Below, one piece after another: positions 1 through 64,000 of a stretch of DNA of 64,000 nt. A model generated the notes under the pieces. That model was not told the origin of the DNA. It did not search any database and saw only the letters and a list, made by a program, of their open reading frames with translations. The stretch is from NCBI GenBank assembly GCA_907165275.2, contig OU015672.1, forward strand, positions 8,166,501 to 8,230,500, given 5' to 3'. This stretch comes from Zygaena filipendulae (lineage: Eukaryota; Arthropoda; Insecta; Lepidoptera; Zygaenidae). Every line of letters begins with the position of its first letter. Positions within the stretch are counted from its first letter, which is position 1. A program made the position numbers and the translations under genes.

Positions 1-82
1 AGATAATATAATACTAGCCTAACCTAACGTATCGAGGTGCATTTGCAAGTAGAGAATAGCAGCATTCCTCGGCATCATATCT

Positions 83-312
83 TCTAATATATATAAATCA
101 CGTGTCACGTTGTTTGTCCGCGATGGACTCCGAAACTACTGAACGGATTTTGATTAAATTTTGCAACCATTTATAATATGGTCCAACTTTAAAGATAGGA
201 TAGTTTTTATCCCGGAATTCTCTCGGGAACTGAAGCACATAGAGTACTTTTTTCCCGCAACCTCCGCGGGAACTCCGAAATTACCGCGGATGAAATCGCG
301 GGGGACAGCTAG
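83..312 (+). mobile_element. Non-autonomous Helitron, subfamily B (TCTAATATATATAAATCACG start)
   Basis: Begins TC, has the hairpin ACCGCGG..CGCGG near its 3' end and ends CTAG followed by T. No coding capacity. Same family as the tandem copies at 2628, 41374 and 59097. This matches the Helitron hallmarks (5' TC, 3' CTRR, subterminal hairpin) of short lepidopteran Helitron-like repeats. Confidence 0.8.
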
Positions 313-339
313 TACAAATATAAAGTCCCCGAAATGACT

Positions 340-1244
340 GACGTTTGTAAATGGAACAATTTTACGATATACTTGAAACTAAACGTGTATACAAAATTTC
401 AGCGATATCTGCTTCGAAATTGAGTTGCAAGATTTCAGCCTACAAACTTAGTTACATACATTGCAAGTTAAATAAAATCTTTTCAAAAGGTGCCTAGTAC
501 CTATTTTTGTGCTATATTGTCATAGTGGTACTCATAAGGACCTTACCTAATTGATAAGACCTTAGCTAATCAATCGTTCAAATCGTTAGAAAACTGGAAT
601 AGCATTAACTCATTCAAAGGACCATCAATATCGCTAGCGAGAGCCAAAGTAAAAGTTTTTAGAATTTCTGTCTTGTATATGTAGAAGGCAACATTTATGT
701 GCGAACTAAGAACGTACAGGTACATACCCACAGACATTTCTAATATAGACTGTTTCATCAATTTCCTTTTTGTCTAACCTTTCGCGATAGTGACACCAAA
801 CGCCAGCGCTAGCGAAGTTACTGAGTAGGTTACACACAGTCTCTACAGTTAGGTCATGAATATATTGAACAGCATGATTATTCCGAAAATCGCGTAAATA
901 CCCAATCACGTCCGCTAATAAATACCATTACATAATCAAAGAATACTATTAACCTATTATGTAAAGAAGCGACACTCTCCGCTTCCCGTCGACTCCGTGC
1001 CTAACCGCGCCCCGCCGCGACGCAGCGGCGAGCCTATGCAAATAATAGAGATTAAAATATATAGAAGCGACACTGTCCGCCACTCACTAATTTCAAGCTC
1101 TCTCATACCCTGCAAAAATGACCTTGGTAAAACCGAGGAAAGTTTGACACATGTAGTTCACTGACAGCTGACAGCTCGCTGTGAACCTTACGACACGCAC
1201 GCGCACACAACACGTATACATGTGTACCAGCCGGCCGTCTTTAT
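340..1244. other. Unassigned AT-rich DNA with GC-rich islands
   Basis: No supported gene. Two short GC-rich, CGC-rich stretches (about 965-1035 and 1190-1240) both follow an AGAAGCGACACT word (about 964 and 1064), and a similar stretch is seen at 1620-1720. This suggests an unclassified dispersed repeat. Short ORFs here have no coding character. Confidence 0.4.
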
Positions 1245-1527
1245 TTTCTTTCTTCTTCTGTATGGGCTTTCGCATATAATGAATTAAGCCAGTTTCAAGT
1301 AAAATTAATCAGATCAATGTATTTTCTTTTAAAATGCTTCGTTGTACGGTTTGAAATTGCAAGCTACGCTACTATAGCTTAGCTTGTAAGAACTTTCTTG
1401 AAGCTCTTGGAGGAAACCGATGAAATCAGATCGAAATGAGCACATAAAAAACTGAGTCACTGTGAATTTATCGACAGGAAAATAAATGACCGAACCGCCA
1501 TCTTTGATTCCCGCCAAAAAACTCCCG
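1245..1527 (+). repeat. Interspersed repeat R7 (GCCAGTTTCAAGTAAAATTA family)
   Basis: Shares a long alignment with 10344-10640 and 35690-36384: TATGGACTTTCGCAT head, CAGTTTCAAGTAAAATTA, AAATGCTTCGTTGTACGG, and a tail ending CCGCCATCTTTGATTCCC. This copy lacks an internal segment that the other two carry. No TIR recognised; class unknown. Confidence 0.6.
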
Positions 1528-2108
1528 TCTTTAATGAATCAGTTCGTTTTTATGGAGTGTCACCGGGCTGCTAGAGGCGATAGCAGTGTGTGGGGTCGCT
1601 GCTGTGTGTGTCGGATAATATCAACTTCTCTATGGCCTTCCCCCCCCGTCGCTAGTCGCGCTCCGCCGCGAGTCCTACGCCGCACGCACACCTGCACGTC
1701 TGCACGTGTGCACACAAGCCGCCCGCCCATGTAGTAGTAATAGGAAGTTACTCGTAAATCGATTCGCTTCTATGAATAGTGTGTGACATAACGATGGTTC
1801 ATCATCTTCTGTCCTTATAAACGTAAATTAGCATAGAAGTTCAAAGGATTATCGCCTCTACGTACTGAGAAGTAAGAGCTAATGTAGCGCAGTATGTTAC
1901 AGGCGTCAATAGTAATATGAATATTGATGGATGCATATTGTTGTAGTAACTTTGCCGTTGTGCATAGATTATTAATTATGTCATTAGTTAAACAAGATGT
2001 GCACGAAGTAGGTACATTAGGGGCAAATCCTTCAACAGACAGATAAACAAAAAACTTGGTTCATTTTGGAACTTATTCTCGAGTTAGCCTTCATCTAGAC
2101 ATTGAATT
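1528..2108. other. Unassigned; GC-rich patch 1560-1730
   Basis: The patch is rich in CACACG / GCGC words (CpG-like island). The 82-residue ORF through it begins inside the R7 repeat and is low-complexity. Nothing else recognised. Confidence 0.35.
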
Positions 2109-2405
2109 TCAGCCGCGTTAGTTTTGGAGATCCCGCGGGTATTCCGAGATAAAAGTACTTGCTACCCTATATTTTTTTCTGTACCTACCCTTGACTGCGT
2201 GCGACAGTAGGTATGCAAAATTTAATATAGTTTCTTCCGTGGTAATATCGGAGTTCTCTAGGGAATTCCGAGATAAAAAGTAGCCTATGTCCTTCTCTGT
2301 ATTCCTGACAGCGTGTATGCAAAATTTCGTGGTGATCGGTTGAGCCGTGAAAGTGTAACAAACAAACAAACAAACTCAGTTTCGCATTTATAATATTAGT
2401 GAGGA
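2109..2405 (-). mobile_element. Helitron, subfamily A (CGCATTTATAATATTAGT end), degraded
   Basis: On the minus strand it starts with TATTATAAATGCGAAA and the T-rich TTTGTTTGTTTG stretch, then carries two GGAATTCCC-type blocks. The 3' hairpin is eroded. A partial internal duplication gives two GATAAAAAGTA-type blocks. Confidence 0.65.
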
Positions 2406-2627
2406 TTAACTGTGAATTTATTCATTACGAACCTACATACGTGCCTACCTATATCAAGCATACTAAACAAAATTTGAGATAACAATTTTGGAATCAGGTG
2501 TGGGCCCAACCACTGTCAGTTATGTTAGTTAAGTTGGATAGTATATAAGTTCGAATACAATAGTTGAAAAAAAAAAAACTAAAAAGTTAACTTGACGAGT
2601 AAACTGAACCATATATATATATATATA

Positions 2628-2857
2628 CTAGCTGTTCCCCGCGATTTCATCCGCAGTAATTTCGGAGTTCCCGCGGAGGTTGCGGGAAAAAAGTACTCTA
2701 TGTCCTTCAGTTCCCGCGGGAATTCCGGGATAAAAACTATCCTATCTTTTAAATTGGACCATATTATAAATGGTGACAAAATTTTATCAAAATCCGTTCA
2801 GTAGTTTCGGAGTCCATCGCGGACAAACAACGTGACACGTGATTTATATATATTAGA
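2628..2857 (-). mobile_element. Helitron subfamily B, copy 1 of a tandem pair
   Basis: CTAG at 2628-2631 and GA (5' TC on the minus strand) at 2856-2857. Abuts the next copy with no spacer. Confidence 0.8.
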
Positions 2858-3087
2858 CTAGCTGTCCCCCGCGATTTCATCCGCGGTAATTTCGGAGTTC
2901 CCGCGGAGGTTGCGGGAAAAAAGTACTCTATGTCCTTCAGTTCCCGCGGGAATTCCGGGATAAAAACTATCTTATCTTTTAAGTTGGACTATTTTATGAA
3001 TGGTTACAAAATTGTATCAAAATCCGTTCAGCAGTTTAGGAGTCCATCGCGGACAAACAACGTGACACGTGATTTATATATATTAGA
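2858..3087 (-). mobile_element. Helitron subfamily B, copy 2 of a tandem pair
   Basis: Same length (230 bp) and nearly the same sequence as the preceding copy. CTAG at 2858-2861, GA at 3086-3087. The head-to-tail junction is exact. Confidence 0.8.
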
Positions 3088-3484
3088 TTATCTGTGACTG
3101 AACTAAAAAGTAAGTCATCTAGAACCAGAAAGAGAGTCGCTGTCAAGACCAGTCGAGACTCGAGAGCCTCAATTGGCTAGGTTTAGCGTCGTTTAATTAC
3201 ACAGTTCTGATGGGCACCTTCCGGCTCCATCATCAGATCAGCTCCATGTCATAGTAATAATGCATTGTCATCCGAATTACATGTAAACTTTCATTTCGAT
3301 ACGACAATTAGAAGTTGGTTAAAATTTTCTTGTAAGATTTTATAATTTTTTTAGTTAAAAGGGAAGTGAATTTAATATAAGCATGTAATAAAATGCAATA
3401 GAAGTATATATTTTGATTGTGATGATCGATTCCACTTCAAAGTTTGCTTTCAGAGAGGAAATCGTCGATTTACTATAAAAAATA

Positions 3485-3560
3485 CCCATAATATATACTT
3501 TCATATGCATTTAGTAATAAGCTGTTAATTTGGAATTACAAGCAGACACTTCAATTTTTT
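3485..3560 (-). mobile_element. 5' end fragment of Helitron subfamily D
   Basis: Matches 16780-16876 and, inverted, 12285-12380: AATTGAAGTGTCTG and a GCATTTAGTAA word. No 3' end remains. Confidence 0.5.
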
Positions 3561-3976
3561 TTTATGTATAGATTTGAAGAGTTCCCCATCTATTTCTCCA
3601 AGCAGCAGCATCCGGTTCAAACAAAAAAGAATGTCTCTAAATCGATCCAACCGTCTTCGAGTTACCGATGGACATACATTAAAAAACATACATACAGGGC
3701 TCTTATACACTATGGCCATAACACGGCGCGTTAAGATAACGCGCCCCAAAAAGTGTCTTACCCTCGTCCTCAAAGAAGTTTCACTACAAACAAACACATT
3801 TGCATCGTTTCTAACGGCATACAGAATAATAATTTCAATAATTTCTAATATTTGGGCACCTGGAACGTTTGGAATTACGTTTTTGGGAAGCGCGTTATAG
3901 GCAAGGAATGATGTTGGTCATAGTGAATAATGGCCCTGAACATAGAACCTCCTCTTTTTTGGAAGTCGGTTAAAAA
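3550..3976 (-). repeat. ACCGACTTCC-type element with a 9-bp-stem hairpin
   Basis: Its minus-strand start ACCGACTTCCAAAAAAGAGG matches 42594, 12877 and 63386. Inside, GGCGCGTTA AGA TAACGCGCC (about 3725-3745) forms a perfect hairpin. The 108-residue ORF across it is a translated repeat, not a gene. Confidence 0.6.
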
Positions 3977-4200
3977 TAAATAAAGAGAAGTAAGAGACAG
4001 CCAGACCCATTATATTATTTATATTCTGAATCAAAAATTAACAAAAAAAACGAGCTAATCACATGCAGATTGGTCACATTTTTAATTTATTAAAGTTTAA
4101 ATTCATAACATTGTCACTGGTCAGTACGGAAGCGAATGCAAGAAGGTCATTTGAGACCGAACCGGTCTCGATAGACCTTTTTAGTACTGTTATATGGACA

Positions 4201-4468
4201 CTAGCTGTTCCCCGCGGTTTTACTCGCGATAGTATCGGGGTTTCCGCAGGAATTCCGAGATAAAAAGTACCTACCCTGTGTTCTTCTCTATATCTTTGAT
4301 AATGTGTATGCAAAATTTCATAATGATCGATTTGATGAAATTAATTTGAAATGAATTTATTGAATACTTCGTTACTTATTTCTAATACAAAGAGCTGCTG
4401 AGCTTAATAGTTAAGGCGTGAAAGCGTAACAAAAACAAGAAACATTCGCTTTCATACTATGTATTAGT
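4201..4468 (-). mobile_element. Helitron subfamily A with a ~60-bp internal insertion
   Basis: CTAG at the window-left end, GCGGTTTTACTCGCG hairpin, GAATTCCGAGATAAAAAGTA core and CGCTTTCAT near its 5' end. About 60 foreign bases (roughly 4335-4395) interrupt it. Confidence 0.65.
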
Positions 4469-5380
4469 ACTTTAGTTTGTTTATGGTATATTATGAAACA
4501 GTTTTTACTAATTAAGCTAGCGGTCTGGTATAGTTGCCAAGCCTTGCTAATTAAAAAAAAATCCGTGAAACAAAGACCTAAGAAATATCTAGTCACCTTC
4601 CGCAACACCAAAAGTTGGCCGATGACATCATTGTCAATATCAATGAGTTAGGTATTCCACCTAAATATGTAGATGTAAATGTGTTGTAAATGATGAAATT
4701 AAATATTGATCGAAATACATAATCCTAGCTAACCGCAGAACAGTTAGGAGTTAGAACGGACATCTACCCTGTTCAGTAGATATGGAAATGAAAACCAGTG
4801 TCGCCGAGTGATCGTAGCACGCAAAACTTTATTCGTCACGCACAAAAACATTATAATAAAATCATTTATTGACATGCACTTATGTAAAAAAAACTGAATG
4901 AAAACTAAACATAAAAATGTATAATGAAAACAAAAAATAAATAAAAAACAGTACTCATGCATATCAAAAGGTCTCTTTCAGCATGTGTTGCCAAGTTACA
5001 AGTAACAGACAACGCTGGTTTTCAGAGGACCCCTTTTACACAAGACCACATTAAAAGTATTTGCGGGCGCACGCTCTTCACGTGCAACTATCTAATAATA
5101 ATAATAACGTATGTAGATTATTAGTAGCAGATAACAGCAGATAGTTATCTGTTATTGTAATGATAGCTGACTAACTGATGATGATAACATAACACAATAT
5201 AACTGAAGGCAGGGAAAGGTATGACCGAGACTATTAGCTGAGCGACACATCTAGAACGAACTAGAAACTATTACAATTAATTACACAAACATAGAAGTTG
5301 TACAGTATACCAGATATCCGTAGGGAACACGGAGCAGGTGTAGGTTTAATGGGGCCCCTTTACAATGCATCGACGCTCAC
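4469..5380. other. Unassigned, with a probable LINE 3' end (4960-5060)
   Basis: The piece at about 4983-5038 (CAGCATGTGTTG.., ..GCTGGTTTTCAGAGGACCCC) is similar to 32060-32115 and looks like a minus-strand non-LTR retrotransposon 3' end. The remainder (4500-4950, 5070-5380) shows nothing I can name. Confidence 0.35.
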
Positions 5381-5522
5381 CTCCACTGCCCGTGCTCCCG
5401 ACTTAAGCAAGCCTCTGGAAACAATTAGATGACACAGCACACGTAATCACTATAGCCACTCTAGATTGATACGACACTGTTGCGACACTATAACTGCACT
5501 GAACCGAACACAAAATAACAAT
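5381..5522 (-). other. Candidate non-coding leader exon after the TATA/Inr promoter
   Basis: From the Inr to a GAG|GTGAGC donor (exon end 5381), 142 bases contain no ATG on the minus strand, as expected of a 5' UTR exon. An internal acceptor-like TTTCCAG at about 5415 could give a shorter 34-base exon (5381-5414) when spliced from the upstream 5840 donor. In that phase it would add only RLA and then stop, giving a 55-residue protein. The downstream partner would lie at lower coordinates and was not found. Confidence 0.28.
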
Positions 5523-5553
5523 GAACCGTCGCTTACGCGTACCCGCATTTTAT
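5522..5553 (-). promoter_or_regulatory. Core promoter candidate: TATA box plus Inr
   Basis: Minus strand: TATAAAA at 5553-5547 and an arthropod-type initiator TCATT with its A at 5522. That places the first T of TATA at -31, the canonical spacing. A second Inr-like TCAGT lies about 22 bases downstream. The DNA is unique within the window. Downstream is a plausible leader exon with a donor. Confidence 0.35.
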
Positions 5554-5839
5554 AACAAGTTCTAACAAAGACGAGTCGGGCAGTGGAGTGGAGCGGGGGA
5601 AAGGACTTACTACCACCGCTATTCGACGGCGGGAAGTAACAGTTATTTTTAATGAAACTACCCTCACGCCGACATGTATAATATTAAAAAAAAATGATGA
5701 TAATATTTTAATGACATTCATTAACTTAAAAAAAAACTATATTAAACCTATATTAAACGCCATCTGGTTAAGTTTTTACTTAGCCACTGTAACCCAAATT
5801 CAATCCAAATTTTGAGAATATTGTGGAAAATGTACTTAC

Positions 5840-5995
5840 TTGAATGTTGATGCCAGCTAAACAAATTTTTGAGATAGTCAGATCATTTGCTCTAACTTCC
5901 TTGGCGCCTGCCCGCTCCATGTCCTCTCTAGTAAACATATTTTCTCTGTGCCATCGACGTATGATCGGCAGTGGCACTAAGTAGCAGTAAATCAT
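5840..5995 (-). CDS. Candidate 52-codon exon ending at a GTAAGT donor
   Basis: On the minus strand an ORF runs from ATG (5995) to CAA (5840) and meets a perfect GTAAGT donor in phase 0. The peptide starts MIYCYLVPLPIIRRWHRENM and continues with a charged helix-like stretch (TREDMERAGAKEVRANDL). It has a balanced composition unlike the translated repeats nearby, and no copy of this DNA is seen elsewhere in the window. I do not recognise it. Odd: a stronger-context upstream ATG (AAAATGGCG, 6039) opens a 15-codon uORF whose TGA overlaps this ATG as ATGA. The ATG itself has a weak context. No following coding exon was found between here and position 1, so it may lie outside the window or the call may be wrong. 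Confidence 0.35.
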
Positions 5996-6039
5996 GAGAC
6001 GATCCGACTTCCTGGTAGCGCGTGCGCAACAGACGCCAT
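5992..6039 (-). other. 15-codon uORF overlapping the 5995 ATG
   Basis: ATG at 6039-6037 in a strong context (A at -3, G at +4). It reads MASVAHALPGSRIVS and stops at TGA 5994-5992, which overlaps the next ATG by ATGA. It could tune translation of the 5995 ORF by termination-reinitiation, or it could simply argue that the 5995 ORF is not translated. Confidence 0.25.
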
Positions 6040-6048
6040 TTTATCTAC

Positions 6049-6080
6049 GAAGTTGACAAAGTTCACAAACATTATTTATA
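6049..6080 (-). promoter_or_regulatory. Possible TATA promoter upstream of the 5995 ORF
   Basis: TATAAAT at 6080-6074 on the minus strand, with a TCAACT start-like site at about 6054-6049. Initiation there would leave only 10-17 bases before the uORF ATG. Suggestive only. Confidence 0.2.
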
Positions 6081-6154
6081 AGACGGATCCATACCAATAC
6101 TAATCCGAATATCCTTTATATGCAGAGCATGCAAGAGATATTAGAAATATTATT

Positions 6155-6265
6155 TAAAAACTCTTTTTTGTGTTTGGTTACTCTTCTTTTATCACCCCTC
6201 TCAATTTTAGGTAAAAATATTCAATGTACAGAATCGCGGATTCTATTCTTTTATTATAGTATAGT
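6155..6265 (-). mobile_element. Helitron subfamily C, 5' part only
   Basis: TATCACCCCTCTCAATTTTA and ACAGAATCGCGGATTCTA match the full copies at 6499-7161, 14456 and 56411. The 3' half is missing. A detached Helitron 3'-end hairpin (GCGGGTAAAACCGCGG) lies at 6290-6310. Confidence 0.6.
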
Positions 6266-6498
6266 ATATTTGATTTGATTTGAACTTAACGCGGGTAAAA
6301 CCGCGGGGAACCGCAGGTTGTATTATAAATAGAAGTAAGAGGCCAGTAAATGGCATTTACACAGACAAAATAATAACCGACTTCGAGTTGTATCTGATTG
6401 GATTGGACCGTTTTACGAACGTTATCAAGTAATGGAAGTGGGTACAGCCAATAGCACAAATTATATTATATTATTAATAGAAGCACACCACATAATCT

Positions 6499-7161
6499 TC
6501 TATACCAGACGTTCCCATACTTTTTTTTCTAATAGATCACTTTAAACATTTTGCTGGACCTGGTGGACCCCCTGCAGCTATTACATTTACTAACTCACTT
6601 CCGAAACCCGAAAAAAGTATATGTCTATGGCAATCTGTGTTGTGGCTATTTTTCAATCAACTATGAGTTAAAAGTTTTCCAAAAAAAGGTGAGAATTTAT
6701 ATTGCTTTGATTATGTTGTGAGTGGATGTCATTTAAGCTAAGTTTCAAGGCCAGTCTTAAAAGCGTCTTCATCCAACAGTTGTGGACCCCCATGTTTTTT
6801 CCACGCAAGCGTAGACCACTGTCGGGCTCCCGTGGACCCCTGGGGGTCCACCTGGACCACTTTGGGAATCAATGTTCTATACTATAATAAAAGAGTAGAA
6901 TCCGCGGTTCTGTACATTGAATATTTTTACCTAAAATTGAGAGGGGTGATAAAAGAAGAGTAACCAAGGCCAAAAAAAAGTTTTTAAAATTCTTTTCTAT
7001 CTGTCTGTTCGCGATAATCTCCGCATCTACTGAACGGAGTGTCATGCGATTTTCACAGGTAGATTAAGCTAACCCTGGAGCTACATTTAAATCGGATGTT
7101 GGGAAAAAAAAGTTGTCATACAATCACGTTTCATGCGGGTGAAACCGCGGGGCACAGCTAG
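6499..7161 (+). mobile_element. Helitron subfamily C, split by a hAT MITE at its 5' end
   Basis: TC just before TATACTATAATAAAAGAG (in the 8-bp duplication of the nested hAT element), then TATTTTTACCTAAAATTGAG. The 3' hairpin GCGGGTGAAACCGCGG is followed by CACAGCTAG and T. Without the insertion it is about 290 bp. Confidence 0.75.
6506..6874. mobile_element. hAT-type MITE with a perfect 8-bp target duplication
   Basis: Flanked by TTCTATAC at 6498-6505 and 6875-6882. Imperfect terminal inverted repeats (CAGACGTTCCCA.. and ..TGGGAATCAATG) contain the TCCCAAA-like core typical of hAT ends. 369 bp, no coding capacity, rich in GTGGACCCC words. It sits at the 5' end of the Helitron running to 7161. 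Confidence 0.75.
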
Positions 7162-7545
7162 TATTCAATAATAATAACTTTATTATTCAATTCGCAACAC
7201 ACAAATCTATGTATATACTTGATCCCACATTAAACTGTGAGTTTGTGTTGTGAAAATTTTGTCCGTAAATAAAAAAGCCTACGACCTATTTATTTTCAGA
7301 CCTACCAAAATACACAAGAGTACTTTTTCCCGGAATTCCCGGAGGAACTCCGAAATTACCGCGGATGAAATCGCGCGGGACAGCTAGTAGATATATAAAA
7401 ACGCCGAAATTAGATAGTGGAACCTTGTGTTCATCACACAAAGTCCACCCCCACCAGGGAATCGAACCCGGAACCTTTTGATAGCGTGTAGATGCTGCGC
7501 CAGTCCGGTTGTTCGGCTACTTTTGATGCTGAATGTACACATAGG
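7162..7545 (-). mobile_element. Diverged tRNA-derived SINE with a Helitron fragment inserted
   Basis: Minus strand: box B (GGGTTCGATTCCC) and box A-like GGCGCAGCATC near 7440-7520, then GGACTTTGTGTGATGAACAC. A subfamily-A Helitron 3' part (about 7310-7387, ending CAGCTAG) interrupts the body. The (AAT)n tail is at 7165-7190. Confidence 0.6.
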
Positions 7546-7747
7546 AGGTGAAGGTAGCACTAGTTGCGCGGCCTTGCCCCGCTCGGCCCGCCCGGGTCGC
7601 TCTAATTACACACAAGTATATAAGTGATACATAACAACAAGATGGTTGTTGATTACGGTGATAATATAATTGATTCGCTATGGTTAAAAACGATTTTCGT
7701 CTATCTATCTATCTATTTACTATCTTTAAGCGAGCAATCTTAATATA

Positions 7748-8085
7748 CAACGTGTTAATGAATTAACTGAAAACTAGAAAGTAGTTTGCTCAGAATCGAC
7801 TAGCGAATCGATTGCACTATGTTTTAATATAGGTTATATTTTTTCATTTTTACTAGTCCATGTCTAAATTATTTATAATACAATATTAGGCGCGTACGCC
7901 GCCTGCAGCAAAAAATTCGAACCGGTAGGCACAGGCGTAGCGCTTGGAATTTCGTAGATAGGTCGCCTCCATACTAATATTGAATAACTTTTAAAGTATA
8001 AATTTTTTCGACATAAAATGTATTTTAATCATATTATTGTTAATTTTTTTAAATGGGGTGTATCAAGTTTTCGGTTAACACGTTG
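7748..8085. mobile_element. TA-target MITE (CAACGTGTTAATGAATTAAC ends)
   Basis: Inverted termini CAACGTGTTAATG.. and ..GGTTAACACGTTG, flanked by TA on both sides. 338 bp. A second copy is at 32406-32752. The interior has GCGCGTACGCCGCC. TA duplication suggests a Tc1/mariner-type transposase. Confidence 0.75.
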
Positions 8086-8129
8086 TATATAAATTACGCT
8101 TCACGTTGTTTGTCCGCGAAGGACTCTTA

Positions 8130-8856
8130 GGTCCGTATTCCAGAAGGTGACTCGGATCATGTTTCTCTTGAGATTAGTTTTAAGCTCAAATCATAACTCA
8201 AGCGTATATCTTATTATAGAATGCGTTTTAAGTTCTAATCACTTGAAACTAGTCTTTAGTAGAGATTCTGAACTCTGATTGGTTCTTATCAATAGGGATG
8301 TTGACTACTATTGAAAATCAAAATTCTAATTAGTCCGTCAGTTAGAAAATAAAAAAACAATAGACACGTATTTTTTGCTTTTTTAAATAAATTAAAATAT
8401 ACAGAGATAAAGCGCATTAAAGTTTAGGATGAGGAGGTCGTGACGTCACTAACCACAAAACCGCCATACAAACTGTCACGCGAAATTTCAACTCAACATA
8501 TCGCCGTTATTTCTTGATTACGTAAAAAAAGAAAAAATACGTGTCCAATATTTTTTAATAATCTACAAGACGGACTAAAAAATAAAAATTAGTCAACATG
8601 CCCATTGAAACTAGTCTTGAATAGAGATTTTGAACTCTGATTGGTTGAGTGATCTTGACATGACAGACGTAAACAAAGATCAAATCTTTGCTTGAGTATA
8701 GATTAGTACTCAAGCGTCGTTCTAGAATAAGGAAATAACTCAGCTGATTGTTGATTGATGAGTCTCGTTTTAAGTAAGGTTCTAAAATTAAAGCTTTACT
8801 TGAAATTAGTTTTAAAACAAGATTCATGACTTGAGTAACCTTTTGGAATACGCACC
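8130..8856. mobile_element. 727-bp TIR element with TTA target duplication
   Basis: Ends GGTCCGTATTCCAGAAGGTG.. and, inverted, GGTGCGTATTCCAAAAGGTT. TTA flanks both sides (8127-8129, 8857-8859), and removal restores the Helitron around the junction. A 3-bp TTA site is typical of PIF/Harbinger. It carries a ~42-bp direct repeat (about 8240-8283 and 8604-8646) on either side of a nested MITE. Confidence 0.7.
8294..8604 (+). mobile_element. CRE-bearing MITE (family M2), innermost of a nested stack
   Basis: Ends GGGATGTTGAC.. / ..GTCAACATGCCC. Contains GTCCGTCAGTTAG, ACACGTATTTTTTGC, AAAGCGCATTAAAGTTTAGG, a full TGACGTCA and CGGACTAAAAAA. Same family as 12617, 30255, 33233, 33880, 43649, 55553 and 61991. 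Confidence 0.75.
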
Positions 8857-9269
8857 TTAAACTACTGACTCGATCATGATGAAATTTGGTTATGTACTAT
8901 GTTGTAATTTGGCCCAATTTAAAAGATAGGATAGTTTTTATCCTGGAATTTTCGCAGGAACTCCAAAATTACCGCGGGGCAGCTAGTTCTTGTATATAAA
9001 TATAATATGTACCTAATCTGAATCTCGGAAACGGCTCCAACGATTTTCATGAAATTTAGTATGCAGGGGGTTTCGGGGGCGAGTAATCGATCTAGCTAGG
9101 TTGCATTTAAAACGACGTTGTATCCGTATTTTTAGGCAATGAAAAACGAGTGTTTGGTACTGCTTTTCTACTTAACAACAGATGGCGCTACGAGCAAGGT
9201 TCGGTCGCCCAGATATTCTCATTTTTAACACGCATAAAACTGTTGAACTTTTAACTTTATACTAATATA

Positions 9270-9424
9270 CTAGGTGTCCGCCGCGGTTTTACCCGCGGTA
9301 AGTTCGTAGTTCCGGTGGGAATTTTGGGGATAAAAAGAACCCTATCTCACTCAGGACTACCGTAGCTTCCTATAAGTGAAAGAATTTTCAAAATCAGTTC
9401 ACCCGACAACGTCACAAACTCATT
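9270..9424 (-). mobile_element. Helitron subfamily A, truncated by an M2 MITE fragment
   Basis: CTAG-GTGTCC end with GCGGTTTTACCCGCGG hairpin. Its 5' end is lost at the M2 piece beginning near 9425. Confidence 0.6.
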
Positions 9425-9602
9425 ATAGTGACGTCATGCCCCCATACAAACTGCACCGGATAGTGAAGTCACGCGAAATCTCAACTCAATGTATCTCCGT
9501 TATTATTTGATTACGTAAAAAAAGAAAAAATAAGTGTACCTACAATATTTTTTAATAAACTACAAAGCGGACTAAAAAAAAATTTTGTCCACAAGCCCAT
9601 TG
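9425..9602 (+). mobile_element. Half copy of the CRE-bearing MITE M2
   Basis: Begins within the family at TGACGTCA (9429-9436) and runs to the end near GTCCACAAGCCCATTG. The 5' half is missing. Confidence 0.6.
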
Positions 9603-9921
9603 TCCAAACTCCAATTATTTCAGCGAGCGAATTACAAAATACAGAAACTAAATGTAGTTAATAATTTTTTCAAGTCTTTCATTTAATTTATAATAAATAA
9701 TCATTAAAATTAAGTTGCAATCGAGCAAGTGAATGTTAGCCCCCAAGGTTTCCGATACTGAGTAGGTAATACTTCTCGTTAATATGTTTCTTGCGACACT
9801 TGTGTCGTTATGTGTACTCCAATCATGTAAGGAAATTGCTGGGACAGCTTTTTAACGGGAGCAAGTGTGGTCCTTCTAGGGTTGTCACCTTCTTTCTTCT
9901 TTTTTATGGACTTTCGCATAC

Positions 9922-10344
9922 ATACAGCAATATTTTTTATTCAGTGCGCAAACTTTTACAAATTAAACTTAAAGGAGTTTTAATAAACACCTTTTTTATT
10001 TTGATAAGTCTTAGAACAAAAAAGTAAAGTTATCGTGAACGAAATATGTATACTTTGCAATTGATTTATTGGCTACTCTACTCGCCGCCGCCACCGCTGC
10101 GCGCGAAGCGCTCGTTCGGCTAGGTATTTACGTGAGTTACAATGTACCGACAGCTGATCGAGGTCATCCACCCCTGCTGCAACACCCCCCCCATTATTAC
10201 GAATAGATAGTATCCATATTTTGCTAATTGAAAGCCAGATAAAAAAATATAAAAAAGTTTTGAACAAATAATGGAAATGTGTTCTATTACTGATACTGAA
10301 GCACCAAAATTTTTTTGCGCATTGCTTAAAAAATATTCCTGTAT
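9922..10344. mobile_element. TIR element inserted in an R7 repeat
   Basis: Inverted ends of about 30 bp: ATACAGCAATATTTTTTATT.. and, read inverted from the right, ATACAGGAATATTTTTTAAG, each followed by GCGCAAA. Removing it rejoins the R7 head (CTTTCGCATAC) to AATGCATTTAGCC. It has a GC-rich core (10081-10120). Confidence 0.65.
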
Positions 10345-10640
10345 AATGCATTTAGCCAGTTTCAAGTAAAATTAATTAGATCAATGTATTTTCTATTGAA
10401 ATGCTTCGTTATACGGTTTGAAATTGCAAGCCAAGGTACTATAGCTTGCAAGAACTTTCTCGGAGCTCTTGGAGGAAACCGAAGAAATCAGCTCGAAATG
10501 TCATATATCTTCTTGAGCACATAAAAAACCGTCACTGTGAAAATTTTTGTCCAATACAGCACCTTATATACAACAAAATAAATTTTCAACCGTTTTTTAT
10601 CGACATGGAAATAAATCACCGAACTGAACTTCCATAAATA
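10345..10640 (+). repeat. Interspersed repeat R7, second copy
   Basis: Matches 1245 and 35690 copies. Its head lies at 9885-9921, on the other side of the inserted TIR element. Confidence 0.6.
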
Positions 10641-10736
10641 TTTCAAGAACAATATTAGCCAAATCGGTCCAGCCATTCTCGAGTTTTAGCAAGACAGACG
10701 AACAGCAATTCATTTTTATATACGAGTGTAAGAAGA

Positions 10737-11420
10737 CTAAATGTTTCCTGCGGTTTCACCCGCGAGAATTTCGAGATAAAAAGTACCCTATGTCACTCAG
10801 GACTAGCTGTAACTTCCTGTAAGTGAGAATTTCAAAATCAGTTCAGTAGATCCAGAGATTACCTCTACAACGAACGTCGCAAACTCACAAACTTTACCTC
10901 TATAAAATACTAGCTGATCCCCGCAGTTTAGCCCGCGGTAATTTCGGAGTTCCCGCGAGAATTCCGGGATAAAAAGTACTCTATATCACTAAGGATAACT
11001 CTAGCTTCCTATCTATAATAAGTAGATCTATAGATAACAACCTCACAAACTCTGGAGTTCCCGCGGGAATTCCGGGATATAAAGTAGTATGTGACTCAGG
11101 ATTACTGTAGCTTCCTATAAGTGAAAGAATTTTCAAAATCGGTTCAGTAGATCCAGAGATAGCTTTTCCCCGTGGTTTTATCCGCAGGAAATTCGGAGTT
11201 CCCGCGGGAATTCCGGAATAAAAAGTACCGTATAACACTCAGGATCACTCTAGCTTCCTATAAGTGAAAGAATTTTCAAAATCGGTACAGTAGGTCCAGA
11301 GATTACCCCCTACAACGTGCTACAACGTCACAAACTCGCAAACTTTCGCTCTTTATAATATTAGTATGGATTGGTAAGACTAGCTGTTCCCTGCGATTTA
11401 ACCTGCGTTCGCAACGCGAC
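10737..11420 (-). mobile_element. Cluster of subfamily A Helitrons, partly tandem
   Basis: At least three CCGCGG/CCGCAG hairpin blocks (about 10745, 10918, 11166), repeated ATTCCGGGATAAAAAGTA cores and GGATCACTCTAGCTTCC words, and one 5' end (TTTATAATATTAGTA) near 11355. A fragment of another starts at 11381 (CTAGCTGTTCCCTGCG). Confidence 0.6.
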
Positions 11421-11530
11421 TTTATTTTATAAAATCCCAACGATCTACCTATGTAAATCTATTCACAAGTTCTTTGACAAAAAAATATCCGATAACTAGA
11501 TAAATAAAAAACCGGTAAAACGTCGAGCAA

Positions 11531-11871
11531 GTGTACAAAGCACGGTGTCTACGACATCATCTTCTCCCGCTTGCGATACGAAGAGACATCTCGGATCTGA
11601 CGTATTTGTATAAGATTGTGAATGGCATTGTGGATTCGAGCGAGCTCCTGGAATCCGTTGGACTTCTCGTACCGCGCAGTGTCATGCTAGGAGTAAATTA
11701 CGACTGCATATTCCCTTAGCACGCACCAATTACAGGCAGAATAGCTACCTTATCCGCACACGTAATCTGTTCAACTCAATAAGTGACGACGCTAATATCG
11801 ATCTGTTCAACACCAACATTGCAGGATTAAGACGCATACTGTCGACTGAGCTTCTCAAATCATATAACTAA
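11531..11871 (+). pseudogene. C-terminal remnant of a non-LTR retrotransposon ORF2
   Basis: Two frames joined by one frameshift near 11710 give the familiar tail of Jockey/CR1-type ORF2 proteins. The first reads AIRRDISDLTYLYKIVNGIV; the second reads ARTNYRQNSYLIRTRNLFN and ends in a stop at 11871. The reverse transcriptase and endonuclease domains are absent. Non-functional debris; the clade is a guess from the tail pattern. Confidence 0.65.
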
Positions 11872-12284
11872 AACTAAAAATCATATTCATAATTATAGTC
11901 ATTGATAATATTGTTTTGAAGTGATAGAGATCTAAAAAAATTAAATAAACTTTTGTCCACAACTCTTTACCTATACATTTTACACTTTTTATCTATTTGT
12001 GAATTCCGCGAATTGCTGTTGTCTGCCATTTTATATATTTAATTTTGTTACATTTGCCGTAAGGTTTTCCTCAAAAATAAAATAAAATAAGTAATTTGAA
12101 TAAAATTATTAGGATTATATGTAAATAAACGTTTATATATAATAATAAATTATGTATATAAACAGTCTGGGAAAATGATTTATCTTTAATGTTTTTCATA
12201 GTGGTCATAATTAAAAGTGTAATACTTAACAATAAGTATTATAATATAAGAAATATTAAAAATGTGCCGATAACTTTTTTATAA
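11872..12284. other. AT-rich DNA, probably the LINE 3' UTR then unassigned
   Basis: AATAAAATAAAATAAG near 12075 could be a LINE tail. Nothing else is recognised. Confidence 0.3.
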
Positions 12285-12616
12285 TCTAGACAATAGACAT
12301 ACAAATAAAATTGAAGTGTCTGTTTGTAATTTCAAATGAATAGCTTTTCACTAAATGCATACGAAATTATATACGGTACTAACATCAAAATTTAGTCTAG
12401 TTTTAAAATTTTTCTCTGTCTATCTGTCTGTCTCGGGTTTGTTTCGGGTAGTCTCTGAAACGGCTGGACCGATTTTAACCGGACTTTCACTGGCAGATAG
12501 CTGATGTTATAAGGAGTAACTTAGGCTACTTACTTAGGCCCGCGGGAATTCCGGGATAAAAAGAAGCCGATCTCCTTTTTTATACCCCTGACAACGTGTA
12601 TGCAAAATTTCGTGGT
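12285..12616 (+). mobile_element. Helitron subfamily D/A remnant, cut by an M2 MITE
   Basis: 5' part AATTGAAGTGTCTGTTTG and CGGCTGGACCGATTTTAAC match 16548-16876 inverted. The 3' portion passes into a subfamily-A core (CCGCGGGAATTCCGGGATAAAA, in pieces), which an M2 MITE interrupts at 12617. Confidence 0.5.
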
Positions 12617-13039
12617 GATGTTGACAAATTTTTTTTTAGTCCGTCTTGTAGATTAATAAAAAATATTGGACACGTATTTTTTATTTTTTTACGTAACCAA
12701 AAAATATCACCGACACATTAAGTTGAAATTTCGCGTGACGTCACTATCCGGACAGTTTGTACGGCGGTTTTAGCGGTTAGTGACGTCACGATCCCCTCAC
12801 CCTAAACTTTAATGCGCTTTCTCTCAGTAGGTATATTTTTTTGAAAAAGCAAAAAATACGTGTCTATTGTTTTTTAACCGACTTCCAAAAAAGGAGAAGG
12901 AAGTCGAACGAAGTTGTGTCGAAGAAGGAAAGAAGAAGTTGGAAGTCGGTTTTTATTCTTTTGTTAAAATTTTGTTTATTTATTTTCTAACTGACGGACT
13001 GATTAGAATTGTGATTTAGAAAAGTAGTCAACAACCCCA
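12617..13039 (-). mobile_element. CRE-bearing MITE M2 interrupted by an ACCGACTTCC mini-palindrome
   Basis: Left end GATGTTGACAAATT, right end GTAGTCAACAACCCC. It contains two TGACGTCA octamers (12736-12743, 12781-12788). A ~100-bp ACCGACTTCCAAAAAAGG / TTGGAAGTCGGTT inverted unit is inserted at about 12877-12972. Confidence 0.7.
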
Positions 13040-13299
13040 TTCATAACGACACGATAGTAGTTTATCAGCTACGCCAACTGCACTTTAACTACAATCGCCT
13101 TTGTTTGTTTGTATTCATGTCACGTTAATAACATAGCATCACGAACAGCGTGTCATTATGGCATTGTTGAGTGAAAAACGCATCGCTTGTACGGGTAAAT
13201 ACAAAATTTAGCCTTTTAATATTTATTAGCTTCACTTGTGAGTTGTAACTAACAATGCAATGAAATCCTTACTTAATTACTATAGGTAGATAAATCTTT

Positions 13300-13915
13300 A
13301 TAATGTAAAAATTTATTGTTGTTCTTTAGTCTCGCTAAAACTCGAGAATGGCTGGACCGATTTGGCTAATTTTGATCTTGAAAGATTCGTGGAAGTACAA
13401 GGAATGGTTTAAACGGTAAGAAGTTGGGAGTTCCTGCGGTAATTCCGAAACTCACGCGGGTGAAACCGCGGGGCACAGCTATTAATTAATATTATAAATG
13501 CGAAAGGGAGTTTGTTCGTTCGTTTGTTGCGCTTTCACGACTTAACGGCTCAACCGATCATCATAAATTTTGATATACACGTTGTCAGGTACACAGGAAC
13601 AGTTAATCTTAGATGGAAGTCAATTTTAACCTATACTTCTAACTGACTTATACCGCAACGAAACTTGGTTCTATATTTTTAATTTGTCAGTACGATAATT
13701 AATAATCTTTGACTTTGACTTTATTATAAATAAGAAAGTAACCGTCTGTCTGTTACCTTTTTACGCCTTAACTACTCGACCGATTATCATAAAATTTCGT
13801 GTAAACGTAGTCAGAGATACAGAAAAGGATATAGGGTACTTTTTATCCCGGAATTCTTACGGAAATTCCAAAATTAACGCGTATGAAATCGTGGGAGACA
13901 GAAGTCTCTTATAAA
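13300..13915 (+). mobile_element. Three degraded subfamily A Helitrons
   Basis: Pieces at about 13330-13485 (GTGAAACCGCGGGGCACAGC), 13490-13600 (ATATTATAAATGCGAAAGG start) and 13725-13910 (TTATTATAAATAAGAAAG start, no final CTAG). Confidence 0.55.
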
Positions 13916-14455
13916 TTGCATCGACTCGTTGCTACCTAAAAGAACGAGAAACGACCGATATCAAAGTTTTTTCAACACATTACTTATGTTATTATTAAGG
14001 ATTTATGAAATTAATTTAAAAAGATTTCATATTAATAATCACGTTGCGGATAAGTTGAAAACTGTTATATAATCACGACCTTGACCGATGGGAGGCGGGC
14101 AGCGACGACGGGTGCCACGTACGAGTCAAATGTCAAGTTGAGGCGTGCGATATTTTTTAATTAAATTTAGTTAATTATTTCATTATAAGGGGCGTGCAGC
14201 CCGCATTCCTCGTTAGCGATTATCTTTTCTATTGTGCTGCATTCTTTTTAAAATAGAACGGAAGCTAATAGAATTTCGAATTTTCATAAACAATTTCCAA
14301 AAATAATCTTTTTGTTTTGTTTTATTCAATGACACAAGCATGTATTTGACGTATTTTTTTTTTATCAGTGGCACCGGGAAAACACTTTAAGCCCATACCT
14401 AATAGTTAGTCGAATAGGTTTCGTATCATTATTAACTATGATTTTCATACAATAA
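13916..14455. other. Unassigned
   Basis: No repeat shared within the window and no coding signal seen; a GC-rich patch at 14090-14130. Confidence 0.4.
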
Positions 14456-15015
14456 CTAGCTGTGCCCCGCGGTTTCACCCGCATGAAAGGTTTATATCTA
14501 TACAACAAATTTTTTTCCCGACATTCGATTTCAATGAAACAAAGCCTACATGTAGCTCCAGGCTAAGCTTAATCTACCTGTGAAAACCGCATGACAATCG
14601 GTTCAGTAGATGCGGAGATTATCGCGAACAGACAGACAGACAGAAAATAATTTTAAAAACCTTTTTTTTGGGCTTGGTTACTGTTTTTGTATCACCCCTC
14701 TAAAGTTCTGCATAGCTAAGATGCGCGCCACGATATGTTCATCGAACGAAAGATAAAATTGTCGACACGTAAAATATTTGTGAGCGTCCAAGCAAAAAAG
14801 TGCAGTAGTGGGGTATTGAGTTAAGACTAGATTAGGTTAAACAGTTTTTACCACTGGTAGACAAAACGATACAATATGTCGACGAGAATCGATAAAATGG
14901 CGCGATAAAATTTTATCGTGTTGCGCATCCTAGCTCCGCTGACAGTATTATATTATCTGTGGTTCTGGTAAAAATATTCAATGTACAGAATCGCGGATTC
15001 TACTCTTTTATAGGA
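14456..15015 (-). mobile_element. Helitron subfamily C with a nested MITE
   Basis: CTAGCTGTGCCCCGCGG start and TACAGAATCGCGGATTCTAC near the far end. The body is split by foreign DNA from about 14706 to 14960. Confidence 0.7.
14716..14933. mobile_element. MITE with CTAAGATGCGC ends, nested in a Helitron
   Basis: Termini CTAAGATGCGCGCCACGATA and, inverted, CTAGGATGCGCAACACGATA. ATTTTATCG words recur inside. The same terminus recurs in the hairpin at 49919-49963. Confidence 0.6.
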
Positions 15016-16547
15016 GATAATTAGAAGATAATTTTATTATTTACTAGTATAACAGGAATGTTACTCCAAAGGTCATGAGCCCCATTATGTGAAGTTAAAC
15101 ACAGCGTTAACATATCTCGGCTACAACACGTGTCCTTGTCACGTGGATTTGATCCTTTTATTGAATCATTTTATTCGCGAACGTGCTTTGTAACGTAGGC
15201 CCAAGGTTGATATGTTATACATAACTAGTTAACCACAGGTTTTTGTTAAGGCCAGAATACACTAGCTGTCTACTAGTAGTAGCAGGAAAGCGCGATGTTT
15301 TCTAGCAGATGCTGTTTAGTAATGAAAATATAGCACGAGTATAAAAAATAACCTATAAAATAGCATGCTATTCAATCTCAAGGAATGTTGTGAGGTCAGA
15401 TGCTATAGGGAGTGAAGGATGCTAGGGTGTAACTGGAGCGGGAGCTTGTTTTATTGTAATAATAAGAAATAACAATAATAAAAATTATTTGGCATGAAAA
15501 CAATACACAAAAAAGAATTTAAATAAAAACAAAAGTGTCATGGTCACTTTCCCACCGGGAGCGACCCAGAGCGGAAAATCCAAATTAATGTTTTCACATG
15601 GTATTGCTATATTATATCTAAAACAAAAAAAAATTATTACAATTTTTGTAATTTAAAAACTTAAAAATCACTTATGCCAAAAGGGTGGCCAGGTCAGCAT
15701 ATTATTAGGCACAAGGCACAAGGCACAAGGCCAAGGGTTGATTTTCAGCTGGCTCCGGGATTAGAAATTGAGAATTGGTAACACACACTAAGAAAAAAGT
15801 TAGCGTTTTTTTTTTTAAAGTATAGTTGAAGATGTTTATTTCACAAGGAAACCATGTATTAATTTTGAAGCTTCCACTGTCCATCATGAAAGATTGTATA
15901 TTTATGACATCTCACATAAATTCAAAATATTATTTAGGTAGGTACCCCACTTCTAATAAATGCATTTCCTACCTGACATAGAGGTTAACTCCACAGAGTT
16001 TAGCCTCTAGTCCACTACCTTCCTCTTTTTTCTTCGTAAATTGTTCAGCTTTTTATTTTATTTTAATGCTCACTTCTATGTATAGATCTAAGTTTATTCA
16101 AAAGTTTATCAATTAAACTTAATTCAAAGGGATAGATAAGAGAATTAAATTCGTTACTCATGAAAACATATTTTTAATGACAAAGTATATTAATAATGTG
16201 AATTTGGGACCGGGTAAAAAGCTCTTAGGCTATTGATACATGTATATCTGCGCAATTCTTCTATCGAAACCAGTATCGAAAATGTTAAAAAAAAAATCGC
16301 ATCCGAACCAATGACATAGCAAGTGTGTTCCCTACTTTATACTCGAACATTTGGTTACACGTGAGCCATTTTTTATTAAAAATATTTTAGGTGCCTATAG
16401 AACATTACTGTTGATTATATAAGATATTATTATTATTATTGTAACTAGTCTATTAAAAGCGGTTCACGTGATATCAGGAATTTGATGGTAAACTAGCGTC
16501 GTTGCCACGCCTTTAGTTTAATTTGGATATTGTATTCGTATTTATAA
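15016..16547. other. Unassigned AT-rich DNA
   Basis: About 1.5 kb without a supported gene or a repeat I can match in the window, apart from a 7-bp tandem (GGCACAA) at about 15710-15733. ORFs are short and low-complexity. Confidence 0.4.
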
Positions 16548-16876
16548 CTAGCTGTGCCTCGCAGTATTCACCCGCGTGAGTTTCGGAAATCGGAATCGCC
16601 GCAGGAACTATTTTTTTCTAAAATAAAAGTAGCCTAAGTTACTCCTTATAACATAGCTATCTGCTATTGAAAGTCCCGTTAAAATCGGTCCAGCCGTTTC
16701 AGAGATTAGCCGGAACAAACATTCAGACAGACAGACCAAAATTCAATAAATCGTTTTGTAGAAACAAGTACCTACCTACCGTATATGTATATATACTTTC
16801 ATAATTATGCATTTAGTGAAAAGCTGTTTATTTGAAATTACAAACAGACACTTCAATTTTATTATGGTATAGATAA
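16548..16876 (-). mobile_element. Helitron subfamily D, near full length
   Basis: CTAGCTGTGCC at 16548, CAGTATTCACCCGCG hairpin relic, CCGGAACAAACATTCAGACA, and 5' end AATTTTATTATGGTATAGA. Confidence 0.6.
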
Positions 16877-16905
16877 GGAGTTAAAACTGGAATTTTTATA
16901 TTTTA

Positions 16906-17045
16906 CTAGCTGCTCCCAGCGGTTTCACCCGCGTGAGTTTTGAGATCAGCAGTACCTTTGCGGACGCAGGTAGAACAACCCGCCAAAGTTTGATCACAAT
17001 CGGACCAATGGTTTCGAAACACATAAAGGAATGACATACAATCAT
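16906..17045 (-). mobile_element. Helitron 3' fragment
   Basis: CTAGCTGCTCCCAGCGG and GGTTTCACCCGCGTGAG hairpin. A divergent interior (CGGACGCAGGTAGAAC) sets it apart from A-D. Confidence 0.5.
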
Positions 17046-17187
17046 TCATTTTTATTAATTTTTAAGATTAACGCAAAAAATTCAATTTGACTACAAAAAA
17101 AGACCTTATCCAATTATGTTGCCAGGATTATAAAAATGAAAATAACGAACGCAAAATAAGCTGGACACCTAATCTCACCCAAAGAGT

Positions 17188-17202
17188 CGAACACGCGATG
17201 TT
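17188..17202. repeat. Putative target-site duplication, left
   Basis: Pairs with 28143-28157 in direct orientation, with one mismatch at position 11. On the right, five extra bases (GCAGA) separate it from the inverted-repeat end; on the left, one. Confidence 0.55.
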
Positions 17203-17203
17203 G

Positions 17204-19244
17204 GTGAACTTGGCATATCATTTGCCAGCAGATCAATTTTTTTTTAGAGTTCTGTTCGCATGCAGCTGAGTTCTAGAGTTCCTGATACTTTTTAGAAATA
17301 GTTCCGGCATTTAAACCTGAAAAAAACGCTGTTGAAAAAATGATCTGCTAACTTCCCGTAGCAGATCATTTTCCGGAAAATCAAAAATAAAAGTGATTTT
17401 CTTTTGCGTTAAGGTTAGTTGTGGAGTTCCTGATACTTTTCAGAAATAGTTCTGGCGGTCTTACCCTAAAAAAATCAATCCGTAAATATGGGTCTAGAAG
17501 TAAAAATAATTAGGTTTTAATCGTATTAAAACGGTTTTAAAGCTGTTTTGAGGCAAGAAACCTTTTGTTTATTAATTTCCGATATCAGCACTCTAGAATA
17601 GAACTAGATTTAGGTGCAGAACTCCCGTTAAAGAGCCAGCAGATCATAGTACAAAAGTAAAAAAGTATAAAGATAAATTTTAAGTGCTTTCACCAATGCG
17701 TGGACTGGACGTGGAGGCCGAAACTACCTCGTTTCTCACAGATAAGTATCAGAACTTCGATACAGAAGTGGATCGCAAACCAGAACTCCCGTTTAAAATC
17801 CAGCAGATCATGGTAGAGTAGTAAAAAAATTAAAAAATATATTATTTTAACAGTTCCAATAGTACGTGGAGGCCGGAACTCCTTTGTTTCTCACAGATCA
17901 GCATCAGAACTCCGATACAGAAGTGGATCCGAGACCAGGATTCCCGTTTAAAGTCCAGCAGATCATGGTAGAGTAGTTAAAAAGTTAAAGAATATTTATT
18001 TAACAGTTCCACTAGCACGTGGAGGCCGGAACTCCTTTGTTCCTCACAGATCAGTATCAGAACTTCGATACAGAAGTGGATCGTGAACCAGAACTCCCGT
18101 TTAAAATCCAGCAGATCATGGTAGAGCAGGTAAAAAGTTAAAGAATTTTAATTTAACAGTTGCACTACCATGTGGAGGCCGGAACTCCTTTGTTTCTTAC
18201 AGATCAGCATCAGCACTCCGATACGGAAGTAGATCCGAGACCAGAACTCCCGTTTAAAATCCAGCAGATCATAGTAGAGTAGTAAAAAAATTTAAAAAAA
18301 AATATTTCAACAGTTCCACTAGCACGTAGAAGCCGGAACTCCTTTGTTTCTCACATATCAGTATCAGAACTTCGATACAGAAGTAGATCCAAAACCAGAA
18401 CTCCTGTTTAAAATCCAGCAGATCATAGTAGAGTAGTAAAAAAAATAAAAAAATAAAATTTTAACAGTTCCACTAGCACGTGGAGGTCGGAACTCCATTG
18501 TTTCTCACAGATCAGTATAAGAACTTCGATACAGAAGTGGATTGCAAACCAGAACTCCCGTTTAAAATCCAGCAGATCATGGTAGAGCAAGTAAAAAGTT
18601 AAACAATTTTAATTTAACAGTTGCACTACCATGTGGAGGCTGGAACTCCTTTGTTTCTTACAGATCAGCATCAAAACTCCTATACGGAAGTGGATCTCAA
18701 ACCAGAACTCCTGTTTAAAATCCAGCAGATCATGGTAGAGTAGTTAAAAAATTAAAAAAATATTATTTTAACAGTTCCAATAGCACGTGGAGGCCGGAAC
18801 TCCTTTGTTTCTCAAATATCAGTAACAGAACTTTGATACAGAAGTGGATCCAAAACCAGAACTCCCGTTTAAAATCCAGCAGATCATGGTAGAGTAGTTA
18901 AAAAATTAAAAAAATATTATTTTAACAGTTCCAATAGTACGTGAAGGCCGGAACTCCTTTGTTTCTCACATATCAGTACCAGAACTTTGATACAAAAGTG
19001 GATCCAAAACCAGAACTCCCGTTTAAAATCCAGCAGATCATAGTAGAGTTTAAAAAAGGTAAAGAATATTAATTTAACAGTTCCACTAGCACGTGAAGGC
19101 CGAAACTCCTTTGTTTCTCACATATCAGTACCAGAACTTTGATACAAAAGTGGATCCAAAACCAGAACTCCAGTTTAAAATCCAGCAGATCATGGTTTCC
19201 AAAATGTTAAAAGTTAAAAATATTATTTTGATAGTTTGACGTAT
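17204..19244 (+). repeat. Left arm: unique cap plus about 11 units of ~153 bp
   Basis: CAGCAGATCA marks each unit, at about 17638, 17800, 17955, 18108, 18262, 18416, 18570, 18723, 18876, 19030 and 19184. A unit also carries CACGTGGAGGCCGGAACTCC, TTTGTTTCTCACAGATCAG and AACTCCCGTTTAAAATCC. The outer cap (to about 17580) holds a hairpin, AATGATCTGCTA..TAGCAGATCATT, near 17339-17371. Confidence 0.8.
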
Positions 19245-22200
19245 CACACTTATATGTTTGAGATTTAAAAAATCATATTTAATTATAGGATACAGCCAAA
19301 GATGGAAACTCTTTTCTATAGAGTGCAGGACCACTAATTCTCTCGATTACACCTCCCAATGAGACCAGAACTCACATAAAAATATCAGCATATCACACTT
19401 ATATGTTTGAGATTAAAAAAAATCATATTTCATTATAGGATACAGCCAGAGATGGGAACTATTTTCGATAGGTTGTGAGACCACTAATTCTCTCGACTAC
19501 ACCTCCCAATGAGACCGGAACTCACATGAAAATATCAGCATATCACACTTTTATGTTTGAGATTAAAAAAATCATATTTAATTATAGGATACAGCCAAAG
19601 ATGGGAACTCTTTTTTATAGAGTGCAAGGCCACTAATTCTCTCGATCGAACCTTCTGCTGTGACCGGAACTTACATAAAAATATCAGCATATCACACTTA
19701 TATGTTTGGGATTTGAAAAATTCATATTTAATTATAGGATACAGCCAGAGATGGGAACTCTTTTCGATAGGGTGTGAAACCACTAATTCTCTCGACTACA
19801 TCTCCCAATGAGACCGGAACTCACATAAAAATATCAGCATATCACACTTTTATGTTTGAGATTAAAAAATTCATATTTAATTATAGGATACAGCCAGAGA
19901 TGGGAACTCTTTTCCATAGGGTGTAAGACCACTAATTCTCTCGATTACACTTCCCAATGAGACCGGAACTCACATGAAAATATCAGCATATCACACTTAT
20001 ATGTTTGAGATTTAAAAGAATCATATTCAATTTTAGGATACAGCCAGAGATGGGAACTCTTTTCGATAGAGTGTGAGACAAGTAACTTTCTCGACTACAC
20101 CTCCCAATGAGACCGGAACTCACATAAAAATATCAGCATATCACACTTATTTGTTTGAGATTAAAAAATTCATATTTAATTATAGGATACAGCCAGAGAT
20201 GGGAACTCTTTTCGATAGGGTGTAAGACCACCAGTTCTCTCGACTACACCTCCCAATGAGACCGAAACTCACATAAAAATATCAGCATATCACACTTTTA
20301 TGTTTTAGATTAAAAAAATCATATTTAATTATAGGATACAGCCAGAGATGGGAACTCTTTTCGATAGGGTGTAAGACCACTAATTCTCTCGACTACACCT
20401 CCCAATGAGACCGGAACTCACATGAAAATATCAGCATATCACACTTATATGTTTGAGATTAAAAAAAATCATATTTAATTTTAGGATACAGCCAGAGATG
20501 GGAACTCTTTTCGATAGAGTGTGAGACAAGTAATTTTCTCGACTACACCTCCCAATGAGATCGGAACTCACATAAAAATATCAGCATATCACACTTTTAT
20601 GTTTGAGATTAAAAAATTCATATTTAATTATAGGATACAGCCAGAGATGGGAACTCTTTTTGATAGGGTGTAAGACCACTAGTTCTCTCGACTACACCTC
20701 CCAATGAGACCGGAACTCACATAAAAATATCAGCATATCACACTTTTATGTTTGAGATTAAAAAAATCATAATATTTAATTATGGGATACAGCCAGAGAT
20801 GGGAACTCTTTTCGATAGGGTGTAAGACCACTAATTATCTCGACTACACCTCCCAATGAGACCGGAACTCACATAAAAATATCAGCATATTACACTTTTA
20901 CGTTTGAGATTAAAAAAATCATATTTAATTATAGGATACAGCCAGAGATGGGAACTCTTTTCGATAGGGTGTAAGACCACTAATTCTCTCGGCTACACCT
21001 CCCAATGAGACCGGAACTGACATGAAATATCAGCATATCACACTTATATGTTTGAGATTTAAAAAAATCATATTTAATTTTAGGATACAGCCAGAGATGG
21101 GAACTCTTTTCTATAGAGTGTAAGACCACTAATTTTCTCGACTACACCTCCCAATGAAACCGGAACTCACATGAAAATATCAGCATATCACACTTATATG
21201 TTTGGGATTTGAAAAATTCATATTTAATTATAGGATACAGCCAGAGATGGGAAGTCTTTTCGATAGGGTGTAAGACCACTAATTCTCTTGACTACATCTC
21301 CCAATGAGACCGGAACTCACATAAAAATATCAGCATATCACACTTTTATGTTTGAGATTAAAAAAATCATATTTAATTATAGGATACAGCCAAAGATGGG
21401 AACTCTTTTCTATTGAGTGCAAGGCCACTAATTCTCTCGATCGAACCTTCTGCTGTGACCGGAACTCACATAAAAATATCAGCATATCACACTTATATGT
21501 TTGGGATTTGAAAAATTCATATTTAATTATAGGATACAGCCAGAGATGGGAACTCTTTTCGATAGGGTGTAAGACCACTAATTCTCTTGACTACATCTCC
21601 CAATGAGACCGGAACTCACATAAAAATATCAGCATATCACACTTTTATGTTTGAGATTAAAAAAATCATATTTAATTATAGGATACAGCCAGAGATGGGA
21701 ACTCTTTTCGATAGGGTGTAAAACCACTAGTTCTCTCGACTACACCTCCCAATGAGACCGGAACTCACATAAAAATATCAGCATATCACAGTTATATGTT
21801 TGGAATTTGAAAAATTCATATTTAATTATAGGATACAGCCAGAGATGGGAACTCTTTTCGATAGGGTGTGAGACAAGTAATTTTCTCGACTACACCTCCC
21901 AATGAGACCGAAACTCACATAAAAATATCAGCATATCACACTTTTATGTTTGAGATTAAAAAATTCATATTTAATTATAGGATACAGCCAGAGATGGGAA
22001 CTCTTTTCGATAGGGTGTAAGACCACTAATTCTCTCGACTACACCTCCCAATGAGACCGGAACTCACATGAAAATATCAGCATATCACACTTATATGTTT
22101 GAGATTTAAAAGAATCATATTCAATTTTAGGATACAGCCAGAGATGGGAACTCTTTTCGATAGAGTGTGAGACAAGTAATTTTCTCAACTACACCTCCCA

Positions 22201-25200
22201 ATGAGACCGAAACTCACATAAAAATATCAGCATATCACACTTTTATGTTTGAGATTAAAAAAATCATATTTAATTATAGGATACAGCCAGAGATGGGAAC
22301 TCTTTTCGATAGGGTGTAAGACCACTAATTCTCTCGACTACACCTCCCAATGAGACCGGAACTCACATGAAAATATCAGCATATCACACTTATATGTTTG
22401 AGATTTAAAAAAATCATATTTAATTTTAGGATACAGCCAGAGATGGGAACTCTTTTCGATAGAGTGTGAGACCACTGATTTTCTCGACTACACCTCCCAA
22501 TGAGACCGGAACTCTCATATAAATATCAGCATATCACACTTTTATGTTTGGGATTTGAAAATTCATATTTAATTATAGGATACAGCCAGAGATGGGAACT
22601 CTTTTCGATAGGGTGTAAGACCACTAATTCTCTCGACTACACCACCCAATGAGACCGGAACTCACATGAAAATATCAGCATATCACACTTATATGTTTGA
22701 GATTAAAAAAATCATATTTAATTATAGGATACAGCCAAAGATGGGAACTCTTTTCTATAGAGTGCAAGGCCACTAATTCTCTCGATCGAACCTTCTGCTG
22801 TGACCGGAACTCACATAAAAATATCAGCATATCACACTTATATGTTTGGGATTTGAAAAATTCATATTTAATTATAGGATACAGCCAGAGATGGGAACTC
22901 TTTTCGATAGGGTGTAAGACCACTAATTCTCTTGACTACATCTCCCAATGAGACCGGAACTCACATAAAAATATCAGCATATCACACTTTTATGTTTGAG
23001 ATTAAAAAAATCATATTTAATTTTAGGATACAGCCAAAGATGGGAACTCTTTTCTATAGAGTGCAAGGCCACTAATTCTCTCGATCGAACCTTCTGCTGT
23101 GACCGGAACTCACATAAAAATATCAGCATATCACACTTATATGTTTGGAATTTGAAAAATTCATATTTAATTATAGGATACAGCCAGAGATGGGAACTCT
23201 TTTCGATAGGGTGTAAGACCACTAGTTCTCTCGACTACACCTCCCAATGAGACCGGAACTCACATGAAAATATCAGCATATCACACTTATATGTTTGAGA
23301 TTTAAAAAAATTATATTTAATTTTAGGATACAGCCGGAGATGGGAACTCTTTTCGTTAGAGTGTGAGACAAGTAATTTTCTCGACTACACCTCCCAATGA
23401 GACCGAAACTCACATAAAAATATCAGCATATCACACTTTTATGTTTGAGATTAAAAAATTCATATTTAATTATAGGATACAGCCAGAGATGGGAACTCTT
23501 TTCGATAGGGTGTAAGACCACTAATTCTCTCGACTACACCTCCCAATAAGACCGGAACTCACATAAAAATATCAGCATATCACACTTTTATGTTTGAGAT
23601 TAAAAAATTCATATTTAATTATAGGATACAGCCAGAGATGGGAACTCTTTTCGATAGGATGTAAGACCACTAATTCTCTCGACTACACCTCCCAATGAGA
23701 CCGGAACTCACATGAAAATATCAGCATATCACACTTATATGTTTGAGATTTAAAAAAATCATATTTAATTTTAGGATACAGCCAGAGATGGGAACTCTTT
23801 TCGATAGAGTGTGAGACCACTGATTTTCTCGACTACACCTCCCAATGAGACCGGAACTCTCATAAAAATATCAGCATATCACACTTTTATGTTTGGGATT
23901 TGAAAATTCATATTTAATTATAGGATACAGCCAGAGATGGGAACTCTTTTCAATAGGGTGTAAGACCACTAATTCTCTCGACTACACCACCCAATGAGAC
24001 CGGAACTCACATGAAAATATCAGCATATCACACTTATATGTTTGAGATTTAAAAAAATCATATTTAATTTTAGGATATAGCCAGAGATGGGAACTCTTTT
24101 CGATAGAGTGTAAGACAAGTAATTTTCTCGACTACACCTCCCAATGAGACCGGAACTCACATAAAAATATCAGCATATCACACTTTTATGTTTGGGATTT
24201 GAAAATTCATATTTAATTATAGGATACAGCCAGAGATGGGAACTCTTTTCGATAGGGTGTAAGACCACAAATTTTCTCGACTACACCTCCCAATGAGACC
24301 GAAACTCACATAAAAATATCAGCATATCACACTTTTATGTTTTAGATTAAAAAAATCATATTTAATTATAGGATACAGCCAGAGATGGGAACTCTTTTCG
24401 ATAGGGTGTAAGACCACTAATTCTCTCAAATACACCTCCCACTGAGACCGGAACTCACATAAAAATATCAGCATATCACACTTATATGTTTGGGATTTGA
24501 AAAATTCATATTTAATTATAGGATACAGCCAGAGATGGGAACTCTTTTCGATAGGGTGTGAGACCACTAATTCTCTCTACTACATGTCCCAATGAGACCG
24601 GAACTCACACAAAAATATCAGCATATCACACTTTTATGTTTGAGATTAAAAAAATCATATTTAATTATAGGATACAGCCAGAGATGGGAACTCTTTTCTA
24701 TAGAGTGCAAGGCCACTAATTCTCTCGATCGAACCTTCTGCTGTGACCGGAACTTACATAAAAATATCAGCATATCACACTTATATGTTTGGGATTTGAA
24801 AAATTCATATTTAATTATAGGATACAGCCAGAGATGGGAACTCTTTTCGATAGGGTGTAAGATCACTAGTTCTCTCGACTACATCTCCCAATGAGACCGG
24901 AACTCACATAAAAATATCAGCATATCACACTTTTATGTTTGAGATTAAAAAAATCATATTTAATTATAGGATACAGCCAGAGATGGGAACTCTTTTCGAT
25001 AGGGTGTAAGACCACTAATACTCTCGACTACACCTCCTAATGAGACCGGAACTCACATAAAAATATCAGCATATCACACTTTTATGTTTGAGATTAAAAA
25101 ATTCATATTTAATTATAGGATACAGTCAGAGATGGGAACTCTTTTCTATAGAGTGCAAGGCCACTAATTCTCTCGATCGAACCTTCTGCTGTGACCGGAA

Positions 25201-26864
25201 CTCACATAAAAATATCAGCATATCACACTTATATGTTTGGGATTTGAAAAATTCATATTTAATTATAGGATACAGCCAGAGATGGGAACTCTTTTCGATA
25301 GGGTGTAAGATCACTAGTTCTCTCGACTACATCTCCCAATGAGACCGGAACTCACATAAAAATATCAGCATATCACACTTATATGTTTGGGATTTGAAAA
25401 ATTCATATTTAATTATAGGATACAGCCAGAGATGGGAACTCTTTTCGATAGGGTGTAAGACCACTAATTCTCTCTACTACATCTCCCAATGAGACCGGAA
25501 CTCACATAAAAATATCAGCATATCACACTTTTATGTTTGAGATTAAAAAAATCATATTTAATTATTGGATACAGCCAGAGATGGGAACTCTTTTCTATAG
25601 AGTGCAAGGCCACTAATTCTCTTGATCGAACCTTCTGCTGTGACCGGAACTTACATAAAAATATCAGCATATCACACTTATATGTTTGGGATTTGAAAAA
25701 TTCATATTTAATTATAGGATACAGCCAGAGATGGGAACTCTTTTCGATAGGATGTAAGACCACTAGTTCTCTCGACTACATCTCCCAATGAGACCGGAAC
25801 TCACATAAAAATATCAGCATATCACACTTTTATGTTTGAGATCAAAAAATCATATTTAATTATAGGATACAGCCAGAGATGGGAACTCTTTTCGATAGGG
25901 TGTAAGACCACTAATTCTCTCGACTACACCTCCTAATGAGACCGGAACTCACATAAAAATATCAGCATATCACACTTTTATGTTTGAGATAAAAAAAATC
26001 ATATTTAATTATTGGATACAGCCAGAGATGGGAACTCTTTTCTATACAGTGCAAGGCCACTAATTCTCTTGATCGAACCTTCTGCTATGACCGGAACTTA
26101 CATAAAAATATCAGCATATCACACTTATATGTTTGGGATTTGAAAAATTCATATTTAATTATAGGATACAGCCAGAGATGGGAACTCTTTTCGATAGGAT
26201 ATAAGACCACTAGTTCTCTCGACTACATCTCCCAATGAGACCGGAACTCACATAAAAATATCAGCATATCACACTTTTATGTTTGAGATTAAAAAATTCA
26301 TATTTAATTATTGGATACAGCCAGAGATGGGAACTCTTTTCTATAGAGTGCAAGGCCACTAATTCTCTTGATCGAACCTTCTGCTGTGACCGGAACTTAC
26401 ATAAAAATATCAGCATATCACACTTATATGTTTGGGATTTGAAAAATTCATATTTAATTATAGGATACAGCCAGAGATGGGAACTCTTTTCGATAGGGTG
26501 TAAGACCACTAATTCTCTCTACTACATCTCCCAATGAGACCGGAACTCACATAAAAATATCAGCATATCACACTTTTATGTTTGAGATTAAAAAAATCAT
26601 ATTTAATTATTGGATACAGCCAGAGATGGGAACTCTTTTCTATAGAGTGCAAGGCCACTAATTCTCTCGATCGAACCTTCTGCTGTGACCGGAACTCACA
26701 TGAAAATATCAGCATATCACACTTATATGTTTGAGATTTAAAAAAATCATATTTAATTTTAGGATACAGCCAGAGATGGGATCTCTTTTCGATAGAGTGT
26801 GAGACCACTGATTTTCTCGATTACACCTCCCAATGAGACCGGAACTCACATAAAAACTCCAAAT
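19245..26864 (+). repeat. Satellite array, about 51 copies of a ~149.5-bp unit
   Basis: GGATACAGCC recurs from 19288 to 26762 at a near-constant 149-150 bp spacing, all in one orientation. A unit holds ATATCAGCATATCACACTT, ATGTTTGAGATT, AGAGATGGGAACTCTTTTC and AATGAGACCGGAACTCACAT. A variant type ending CGATCGAACCTTCTGCTGTG occurs ten times, spaced at whole multiples of the unit. The paired ORFs of 82 and 84 residues on both strands are repeat translations. Confidence 0.9.
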
Positions 26865-28137
26865 ATACGTCAAACTATCAAAATAATATTTTTACATTTA
26901 TAATGCTGGAAACCATGATCTGCTAGATTTTAAACAGGAGTTCTGGTCTCGGATCCACTTCCGTATAGGAGTTTTGATGCTGATCTGTAAGAAACAAAGG
27001 AGTTCCAGCCTCCACATGGTAGTGCAACTGTTAAATTAAAATTGTTTAACTTTTTACTTGCTCTACCATGATCTGCTGGATTTTAAACGGGAGTTCTGGT
27101 TTGCAATCCACTTCTGTATCGAAGTTCTTATACTGATCTGTGAGAAACAATGGAGTTCCGACCTCCACGTGCTAGTGGAACTGTTAAAATTTTATTTTTT
27201 TATTTTTTTTACTACTCTACTATGATCTGCTGGATTTTAAACAGGAGTTCTGGTTTTGGATCTACTTCTGTATCGAAGTTCTGATACTGATCTGTGAGGA
27301 ACAAAGGAGTTCCGGCCTCCACGTGCTAGTGGAACTGTTAAATAAATATTCTTTAACTTTTTAACTACTCTACCATGATCTGCTGGACTTTAAACGGGAA
27401 TCCTGGTCTCGGATCCACTTCTGTATCGGAGTTCTGATGCTGATCTGTGAGAAACAAAGGAGTTCCGGCCTCCACGTACTATTGGAACTGTTAAAATAAT
27501 ATATTTTTTAATTTTTTTACTACTCTACCATGATCTGCTGGATTTTAAACGGGAGTTCTGGTTTGCGATCCACTTCTGTATCGAAGTTCTGATACTTATC
27601 TGTGAGAAACGAGGTAGTTTCGGCCTCCACGTCCAGTCCACGCATTGGTGAAAGCACTTAAAATTTATCTTTATACTTTTTTACTTTTGTACTATGATCT
27701 GCTGGCTCTTTAACGGGAGTTCTGCACCTAATTCTAGTTCTATTCTAGAGTGCTGATATCGATCATTAAGAAACAAAAGGTTTCTTCCCTCAAAACAGCT
27801 TTAAAACCCTTTTATTACGATTAAAATCTAATTATTTTTACTTCTAGACCCATATTTACGGATTGATTTTTTTAGGGTAAGACCGCCAGAACTATTTCTG
27901 AAAAGTATCAGGAACTCCACAACTAACCTTAACGCAAAAGAAAATCACTTTTATTTTTGATTTTCCGGAAAATGATCTGCTACGGGAAGTTAGCAGATCA
28001 TTTTTTCAACAGCGTTTTTTTCAGGTTTAAACGCCGGAACTATTTCTAAAAAGTATCAGGAACTCTAGAACTCAGCTGCATGCGAACAGAACTCTAAAAA
28101 AAAATTGATCTGCTGGCAAATGATATGCCAAGTTCAC
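26865..28137 (-). repeat. Right arm: inverted, five repeat units shorter
   Basis: TGATCTGCTGG units at about 26914, 27069, 27222, 27376, 27531 and 27695. By unit-specific variants, the outer three match the left units at 17638, 17800 and 17955, and the inner ones those at 18416, 18570 and 18723. The left units between 17955 and 18416, and three inner ones, have no counterpart. The arm is about 770 bp shorter, equal to five units. Confidence 0.75.
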
Positions 28138-28142
28138 GCAGA

Positions 28143-28157
28143 CGAACACGCGACGTT
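28143..28157. repeat. Putative target-site duplication, right
   Basis: See the left partner at 17188. Direct, not inverted, so it is not simply more arm sequence. Confidence 0.55.
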
Positions 28158-28590
28158 TTCTCGTGAAATATTATCTACCAAAAAAAAAAAGTAGGTATAG
28201 CCATCGAATGGAGCCTCATTATAATTCAGACTGAGTTGGGTCAACAACATCGAAATATCCACAGAAGACATTTTGGCGTCATGTACTTATGTTTGAGTTT
28301 TAGATCCATTTTGTTTGATAGTTATACAATAATTTTGTCGATGTTAGATTTTATTTTCCTTTACTGTAACTTCCAACTCTACACTTCGATGGGAGAATTA
28401 AAAAGAAAAATCTTAAACGAATTTTACTAAGGCAAACCTTTTCCACTAAAGTTACCACTTCCCAAAACTAGATGGCGCTTTCGAGTTTTCCGAATCGCGC
28501 ATAAAGCGAAGTGCCGCAAGTCGCAAGATGCTCGAGCTCGAGCTCGACAAATCTCACTACCACCTCGTATAACAAAATATATCATTGAAA
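28158..28590. other. Unassigned
   Basis: No repeat match within the window. CTCGAGCTCGAGCTCGA at 28531 is a short palindromic run. No supported gene. Confidence 0.4.
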
Positions 28591-28690
28591 CTACCAGTTT
28601 CCGGCGGTTTCATCCGCGCTAATTTCGGAGTTCCCGCTGGAATCCCGAGACAAAAGGTACCCTAAGTCTTTCTGATAACGTGTAGTTAAG
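28591..28690 (-). mobile_element. Helitron subfamily A fragment
   Basis: GGCGGTTTCATCCGCG hairpin and AATCCCGAGACAAAAGGTACCC. The 5' half is absent. Confidence 0.5.
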
Positions 28691-29067
28691 CATTTTCCGA
28701 TATTTCAACAATTATCGTTATAATCGACCAATTTACCCAAAACCTTGACAAATTATGTACCTATTATAATAAATTACATAAAACCTTCCTTATGAATCAC
28801 TCTATTTATTTGTGGCCGCATGAGAATCCGATAGGTAAGTAGTTTTCTATTTTACTGTCTATCCCGAACTGACAGACAGAAGGCAGACAGCGATTCTGAC
28901 AAGGCGTTATTTTCTTGATAGAGAATTTTCGTTACATCGTCACAATAAACTCCAAACAAGCTTTTTGACAAACTCCAAGCGTTTCGTTTTCTGCTCACGC
29001 TGACGATTTGGTTTCAACAGCAGCAGACACGAAACTAATGTCTCTCAAATCATTGTAACTTCCATAT

Positions 29068-29303
29068 GGAAAGAGATAAGCAATAGTGTGTTAACCCACA
29101 CTGGAGAAATATTGAGTAAATCGTGTTTTAAAAGTAGGAGCGCCATTTTGTATCAACATTTTTTATGTTCAATATTTAGTTACATATTTAAGCAATGTAA
29201 TAAGGTAAACAAATAATTAAAAAACGTTCCCTAACTCTCAATAAATCGTTCTGAATCACTAACATAATTTTGTGGGTTAACATGTTACTGCTTATCTGCG
29301 TCC
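29068..29303 (-). mobile_element. GATAAGC MITE (family M1), 236 bp
   Basis: Ends GGAAAGAGATAAGCAATAGT and GGACGCAGATAAGCAGTAAC (inverted). Flanked by ATAT at 29064-29067 and 29304-29307, a 4-bp duplication. Contains GCGCCATTTTGT and GGTTAACATG words shared with the other five copies; orientation opposite to them. Confidence 0.85.
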
Positions 29304-29307
29304 ATAT

Positions 29308-30130
29308 TATCTACATTTGTTTTTTTTTTTTTTGACCAGCGTTTATACGTTTGCGGAAAAGTAATTTTGTCTATGGAAGCTAGACAGTCTCGACACCTTA
29401 TATGGTTAATGGTCTATATGCAAATGCACAGCACTAAATCATGAATTTCAAAGAATTTTATTACGACTGACGCGAACGCATACGCCTTCGGTCACTGCCA
29501 TAAACTTGTTAGACGGTACTTAAGCATTATCAGTTTTGGTTAATCTGTTTTGAGCATTCAAAAATCCTTTCTTTGAATTGGCGCTTGGATGATAGTGGAG
29601 AATCAAGAGCCTGTCAGCGGTACAATTTTGATTTTAGTATTATTAATAGTTATAATAATTTATGGTTTTGTAGATATTTGTCGAGGAGAATTTGCTGTAT
29701 TAAAAGGTATCTATGTACCAAAACTGTAAATTTTGATAACAGTGACAACAGCCAACAGCATACAATAATAATACCATTTTCGCTCTTAAAAAACCTTTTT
29801 GCAGGAAGGTTGTGTCTTATATCACGTGATCTCACCCGATTGAGGTTTCAAGGCGAACGTGTCCCGAACTCCCCAAAAAAATCAGAAGATCGAGGTCATT
29901 GGACCTCCTTTCTTCGCATGTAACTTAAATGTATATGAGACTAGTTGTTGAACTTTGTTTTTGATGTGTTTATAGATTTTATACGATACATCAGTTACTT
30001 CCTTACGTAAAAAAGTCCTCCGTTGCGTCTGTCTGTCTGTCTATCTGTCTGTTCGCGATAAACTTAAAAATGACTGAAATTGTTTTCATGCGGTTTTCGC
30101 CAATAGATAGAGTGATTAAAGGGGATGGTT
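29308..30130. other. Unassigned; Helitron-like sliver at 30020-30130
   Basis: The 116-residue ORF at 29573-29923 has no recognisable domain, biased composition and no splice context; I do not call it. CTGTCTGTCTATCTGTCTG near 30030 and TCATGCGGTTTTCGCC are a Helitron C internal piece. Confidence 0.35.
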
Positions 30131-30142
30131 TGCACGTTAGTC

Positions 30143-30648
30143 CTCGCGGTTTCACCTGCGTTAATTTCGGAGTTCCCGAGGGAATTCCAGGATAAAAGTG
30201 ACATAATTAATTATATCCTTTTCTATATCCTTGATTACGTGTAGTATGCAAAATGAGCATGTTGACCAATTTTTTTTTAGTCCGTCTTGTAGAATTATCA
30301 ACAATATTGTACACGTATTTTTTTCATTTTTTACGTAATCAAAAAATAACGGTGAAACATTATGATGAAATTTTGCGTGACGTCACTAACCGGTGCAGTT
30401 TGTCGTCACGAGCCCCCACCCTAAACTTTAATGCGCTTTATCTCTTTATATACTATACATTTTCATTTATTTGAAAAAGCAAAAAATACGTGTCTGTTGT
30501 TTTTCTATTTTCTAACTGACAGACTAATTAGAATTTTGATTTTCAAAAGTCATCAATATCTCTATACCAAATGATGGCCGGTATAATAGTTAAGACGTAT
30601 AAAAGCGTAACAAACAAGCAAACAAACTCTCATTCACATTTATTAGTT
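30143..30648 (-). mobile_element. Helitron subfamily A split by an M2 MITE
   Basis: 3' half to ATGCAAAATGA (30255) and 5' half (TAATAGTTAAGACG.. ..TTCACATTTATTAGT) after 30562. The two rejoin when the MITE is removed. Confidence 0.65.
30255..30562 (-). mobile_element. CRE-bearing MITE M2
   Basis: GCATGTTGACC start, TAGTCCGTCTTGTAG, full TGACGTCA near 30379, AAACTTTAATGCGCTTTATC, and TTTTCAAAAGTCATCAATAT at the other end. Confidence 0.7.
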
Positions 30649-31159
30649 GGGATATATAGTTAGGACGACTGATTATGCAATCAAGCTGCGTCGTATAGAT
30701 TTCTTGCTGCCTAAAATTTTACCTTTCTCTGGGTCGACACCCTCTCCACATTGTGCCAAAGGTTCACCTTCAGGACGAAGCGGACAAAAGCGATTTGATG
30801 CGATACGTGGCTCTTAGGGTTTTGTTTAAACAAAAGCATCGATATGTATTATAACGAGTTGCGGCCATCTCCTTTTTTGATTGCGTTTCCATTTTTAGAT
30901 TTTCATTCGTTTTTAGTTGCTTAACGATGAGCGGGTACACTGAAACGTAAATAATTTGTGAATTTTTATCTCGGAATTCCCGCGGGAACTGAGAAAGGAT
31001 TTCCGATTTCCGCAAGTGAAAGGCGGATATTTTATGGGTGCTGTCATAATGATTGTAATTTTAGTGACGTCAAAAAGATCCATACGTATATTTATGGGCC
31101 AACTTTGACTATAAATATTTGACTTATATTTTGAAATATATTTATGTACATGCGAAAAT

Positions 31160-31375
31160 CATTCCCGCGGAATTGTTCCATACAAACTTTGCAACCCGTT
31201 TTCGCCTCCTTAGGGATTGAATTTTCAAAAATCCTTTCTTATCGGATGCCTACGTCATACAAAGAACACACCCTCCAAGTTTCAGGTCTCTACGATCAGC
31301 GGTTTAGGCTGTGCGTTGATCCGTCAGTCAATCAATCAGAACAAAGCATTTTATATGTCCTAGATTGTAAAAGTA
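31160..31375 (-). mobile_element. Helitron subfamily E
   Basis: Inverse of the complete copy nested in the SINE at 51821-52069: GGAATTGTTCCATACAAAC, TTCGCCTCCTTAGGGATTG, CTCTACGATCAGCGGTTTAG. The 116-residue ORF at 31144 is its translation. Confidence 0.6.
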
Positions 31376-31924
31376 CTTTATTTATTTTGGAAATCACAAT
31401 ATATCAAAACATATCTCTAGTGCTTTCTTATAATAATTTATTCGCATTGCTTTGTCTATCAAGTTACACATTGTCATTGGCACAATTACTCTAAAATTTA
31501 ACAAAAAAAGAAGAAGAAGAAAAGTTTCATATGTGTTTATGCTAAATTTAGTATGGCCCCCTCTATCTGTTCTGTGGTATAACCAACCATTGAGGTAAGA
31601 ACAGCACTAACTATTCGCGATTTAGTAGGTAGGTAGTAACATAACAAAACACGAGTCGGATAAAGCTCAAACCAGTTTGTCGGATGAGATCAATAAAATT
31701 TTACTATCACTATTTGGGAAGTGTTTTTATTTTTCACCGCTCACTGTTCCAAGCTTTATGAGATTATAGATAATTTTATTGCTGATTTATTTAAATGTAT
31801 TCCATATATATTTATTAAAAAATATAACTGACGACCGGATTGGCGCGAGTTGTAGGTACCACCGCGCTCCGAAATTTAATATAGCCTATGTTACTCAGGG
31901 ATAATTGTAGCATTCTAATGGTGT

Positions 31925-32160
31925 ATAAGATAAGATAAGATAAGATAAACTTTATTCAGCAAGAGCAGACACACCACGCAACAAACACTTTACAATACAA
32001 AGGTAAAAAAAATAATAACAATAATATAATATGGTGCAGTGCCTTGCTAAAAGGGACTCCACTCAGCATGTGCTGCGACCGTAGTAGCCACAGCGCTGGT
32101 TTTCAGTGGAGCCCCAGCGTTCCGCCTGCGAAATTATCGGAACTATCATCGGACTATATA
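31925..32160 (-). mobile_element. 3' end of a non-LTR retrotransposon
   Basis: A (TAAGA)n-type tract at 31927-31950, then AACTTTATTCAGCAAGAG; minus-strand polarity with its simple tail at the left. CAGCGCTGGTTTTCAGTGGA near 32090 is shared with 5010-5035. Confidence 0.5.
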
Positions 32161-32405
32161 TCGGACTGTTGTTTTAAACTTTATAAAAATGTTGTCATCA
32201 ATTAACCTATCAATTTTTGAAATTGATCCAGTAGTTTTTAAATTAAATCGTAACAAACAAACAAAATTCAGCATCACTCCACAGCACATTCTATACGTAT
32301 ACTGAAACGTTTTTATGCATATTTGTTATTATGACTTTATAGTAGTTAATATGTACCAAATGTTTTATGTGCCGTGTTGTCTTTTTTCTGAATAAATATT
32401 ATCTA

Positions 32406-32752
32406 CAACGTGTTACTGAATTAACTGAAAACTAGAAAGTAGTTTGCTCAGAAACGACTAGCGAAACGATCGCACTATGTTTTAATATAGGTTATATTTT
32501 TTCATTTTTACTAGCCCATGTCTAAATTATTTATAATACAATATAAGGCGCGTACGCCGCCCGCAGCAAAAAAAATCGAACCGCTATGCGCGGGCGTAGC
32601 GCTTGGAATCTCGTAGATAGGTCACCTCCAAATTAATGTTGAATAACTTTTCAAGTATTAATATTTTCGACATAGAATATATTTTAATTATATTATTGTT
32701 TATTTTTTTAAATGGGGTGTATCAGGTTTTCAGTTAATTCATTAACACGTTG
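32406..32752. mobile_element. TA-target MITE, second copy
   Basis: CAACGTGTTACTGAATTAAC.. to ..GAATTAATGAACACGTTG-type inverted ends, flanked by TA at 32404 and 32753. 347 bp, closely matching 7748-8085. Confidence 0.75.
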
Positions 32753-33027
32753 TATAGTATCCACTTATAGAGTAGAGATTTTGATTTTTGAAACGGAATG
32801 GTGATCACACATTAGGTATGCCAATCCGGTCATCAATCAGCACTGAGCACAGTCATTGCTCGTACCAAATCCAACGTCATATAGATTGTAGTACTGTCCT
32901 ATTAAGGATCGAGAGCGGCGACGCGACGCAAGGACGAGCGACGGCGGTTTGCGTATGCGCATATATGGAAGCGAAGTTGGCACAAAGGATATATTCTACT
33001 CATACAAAAAAAAAAAATATTCATTAC

Positions 33028-33230
33028 GACGACCCGATTGGCGCAGTAGGTCACCATTTCTACCCGCAAATCAAGGGGTTCCGGGTTCGATTGCCGGCGG
33101 GGGTGGACTTTGTGTGATGACCATAGGGCATAGGGTTCCACTTGCCAGTATGGGCGTGTATATATATGTATATTGTATAGTATAATACAGTTACAACAAC
33201 ACAAGCCTACGGCCTACCTACAGTACCTAT
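33028..33230 (+). mobile_element. tRNA-derived SINE, 3'-truncated
   Basis: GACGACCCGATTGGCGCAGT (box A) and GGGTTCCGGGTTCGATTG (box B), then GTGGACTTTGTGTGATGA. The AT tail with (ATT)n is absent; an M2 MITE begins next to it at 33233. A derived repeat, not a functional tRNA gene. Confidence 0.75.
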
Positions 33231-33232
33231 TA

Positions 33233-33562
33233 ATGGGGATGTGAACTACTTTTGAAAATCAAAATTCTAATTAGTCCGTCAGTTAGATAATAAAAAAACA
33301 ATAGACACGTGTTTTTTGCTTTTTTAAATAAATCAAAATATACAGAGATAAAAGCGCATTAAAGTTTAGGGTGAGGGGGTCGTGACGTCACTAACCGCTA
33401 AAACCGCCATACAAACTGTCAGAATAGTGACGTCACGCGGAATTTCAACTCAATATATCGCCGTTATTAGTTGATTACGTAAAAAAAGAAAAAATATGTG
33501 TCCAATAATTTTAATAATCTACAAGACGGACTAAAAAATAAAAATTAGTCAACATGCCCATT
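33233..33562 (+). mobile_element. CRE-bearing MITE M2, full length
   Basis: ATGGGGATGTGAAC / GTCAACATGCCCAT ends and two TGACGTCA octamers (near 33385 and 33428) about 43 bp apart. Confidence 0.75.
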
Positions 33563-33578
33563 AAGATAATGACACTTA

Positions 33579-33815
33579 CCGCCGCACTCAGAGTCGACTT
33601 TAATTATTACTCAGTTAAGTATAGATTTTTAAAACAAAACCGCCGCTATCAGACAAGTTTAATAAATTAATGTTAATTGGCATTTAACTAATTAAGTTAC
33701 ATCTCATTAAATGCCAATTGACATTAATTTACTGAACGTCTCTGATTGCGGCAGTTTTGTTTTAAAAATCTATACTTAACTAAGTAATCATTAAAGTCGA
33801 CTCTGAGTGCGGCCG
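33579..33815. mobile_element. Palindromic MITE (M3), 237 bp
   Basis: Arms of about 110 bp: CGCCGCACTCAGAGTCGAC inward to TTAAATGCC-type loop, and AGTCGACTCTGAGTGCGGCC. Flanked by TTA on both sides (33576-33578, 33816-33818), a PIF/Harbinger-like site. A second copy lies 1.1 kb away in opposite orientation. Confidence 0.75.
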
Positions 33816-33879
33816 TTACTCTCTCTAGAACTTACTCACTTACTCCCTTTAGAATATTAGTTTAGATTTCATTATTGGC

Positions 33880-34430
33880 TACTAACTAAATTTTTTTAAG
33901 TCCGTCGTGTAGGTTAATAAAAAATATTGGAAACGTATTTTTTTCTTTTTTTACGTACTTAATCAAAAAATAACGCGAAACATTGAGTTGAAATTTCGTG
34001 TGACGTCACAACTCACATCCCGGTGCAGTTTGTACGGGGCTTATACTGAATGATGACGTCCTCCACCCTAAACTTTAAAGCACTTATCTATGTCTATTTT
34101 CATTAATTTGAAAAAGCAAAAAACACTTGTCTATTATTTTTTTATTTTCTGACGGACTAATTGGACGCAGATAAGCAATAACATGTTAACCCACAAAACA
34201 AAGTTATTGATTCAGAACGATTTATTGAGAGTTAGAGAATGTTTTTTGATTTTGTGTTTACCTTATTACATTGTTTAAATATGTAACTAAATATTGAACA
34301 TAAAAATGTTGAAACAAAATGGCGCTATAATTTTAAAATTTCAATTTACTCAAAATTTCTCCAGTGTGGGTTAACACACTATTGCTTATCTATGTCCAAT
34401 TAGAATTCTGATTTTCATACCCTGGAAAAT
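33880..34430 (-). mobile_element. CRE-bearing MITE M2, interrupted by MITE M1
   Basis: Left part AAGTCCGTCGTGTAGG.. TGTGACGTCACAAC; right part after the M1 insertion, AATTAGAATTCTGATTTTC. Ends ACCCTGGAAAATACC, matching the start of the 43649 copy. Confidence 0.7.
34163..34397 (+). mobile_element. GATAAGC MITE M1, 235 bp
   Basis: GGACGCAGATAAGCAATAAC.. ..TTGCTTATCTATGTCC; AATT duplicated at 34159-34162 and 34398-34401. The pre-insertion site is known because it lies in a repeated M2 motif (GGACTAATTAGAATT), which confirms the duplication. Confidence 0.88.
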
Positions 34431-34710
34431 ACCCAATTATGGTAGGTACAAGCGTACCTATATGGTAGATTTCTGTGTACCGAATCATAAATCCATCAAT
34501 ACTGAAAGCTCCCACCGGTGTATTAACTTTGCCGGGAGCTAAAATACAAAAAACAAAGGCTTTATTCAAAGCATAATATTATTTAAATACTCATTTTGTT
34601 CAACCATGTTTACGATAAATAACTCACAAAGTGGGTAAAGTCACAGTAAAAAGTGTTAGACTGAACTAAAAAATTTTGTTTTTAATTATAGCAGATTTTT
34701 AGGACTCTAT

Positions 34711-34947
34711 CCATCGCACTCAGAGTCGACTTTAATGATTACTTAGTTAAGTATAGATTTTTAAAACAAAACTGCCGCAATCAGAGACGTTCAGTAAATT
34801 AATGTTAGTTGGCATTTAATGAGACGTAACTTAATTAGTTAAATGCCAATTAACAATAATTTATTAATCTTGTCTGATTGCGGCAGTTTTGTTTTAAAAA
34901 TCTATACTTAACTAAGTAATCATTAAAGTCGACTCTGAGTGCGGCCG
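34711..34947. mobile_element. Palindromic MITE M3, second copy (inverted)
   Basis: The loop GGCATTTAATGAGACGTAAC is the reverse complement of the loop in the 33579 copy, so the pair is in opposite orientation. Right end GAGTGCGGCCG; left end degraded (CATCGCACTC). Confidence 0.72.
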
Positions 34948-35689
34948 TAAATCGGTAAAAAGAAACTTAAGCAGTCCCACGCACTTTTTCGTTTTCTAAA
35001 GTTGGATGGTGATTGGATAAAATATAAATGGTGCAGGAAAGTATGAAAACGGATGAACGCACGAACCGACTTCAAAAAAGGAGGAACGTCTCAGACATTT
35101 CGTCTTGTACTTTCAACATTAAGCTATATCTCTATTCTAATTTCTTATTCGAAAAAAGTTGATATAATATTAAGTAAAAAAAATTATGTTCTATTGAAAG
35201 TTACTAACAACTTATTCATACTAATAGGTAACTAGATTTTCCCCGCGGTTTCTACCTCGGTAATTTGGCACTGTGTAAAATTCATTCTTATCTGACCTCT
35301 GCTACCTATCAACTACCTACCTGCGTTTCAGCTTCATAGGTCAAGTAGTTTCACGATTTTGTGTTTAGTCAGTGAACATTCGCTCTTATTTAACTTGGTC
35401 TCAGAACAAGTTAATTGTGGAAAACCACTTATGTGGACGAGTGTACGTATACTGCTGCACGTAAACACAACCCGTTCAGAGATAAGAGATAAGTAGGTAC
35501 CGATGATTTTTTTAGACAACTTTTTAATTAAAGCCGACTTGGACAAGGTGAGGCTTGTAAATCCTTCACGATAAACTTTACTCCGTTTCGGCTCGCATTT
35601 AAGGCGCCTGTAGCGATCGAACAAGCGCCACTTGATAAAAAAGAAGAAAGAAAACCCTTAATATCGAGATTTTTTTATACTTAGGTTTT

Positions 35690-36384
35690 TCTTTTTTATG
35701 GACTTTCGCTTACAATGCATTTGGCCAGTTTCAAGTAAAATTAATTTTCATTACTCATACTCGGAAAGTAGGTCTGAAGTCGCCTGAGAAGCGGGTTGAA
35801 AGTAACACTTTTCAGCCCTAGGGAGAATCGCTTTCAACTGACAGCTGGATACTGCAGAAACTCAAGTTTTTTTTTATGTCATAGGGGACATACTTACTGG
35901 CCAGTAGCACACCTAATGGTTGATTTATGTAAAATAAAATTCACTCATTTTTTTCTTTAGCTAATTCCTATTTTTATTTTGACTTTCCTTGCATTCGTAA
36001 TGAAAAGCACAGTGTTACCCTCGGGAGAAAGACTTATTTAAGTCCCGAGACGGGGTAGATCGTTACTTTCACCCCTAGGATAACAATGTACTATAGATCA
36101 ATGTGTTTTCTATTAAAATGCTTCGTTGTACCTACGGTTTTAATTGCAAGCCACGGTACTATAAATAGCTTCCAAGAACTTTTTAGGGCTCTTGGTCGAA
36201 ACCAAAAAATCAGCTCGAAATGACATATTACTATATCTTCTTGAGCGCATAAAAAACCGTCACTGTGAAAACTATTGTCCAATACAGTACCTTATAACAC
36301 AACAAAATCCATTTCTAACCATTCTTTTTCGACATGAAAATAAATGACCGAACCGCCATCTTTGATTCCCGCCAAAAAGCTCCT
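35690..36384 (+). repeat. Interspersed repeat R7, third copy, split by an X element
   Basis: Head to TAAAATTAATT (35745), then the X insertion, then AGATCAATGTGTTTTC to TGATTCCCGCCAAAAAGC. It confirms both families. Confidence 0.6.
35746..36092 (+). repeat. X repeat (CATTACTCATACTCGG family)
   Basis: Matches 51104-51437 and 57130-57557 inverted: TCATTACTCATACTCGG.., AGCGGGTTGAAAGTAAC, GGGAGAATCGCTTTC, ACCCCTAGGATAACAATGTA. Copies vary mainly in one internal stem-loop. Class unknown. Confidence 0.6.
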
Positions 36385-36655
36385 ATAATAGTGTGTTATG
36401 ACCATTGATATAGGTATTTCTTTATTTTTTACTTCTATGGTTTCGATAAATTTTTTTTTATTCAAATGTGGTTACAGAGGTCATTGGCTATATCACCAGA
36501 AGCATTTATTATTATCATCGGCCGACTCCCACGCTACTGTTTATCGAATGTGATTCATGACGGACAAACAGGCTCGCGGTGATGTCACACCTCGCTATCA
36601 ATGCCGAGGGTTCAGAAAGTAGCGATGACGTCACAATCGCAACTTGTTCTAATTT

Positions 36656-36885
36656 GGACGCCGATAAGCAATAACATGTTAACCCACAACATTAAGTTAT
36701 TGATACAGAACGCTTTATTGAGAGATAAAGGACGTTTTTTAATTATGTTATTACCTTATTACATGGTTTAAATACTAACAAATTGTTGGACATAAAAAAA
36801 TGTTGACACAAAATGGCGCTATTGCTTTTAAAACACGATTTACTCAAAATTTCTACAGTGTGGGTTAACTCACTATTGCTTATTT
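36656..36885 (+). mobile_element. GATAAGC MITE M1, 3' end replaced by a SINE tail
   Basis: GGACGCCGATAAGCAATAAC to CACTATTGCTTAT. The last bases are lost where a SINE tail (AATAATAATAAT) begins. Confidence 0.75.
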
Positions 36886-37158
36886 ATAATAATAATAATA
36901 ATCCACTTCACAACACACAGATCTACTTGATCCCACAGTAAGCTATAAGCTTGTGTCGTGGAAACCAAGCAAACGTGGTATATATACTACACATATTATT
37001 ACATATATATTATACTATAGATATATATATATACACACACCCAGACTGGAAAATGGAACCCTGTGTTCATCACACAACGTCCACCCCCACCGGGAATCGA
37101 ACCCGGAACCTCTTGATTAGCGGGCAGGCATGGTGACCATTGCGCCAATCAGGTCGTC
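36886..37158 (-). mobile_element. tRNA-derived SINE, near full length
   Basis: (AAT)n tail, CCACTTCACAACACACAGA, GTGTCGTGGAAACCAAGC, a dinucleotide-rich middle, then on the minus strand box B GGGTTCGATTCCCGG and box A TTGGCGCAATGG. Confidence 0.8.
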
Positions 37159-37390
37159 GAATTTATGTCCATTTATTTTCAATCGAATTCAAAAACGGAG
37201 GCCTTGAGTGGTTTTATCGACCTTTTGGTCGGATACTTCAGAACATGTGCAAGCTGTTTTTGTATGTCACTAAAATAGGATTATACGTGCTTTGTGAATA
37301 CACATTGTAGGAATAAAGTACAGTAGGTACTGTAACATAAACAAATGCTTAAAATAAAAAATCCTTAACTACATTGATATACCACACTTA

Positions 37391-37631
37391 ACTATTATAA
37401 ATGCGAAAGTGAGTTTGTTTGTTACGCTTTCACGCCTTAACGGCTGGACCGATCATCGTAAAATTTGGCATGCACGTTGCCAAGGATACAGAAAAGGACA
37501 CTTTTTATTCCGGAATTCCCGTGGCAACTCCATAATTAGCGATACAGAAAAGGAAATAGGATGCTTTTTTTCTGGAATTCCCTCGGGATCTCCGTAATTA
37601 ACGCGGGTGAAACCGCGGGGAGTAACTATAG
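37391..37631 (+). mobile_element. Helitron subfamily A with internal duplication
   Basis: ATTATAAATGCGAAAGTGAG start, doubled GATACAGAAAAGGA.. CTGGAATTCCC blocks, and GCGGGTGAAACCGCGG hairpin. The terminal CTAG has mutated. Confidence 0.65.
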
Positions 37632-37731
37632 TACCATGATAGACTTCCAGATTTTACTTACCTACCTACATACATTTATTTCACAGAAAATGAAATCTAA
37701 TTTTAAATTTACAAAATTACTTGTTTCTAAT

Positions 37732-37882
37732 CAGCTCTTCCCCGCGGTAATTACGGAGTTTCCGCAGGAATCCTGTGTTACAATATAGCCTATGTTACTC
37801 AGGGATAACGTAGCATTCAAATGGTGAAAGAATTTTTGAAATCGGTCCAGTAGTTTTTGAGTTAGATCGTAACAGACAAACA
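37732..37882 (-). mobile_element. Helitron 3' part
   Basis: CTCTTCCCCGCGG end and a GGTCCAGTAGTTTTTGAG interior; the 5' end is eroded. Confidence 0.5.
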
Positions 37883-37999
37883 AATGAAAAATAAAATCTT
37901 ACAATATAATGAGTATGTATATTATCTTTGCAATATTATGAGTATGTATTTCCAACCAATGTGGATATGGAGGTTGACTCTATAACCATTCAACCTCTA

Positions 38000-38355
38000 T
38001 CCTACTTAATATTATAAACGCGAAAGTTTGTACGAATGTATGGATGGATTGATGTTTGTTACTCTTTCACGCTAAAACTACTGAATGGATTTAAATGAAA
38101 CTTTACAATAATATAGCTTATACATCAGATTAACACATAGGTTACTTTTATCCCGGAATTCCTGCGGGAACTCTGAAATTAACGGGGGTGAAATCGCGGG
38201 GCACAACTAGTAGTACACAAAACTACTGAATGTATTTAAATGAAACTTTACAATAATATAGCTTACACATCAGATTAACACATAGGGTACTTTTATTCCG
38301 GAATTCCTGCGGGAACTCTGAAATTAACGGGGGTGAAACCGCGGGGCACAACTAG
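38000..38355 (+). mobile_element. Helitron subfamily A plus a tandem 3' partial copy
   Basis: TC-CTACTTAATATTATAAACG start, CTAG at 38207-38210. A second copy of its 3' ~135 bp follows, ending CTAG at 38352-38355. Both keep GGGGGTGAAA variants, so the second arose from the first. Confidence 0.75.
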
Positions 38356-38442
38356 TAGTACATAAAGGCCTACGTGTTAAATACCATATGTTATTAACCA
38401 TCAACCAAATATTTGCAAGTGTAGGCAGACTTACTCAAATTT

Positions 38443-38679
38443 GGATGCAGATAAGCAATAACATGTTAACCCACATAATGAAGTTATAGATTCAGAACGA
38501 TTTATTGAGAGTTAGAGAACGTTTTTTAATTATGTGTTTACCTTATTACATTGTTTAAATATGTAACTAAATATTGCGTACAAAAAATGTTCACACAAAA
38601 TGGCGCTATAATTTTAAAACTTTAATTGTACTCAAAATTTCTCCAGTGTGGGTTAACACACTATTGCTTATCTATGTCC
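38443..38679 (+). mobile_element. GATAAGC MITE M1, 237 bp
   Basis: ATTT duplicated at 38439-38442 and 38680-38683. Ends GGATGCAGATAAGCAATAAC / TTGCTTATCTATGTCC. Confidence 0.88.
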
Positions 38680-38992
38680 ATTTATTGATAGTGGGTCGAT
38701 GAAAAATGCGCCAAGGAATCACTGACCTTGACGTCTTGATGACTTACAGGTACTTTTATGATATTCTTTGGTGATCTTTTGATAATATATTATAGTTTAT
38801 TTTTATTAATTCAGTTTAAACATACCGTTAATATCAGGTATGATTGAGTGTAGGTAATTTATTAAAAATTCTCGTAAACTTGAACTTTGCCTTAATTAAT
38901 CGGAGTATATAATAACACGCAATGCATAAAATATTATAAAGTAATGGTTTTATTACCACGCAAATTACATATTAGATATATTCTTTGAGAAA

Positions 38993-39285
38993 TCCTTACC
39001 AATATTATAAATGCGAAAGTGAGTTTGTTTGTTTGTTACGCTTTCACGCCTGAAAAACCCAACCGAACATTATGAAATTTTGCATGCACGTTGTTACGGG
39101 TATAGAGAAGGCTTTACTACTTTTTGTGCAGAAATTCCTGCGGAAAGCAGGCAAACTTTTATAAAATTTTGCGTACACGTTGCCAGGGGTACAACTCCAC
39201 AAAAGGACACGGGGTAGGTACTCTATCCCGGAATTCCCGCGGGAACTCCGTAATTGCCGTGGGTGACACTGCGGGGAACAGCTAG
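38993..39285 (+). mobile_element. Helitron subfamily A
   Basis: TCCTTACCAATATTATAAAT start, GTTTGTTTGTTTGTTACGC, internal duplication, CTAG at 39282-39285 followed by T. Confidence 0.7.
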
Positions 39286-39382
39286 TATTAAATATTTCGA
39301 ATCAAGTTTTGTTGTATCATAATGTCAAAGCAGTAGGTTTTTTTCTATTATTATTTTTATTTACTCAATGCCAGCTGTAATT

Positions 39383-39730
39383 TAGGAATTCCGAGATAAA
39401 AAATACCCTATATCCTTTTCTTTAACTCTGACAGCGCGTATGCAAATTTTAATAATGATTGGTTGAGTAGTTAATGCGCGAAAGCGTAACAAATAAGCAA
39501 GCAAGCAAACAAACAAATGAATTCGTTACCCTTTCACGCATTAACGGCTCAAACGAGCATCATGAAATTTTGCATACGCTTTGTCATACGGAGAAGGACA
39601 TAGGATACTTTTGTGTCGGAAAAACCCACGACAATACCGAAATTAACCGGGTGAAACCGCGGGCAACAGCTAGTGAACAGATGAACAAATGAACAAACTC
39701 CCATTCGCATTTACAGTATTAGTATAGACT
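39383..39730 (-). mobile_element. Helitron subfamily A with a second one inserted inside
   Basis: The outer minus-strand copy is split at its AAACAAACAAA tract. The inner + strand copy (about 39519-39673) ends AACAGCTAG. The outer 5' end resumes at about 39680 (CCCATTCGCATTTACAGTAT). Confidence 0.65.
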
Positions 39731-39999
39731 GTTGTTTTTTGTGAAATTCGCTAAAATTTATACATAATTGTATTTTACTTAGTAAGTAGGCACATAACAC
39801 ATTATTGTAATCCGTGTGCAACCTGAATATTACACATTACATATTAGTAAAACATCAATAATATGTCATAAGTGAGAGAAGCTGTGTGCGCTTCGGGTTG
39901 CCAAACTTGGGAGCGAATACGGGGCAAGTTGTAAGCGGTAGCGGGATACGCTCTGTAATAAAACCAATCGTTATCAAACTTGCTTAAATATTAGCTAAA

Positions 40000-40209
40000 C
40001 TAGTTGTGCCCCGCGGTTTCACCCGCGTTAATTTCAGAGTTCCCGGGGGAATTCCGGGATAAAAGTACCCTATGTGTTAATCTAATGTATAAGCTATATT
40101 CTTGTAAAGTTTCATTTAAATCCATCCAGTAGTTTTTGCGTGAAAGAGTAACAAACATCCATCCATCCATACATACTTACAAACTTTCGCGTTTATAATA
40201 TTAGTAGGA
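40000..40209 (-). mobile_element. Helitron subfamily A, intact 210 bp
   Basis: CTAGTTGTGCCCCGCGG, GCGGTTTCACCCGCG hairpin, GTTTATAATATTAGTAGGA 5' end. Flanking A and T fit the Helitron insertion rule. Confidence 0.8.
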
Positions 40210-41233
40210 TGTGTTACTTTGTTCACTGGTTTTAGTTGTAGATTTCAAGAATGTTATTTCGTTATTAAGTTCTGAAATTTCGTGATGGAATTGAGCTATA
40301 ATTTATAAATAGCTGATTTTTTTATCTACTTGGCAAAGAACATAAAAAATTAAGGTCATTGAAGAACTTTATAAGTTTATAACTTTACGAGAGCTATGAT
40401 TTAAGAAACTTCGGAAGAATTCTGTATCCAGTTACATTTCCACTCTTATTAGCGTAGCCATTATCTCGCAAGGTTATTGGCACGAACTTGACTTTTGAAT
40501 TTATGTTTTTGATTGATAATTATTCACTTTAGTTTAAAAGAGATACGAGCGGGTTATAGCGGGTTAGAGCTAGTGATGAATATTCATTTCTAAAGGAGAC
40601 ATGAACTTTCTTTTTGTATCTTTCATCTCGTGTGTTGTGCTGAAATGAACGTATTTTCTTTCTATCTTTCTTTCTTTCCAATTGTCACGAGTTAACTCGC
40701 TCCGAGTTGTTCACTTGTAACGGTAAAACAATTTGAAGTAAGAGCATGTAATGTCACTTAAAGACAACAGTTGCGCAAGGCGGCTGACGAGTGCTTAAGC
40801 GCGCCCGACTGACCACATTACTGATGCCTTCGCAATACTCGAAAATGTATGTCTATAAGAGTATGTCGAGATTTCGATACCAATATGGACTTCACTTGTA
40901 CCTAGTTCATGCTATCCCGGGGCTGCAGTCTCAACATACTTAGCGATCGATGTGACCTCCTATCGATCGTTAAGTTTAGCGAAAAAATCGTTTGCGGTAA
41001 TCGAGATTCGAGATTATCGTAAAACGCAAGTCTCTAATGTGAATGTTACCAAACGTTTTTCTGCGTATAAGTTATCAATAGAAATCGTTAATTTGGCAGT
41101 TCTGTTACGAAAAAATAAAAATATCTACGCAGATTACAAAAAATGTATATATTTTATCTTTAAGAAGTTATCAACCGAAAACAATGGATAAGCAGTCATT
41201 ATGTATGTCGAGACTGCAGGTCCTGGAGTTCAT
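40210..41233. other. Unassigned; possible coding-like stretch 40950-41190
   Basis: The ORF at 40952-41191 (79 codons) has fairly even composition and no repeat match. It lacks splice or promoter context and any recognised domain, so it is not called. TTCTTTCTATCTTTCTTTC near 40657 is simple sequence. Confidence 0.35.
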
Positions 41234-41373
41234 GACGACCCGATTGGCGCAGTAGGTCACCGTGCCTGTCCGCTAATCAAGGGTTCTGGGTTTCGATTCC
41301 CGTTGAGGGTGAACTTTGTGTGATAAACACGTCACGGTTCCACTTTACAGTTTGGGCGATGTTTATATCTATA

Positions 41374-41667
41374 ATAGCTGTGCCCCGCGGGTACCCGCGG
41401 TAATTTCGGAGTTCCCGCGGGAATTGCGGGGAAAAAAGTAGTTACTATCTACGGCCTTCTTTGTACCCCTGCACTGACAAAACGGTTGTTAGCTGCTCCT
41501 CGCATTAATTCCGGAGTTACTGCGGGAATTCCGGGATAAAAACTATCCTATCTTTCAAGTTGAGCTAAATACAACATAGTGACCAAATTTCATCACGATC
41601 GATTCAGTAGTTTCGGAGTCCATCGCGGACAAACAACGTGACACGTGATTTATATACATATATTAGA
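41374..41667 (-). mobile_element. Helitron subfamily B, tandem copy 1
   Basis: 3' end degraded to ATAG; an extra ~60-bp block carries a second CTGCTCCTCGCATTAATTCC hairpin region. GA boundary at 41666-41667 abuts the next CTAG. Confidence 0.7.
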
Positions 41668-41903
41668 CTAGCTGTCCCCCGCGATTTCATCCGCGGTAAT
41701 TTCGGAGTTCCCCCGCAAGGTTGCGGGAAAAAAGTAGATACTCTATGTCCTTCAGTTCCCGCGGGAATTCCGGGATAAAAACTATCCTATCTTTTAAGTG
41801 GGACCATATTATAAATGGTTGCATAATTTTATCAAAATCCGTTCAGTAGTTTCGGAGTCCATCGCGGACAAACAACGTGACACGTGATTTATATATATTA
41901 AGA
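41668..41903 (-). mobile_element. Helitron subfamily B, tandem copy 2
   Basis: CTAGCTGTCCCCCGCG at 41668; 5' end TATATATATTAAGA. Confidence 0.75.
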
Positions 41904-42593
41904 TTAATTATTATATTAAGATTATGTAGGTGTACCTATAGGTACAACGTGTTGCTTGGTTTCCATGACATAAGCTAGCTTAGTGTGGGATCAAGTAGAT
42001 CTGTGGGTTGTGAAGTGGATTATGTTTTTTCTTTTTTTTTTTTTTTCAAAAACTCATTCAAAAACTTCGACTCGGTGACATACAGCCAATAAGGCTTTTT
42101 GACAAAAACTTTGATTTGATTCTCCTCTCTCTCTTTGATTTATTAGGTATAAGAGAAAACAAATTCTTCGACGTCTCTTTAATACTTTTTCTTGTAGGTA
42201 TTGACCGCATTATTGTTATTGAAGCAAAGCTATGTGAAGCAAAAACCATGGAATCAATAATCGCTATTCGAACAACTGAGTATCTAGTAAACCGAAAAGA
42301 TTACGTAAAACAATAAATCAGCGCCGGGCTATTGTTTTAAAAAATAACAAAGATGTACAAGGAAAACTGTGCACAATGCCACGACCTTGAGCAAAGAGAG
42401 CGAGGTGTGAGTAGAGATGCTTGTTTGTATGCAAAGTTGGTTAACTAGGTATACTATATCTACCTGTGGTAAACTGTAATTATATTCTGTTTTTTGACAC
42501 AAAAAAAAAGCAGCAAAGTCAGTCAAATTTGTTTTGCAATCGCTAAACAAACTTTATCTGCTGAATAAAGATGTTTTAACAATTTTGGGATTT

Positions 42594-43570
42594 TTAACCG
42601 ACTTCCAAAAAGGAGGAGGTTCTATGTTCGATTGTATGTATGTTTTTTTTTTTTTTTTTTTTTATGTATGTTCACCGATTACTCGAAGACGGTTGGACCG
42701 ATTTCAAAAATTCTTTTTTTGTTTGAAAGGGTATACTCCCAATTAGGTCCCATTGCCACCAAGTCGGGATCTGATGATGGGATCTTGGAGAAATCGAGGG
42801 AACTCTTCAAAAATTATAGGCACACCTATAGCGATTTGGGTATTTTTTATAGTAAATCGTTCATTTGCTTTCGAAAAGCAAAATTTGAAGAAGTGGAATT
42901 GATGATGAAGACCACAGATGGTCATCGGAACTACTCAACAATAATACGTATTTCAGGGGTTCTAGTAAGAGCGATTTGGAAAATTTATGTTCGTCACAAT
43001 GTACATGGTGAAGTGGAACTGATGGTGGTGTACCAGCAGAACTCCTCAAAAATTAACGTCCCTGCATCGGGAAAAGCAATATTTTGTAAAAGGTTATGAG
43101 CAGTTAACAGTAGGCTAATGTAACTTAGATAAATTACAAACCGACTCACTAAAAAGCAAGAAATAAACAATTTTTAACAAAAAAATTAAAACCAACTTCC
43201 AAAAACACAAATCTAAAAAAGCTAAAAATAACAAAATACCGATTTATTCCAAAAGACAAAAACACACGTAATATTATTATTGGTTTGTGCTACCACTGAT
43301 CGGTATGAAGTCGGTGACAAGCCAAATATGGAGGGGGTAGATGGGCTAAGTCGTCTCCTGCCACCAGCTCTTCGTGAGCAAAACAACTCAAGTGGGCAGA
43401 CACCAGCGGGTTTGTCACCGAATTCAAACCGATCAGTGGTAGCACAAACCAATAATAATATTACGTGTGTTTTTGTCTTTTGGAATAAATCGGTATTTTG
43501 TTATTTTTAGCTTTTTTAGATTTGTGTTTTTGGAAGTTGGTTTTAATTTTTTTGTTAAAAATTTGTTTAT
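42594..43570 (+). repeat. ACCGACTTCC element ending in a large palindrome
   Basis: ACCGACTTCCAAAAAGGAGG start, poly-T run, TATAGGCACACCTATAGCG, then two GAAGTGGAACTGATG repeats (about 42891, 43010). The element finishes in the 43171-43566 palindrome. The 155-residue ORF (42632) and two mirrored 76-residue ORFs are translations of it. A shorter relative is at 63030-63386. Confidence 0.6.
43171..43566. repeat. Near-perfect palindrome, arms about 155 bp, loop about 85 bp
   Basis: The left arm (ACCAACTTCCAAAAACACAA.. to ..CTACCACTGATCGGT) and right arm (ACCGATCAGTGGTAG.. to ..GGAAGTTGGTTTTAATT) match base for base over most of their length. The stem-proximal TCGGTGACAA also pairs. Confidence 0.85.
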
Positions 43571-43648
43571 AAATCTTTCAAATACTGAATTTATTCCCAT
43601 GATAAATTTTATAAGGCAATTCAGAAACGAGTGAAAAAATATTATAGG

Positions 43649-43930
43649 TATTTTCCAGGGTATGAAAATTAGAATTATCAGTCCGTCAGTTAGAAAATAA
43701 AAAAATAATAGACACGTATTTTTTCCTTATCCCCTGACGCGTCGGGAGCCCAAAGGTGACGTCATTATTCGGTATGAGCCCCGTACAAACTGCCCCGGGT
43801 TGTGACGTCACGCGAAATTTCAACTCAATGTATCGCCGTTATTTTTTTGATTACGTAAAAAAAGAAAAAATACTTGTCCAATACTTTTTAATAATCTACA
43901 CCACGGACTAAAAAAAAATTTGTCAAGTAG
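43649..43930 (+). mobile_element. CRE-bearing MITE M2
   Basis: GGTATTTTCCAGGGTATG start, AGTCCGTCAGTTAG, two TGACGTCA octamers (near 43756 and 43804), CGGACTAAAAAA end. Confidence 0.7.
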
Positions 43931-44112
43931 ACAATTACCTTTTTTTTTAATAATTATATACTCCATTGAATAGATTAATACTCAAATATTAATTGTTGAA
44001 ATATTTGATTCATCACAAGGAGTGATCATAATTGATGAAAATTTTAAGGTAAATTGTCTATCCTATGAGTATTTGGGGTTAAATTTAGGGTAATTTTTCC
44101 GATTCTTCACTA

Positions 44113-44773
44113 CTAGCTGTTCCCCGCGGTTTCACCCGCGTTAGTTTCGGAGATCCCGCGGGAATTCCGGGATAAAAGTACCCTGTATCCTTTTCTGTAG
44201 CCCCGACAACGTGTACCTAGTGTACAAAATTTAATGAAATTTCACCCACGTTAAATTGAATTGAATTGAAGTGAAAAACTTTATTTGACACAACACATAA
44301 AGAATTACAAGCATACATTAATCAACAGAGAAGTATGAATGAGCGATCGCTTCCCAACCGCCGCTCCGCCGAAATTCGAAGTTCCCGCGGGGATTCCGGA
44401 ACAAAAAGTATCCTATGTACTTCTGTATACTTCTCTGTTTCCCTGTCAAAATGTATGCAAAATTTCATAATGATCGTAAAGCATAACAAACGGATGCAGA
44501 TAAGCAATAACATGTTAACCCACAAAATTAAGTTAATGATACAGAACGATTTATTGAGAGTTATAGAACGTTTTCTAACAATATGTTTACCTTAATACAT
44601 TGTTTAAATATAAAAAAAAATTGAACATAAAAAACTGTTGACACAAAATGGCGCTGTAAGTTTAAAACACGATTTACTCAAAATTTCTCCAGTGTGGGTT
44701 AACACACTATTGCTTATCTATGTCCAAACAAACAAACACACAAACTCACTTCCGCATTTATTTATTATAAGGA
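44113..44773 (-). mobile_element. Helitron A cluster containing an M1 MITE and a LINE-tail fragment
   Basis: CTAG at 44113 with GCGGTTTCACCCGCG hairpin. A second core (GCGGGGATTCCGGAACAAAA) lies near 44390; between them, at 44252-44335, is AATTGAATTGAATTGAAGTG plus ACTTTATTTGACAC. The 5' end CGCATTTATTTATTATAAGG follows the MITE. Confidence 0.6.
44492..44725 (+). mobile_element. GATAAGC MITE M1, 234 bp
   Basis: AAAC duplicated at 44488-44491 and 44726-44729, within the AACAAAC tract of the host Helitron. Confidence 0.88.
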
Positions 44774-44877
44774 TGGTATCTACCTACATAAACTCTGTGG
44801 TTTTCAATAGTGAATAAGTATAAAATAGAACACAAATCCCATAAACATCAAAATCCTCTTGAGTAAATAATACTATT

Positions 44878-45075
44878 TTATGAAGGCGGTAGCGCAAGAC
44901 CGGAAATCCTTGAAGAAGATAATGTCTGGCAAAGGACATCTGTTTGCTTCCTATATGTGATGATGAATTGTGTTATTGGGGCTTGACAAATGGATCCTTG
45001 TATCGCTTCTTCCTGACCTCTATTTATCCTTGTTCCAGGACTCTCGAAGATGAGACTGCATAGATTAAAATATCT
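44878..45075 (+). pseudogene. Possible LINE ORF2 remnant
   Basis: One frame near the start reads KAVAQDRKSLKKIMSGKGHL, reminiscent of the C-terminal end of some non-LTR retrotransposon proteins. It breaks soon after. Weak. Confidence 0.25.
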
Positions 45076-45696
45076 ATAATTCAACACCAGACAACCGAGA
45101 GAAAACTCAAGGACAGAAATGCGTTTCTAAATTTTATGGAGGTCAGTAATTTGTACTTTAATATAAAATCTTATTTAACCTGCAAAAATGAAATGTTTTT
45201 ATTTTTCTAATCAATAAGATATAAATTATAAATGTTTCAAAAAACATAGATCGATCATAACACAACCACCAATTTAAGTAAATAATATTAAGTTCAATGA
45301 TCAAAGCTAAAGCAAGAATATTGCAATAAACTTTGGAAAATATATAATGTTAACATTGACATGCTTTGCATATTACCGGTATCGGAATCGGTAAGTCACC
45401 ATTTCCTTATACGTCTCTTACAAAACTTGTAAAGTCTCCAACGAACACAACAAAAGCATTAACCGTTTTATCAGAGACTTTATCCGGCTTTATTATCCTT
45501 TGCTCTATCTTGCTTGTGAGTGGCGAGAACTAGTTAAACTGTTTCTTACTTACTATTCTGTTGAGGTACAACGCTATCTGTCATATTACCTTAATCGTCG
45601 ATCTTCGATAGACAGTTAAGGAAGCGATCGCATCATCAGGACCAAAACCGTACTTCCATCTGCATTGACAAATGCTTTCTATCCTTCACTTGATTG

Positions 45697-45946
45697 TATA
45701 AAACCCATACGTGCGAGTGAAATAATAATATAATAACAAAGCATTCTTCTTAAAAGGAAAAATTGTGTTTTTAGGTTATAATCGAGCACCAAATTAGGGA
45801 TTGACAATGGCATAAGTGTCTCTTTAAGTGGGTGGTGAAATTTTTGCAGAAAACAAAGAGAAACTTTAATGAACAGTGAGGAGATATTTCGCGCGAATGA
45901 AAAGGCAATTCGGTGAGGTGCCATAGGGAGGGTGCCTCAGTGACAA
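45697..45946 (+). promoter_or_regulatory. Probable 5' leader region of the 45947 gene
   Basis: Two readings are possible. A TATAAAA at 45697-45703 could start transcription near 45728, but no good Inr is seen there. Alternatively, the T-rich stretch ending TGTGTTTTTAG at 45774 could be an acceptor, making 45775-45946 the 3' part of a spliced 5' UTR. The segment has no matching repeat elsewhere in the window. Confidence 0.3.
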
Positions 45947-46112
45947 ATGTCCGATGAAATTGCCAAGTCTGCAACAGCCGATGACGGCAGTAACGTAACA
46001 AACGTAACAAAAGACGTTAGCGTTAAAGACGAAGCCAAAACAGACGCAGATGCGAAGGAAACCAAACCGCGTTCGGTTTCGTTTAACAGAGACGTACACG
46101 TGAAGCGTTTTG
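45947..46112 (+). CDS. First coding exon of an unrecognised basic, disordered protein
   Basis: The exon encodes residues 1-55 and ends after the first base of codon 56 at a strong donor (exon ..TTTTG, then GTGAGT). The ATG has a good insect context (ACAAATG), and an in-frame TGA six bases upstream makes it the first possible start in this exon. The peptide is acidic and Thr/Lys-rich and ends in PRSVSFNRDVHVKRF (residues 41-55). RSVSF fits the RVxF pattern for docking protein phosphatase 1; that is a motif match only. The reading phase matches the exon at 63436, giving a GGT glycine across the junction. I do not recognise the family. Reading past the donor gives only seven more codons before a stop, so splicing is the better reading. 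Confidence 0.72.
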
Positions 46113-47090
46113 GTGAGTGTCCAAAGGTTATGGGGTAGACAGTTAATAGAGGAATGTTACTAAAACGTGTTCTAACTAAAGAATGTTATTGTGATAGTAA
46201 ATCTAATCTAGACATTAAAACAAACAAGTTTTTTTTTAATACTAATTGAATATCTTGAATCTGTCGCTTGTTAAAATAAAACGACGAATATTTAGGTGTA
46301 TTGTGTTAATGTGGCTTTACTGACTTATAGGAAGCAAATGTATTGTAACTAATTTTCTTTAACATACGTAGTGAAGGGTTAAAATCCAAATTAAACATAT
46401 AATACCAATTTTAACATAGTAAAACTTTTTTTATTTTAGTTTTCTTAATAATCTTTCAATTAATTTGCGAATAATTAATGCTGGTTGTATTTTTAATATA
46501 TTTTTTTTGCTAACTCTTTAACATAATTTATTCTGTTCTATTCGTATCTATAAATATTGATGGATGATAAGATTTATTAGTTTTTTTCACACGTCAAATT
46601 CTCTATAACTGATCTCAAAATGGTTAACTCGTATACAAAAATTATAACAGGAAATTGGTAGGCGCAAGACGGAACGGAAGTTCCTAACAACTCATTTATC
46701 AAGATGATATTATATAAAAACTAAAATAAAACTAATTTTAATTGACATTTACCTTAGCTCGTTAGCAAGGCAGTTTTGCTGACGGAAAATTATTAGATAT
46801 CATTTTTATTATCATTTCTCACAGTTAATTGTCTTCAGATTTTCATCTGAAACGCTTTTTTTATATTAATCGCAATACATATCCCATTTATATTTATTAC
46901 CTCCATTAAAAAAACAACTAAAACCCAATTTAAAAAAAAACAGCATTAACATTGGGTTAGGTTATGGATGAATTGAGCAATTTAAGAAGAAATAATATCT
47001 AAAATGGTGTTACACATATGAATATCCTCAATAGAGTGATTTTAATTTTTTTTTTTAATTTATTTACTCCAAAAAAACAAATACACAATT

Positions 47091-47325
47091 GGACGCAGAT
47101 AAGCAATAACATGTTAACCCACAAAATTAAGTTATTGATTCAGAACGATTTATTGAGAGTTGGGGAACGTTTTTTAATTAGGTGTTTACCTTATTACAAT
47201 GTTTAAATATGTAACTAAATATTGAACATAAAAATTTTGAAACAAAATGGCGCTCCTACTTTTAAAACACGATTTACTCAAAATTTCTCCAGTGTGGGTT
47301 AACACACTATTGCTTATCTATGTCC
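47091..47325 (+). mobile_element. GATAAGC MITE M1, 235 bp
   Basis: AATT duplicated at 47087-47090 and 47326-47329. Lies in the long intron. Confidence 0.88.
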
Positions 47326-47878
47326 AATTATGATGGTTTGTACTAAAGAGAAAAGAAACTTCGATTGCAATTTTGCCTATTTTCTTTTTTTTTCTTTATG
47401 GAATAGGTACTTACGTACGAATTTTGAAAATTCATTACGTGGATGTAACATTTGAAGTTTTACCCAATTCTAAAATTTACCGTAACAAAGTGTGAAAAAA
47501 TTCCGACAAGCCAAAACATTGTTACATACCGATGTAAGTACAATGCATTGTTGTTATAAAAAAAAGTGTGATCTATCTAATAGTTTCAATGCTCTATTAG
47601 CCAGTGTGCGGAATGCGAAAACCGCAAAGCGCGAGTCGTGGTTATTTCAGAAGAGTCCCGTACCTACCTAGAAAAAAAATCAGCAAATACCCAGAACCAC
47701 TTAAACAAAAAATATATTCAGCCATTTTCAAAAGGCTGATGACGATGAGTTTGCCAGTGCCAAGTTAAAATATGTATCATCGTATGCATCTATGGTGATT
47801 TGATCCCCAACTCAAGTCAGCCCCCTTAGCCAAGTTGACAATCTATAATAATCGACGATCGAAGATCGAATCGATATT

Positions 47879-48141
47879 GACGACCCGATTGGCGCAGAAG
47901 TCCCCGCTGTTCAAGGGGTTCCGGTTTCGATTCCCGGTGGGAGTGGACTTTGTGTGATGAACACAGGGTTCCATTTTCCAGTCTGGGTGTGTTTATATAT
48001 CTATAGTATAATATATATAAGTAATTCTATGTAGTATATACCACGTTTGCTTGGTTTCCACGACACAAGCTAATAATAGCTTACTGTGGGCTCAAGTAGA
48101 TCTGTGTGTTGTGATGTGGATTATTATTATTATTATTATTC
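47879..48141 (+). mobile_element. tRNA-derived SINE, full length
   Basis: GACGACCCGATTGGCGCAG head, box B GGTTTCGATTCCCGG, ATAT-rich middle, GGTTTCCACGACACAAGC, and TGGATT(ATT)n tail. The best-preserved + strand copy here. Confidence 0.8.
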
Positions 48142-49477
48142 TCGTTAACGCATTGCAATCTAAGGGTCATGAGACGATTTTACTTACCCACGTGACATGA
48201 CTCTAAAATTTCAATTTCGCTTTTGCGATTCCGTATCTATCGTTCCATAATAAACTAAAATAGTTATTTAAAAAGTTAAATTTAGCAAAAAAAATATCAC
48301 ATTCGATATTCCGTCCAAACTAAACTTTATTGACAGAAACGTTTGCCTACTCGTAGTAATTTTCATTAACTGGTAAAACTGAGAAATTTATATCTTAGAA
48401 CGGTCATTCTTTCGTCAAAGGATCCCTAAGAACCAATTGTATAGATGCTATTGTTGGTTGGGAGTTGAAATACGATAGGATTTTATGCAGCGATAGTCAA
48501 TAAATTTTAAATGTTTTTTTTTTTCCATTCTCATGGAAGTTTTTTTTTTAAACAACCAGCATTGTCGTGACTTTATGAGTCGCCAATAAGAGACTTGTAA
48601 GTAACTTGTGAGACGTAATGACCATAGAACAAATAGAATATCACTGGTCCGTGTTGTTTTTTCCTGAATAAATATTATTTATCTATGTCTATTAAACGCA
48701 GTTTAGTTAGCTATATTTTTTTGAAATGGACGGTGTGTGAAATATTGTAGTGCTCTTAACCATGGTGCGCTTGTCCCGTCCATATTGCCTCTATCTAGTT
48801 ATTTTTTCTTTTCTCTGTCCTTTTGCATTTTCACTATAGTTTTTAGTGAGTGCACTATCGTAGTTTATACTAAATTCTTCTACTTTTTTCTTAATGGACT
48901 TCGTACATAGTGCATTTGCCAGTGTCGTGTAATAATATTAGTTATTATTGCTTCTTCTTCTTCTTCTTCTTTAATAACGGCATCTATAATAATTTGCCAA
49001 TGACAATGTTTCTTATCAACAAAAATCTCTTCATCTACTTCTTCAATTATGGCGAAACGCCAATGACAATGTTAGATTGTTCCCCAAGTTAAAACATGGC
49101 TATTATTTGAAATTGTATCCACAGACTCAAAATTAAGTTTATGTTACCTACTCTATGAGTTCATATTACATCTCTGCCGAATTTCACCATAATTGGTTCG
49201 TTAATTCAACAATAAACAGACTTGTAACCGCAAACCGTTTTATGAAACATAATCAATTTTATAATAAAATTCAAGGATCACGTTAAATCGCTCACCGATC
49301 TTATCTATAGTGATCTGATGACACTATAATATTATATATCATTGGATACCAAATATGGTACGGTGTGGTTTCGAAAAACAATTCATTAAAGCAAACTTTG
49401 CGATTAAGAAAACGGTATAGCTTCCGTTGAAAATCATTTAGATGATTATCGATCTTTAGCTGGAAAATATATCACAA
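48142..49477. other. Intron sequence, mostly unassigned
   Basis: (TTC)n simple repeat at 48951-48972; an R7 head relic (TTCTTAATGGACTTCGTACA) at about 48885-48920; GCCAATGACAATGTT repeated at about 48994 and 49060. No coding signal. Confidence 0.4.
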
Positions 49478-49667
49478 CTAGGTGTGCCCCGCGGTTTCAC
49501 CCGCGGCAATTTTGAAGTTCCCGCGAGAATCCTGGGATAAAAGGACCCTATGTCCTTCTCTGTACCCCTGACAACGTGCATACTAAATTTCATCCAAATC
49601 TGTTCAGTCATTTTTGCGTGATTGAGTAACAAACATCCAAACATCCACACTTTCACATTTAGTAGGA
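49478..49667 (-). mobile_element. Helitron subfamily A, intact
   Basis: CTAGGTGTGCCCCGCGG, GCGGTTTCACCCGCGG hairpin, 5' end TTCACATTTAGTAGGA. Confidence 0.75.
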
Positions 49668-49766
49668 TTACCTCGGAATAGCTCGGAAAGTACTAGGACA
49701 AAATAAAGCACAAGCAGTGTTCCATTCTAAACTAATATCATTAATAGCCAAAAGCCAGCTGCTACG

Positions 49767-50061
49767 AGGGTTGCCAAGCTTAGTGCACGGATTTGCGGGA
49801 AAATTCAAAATTTCATGACAATAAATGTGAAACTCAGCTGTAAAAGTGGAAAATCAGTATTTGTTTGTCATTTTGCTGCCAGAATAAAACGTCCACTTCT
49901 GTTTCTCCTGAAAGTTCTGCGGGGCTAAGATGCGCAACACAACAACATCTTAGCCCCGCTGCAGTAGGTACTATAAAAGGAGAAAATTGAAGTCCCGCAA
50001 CGCTTTCTTGGCGGGACGCATCCTCTGAGGGTACCAACTCTCGCGGGCGGTTGGCAACCCT
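49767..50061. mobile_element. AGGGTTGCCAA-TIR element
   Basis: AGGGTTGCCAAGC.. and ..GGTTGGCAACCCT ends. Near 50415-50448 the same terminal block (ACTCTCGCGGG..TTGGCAACCCT) occurs again, so a second, overlapping copy is likely. Confidence 0.55.
49919..49963. repeat. Perfect 14-bp-stem hairpin
   Basis: GCGGGGCTAAGATG, 13-base spacer, CATCTTAGCCCCGC (ends at 49959). The GCTAAGATGCGC core equals the terminus of the MITE at 14716. Confidence 0.7.
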
Positions 50062-50619
50062 AGCTGGTTGACCCACAGAGCAAATAAACTAACTAGAAAG
50101 GACATGTAGTCGGAGTACAGGCACGCTACCGTTGCTAAGGAAGTTAGAGCATGCTCTAACTTGCCCAAAACTTCTTTTGTTGCCATCCGAAGTATATTTA
50201 TCACAATATTCACAAAACTGTGAATTTTGAAAACAGTGACTAACAATAAGTAAAAATACAACCATAAAGCGTTTAATACATTTCTTTACATTAATGAATG
50301 TTCTAGTGCGTGATGAATAGTTTTGTGTACGAAAATTACCCGGCGACACTGGTGTTCATCTGTTTCCATACTAAAAAAGTTGATGTCCCTTCTAGTTAGT
50401 TATTTTCTGTTCTGTGGTCCCGACTCTCGCGGGACCGTTGGCAACCCTAGCTGAGGTTGACCGGTTGTGTGTGACGCAATATTGGATATGTGAATGTTCG
50501 TACGAAATGCACTTGTTGCGACATCCCGAGATTACGCGGCCAGGGGCCCGAGCGACGTATGTGTATCTCTTGACTTGAAGAGAACGGGATAAATAGAGGC
50601 TGCGGAGATAGTAGTAATT

Positions 50620-50800
50620 CAAAAAAAATTCAAAATTCAAAAGCTATTTATTACTTAGGATTGGTTACAATCACTTGTAATCGTCAGCAGGATCTTAGAA
50701 CTATAAATTACCGTCAGTTCGGAATACGTCCTCTGCTGAGAAGAACTGACAAGAAACTCAGCAGCGCTGTCTTTTCGTACTCATAAACTAGGAGAACAAA
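50620..50800 (-). mobile_element. 3' end of a non-LTR retrotransposon
   Basis: TTCAAAATTCAAAAGC repeated tail at the left, then on the minus strand CTGAGTTTCTTGTCAGTTCT and CTCAGCAGAGGACG, words common at LINE ends in Lepidoptera. Confidence 0.5.
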
Positions 50801-51103
50801 AAATAGTAATTGGATAGAGCAATTCATTCCCAAACGTCTGTATCATTTAAATAGTCTACTACACTATAATATGCTTTATCGCATAATTGAAACAATAAGT
50901 CAGCACAACCTGTATTTAGACCTTCACTTGTTAAATTTTTTAATTATTTTGCTTTTCCGGTCGCAAAATGACTGCAACTGCAACTGCATAGGTACTACGT
51001 TGTCAGGGGTACCGAAAAGGATATGGTTCTTTTATCCCGGAATTCCCGTGCGTTCCCGAAATTAATGTAGTAAAGTAACTTAGATATTATGTGCAATGAC
51101 TGC

Positions 51104-51437
51104 GTTGTAATAAATAGTACATTGTTATCCTAGGGGTGAAAGTAACAAAGTCTTTCTCCCGAGGATAACACTGTGCTTTTCATTACGAATGCGAGGAAAG
51201 TCAAAATAAAAATAGGAATTAGCTAAAGAAAAAAATGAGTGAATTTTATTTTACATAAATCAACCATTAGGTGTGCTACTGGCCAGTAAGTATGCCCCCT
51301 ATGACATAAAAAAAAAACTTGAGTTTCTGCAGTATCCAGCTGTCAGTTGAAAGCGATTCTCCCTAGGGCTGAAAAGGGTTACTTTCAACCCGCTTCTCAG
51401 GCAACTTCAGACCTACTTTCCGAGTATGAGTAATGAA
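51104..51437 (-). repeat. X repeat, second copy
   Basis: TAGTACATTGTTATCCTAGG to TCCGAGTATGAGTAATGAA; inverse of 35746-36092. Confidence 0.65.
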
Positions 51438-51720
51438 AAATATATTCCATTCTTATTGTTCTACTTTCTTTCTATCATACATATGATTGGGCACAACAGT
51501 CAAAAGCTCTGGCGTACTTATCCAAACATCTTTCAATATCACACACACAATAAATTCTCTTATGTAACCGGTAGGTGTGGTTTATCAGCATGTTTAATTG
51601 ACCCAAATTGTGTATAATACTTGCATAACAACAATCGATTGCTCAGTAAATTTACATATCTTTGTTTTCAACATAATCAGACATTGCATCGCGTGGTTGT
51701 TGGAGTGGTCTTGAATTGTC

Positions 51721-52240
51721 AATAATAATAATAATAATCCACTTCACAACACACAGATCTACTCGATCCCGCACTTGGTTATAAGCTTGTGTCGTGGAAA
51801 CCAAGCAACACGTGACATAATCTTCTAACTATAAATATAAAATGCTTTGTCCTGAATGACTGATGGATCAACGCACAGCCTAAACCGCTCATCGCAGCTA
51901 GAGACCTGAAACTTGTAGGGTGTTTTCTTTGTATGACGTAGGCATCTGATAAGAAAGGATTTTTGAAAATTCAACCCCTAAGGGGATGAAAAAGGGTTGC
52001 AAGGTTTGTATGGAACAATTCCGCGAGAACTTCGAAATTATCGCGGGTAAAACCGCGCGGGACAGCTAGTACTACATATAATTACATAAGTACGTTACTA
52101 TAGATATATAAACACGCCTAGACTGGAAAGTGGAACCATGTGTTCATCACAAAAAGTCCACCCTCACCGGTAGTCGAACCCGAAATCTCTTGTTTAGCGG
52201 GTGGTAGGTATGGTGACCTAACTGCGCCAATGGGGTGTCA
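51721..52240 (-). mobile_element. tRNA-derived SINE split by one Helitron
   Basis: Tail (AAT)n, CACGACACAAGC region, then the Helitron, then box B (GGGTTCGACTACCGG on the minus strand) and GGCGCAGTTAGG box A to 52240. Confidence 0.75.
51821..52069 (+). mobile_element. Helitron subfamily E, complete, inside a SINE
   Basis: Starts TC after an A, ends GACAGCTAG before a T. Hairpin GCGGGTAAAACCGCGC. Removing it restores the SINE. Confidence 0.8.
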
Positions 52241-52597
52241 AATAACTTTTCTTATAATATTATTCAAGTTTTGAGTCGAATGTCGACAAAATTCAGTTTT
52301 AATCACTTGTTTTGCCACAAATTGACCTCTCTTACAAAAACCATTAAATAAAATGATAAAATAATTTGCACTCAATGCCTTCAATGAATATAATCAACAG
52401 TACAATAAAGTGAATTATAAATAAAATACAACAAAACAAAATAATTCAACTTGTACGTACGTTTGTCATTTCAGCCACTCTTTCGTCACTCTACTTTATA
52501 AATGTCGAAATCTAACACCTGATGCATATTCAAATGTTACAATGAGCAATTTGTCACTGTAATATTCAATATAATGTTATCTATAATTAATTAAAAT

Positions 52598-52850
52598 GGA
52601 CCAAGAGTGTTACCCTGGGGGACCCATTAAGATCAAAGCGGAGGCGTGTAGATACTTATCGATTGTACGATGGCGTTGCTCAGACGCACCCTAAATGGTG
52701 TGATATGACGATGCCCAGCACACTCACACACAGTTTCCATGTCGTCATTGACCTGGACACTGATACCTTATGTGGTGAGCTGTTTCGAAAGCCTCGGCCA
52801 GATCTGCGATGATTAAGAATCGCCTGTGATATTTATGATTTCAAGCTTTG
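52598..52850 (-). pseudogene. Degraded reverse transcriptase fragment (LINE)
   Basis: On the minus strand one frame gives ADLAEAFETAHH, recalling the RT motif around D..KAFD..DH. Further on, LNGSPRVTLLV recalls GVPQGSVLGPLLF. Frameshifts and a stop separate them; no YxDD was found. Non-functional. Confidence 0.5.
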
Positions 52851-53029
52851 CAATTTTTTGAGATTTTAATAAAACCTTGGTAATTTGCGTTTATTACCAA
52901 GTGAAAAACGTGGACTTTCCATTTTTCAATCGACTCAATTTTTTAGGATCTAAATTATAAGTACTTAATAGGATCATATTTTTAATCCACGCAATAATAT
53001 GTAACTGTAAAATTTAATCACATCAAATC

Positions 53030-53170
53030 AAATATGCTTTATTGCCCCAGAAGAGAAAATAAAAACTAAGACAGATAAAAGTAAATACAGAGCAAAGGGC
53101 GGCCTTATTGCTAGAGGCAATCTCTTCAAGGCAATCTTAAGGTGATAGAGAGCTGTAAATAGAAACTAGA
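53030..53170 (-). mobile_element. Possible LINE 3' end
   Basis: ATCAAATATGCTTTATTGCC with minus-strand polarity, as in other retrotransposon tails. The coding part is absent. Confidence 0.4.
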
Positions 53171-54725
53171 AGCGGGTGCTGGGTGCACAACGTAATACCT
53201 AGCTGTATACTATATAAGGATAATACAACGCTAATACTTAGATATCCTAAATATAATACAACTTTATACACATACATATACCATACATACATACAAGTAA
53301 CAATAGATGATATAATACACATAAAAAAATCAATATTTTACACTACATACATTAATCATAATTTTATTTGATTATTTACTTAACCTTGCCATAAAACATG
53401 GTTTTAAAAGCGCAAGCTTTTTCGCATCTTCCAGTTCCTTTTTTGACAGCAAACCGTGACAATCACAAAAAAAACTTCAGCCACCATAGACTTTACAACA
53501 TCTCACTCCAGCATAACCAAAGAAGAAGAAGAAGAAAACTCAGAATATCGTAATTCTATTAATATAACAGAAAATAATTTACATAAGTAGGCATAATGAA
53601 AGAGTTAATATTCAACAGCATAACCACAGATTCCTTACAACATCTATTAGATCTCGGTATCGATAAGACAGTACAAAAGATCTTATTTTGTTGTCAAAGG
53701 AATTTCATATGACTTATTTGAATAGGCGGTCGTGTTATTTTAAGTATTTTTTTCTGGTACATACCTAGTTAGATTAAGAAATACCTATTTATCCCAAAGT
53801 TTGTACATACCTAACGTAAATTGTGCAATATGATGCATTTATAATAGTGTTTAGTGTGATATTTTATTACACATTCACAATTTAATATTCCTATTTAAAA
53901 CTGCGTTTCATTAAATTGTAGATAAGATACATCTTTAAATGCACATTCATTAACACCTTCATGTTCTTTGTGTAATAAAAATCGGTAGTTTTGCGCCATT
54001 TTATTGATTTCAATCAACTAAGTACCTACCGATCGATACTCATCCTATTTTAACATCAAGTTATTCATTTCAACCTACAAATTGCGTATAAGTTACTTTC
54101 CACTTCACTTTCCACTTTCCACTTATTTTATTAGTACTTACATATTTTTTTTACTTTTTGATGTAATTAATTATGTAAGTATATGTATAATAATGAAATC
54201 ATGTGCTAAATTAAAAAAATAAACTCATTGAACGTATTTAAATATTACAATATCACAGTATGTTCTAGGAAATCAGGCGCTTCCTATTTACCTATTACTT
54301 ATGTGACGTCTTTGATAATATTTTATGTTTTAAATTTTTTTTTCTTTTTTGATTTTTTTTCTTTAACCCTTACTCACAGGAAGGTACATCGTGTCCAACT
54401 ATATCCACCTGAGAGATGATGTTGTATGTCTGTATAAGTTTATATGAAACCTTTCAAGGCTTGTCAAGCAGGTAACATTACAAGTGTCCCCTGGCAATTT
54501 TTGTTATCAGAAACAAAAGTGAACGGCTACTTTAGTTTTATGACCGATGGAGTGTTATTCTCATAAATATGTATGATATCATATAATGTGGAAATAACAA
54601 TATATTTATTGAGACAAGAAAACTAAAATTGTGGTAAATCTATTTACCTATATTTTATTTATTTTGCACTCTTTGGATAGCTTCATAAATAAAAGTTGAA
54701 TAAAAATAGTAAGGCTATTTGGGCT
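53171..54725. other. Intron sequence, unassigned
   Basis: About 1.5 kb of AT-rich DNA with ACATAC simple runs (53265-53295), AGAAGAAGAAGA at 53521, and poly-T near 54335. No repeat match, no coding signal. Confidence 0.4.
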
Positions 54726-54860
54726 ATTTGAAAAAATTTTTGTTTTTAGTCCGTCCTGTAGATTCAGGAAAAATATTAGACACGCATATTTTTTACGCAA
54801 GCAAAAAATAACGGAGATACACTGTAGACTTGGAAAAGCGACTGACGGACTAAATAGTTA
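54726..54860 (-). mobile_element. M2 MITE, internally deleted relic
   Basis: AGTCCGTCCTGTAGATTC and CGACTGACGGACTAA ends are joined across a deletion that removed the CRE core. Confidence 0.5.
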
Positions 54861-55046
54861 AATAGATAGATAGATATTTTATTCTCTCTTTTTTACATTT
54901 TATGTCAAAACTAAATAAATTCACTAAAGAGATTGTCAATATGTTTAAAAGAAAAATAGAATTAAATAATAGTTAATTTAACAAGTAGAAACACCTTGGG
55001 TAACAATTTATTTTCAATAAAATGTCACCTTAGTAAATAAATAATG

Positions 55047-55195
55047 TCATGGATACTCTTTTACAGAGTACAATGATTTATTTAATAAAAAGTTTTTCAA
55101 TCGGCGCTGAAATGCTTCATTTGAGGTTTCGTTCTTAATGTCTACAGGTAGTTTTTCGTAGAACGAAGGACCATAGAATAGAATAGAATTTAGAA
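55047..55195 (-). pseudogene. C-terminal end of a LINE ORF2
   Basis: Open minus-strand frame reading YGPSFYEKLPVDIKNETSNE then AFQRRLKNFLLNKSLYSVKE and a stop (55047-55049). This is the usual 'shape' of a CR1/Jockey-type ORF2 tail: a short F..L..FL segment before the stop. A matching 3' UTR with simple TAGA tail follows to about 54860. Confidence 0.6.
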
Positions 55196-55552
55196 AAAAT
55201 TTATTAGTCAAATAGCCTATTATGAGTTACGCCAATCTTGAGCTTTCACACATTAAATAGTTGTAGGTACTTTACAGAGGCGGACAGGTGTGATATGAAT
55301 ACAGGTATCTGCTATAAAAATGTAAGAATTTAGTAAAAAAAAAAATTAATTAGAAAATCAACAAAAATATTTTTATTAGGTGCTTTCTGTTGTGCTGTTA
55401 ATGTTACGGTAAATCAAAGAATTCCGCTAATAGGAGCTACAACTAATAACACACAAAATTATGTTAAAGTTCTACTCAATATTTGAAAGTTGAAACGAAT
55501 GAACTGCCAAAATGAAAACACTAGAACTAGGTAGGTATACGTAAAATTTCCA

Positions 55553-55887
55553 TTAGGCTAGTTTCCTGGGTAAAAAAATCAAAATTCTATTTAGTCCGTC
55601 AGTTAGATAATAAAAAATAAAAGACACGTATTTTTTGCTTTTTTAAAATAATGGAAATATGCATAGATAAAGCGCATTAAAGTTTAGGGTGGGGGACTCG
55701 TGACGTCACAGCTCGCTATAACGTGCGAAAAAACTAAAAAACTGTAGCGAGGCGTGACGTCATGTGAAATTTAGACTTGATATATCTCCGTTATTTTTTG
55801 GTTACATAAAAAAAAAAAATACGTGCCCAATATTTTTTAATAATCTACAAAACGGACTAAAAAAAACAATTTAGGAAACTAGCCTAA
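55553..55887 (+). mobile_element. CRE-bearing MITE M2 with distinct ends
   Basis: Perfect 15-bp inverted ends TTAGGCTAGTTTCCT (55553-55567) / AGGAAACTAGCCTAA (55873-55887). Core with two TGACGTCA (near 55703 and 55757). The termini differ from those of other M2 copies. Confidence 0.75.
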
Positions 55888-55907
55888 CAAACAAATTGTG
55901 TAATGTT

Positions 55908-56148
55908 TGATTGGCGTGCTTACCCGTTAATCAAGAGGTTCCGGGTTCGATTCCTGGTAGGGGTGAACTTGTTGTAATCGACACATGGTTCTACTTTTTA
56001 GTCTAGGCGTATTTATATAACTACAGTAACTTATATATGTAATTAACATGTAGTATATACTATACCACATGTTGCTTGCGTTCCACGACCAAGCTTAAAG
56101 CTTAGTGTGGGATCAAGTAGATCTGTGTGTTGTGAAGTGGATTATCTT
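55908..56148 (+). mobile_element. tRNA-derived SINE
   Basis: Box B GGGTTCGATTCCTGG, CATGTTGCTTGCGTTCCACG, tail GTGTGTTGTGAAGTGGATTA. Box A is partly lost. Confidence 0.7.
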
Positions 56149-56149
56149 C

Positions 56150-56405
56150 TATCTTTAAACGAGCAAATCTTGTATATAGATATATATATTATGTATATAA
56201 TCTGAATCTCGGAAACGGCTCCAACGATTTTCATGTAATTTACTATGCAGGAGGTTTCGGGGGCGATTAATCGATCTAGCTAGGTTTCATTTTGAGAAAA
56301 CGTCATTTTATCCGTGTTTTCAGGCAATGAAAAATGAGTATTCGGTACTGCTTTTCTACTTAACAACAGATGGCACTACGAGCGAAGCTCGGTCGCCCAG
56401 ATATC
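56150..56405 (+). mobile_element. CTTTAAACGAGC-type repeat, intact copy
   Basis: ATCTTTAAACGAGCAAATCT, AATCTCGGAAACGGCTCC, GGGGGCGATTAATCGATC, end GAGCGAAGCTCGGTCGCCC (short hairpin). Reference for the nested copy at 7721-9230. Confidence 0.7.
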
Positions 56406-56410
56406 CATTA

Positions 56411-56715
56411 CTATCTGTGCCCCGCGGTTTCACCCGCGCGAAAGGTTTTTATACAACAACTTTTTTTCCCGACATCCGATTTCAATGAAACAAAGCCTAT
56501 ATGTAGCTCCAGGCTAAGCTTAATCTACCTGTGAAAACCGCATGACCCTCCGTTCAGTAGATTCGGAGATTATCGCAAACAGATAGACAGACAGAAAAGA
56601 ATTTTGAGAACTCTTTTTTGTGCTCGGTTACTCTTCATTTATCACCCCTCTCAATTTTAGGTAAAAATATTCAATGTACAGAATCGCGGATTCTACTCTT
56701 TTATTATAGTAAAGA
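56411..56715 (-). mobile_element. Helitron subfamily C, full length
   Basis: TGTGCCCCGCGG with GCGGTTTCACCCGCGC hairpin; ACAGAATCGCGGATTCTACT and TTATTATAGTAAAGA at the 5' end. Confidence 0.75.
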
Positions 56716-57129
56716 TAGATTATGCAGCTAAACCAACTGGTAGTGATCCCAAACGTTACACTTGCGATGCGTCCGTAACAATAGACGCATTGTATCGAGA
56801 GATTACAAACGGAATATTATTGAAAACCAGTCCGTGGCAAGGTCAGGTGTAAAACTATTTGCTATGTGGGATGCGCGCCTGTTTCTACGAATGTCTGCCA
56901 ACATCCTTGGTGATATTATTGATGTAAGGCTCTCGATTGAATGTGTTAAGTGTGCTATTAGAAAAACCCACGTGGCATGCAGGTTGGACGTGTGTATGAG
57001 TTTAAATATTTAGGGTTCCGTACCTCAAAAGGGAAAAATAAGTTGGCGAAAACCGCATTAAAACATTAATACAGTTATTTTTTATAGACATTTGAAGTTG
57101 GAACTCTGAAAAAGCTTGATTTGAGAAAT

Positions 57130-57557
57130 AGTACATTGTTATCCTAGGGGTGAAAGTAACTTATTTAGTCCCGAGACGAGGTTTGGCGGCGTAGCGAGGG
57201 CGCCAATAGATCGAGGGACTAAATAAGTCTTTCTCCCGAGGATAACACTGTGCTTTTCATTACGAATGCAAGGAAAGTCAAAATAAAAATAGGAATTAGC
57301 TAAAGAAAAAATGAGTGAATTTTATTTTAATTAATACCTACTTACCTTAAACTTTACGTTATTTCAATTTTACATCGCGCTGGCTGTATAGAAAGTTGGA
57401 ACATGGTTCAATAGAAATGTGAAAATAGAGCTAGTTTTTTTTTAATAATTTGACAGTTGTCAGTTGAAAGCGATTCTCCCTAGGGCTGAAAAGGGTTACT
57501 TTCAACCCGCTTCTCAGGCAACTTCAGACCTACTTTCCGAGTATGAGTAATGAAAAA
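57130..57557 (-). repeat. X repeat, third copy, with full stem-loop
   Basis: Carries the internal hairpin TTATTTAGTCCC..GGGACTAAATAA (57158-57223) enclosing GGCGGCGTAGCGAGGGCGCC, which is partly deleted in the other two copies. Confidence 0.65.
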
Positions 57558-58788
57558 GCATTTTAAAAGTTTGTGTGAAATAAAAAAAAACACACTTCTA
57601 CTTGCTTGTTACATTTACTTGCTTGTTAGATTTTTATATATTATTGTAGATTAAGATATGAAATTGAGGAAAATCAATTTAAAATCGCGGACGCCATTTT
57701 TTCACCGAACTTTACAAAACTGCTTATATCTCGGAAACTAAATGCTGAGAACTGGTAGCTTTTGGCTTGGACGCCCACATCTGTTTACTCTGATGAGAGA
57801 ATCGAACCCGCAACATCTGGAGTCGGTCAGCTTTACAACAAACACTACTGTCAAATTAACCAAAAAAATTTACGTCCTTTAGAATGCAATAAATACCTTA
57901 TAATAAAAAATTCCATTTCAAAATTATAACAACACATATTATTATGTGCAATACGTTGACTCAGATCATGAAATGGGGAATAGATGCAGACAGTTGAAGG
58001 CGAAATTTCTAATATCTTTGCCAGTGCCTCTTTAGCGATCTTTTTTTTTTCCAACAAACTCGAAAACAAGTAATAAATTAACAATAAGATACTTCATTGT
58101 TTGATTTTATTACCTAATGAATATAATAGGCACAGATAATATAATACTATACTAGTAATAGGTAAGTACACAAATGAAAATTGTATTTTGATTGATCTTA
58201 TCTAGAAAAAGACTCCGTTTGCTGTTAATCTAGATTCTAGAGCGTACGACGTTATTAACATGGTCGCTATAAAGTTTATTTTACTACGAAAATTGTAATG
58301 TATAAAATTACCTAACTGAATTTTTTGGCGTATTTGCTTCATTCATTTTTCGTTTCTTACTCTGCGTCTGTTACACAAACGGAAGCCATCAAGGCCCGCT
58401 GCCCTGTAGTCTGCAGTCCAATCAATCTGACTCGAGGTTCATTTATTTAGCGCCTCTGAGTGGCAAAAAAAAACAGTAACAAAGACAAGAGGAAGCTAAT
58501 GGTATATCAATGTTTTTTTTTTTCGGTCCCGACTCCCGACACTTAGTTAATCAGATCAGACATCCTGTTTCTCGCACCTCTGCCTTGAAGGGTTTAATAA
58601 ATTTGGCTATGCACTTAACGCTTACACAATGTCACACTAAGTGGGGTTAACTTCGCCCTCCCATAACGTGTGACGTACTTTAAGGTCCATTTATATCTAC
58701 AGACATTGATCGTGCCAGACACATTCCGTCGCAGACAAAATAATATTCTCCAACACAGTGCGTATTACGTATTCATATCTATCGTAAA
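57558..58788. other. Intron sequence; a possible second SINE type at 57770-57860
   Basis: The minus strand holds GCGGGTTCGATTCTC, a box B-like word, about 50 bases from a weak box A; perhaps a degraded tRNA-derived SINE. The rest is unassigned. Confidence 0.35.
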
Positions 58789-59062
58789 CTAGCTATTCCC
58801 CGCGGTTTCACCCGCGGAAATTTCGGAGATCCCACAGGAATTCCGGAATGCAAAGTACCTACCCTATGTCCTTCTCTGTACCCCTGACAATGTGTACCTA
58901 AGTATGCAAAATTTCATGTGATTTCGCCGACGTTAATTTCGGAGTTCCTGCGGGAATTCCGGGATAAAAAGTATCCTATGTCCGTCTCCTGGTTCTAAGC
59001 TACCTCCCCACCAATTTTCAGCCAAATCGGTTCAGCCGTTCTTGAGTTATAAATAGTGTAAC
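58789..59062 (-). mobile_element. Helitron subfamily A with duplicated core
   Basis: CTAGCTATTCCCCGCGG, two CCGG-AT(G/A)AAAAGTA-type cores at about 58850 and 58950. Confidence 0.65.
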
Positions 59063-59096
59063 TAACACGACTTTCTTTTATATATATATATAAATA

Positions 59097-59732
59097 CTAG
59101 CTGTGCCCCGCGATTTCATCCGCGATAATTCCGGAGTTCCCACGGGAATTCCGGGATAAAAACTATCCTATCTTTTAAGTTGGACCATAATTTAAATGGT
59201 TACAAAATTTTATCAAAATCCGTTCAGTAGTTTCGGAGTCCATCGCGGACAAACAACGTGACACGTGATTTATATATATTAGACTAGCTGTCCCCCGCGA
59301 TTTCATCCACGGTAATTTCGGAGTTCCCGCGGGAATTCCGGGAAAAAGTGCTGTAGTTTACGGTGATAAGCAGTTCCCCGCATTAATTCCGGAGTTTCCG
59401 CGGGAATTCCGGAATAAAAACTATCCTATCTTTTAAGTTGGATCATATTATAAATGGTAACAAAATTTTATCAAAATCCGTTCAGTAGTTTCGGAGTTCA
59501 TCGCGGACAAACAATGTGACACGTGATTTATATATATGTATTAGACTAGCTGTCCTCCGCGATTTCATCCGCGGTGGTCTCGGAGTTCCCGCGGGAATTC
59601 CGGGATAAAAACTATCCTATCTCTTAAGTTGGACCACATTATAAATGGTTACAAAATTTTATCAAAATCCGTTCAGTAGTTTCGGAGTCCATCGCGGACA
59701 AACAACGTGACACGTGATTTATATATATTAGA
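59097..59732 (-). mobile_element. Three head-to-tail subfamily B Helitrons
   Basis: Copies 59097-59283, 59284-59545 and 59546-59732. Each starts CTAGCTGT and ends TATTAGA; junctions have no spacer. The middle copy contains a second internal 3'-like core. Confidence 0.75.
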
Positions 59733-60069
59733 TTATATAAGATTCGTAACACGGCCGCGCAGACGCGGACAGACTCGGGCCGGTATTCGCCGAGAGAATA
59801 TTTTGTCTCACGGTTCATGTCTGTTCGTCTCTGTGGAGTGTGGCTACATGTCGAGCGGGGTGAATAGAGCATCGGAACCGTGCAGACAGACGTCTTTTGC
59901 AAATAAAGGGTGTGTGTTGGTTTTTACATTATTTTTCTTGGCACGTGTCTGGCACGTCAATGTCTGTAGATATAAATGGACCTTTATGTATGGTCCCTTT
60001 TTAGTCAAAGAACATTCTTTTTTTCTTCTACACGAAGTGTGTATATTCGAAAATTCTATAATCTATTCA

Positions 60070-60353
60070 GAACTGATTCAATTACCATCTCGTCAATAAC
60101 ACCAACTGACGTACTTGCAACGAGTGAAGTGACATCATTGAGTAATAAACAATCGTTCGATGTATTTGCACAGTTGTTAGAATCATTAGAATCATCGCAA
60201 ACAACCACAAGGTCATTAACTTTGGGTTCTTATGAACTAATGAAAGATGTATTTGATATTATGTATGTATATCTACAAAGGAAAAACAACGTTAAAGTTA
60301 GACGAAGTATACGGACTGAAGGAGGTATTGTTCAGTACTTATTCGATTCTTGA
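60070..60353 (+). other. Coding-like open stretch of unknown origin
   Basis: Part of a longer frame (59976-60353), it reads with a normal amino acid mix: ATSEVTSLSNKQSFDVFAQL, then SYELMKDVFDIMYVYLQRKN, ending QYLFDS and TGA. ATTCAG at about 60069 could be an acceptor. No domain recognised. It lies between Helitrons and a GC-rich block (60365-60540), so it may be transposon-derived or a small exon inside the intron. Confidence 0.25.
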
Positions 60354-60680
60354 CTCAAATATACTGTGGCGACCCCTATGCCACAAGTCACGAACTACAA
60401 CGTAGCGACGAGTACTAAGTCCTGAATCGCGCTAACGAAGTTTTCACACTGCGCTACAAATATACGACCTTCGACACCTCGCCCGGCGGGAAGCTTCCCC
60501 TTTGGTGGCGGTCGAGTCATATCATCCATCCTGCTCCCGCTACAATACTTACAATATAAAAAACCAAAATTAGTTTTTAGAAAAGAGAAATGAATATTGC
60601 TGCATGATAAATTGCTTAAGGGTCCTTTATATTGCCACTTACATGCCAACAAATCACATATAAAGGTGATGACTTTTGTA
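60354..60680. other. GC-rich block of unknown nature
   Basis: GTGGCGACCCCTATGCCAC has short inverted ends. The CGCCCGGCGGGAAGC region stands out from AT-rich surroundings, as would an LTR or a gene remnant. No partner copy in the window. Confidence 0.3.
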
Positions 60681-61190
60681 TCTGGACTGCGGTTTCACTC
60701 GCGGTGATTTCGGAGTTCCCGCGGGAATTCCGGGTTATAATATAGCCTTTGACCTTCACAAATAACGTGGCTTTCTATTATTAAAAGAATTTTCAAAATC
60801 GGTCCAGTAGATCCAGAAATTACCCCATACATTGTAAGAATTAAACTTTACCTCTTTATTATTAGTATAGATTTGTCGACGTGTCAGTGCCAATATAAAG
60901 TCATCAGTAGTTTTTTGAGTTACATATTATGAAGCATAAACTATCGAAGTCTTGAATACGAGTAACTGCCCTTGTTTTTAAATTACATGCCGTATAATCC
61001 TACTTGATATTATAAACGCGAAAGTTTGTAAGAATGTATGGATGGATGGATGGATGGATGGATGTTTGTTACTCTTTCACGCAAAAACTACTGGATGGAT
61101 CTAAATGAAACTTTACAATAATATAGCTTATACATCAGATTAACACATAGGGTACTTTTTATCCCGGAATTCCCTCGGTATCTCTGAAAT
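60681..61190. mobile_element. Two subfamily A Helitrons, divergent
   Basis: About 60681-60870 on minus (GCGGTTTCACTCGCGG hairpin) and about 60998-61187 on plus (TCCTACTTGATATTATAAAC start, (GGAT)n run at 61036-61062, 3' end missing). Confidence 0.6.
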
Positions 61191-61990
61191 AAATAAAAAA
61201 ATATTATGTAAAGAATAAAGATTTTATTTCCTCCCTACCATTTACTTGTCGGTTGCGATTGCCTATCATTTCTATTGCTTTGTTTTAATGTGAACTTTAA
61301 TAACAACTTCATTTGCTTCTTTCCGTAAACATACGAGTCACTAAAATATTTCGTTGTGTATTTGTATACTACTGTTGCTTCTGTTACCTATTTATTTTCC
61401 GTATTCTATTCAAATTATTATTATCAATACGAATTTTGGCGTTCCGCTGTTCCGTTATACCGTTTGCGGCCTGAATTTTATTGTTTGTCTATGATATTTT
61501 CGAATACATCATAAAAGCTATTTGGAATTATTTATTTGTCACGATAATGTGTTTTACTGCCTTCCTCAGTGTCGCAGTGGTCGCTAGTGCTAGAAAAAAA
61601 AAATGGGATCGTACAAGGAAAACAAATAAAACATCAGTCAACGACCCGCATTTTTTAGAAACAGTTTTTTTTTAAGAATTTCAGTTTTATAACCTCTAGT
61701 GTGATATCAATCTAAAAACTTTACATAATTAGCATATTTTAAAGAAGAAGCGATAAACCGAAACATTTCCACAGACATCATAAATCACGAGAATTTTGCG
61801 CAAATATTAATTACTAATAAATATTTTATTTATCGAAGTCGTTAATTTGGAATTGTGTATAAAATAAATAAAAAGAGTTGACTCAAGCCCAAAAAGATTA
61901 GGGTATAATAATGCTGTATAATTTATAACATTTGTACCTAAATAAAATGTTGAAGCTAAAAATAACCGTGACACAGTATCAGTGATGCAA
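61191..61990. other. Intron sequence, unassigned
   Basis: The ORF at 61481-61675 has a hydrophobic segment but starts at TTG and lacks context; not called. Confidence 0.35.
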
Positions 61991-62316
61991 TAGGTTATTT
62001 GACAAATTTTTTTAGTCCGTCTCGTAGATTAATAAAAAATATATTGCACACGTATTTTTTATTTTTTTACGTAATCAAAAAATAACGGCGATACATTGAG
62101 CAGAAATTTCGCGTGACGTCACTAACTAGTGCAGTTTGTATGACGGCTTGTAGCGGTAAGTGACGTCACGAGCCCCCACGCTAAACTTTGATGCGCCTTA
62201 TCTCTATGTATTTTCATTTATTTGAAAAATAAAAAAATACGTGTCTAATGATTTTTCATTTTCTAAATGACGGACTAATTAGAATTTTGATTCTCAAAAG
62301 TTGTCAACATCCCTAA
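61991..62316 (-). mobile_element. CRE-bearing MITE M2
   Basis: ATTTGACAAATTTTTTTAGT start, two TGACGTCA (near 62116 and 62161), end AAGTTGTCAACATCCC. Confidence 0.72.
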
Positions 62317-62468
62317 ATTTATTTTTCCCCCGTAGCCAAGTTGACATTTGGTAATCTTTAACGCATAGAAAACCAAGAGAAAGTGAAAATTTAGGGAATT
62401 TTGTAATGTAATATGTACCTATATCCTAATATATATTATGTTAATGTTACATAAGGCACAGATAATAT

Positions 62469-62739
62469 ATAATAATAATAATAATAATCCACATCACAAC
62501 ACACAGATTTACTTGATCCCAAAGTAAGCTATTATTAGCTTGTGTCGTGGAAACCAAGCAAACGTGGTATATACTACATAGAATTACTTAAATATTATAC
62601 TATAGATATTTATAAACACACCCAGACTGGAAAATGGAACCCTGTGTTCATCACACAAAGTCCACCCCCACCGGGAATCGAACCCGGAACCCCTTGATTA
62701 GCGGGCAGGCATGGTGACCTCTGCGCCAAACGGGTCAAC
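62469..62739 (-). mobile_element. tRNA-derived SINE, full length
   Basis: (AAT)n, CACATCACAACACACAGA, GTGTCGTGGAAACCAAGC, then minus-strand box B GGGTTCGATTCCCGG and box A TTTGGCGCAGAGG. Closest here to the 36886 and 47879 copies. Confidence 0.8.
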
Positions 62740-63029
62740 TATAATATTATAATATTATAACTATAATATTATGCTGGAATCCAGAATACTTATTTTTAAT
62801 TCAATCACTAAAGAGTACTAATTCAAGGAAATCCCGCTTTTGACCCCGAAGTACCTACTTTATAAGCGTACGTTTTGAAAAACTGACATTTAAGGATGTG
62901 GGTACTGGATATACATATTGTTAACAGACATCTTGGGAAGGGCTATTTATATATCTGAAGGATTTTTCCACGACTAATGCCATAACATTTACGTCGTAGT
63001 TTGCCCCTAAAACTTTCTTGAATTAAAAA

Positions 63030-63386
63030 AAATAAATTTTAACAAAAAATTAAAACCGACTTCCAAATCACACGAAAATGCACTACGCTGAAAAGTTAAA
63101 AATAACCTACGTATGTGCTACCTCGTTTTTAGTGTAGTGCATTTTTGTGCGTTTTAAAGTCGGTTTTAATTTTTTGTTAATTTTTTTTATTTTTCGCTTA
63201 AGTTTTGGTTTATAGTTGATAAAGTGAAAATTTATCTACTCAAATCGCTATAGGTGTGCCTGTAATATTTGAAGATTTCTTCATGATCCCATCATCAGGT
63301 CTGCAAGTAATCGCGTAACGAGGATACAAAAAAAATACATTCGAATTGGGAACCTCCTCCTTTTTTGGAAGTCGGTAAAAAACCCG
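63030..63386 (-). repeat. ACCGACTTCC element with terminal palindrome
   Basis: AAAACCGACTTCC.. ATGCACTAC and GTAGTGCATTTT..AAGTCGGTTTT pair at 63050-63170. The far end TTTTTTGGAAGTCGGT lies about 50 bases from the acceptor of the 63436 exon. Confidence 0.65.
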
Positions 63387-63435
63387 ATTCAGAACAACAT
63401 GTAAAAAAGTAATGTAATGACAAATATTTTTACAG

Positions 63436-64000
63436 GTAAACCGAGAGAATCACGAGGTGCTTCTTCCGATCTCCCGTCTATAAGAAAAGAACCATTCACA
63501 CATCTATCAGAGAAAGAACTTATCGACGAAGCAAACAGAGTCCTTGCGCAAGCCCAGAGTGTCACTTGCACAGCTGACCATCCACCGGAGAAATTTTTCT
63601 CTCTGCCTCACAGGAAAAAGTTAAAAGAAGACAAATCTGCGAGAAGAAACAGCGACGACAGCAGTACTCCTGAAGCTAAAAGAAAGTCTAATCTAGGTAG
63701 GTCCACTAGTGATGTGACTTCTAAAAGGAAAAGAGAGAGAACTTCTTTGTCGACTCTTTTTAGAAGAGCACAAAGGACTAAGAGCCCTGACACAACACCA
63801 GTTGCAGTAAGGCCTGTAGCTATTGTTAAAAGAAGCAAAAGCGACGTAACAGATTTAAAATCGAAACAAACAAATACTTTAACTGGTGCTCAACCTAAAC
63901 CTAAAAGGAAAAGATCGGGAAGTGAAAGTGAAGAGTTTCTCAAGTCATTAAGAAATACAAAAACTCAGCTATCGCCTATTATCGAAAGCTCACCGAGAGA
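63436..64000 (+). CDS. Second coding exon of the same gene (3' side cut by window edge)
   Basis: An acceptor (ATTTTTACAG) precedes GTAAACCGAG. Joined to the upstream exon the frame is open for 187 codons (residues 56-243) to the window end. There is no internal stop and no early ATG, so an ATG-based search misses it. An acidic/amphipathic stretch (residues 79-96, LSEKELIDEANRVLAQAQ) is followed by repeated basic clusters that could act as nuclear localisation signals: KRKRER (152-157) and KPKRKR (210-215). Many Ser/Thr sit in basic contexts, for example RRNS at 125-128, a PKA-type consensus. Codon use and composition look genuinely coding, unlike the surrounding repeats. No enzymatic domain is visible; the family is not identified. 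Confidence 0.72.

Follow-up and report, generated by a model that had tools for sequence, protein, structure and literature searches.

What is the ~11-kb structure that occupies positions 17188-28157 (flanking words counted) of the window, by which we mean the whole 64-kb stretch of DNA analysed: a transposable element, and if so, one of a kind not yet described? A sequence-only reading had proposed inverted arms, each composed of a cap and ~153-bp tandem units, around a one-way satellite of ~149.5 bp present in about 51 copies. Tandem Repeats Finder recovered three arrays, at 17709-19196 (period 154, 9.7 copies), 19242-26856 (period 149, 50.9 copies) and 26912-27632 (period 153, 4.7 copies). 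The arms are mutually inverted (left, 17204-19237; right, 26862-28137), and the 98.0% identity of their caps, together with the repeat arrays, confirmed the proposed arm structure. The satellite was as described: when unit starts were anchored on a 21-nt word with up to 5 errors allowed, 51 starts were found in a single orientation, spaced 147-154 bp apart. Long terminal inverted repeats (TIRs) composed mostly of tandem subrepeats are one mark of foldback elements, and the arms are of this construction (Table 1).

Table 1. Features of the element, in window positions, with the strand on which each is read.
Feature	Position	Strand	Basis or remark
Left 11-bp direct repeat CGAACACGCGA, inferred target duplication	17188-17198	+	Ends at 17202 under the 15-bp reading
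Left non-inverted 5-nt end, TGTTG	17199-17203	+	Under the 11-bp reading
Left cap, outer TIR domain, starting with GTGAACTTGG	17204-17708	+	Alignment, 98.0% over 505 bp to 28137-27633
Tandem units of ~153 bp, left arm	17709-19180	+	Repeat finding and unit alignment
Left-arm inner domain, finishing in TTTGACGTAT at the satellite border	19181-19237	+	Alignment, 71% to its right-arm partner; ~60 bp per arm
One-way satellite of ~149.5 bp, 51 units, between the inner arm ends TTTGACGTAT (left) and ATACGTCAAA (right)	19238-26861	+	Borders accurate to ~10 bp
Right-arm inner domain	26862-26927	-	Alignment
Tandem units of ~153 bp, right arm; left arm less 307 bp and 460 bp	26928-27632	-	
Right cap (TIR)	27633-28137	-	Inverted alignment to left cap, 505 bp
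Right non-inverted 5-nt end, TCTGC reading inward on the - strand	28138-28142	-	
Right 11-bp direct repeat CGAACACGCGA	28143-28153	+	Ends at 28157 under the 15-bp reading

A second mark of foldback elements is a target-site duplication beside both ends, and the flanks had been said to carry a direct repeat of ~15 bp. The word CGAACACGCGAYGTT lies at 17188 and at 28143, on the + strand in both cases; the 64 kb contains no other occurrence on the + or the - strand. The repeat is therefore present, direct and on both sides, but its perfect portion is the 11 bp CGAACACGCGA rather than 15 bp; this portion is followed by YGTT, so that 14 of the 15 positions match. When 19,841 pairs of 25-bp windows were drawn at random from the background, 4 reached a 14-of-15 match; of 19,708 pairs of 30-bp background windows, 21 had an exact word of at least 11 bp in common. 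Among the 20 of these 21 background words that were listed, 6 consisted of A and T only, 5 others had a G+C content below 20% and 4 resembled dispersed G+C-rich repeats of the window; CGAACACGCGA has 7 G/C bases among its 11. The direct repeat outside both ends exceeds chance, and as a target-site duplication, seen at this one insertion, its preferred length is 11 bp.

This preference comes from the ends of the element. GTGAACTTGG is common to both arms, reading inward from 17204 and from 28137. With a duplication of 11 bp, exactly 5 nt separate it from GTGAACTTGG at each end (TGTTG and TCTGC), and with one of 15 bp, 1 nt remains at one end and 5 nt at the other, and a mismatch has to be accepted. 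Because the ends are symmetric at 5 nt and no mismatch is involved, we prefer a target duplication of 11 bp, as it appears from a single insertion; the extra agreement in YGTT would then be a chance match at three of four positions. A 15-bp duplication carrying one mismatch is possible, because the match between the flanks runs on as YGTT. CpG decay was considered as the source of the single Y difference and was dropped, given that the flanks have CpG observed/expected ratios of 1.24 and 1.17. A TIR element mobilised by transposases of a group not yet described, with target duplications of 14-16 bp, would fit the 14 of 15 flank positions that agree, but it requires both the mismatch and the unequal ends, neither of which is required by 11 bp, and we regard it as unlikely.

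Could the structure have formed without any transposase? Satellites and inverted repeats are fragile DNA, and a palindrome or inverted duplication of satellite-like DNA might have been produced by break repair with fill-in of staggered ends, an origin that the additional nucleotides between direct repeat and arm would also suit. However, both 505-bp caps break off abruptly at one and the same base, and beyond the direct repeat the longest match between the two flanks is 15 bp, a word of a dispersed repeat; break repair is, in our judgement, quite improbable. Transposition is the simplest reading of this single copy, and the caps and the flanking repeat bear out the earlier proposal of a TIR-bounded unit with a direct repeat at both ends. 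A macrotransposon, in which the satellite would lie between two whole elements, was rejected: among the matches listed, no likeness to an inverted cap is seen at the inner end of either arm.

The two arms differ in length in a regular manner. When the right arm was aligned to the left arm by an alignment permitted to jump, it resolved into a mosaic of the left-arm blocks 17204-18049 (846 bp, 10 mismatches), 18357-18687 (331 bp, 0 mismatches) and 19148-19243 (95 bp, 9 mismatches); an extra terminal piece of 16 aligned bp, with 5 mismatches, was taken as satellite-side noise. The first two blocks jointly show 10 differences over 1177 aligned bp (<1%), and the left-arm stretches absent from the right arm are exactly 2 units (307 bp) and 3 units (460 bp) long. 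Left-arm units L2-L10 differ from one another by 4-21%, and the divergent first unit, L1, by up to 32% from them. A gain of units by the left arm was rejected, since fresh duplicates should match the arm-level likeness of 10 differences in 1177 bp and the most similar pair of left-arm units is 96% alike. Losses of whole units from the right arm are the better reading, because the left arm contains no near-identical unit pairs. Within the first block, nine of its ten mismatches are clustered in the 96 bp at 17514-17609, a patch that looks like a gene-conversion-like replacement of one arm by a sibling copy; if so, other copies of the element exist. The direct repeat on the outer flanks, the whole-unit deletions in an arm and this clustered patch would all be unexpected had two arrays been falsely joined in the assembly, and we consider such a misjoin very improbable.

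The satellite units have a mean pairwise identity of 0.898. Neighbouring units are 0.878 identical, compared with 0.915 and 0.923 for units 2 and 11 apart, and the satellite thus shows a mild higher-order pattern. Because satellite units differ by ~10% and the first two arm blocks by <1%, an old array may lie within a young insertion, or the arms may have been homogenised by conversion. A further account, compatible with the foldback transposon favoured below, is that a short foldback element inserted first and that the satellite arose or arrived later, at this one locus, and never moved with it. The near-integral array (50.9 copies) is what would be expected from the growth of one middle unit, and the long arrays of Tetris, a foldback element of Drosophila virilis, are thought to have grown within the inserted element (PMC4079207). 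Against a late satellite, units ~10% diverged beside arms that differ at 10 of 1177 bp would be unusual unless conversion homogenises the arms, and we lean against this account while regarding it as a real possibility.

Is the satellite different from the arm units, as had been proposed? Arm and satellite units share a box, GAACTC-13 nt-AGCA(G/T)ATCA, at fixed spacing, the satellite being oriented as the left arm. With both strands counted, there are 14 copies of AGCAGATCA in the left arm and 9 in the right, and the satellite has 49 copies of AGCATATCA; neither form of AGCA(G/T)ATCA was found on either strand in the other 53.1 kb of the window. In the arm orientation, GAACTC lies exactly 19 bp upstream of the box in 10 of 13 cases in the left arm, 5 of 8 in the right arm and 38 of 49 in the satellite; no other spacing occurs within 40 bp of the box. 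A profile of the arm units had 50 matches in the satellite, every one of them on the + strand, and 3 in the reversed satellite, the matched places being copies of one unit; its best score was 5.1 bits in the satellite versus 4.0 bits in unsplit background. At a threshold of at least 2 bits it matched 13 of the 51 satellite units and nothing in background cut into 353 pieces, a null that is too lenient because the unsplit background contained one 4.0-bit match; 28 of the 51 units had no arm-profile match at all. In the reverse test, the satellite profile gave 14 matches in the arms, 10 of them on the + strand, and 0 in the reversed arms, with a best score of 1.8 bits versus 3.4 bits in background, so that, judged by score, this reverse comparison gave homology no support. 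The arm-satellite local score was reached by 7 of 1000 dinucleotide shuffles, and the ungapped match of 23 in 32 by 61 of 3000 background 149-mers. From these comparisons, common ancestry of the arm and satellite units appears plausible to probable. The description of a different satellite therefore needs qualification: the ~149.5-bp unit is different or strongly diverged, but it shares the GAACTC-N13 box with the arms, and the support for descent is mixed.

No long reading frame was found within the element. Its longest stop-to-stop frame, of 107 aa, lies in the satellite, where such frames recur with the units, and the chance frames of satellite and arm had no match when searched as proteins. 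The possibility that the repeats contain a ribozyme or another known RNA was considered and rejected, as Rfam gave no match at E<=1 in 17000-28400, and none at gathering score in the 64-kb window. The element, in which no coding capacity was found, is likely to be non-autonomous. Long frames are not densely packed in the 64 kb as a whole, which contains 3 of at least 120 aa, and a Pfam scan of 10 of the 116 listed window frames returned one match, below its cut-off. The sparseness of long frames and the familiar look of the repeats suggest that the DNA is probably that of an insect. At the edge of the window, an open frame at 63405-63998 reaches past it; a search of the protein collection gave this frame a single relative, with 77% identity across 30% of the query, and it is probably an exon of a host gene.

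Outside the element, the cap had no match at E<=1e-3 within the 64-kb window. The 16-base TIR end had 56 matches in genome_contigs, fewer than the ~120 that chance alone would give in 257 billion bases. Scans of viral_contigs with the 23-base TIR end and with a satellite word of 17 bases gave 0 matches each. The flank word of 15 bases gave 79 matches and an arm word of 18 bases gave 2; in the first 30 comparison rows for these 81 loci, matches of 16-29 bp to the arm and left flank were seen and none to the satellite, and we judged the 81 matches to be due to chance. The window carries other repeats as well. An inverted repeat at 43169-43563 (155-nt arms, 98% complementary, 85 nt apart) is a small MITE-like element unrelated to the foldback element. 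Two hairpin-like inverted repeats, at 33571-33823 and 34715-34943 (arms of 117 and 105 nt, 19 nt between them), are mutually inverted copies with 96% identity over 236 nt, and a ~260-bp repeat at 29067-29326 has five copies in opposite orientation (34158, 36650, 38438, 44492 and 47071; 87-93% identical) and represents an interspersed family. Two-copy tandem arrays at 2614-3095 and 38074-38366 (230 and 145 bp) include stretches of a repeat that is dispersed across the window.

Foldback elements with composite arms have been described from flies, plants, sea urchin and nematodes (PMC4079207, PMC3169594), and Tetris is a close parallel. It has no conserved frames; its long TIRs consist of an outer flanking domain, then subrepeats, then an inner domain; and it combines a variable middle with satellite-like arrays and a suggested link to Mutator (PMC4079207). 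By the same description, however, its subrepeats are ~220 bp long and its satellite-like arrays, of up to 66 copies, consist of the arm repeat, whereas here a one-way ~149.5-bp array lies between the arms; its target duplications are 8-10 bp, compared with 11 (or 15) bp here (PMC4079207). For Mutator-like elements, target duplications of 8-11 bp (PMC6446971) or 9-11 bp (PMC4334395) are given; the duplication seen here would fall within this range if read as the perfect 11 bp, but the match is prolonged as YGTT. Arthropod Mutator-like elements are reported to have TIRs of 13-1193 bp and in most cases G/C in the first three terminal bases (PMC13359780), a tendency from which the ends found here, TGT and TCT under the 11-bp reading, depart; Aedes Muta1 is classed as a type 2 foldback element (PMC5225508). 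Tm1, a Mutator/Foldback element of root-knot nematodes, resembles the present element in that its TIRs are composite and differ in their number of tandem repeats, in short non-inverted motifs separating TIR from target duplication and in having some non-coding members, but its subrepeats are ~14 bp, its end motifs 7 bp and its duplications 8-10 bp, mostly 9 (PMC3169594). The word satellite is absent from the main text of that paper.

Other families are less similar. Galileo, of the P superfamily, has long TIRs that contain tandem repeats, in numbers that may differ between arms, but its target duplications are 7 bp and its repeats ~210 bp, in two or three copies (PMC3573991, PMC3688188), compared with the perfect 11-bp direct repeat here; the word satellite is absent from PMC3573991. 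Rehavkus, from insects and annelids, combines TIRs with an internal minisatellite placed before the 3' TIR, but its description includes an encoded transposase, a 9-bp duplication and TIRs of 26-400 bp (PMC6446971). The present element has 11 bp and no long frame. Helitrons and Helentrons are not known to have target duplications or kilobase TIRs, and both are present here. They are mobile elements with central satellite-like arrays, but of the rolling-circle type (PMC12628747).

We therefore consider it fairly likely that the element is a non-autonomous foldback-type DNA transposon, probably Mutator-like, which inserted with an 11-bp duplication and has a 51-copy satellite as its unusually large core. 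Because 11 bp is the top of the Mutator-like range and Tm1 has similar ends, the oddity of a "15-bp" duplication is mostly removed. The earlier view that no described family has this design is weakened by the duplication, which if read as 11 bp is within the Mutator-like 8-11 bp, and by the published Tetris, but the satellite core is indeed unusual: in the accessible part of the open-licence PubMed Central literature we found no description of a foldback element with a different or strongly diverged satellite core. On present evidence, this is a real, well-formed foldback-type element with an unusual core and not a categorically new kind.

Under the Mutator-like foldback reading, a transposase encoded elsewhere would recognise the caps, and the AGCAGATCA boxes recurring in the arm units would be putative secondary transposase-binding sites, probably aiding recognition. 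This role is suggested by analogy, because such sites in the TIR tandem repeats of Galileo were shown by gel shift (PMC3688188). Cut-and-paste insertion would have produced the 11-bp duplication, and the arms would afterwards have been trimmed by in-phase unequal exchange or slippage; gain and loss of units in repeat arms by unequal exchange are described for Galileo (PMC3573991) and Tetris (PMC4079207). The satellite would have expanded centrally by a like exchange, and its starting point may have been an ancient relative of the arm unit. A more far-reaching proposal is that arms and core both derive from one ancestral box-bearing unit of ~150 bp, kept as a binding repeat in the arms and amplified into a 7.6-kb core that travels as cargo and seeds arrays, which we put forward as speculative and, on balance, doubtful.

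How satellites are born and how they spread to new chromosomal sites is an open question. If this copy stands alone, it would be a variant of what Tetris already shows. If it is indeed a satellite-cored foldback element with arm-related units, it would serve as a concrete vehicle for new satellites as well as their source.
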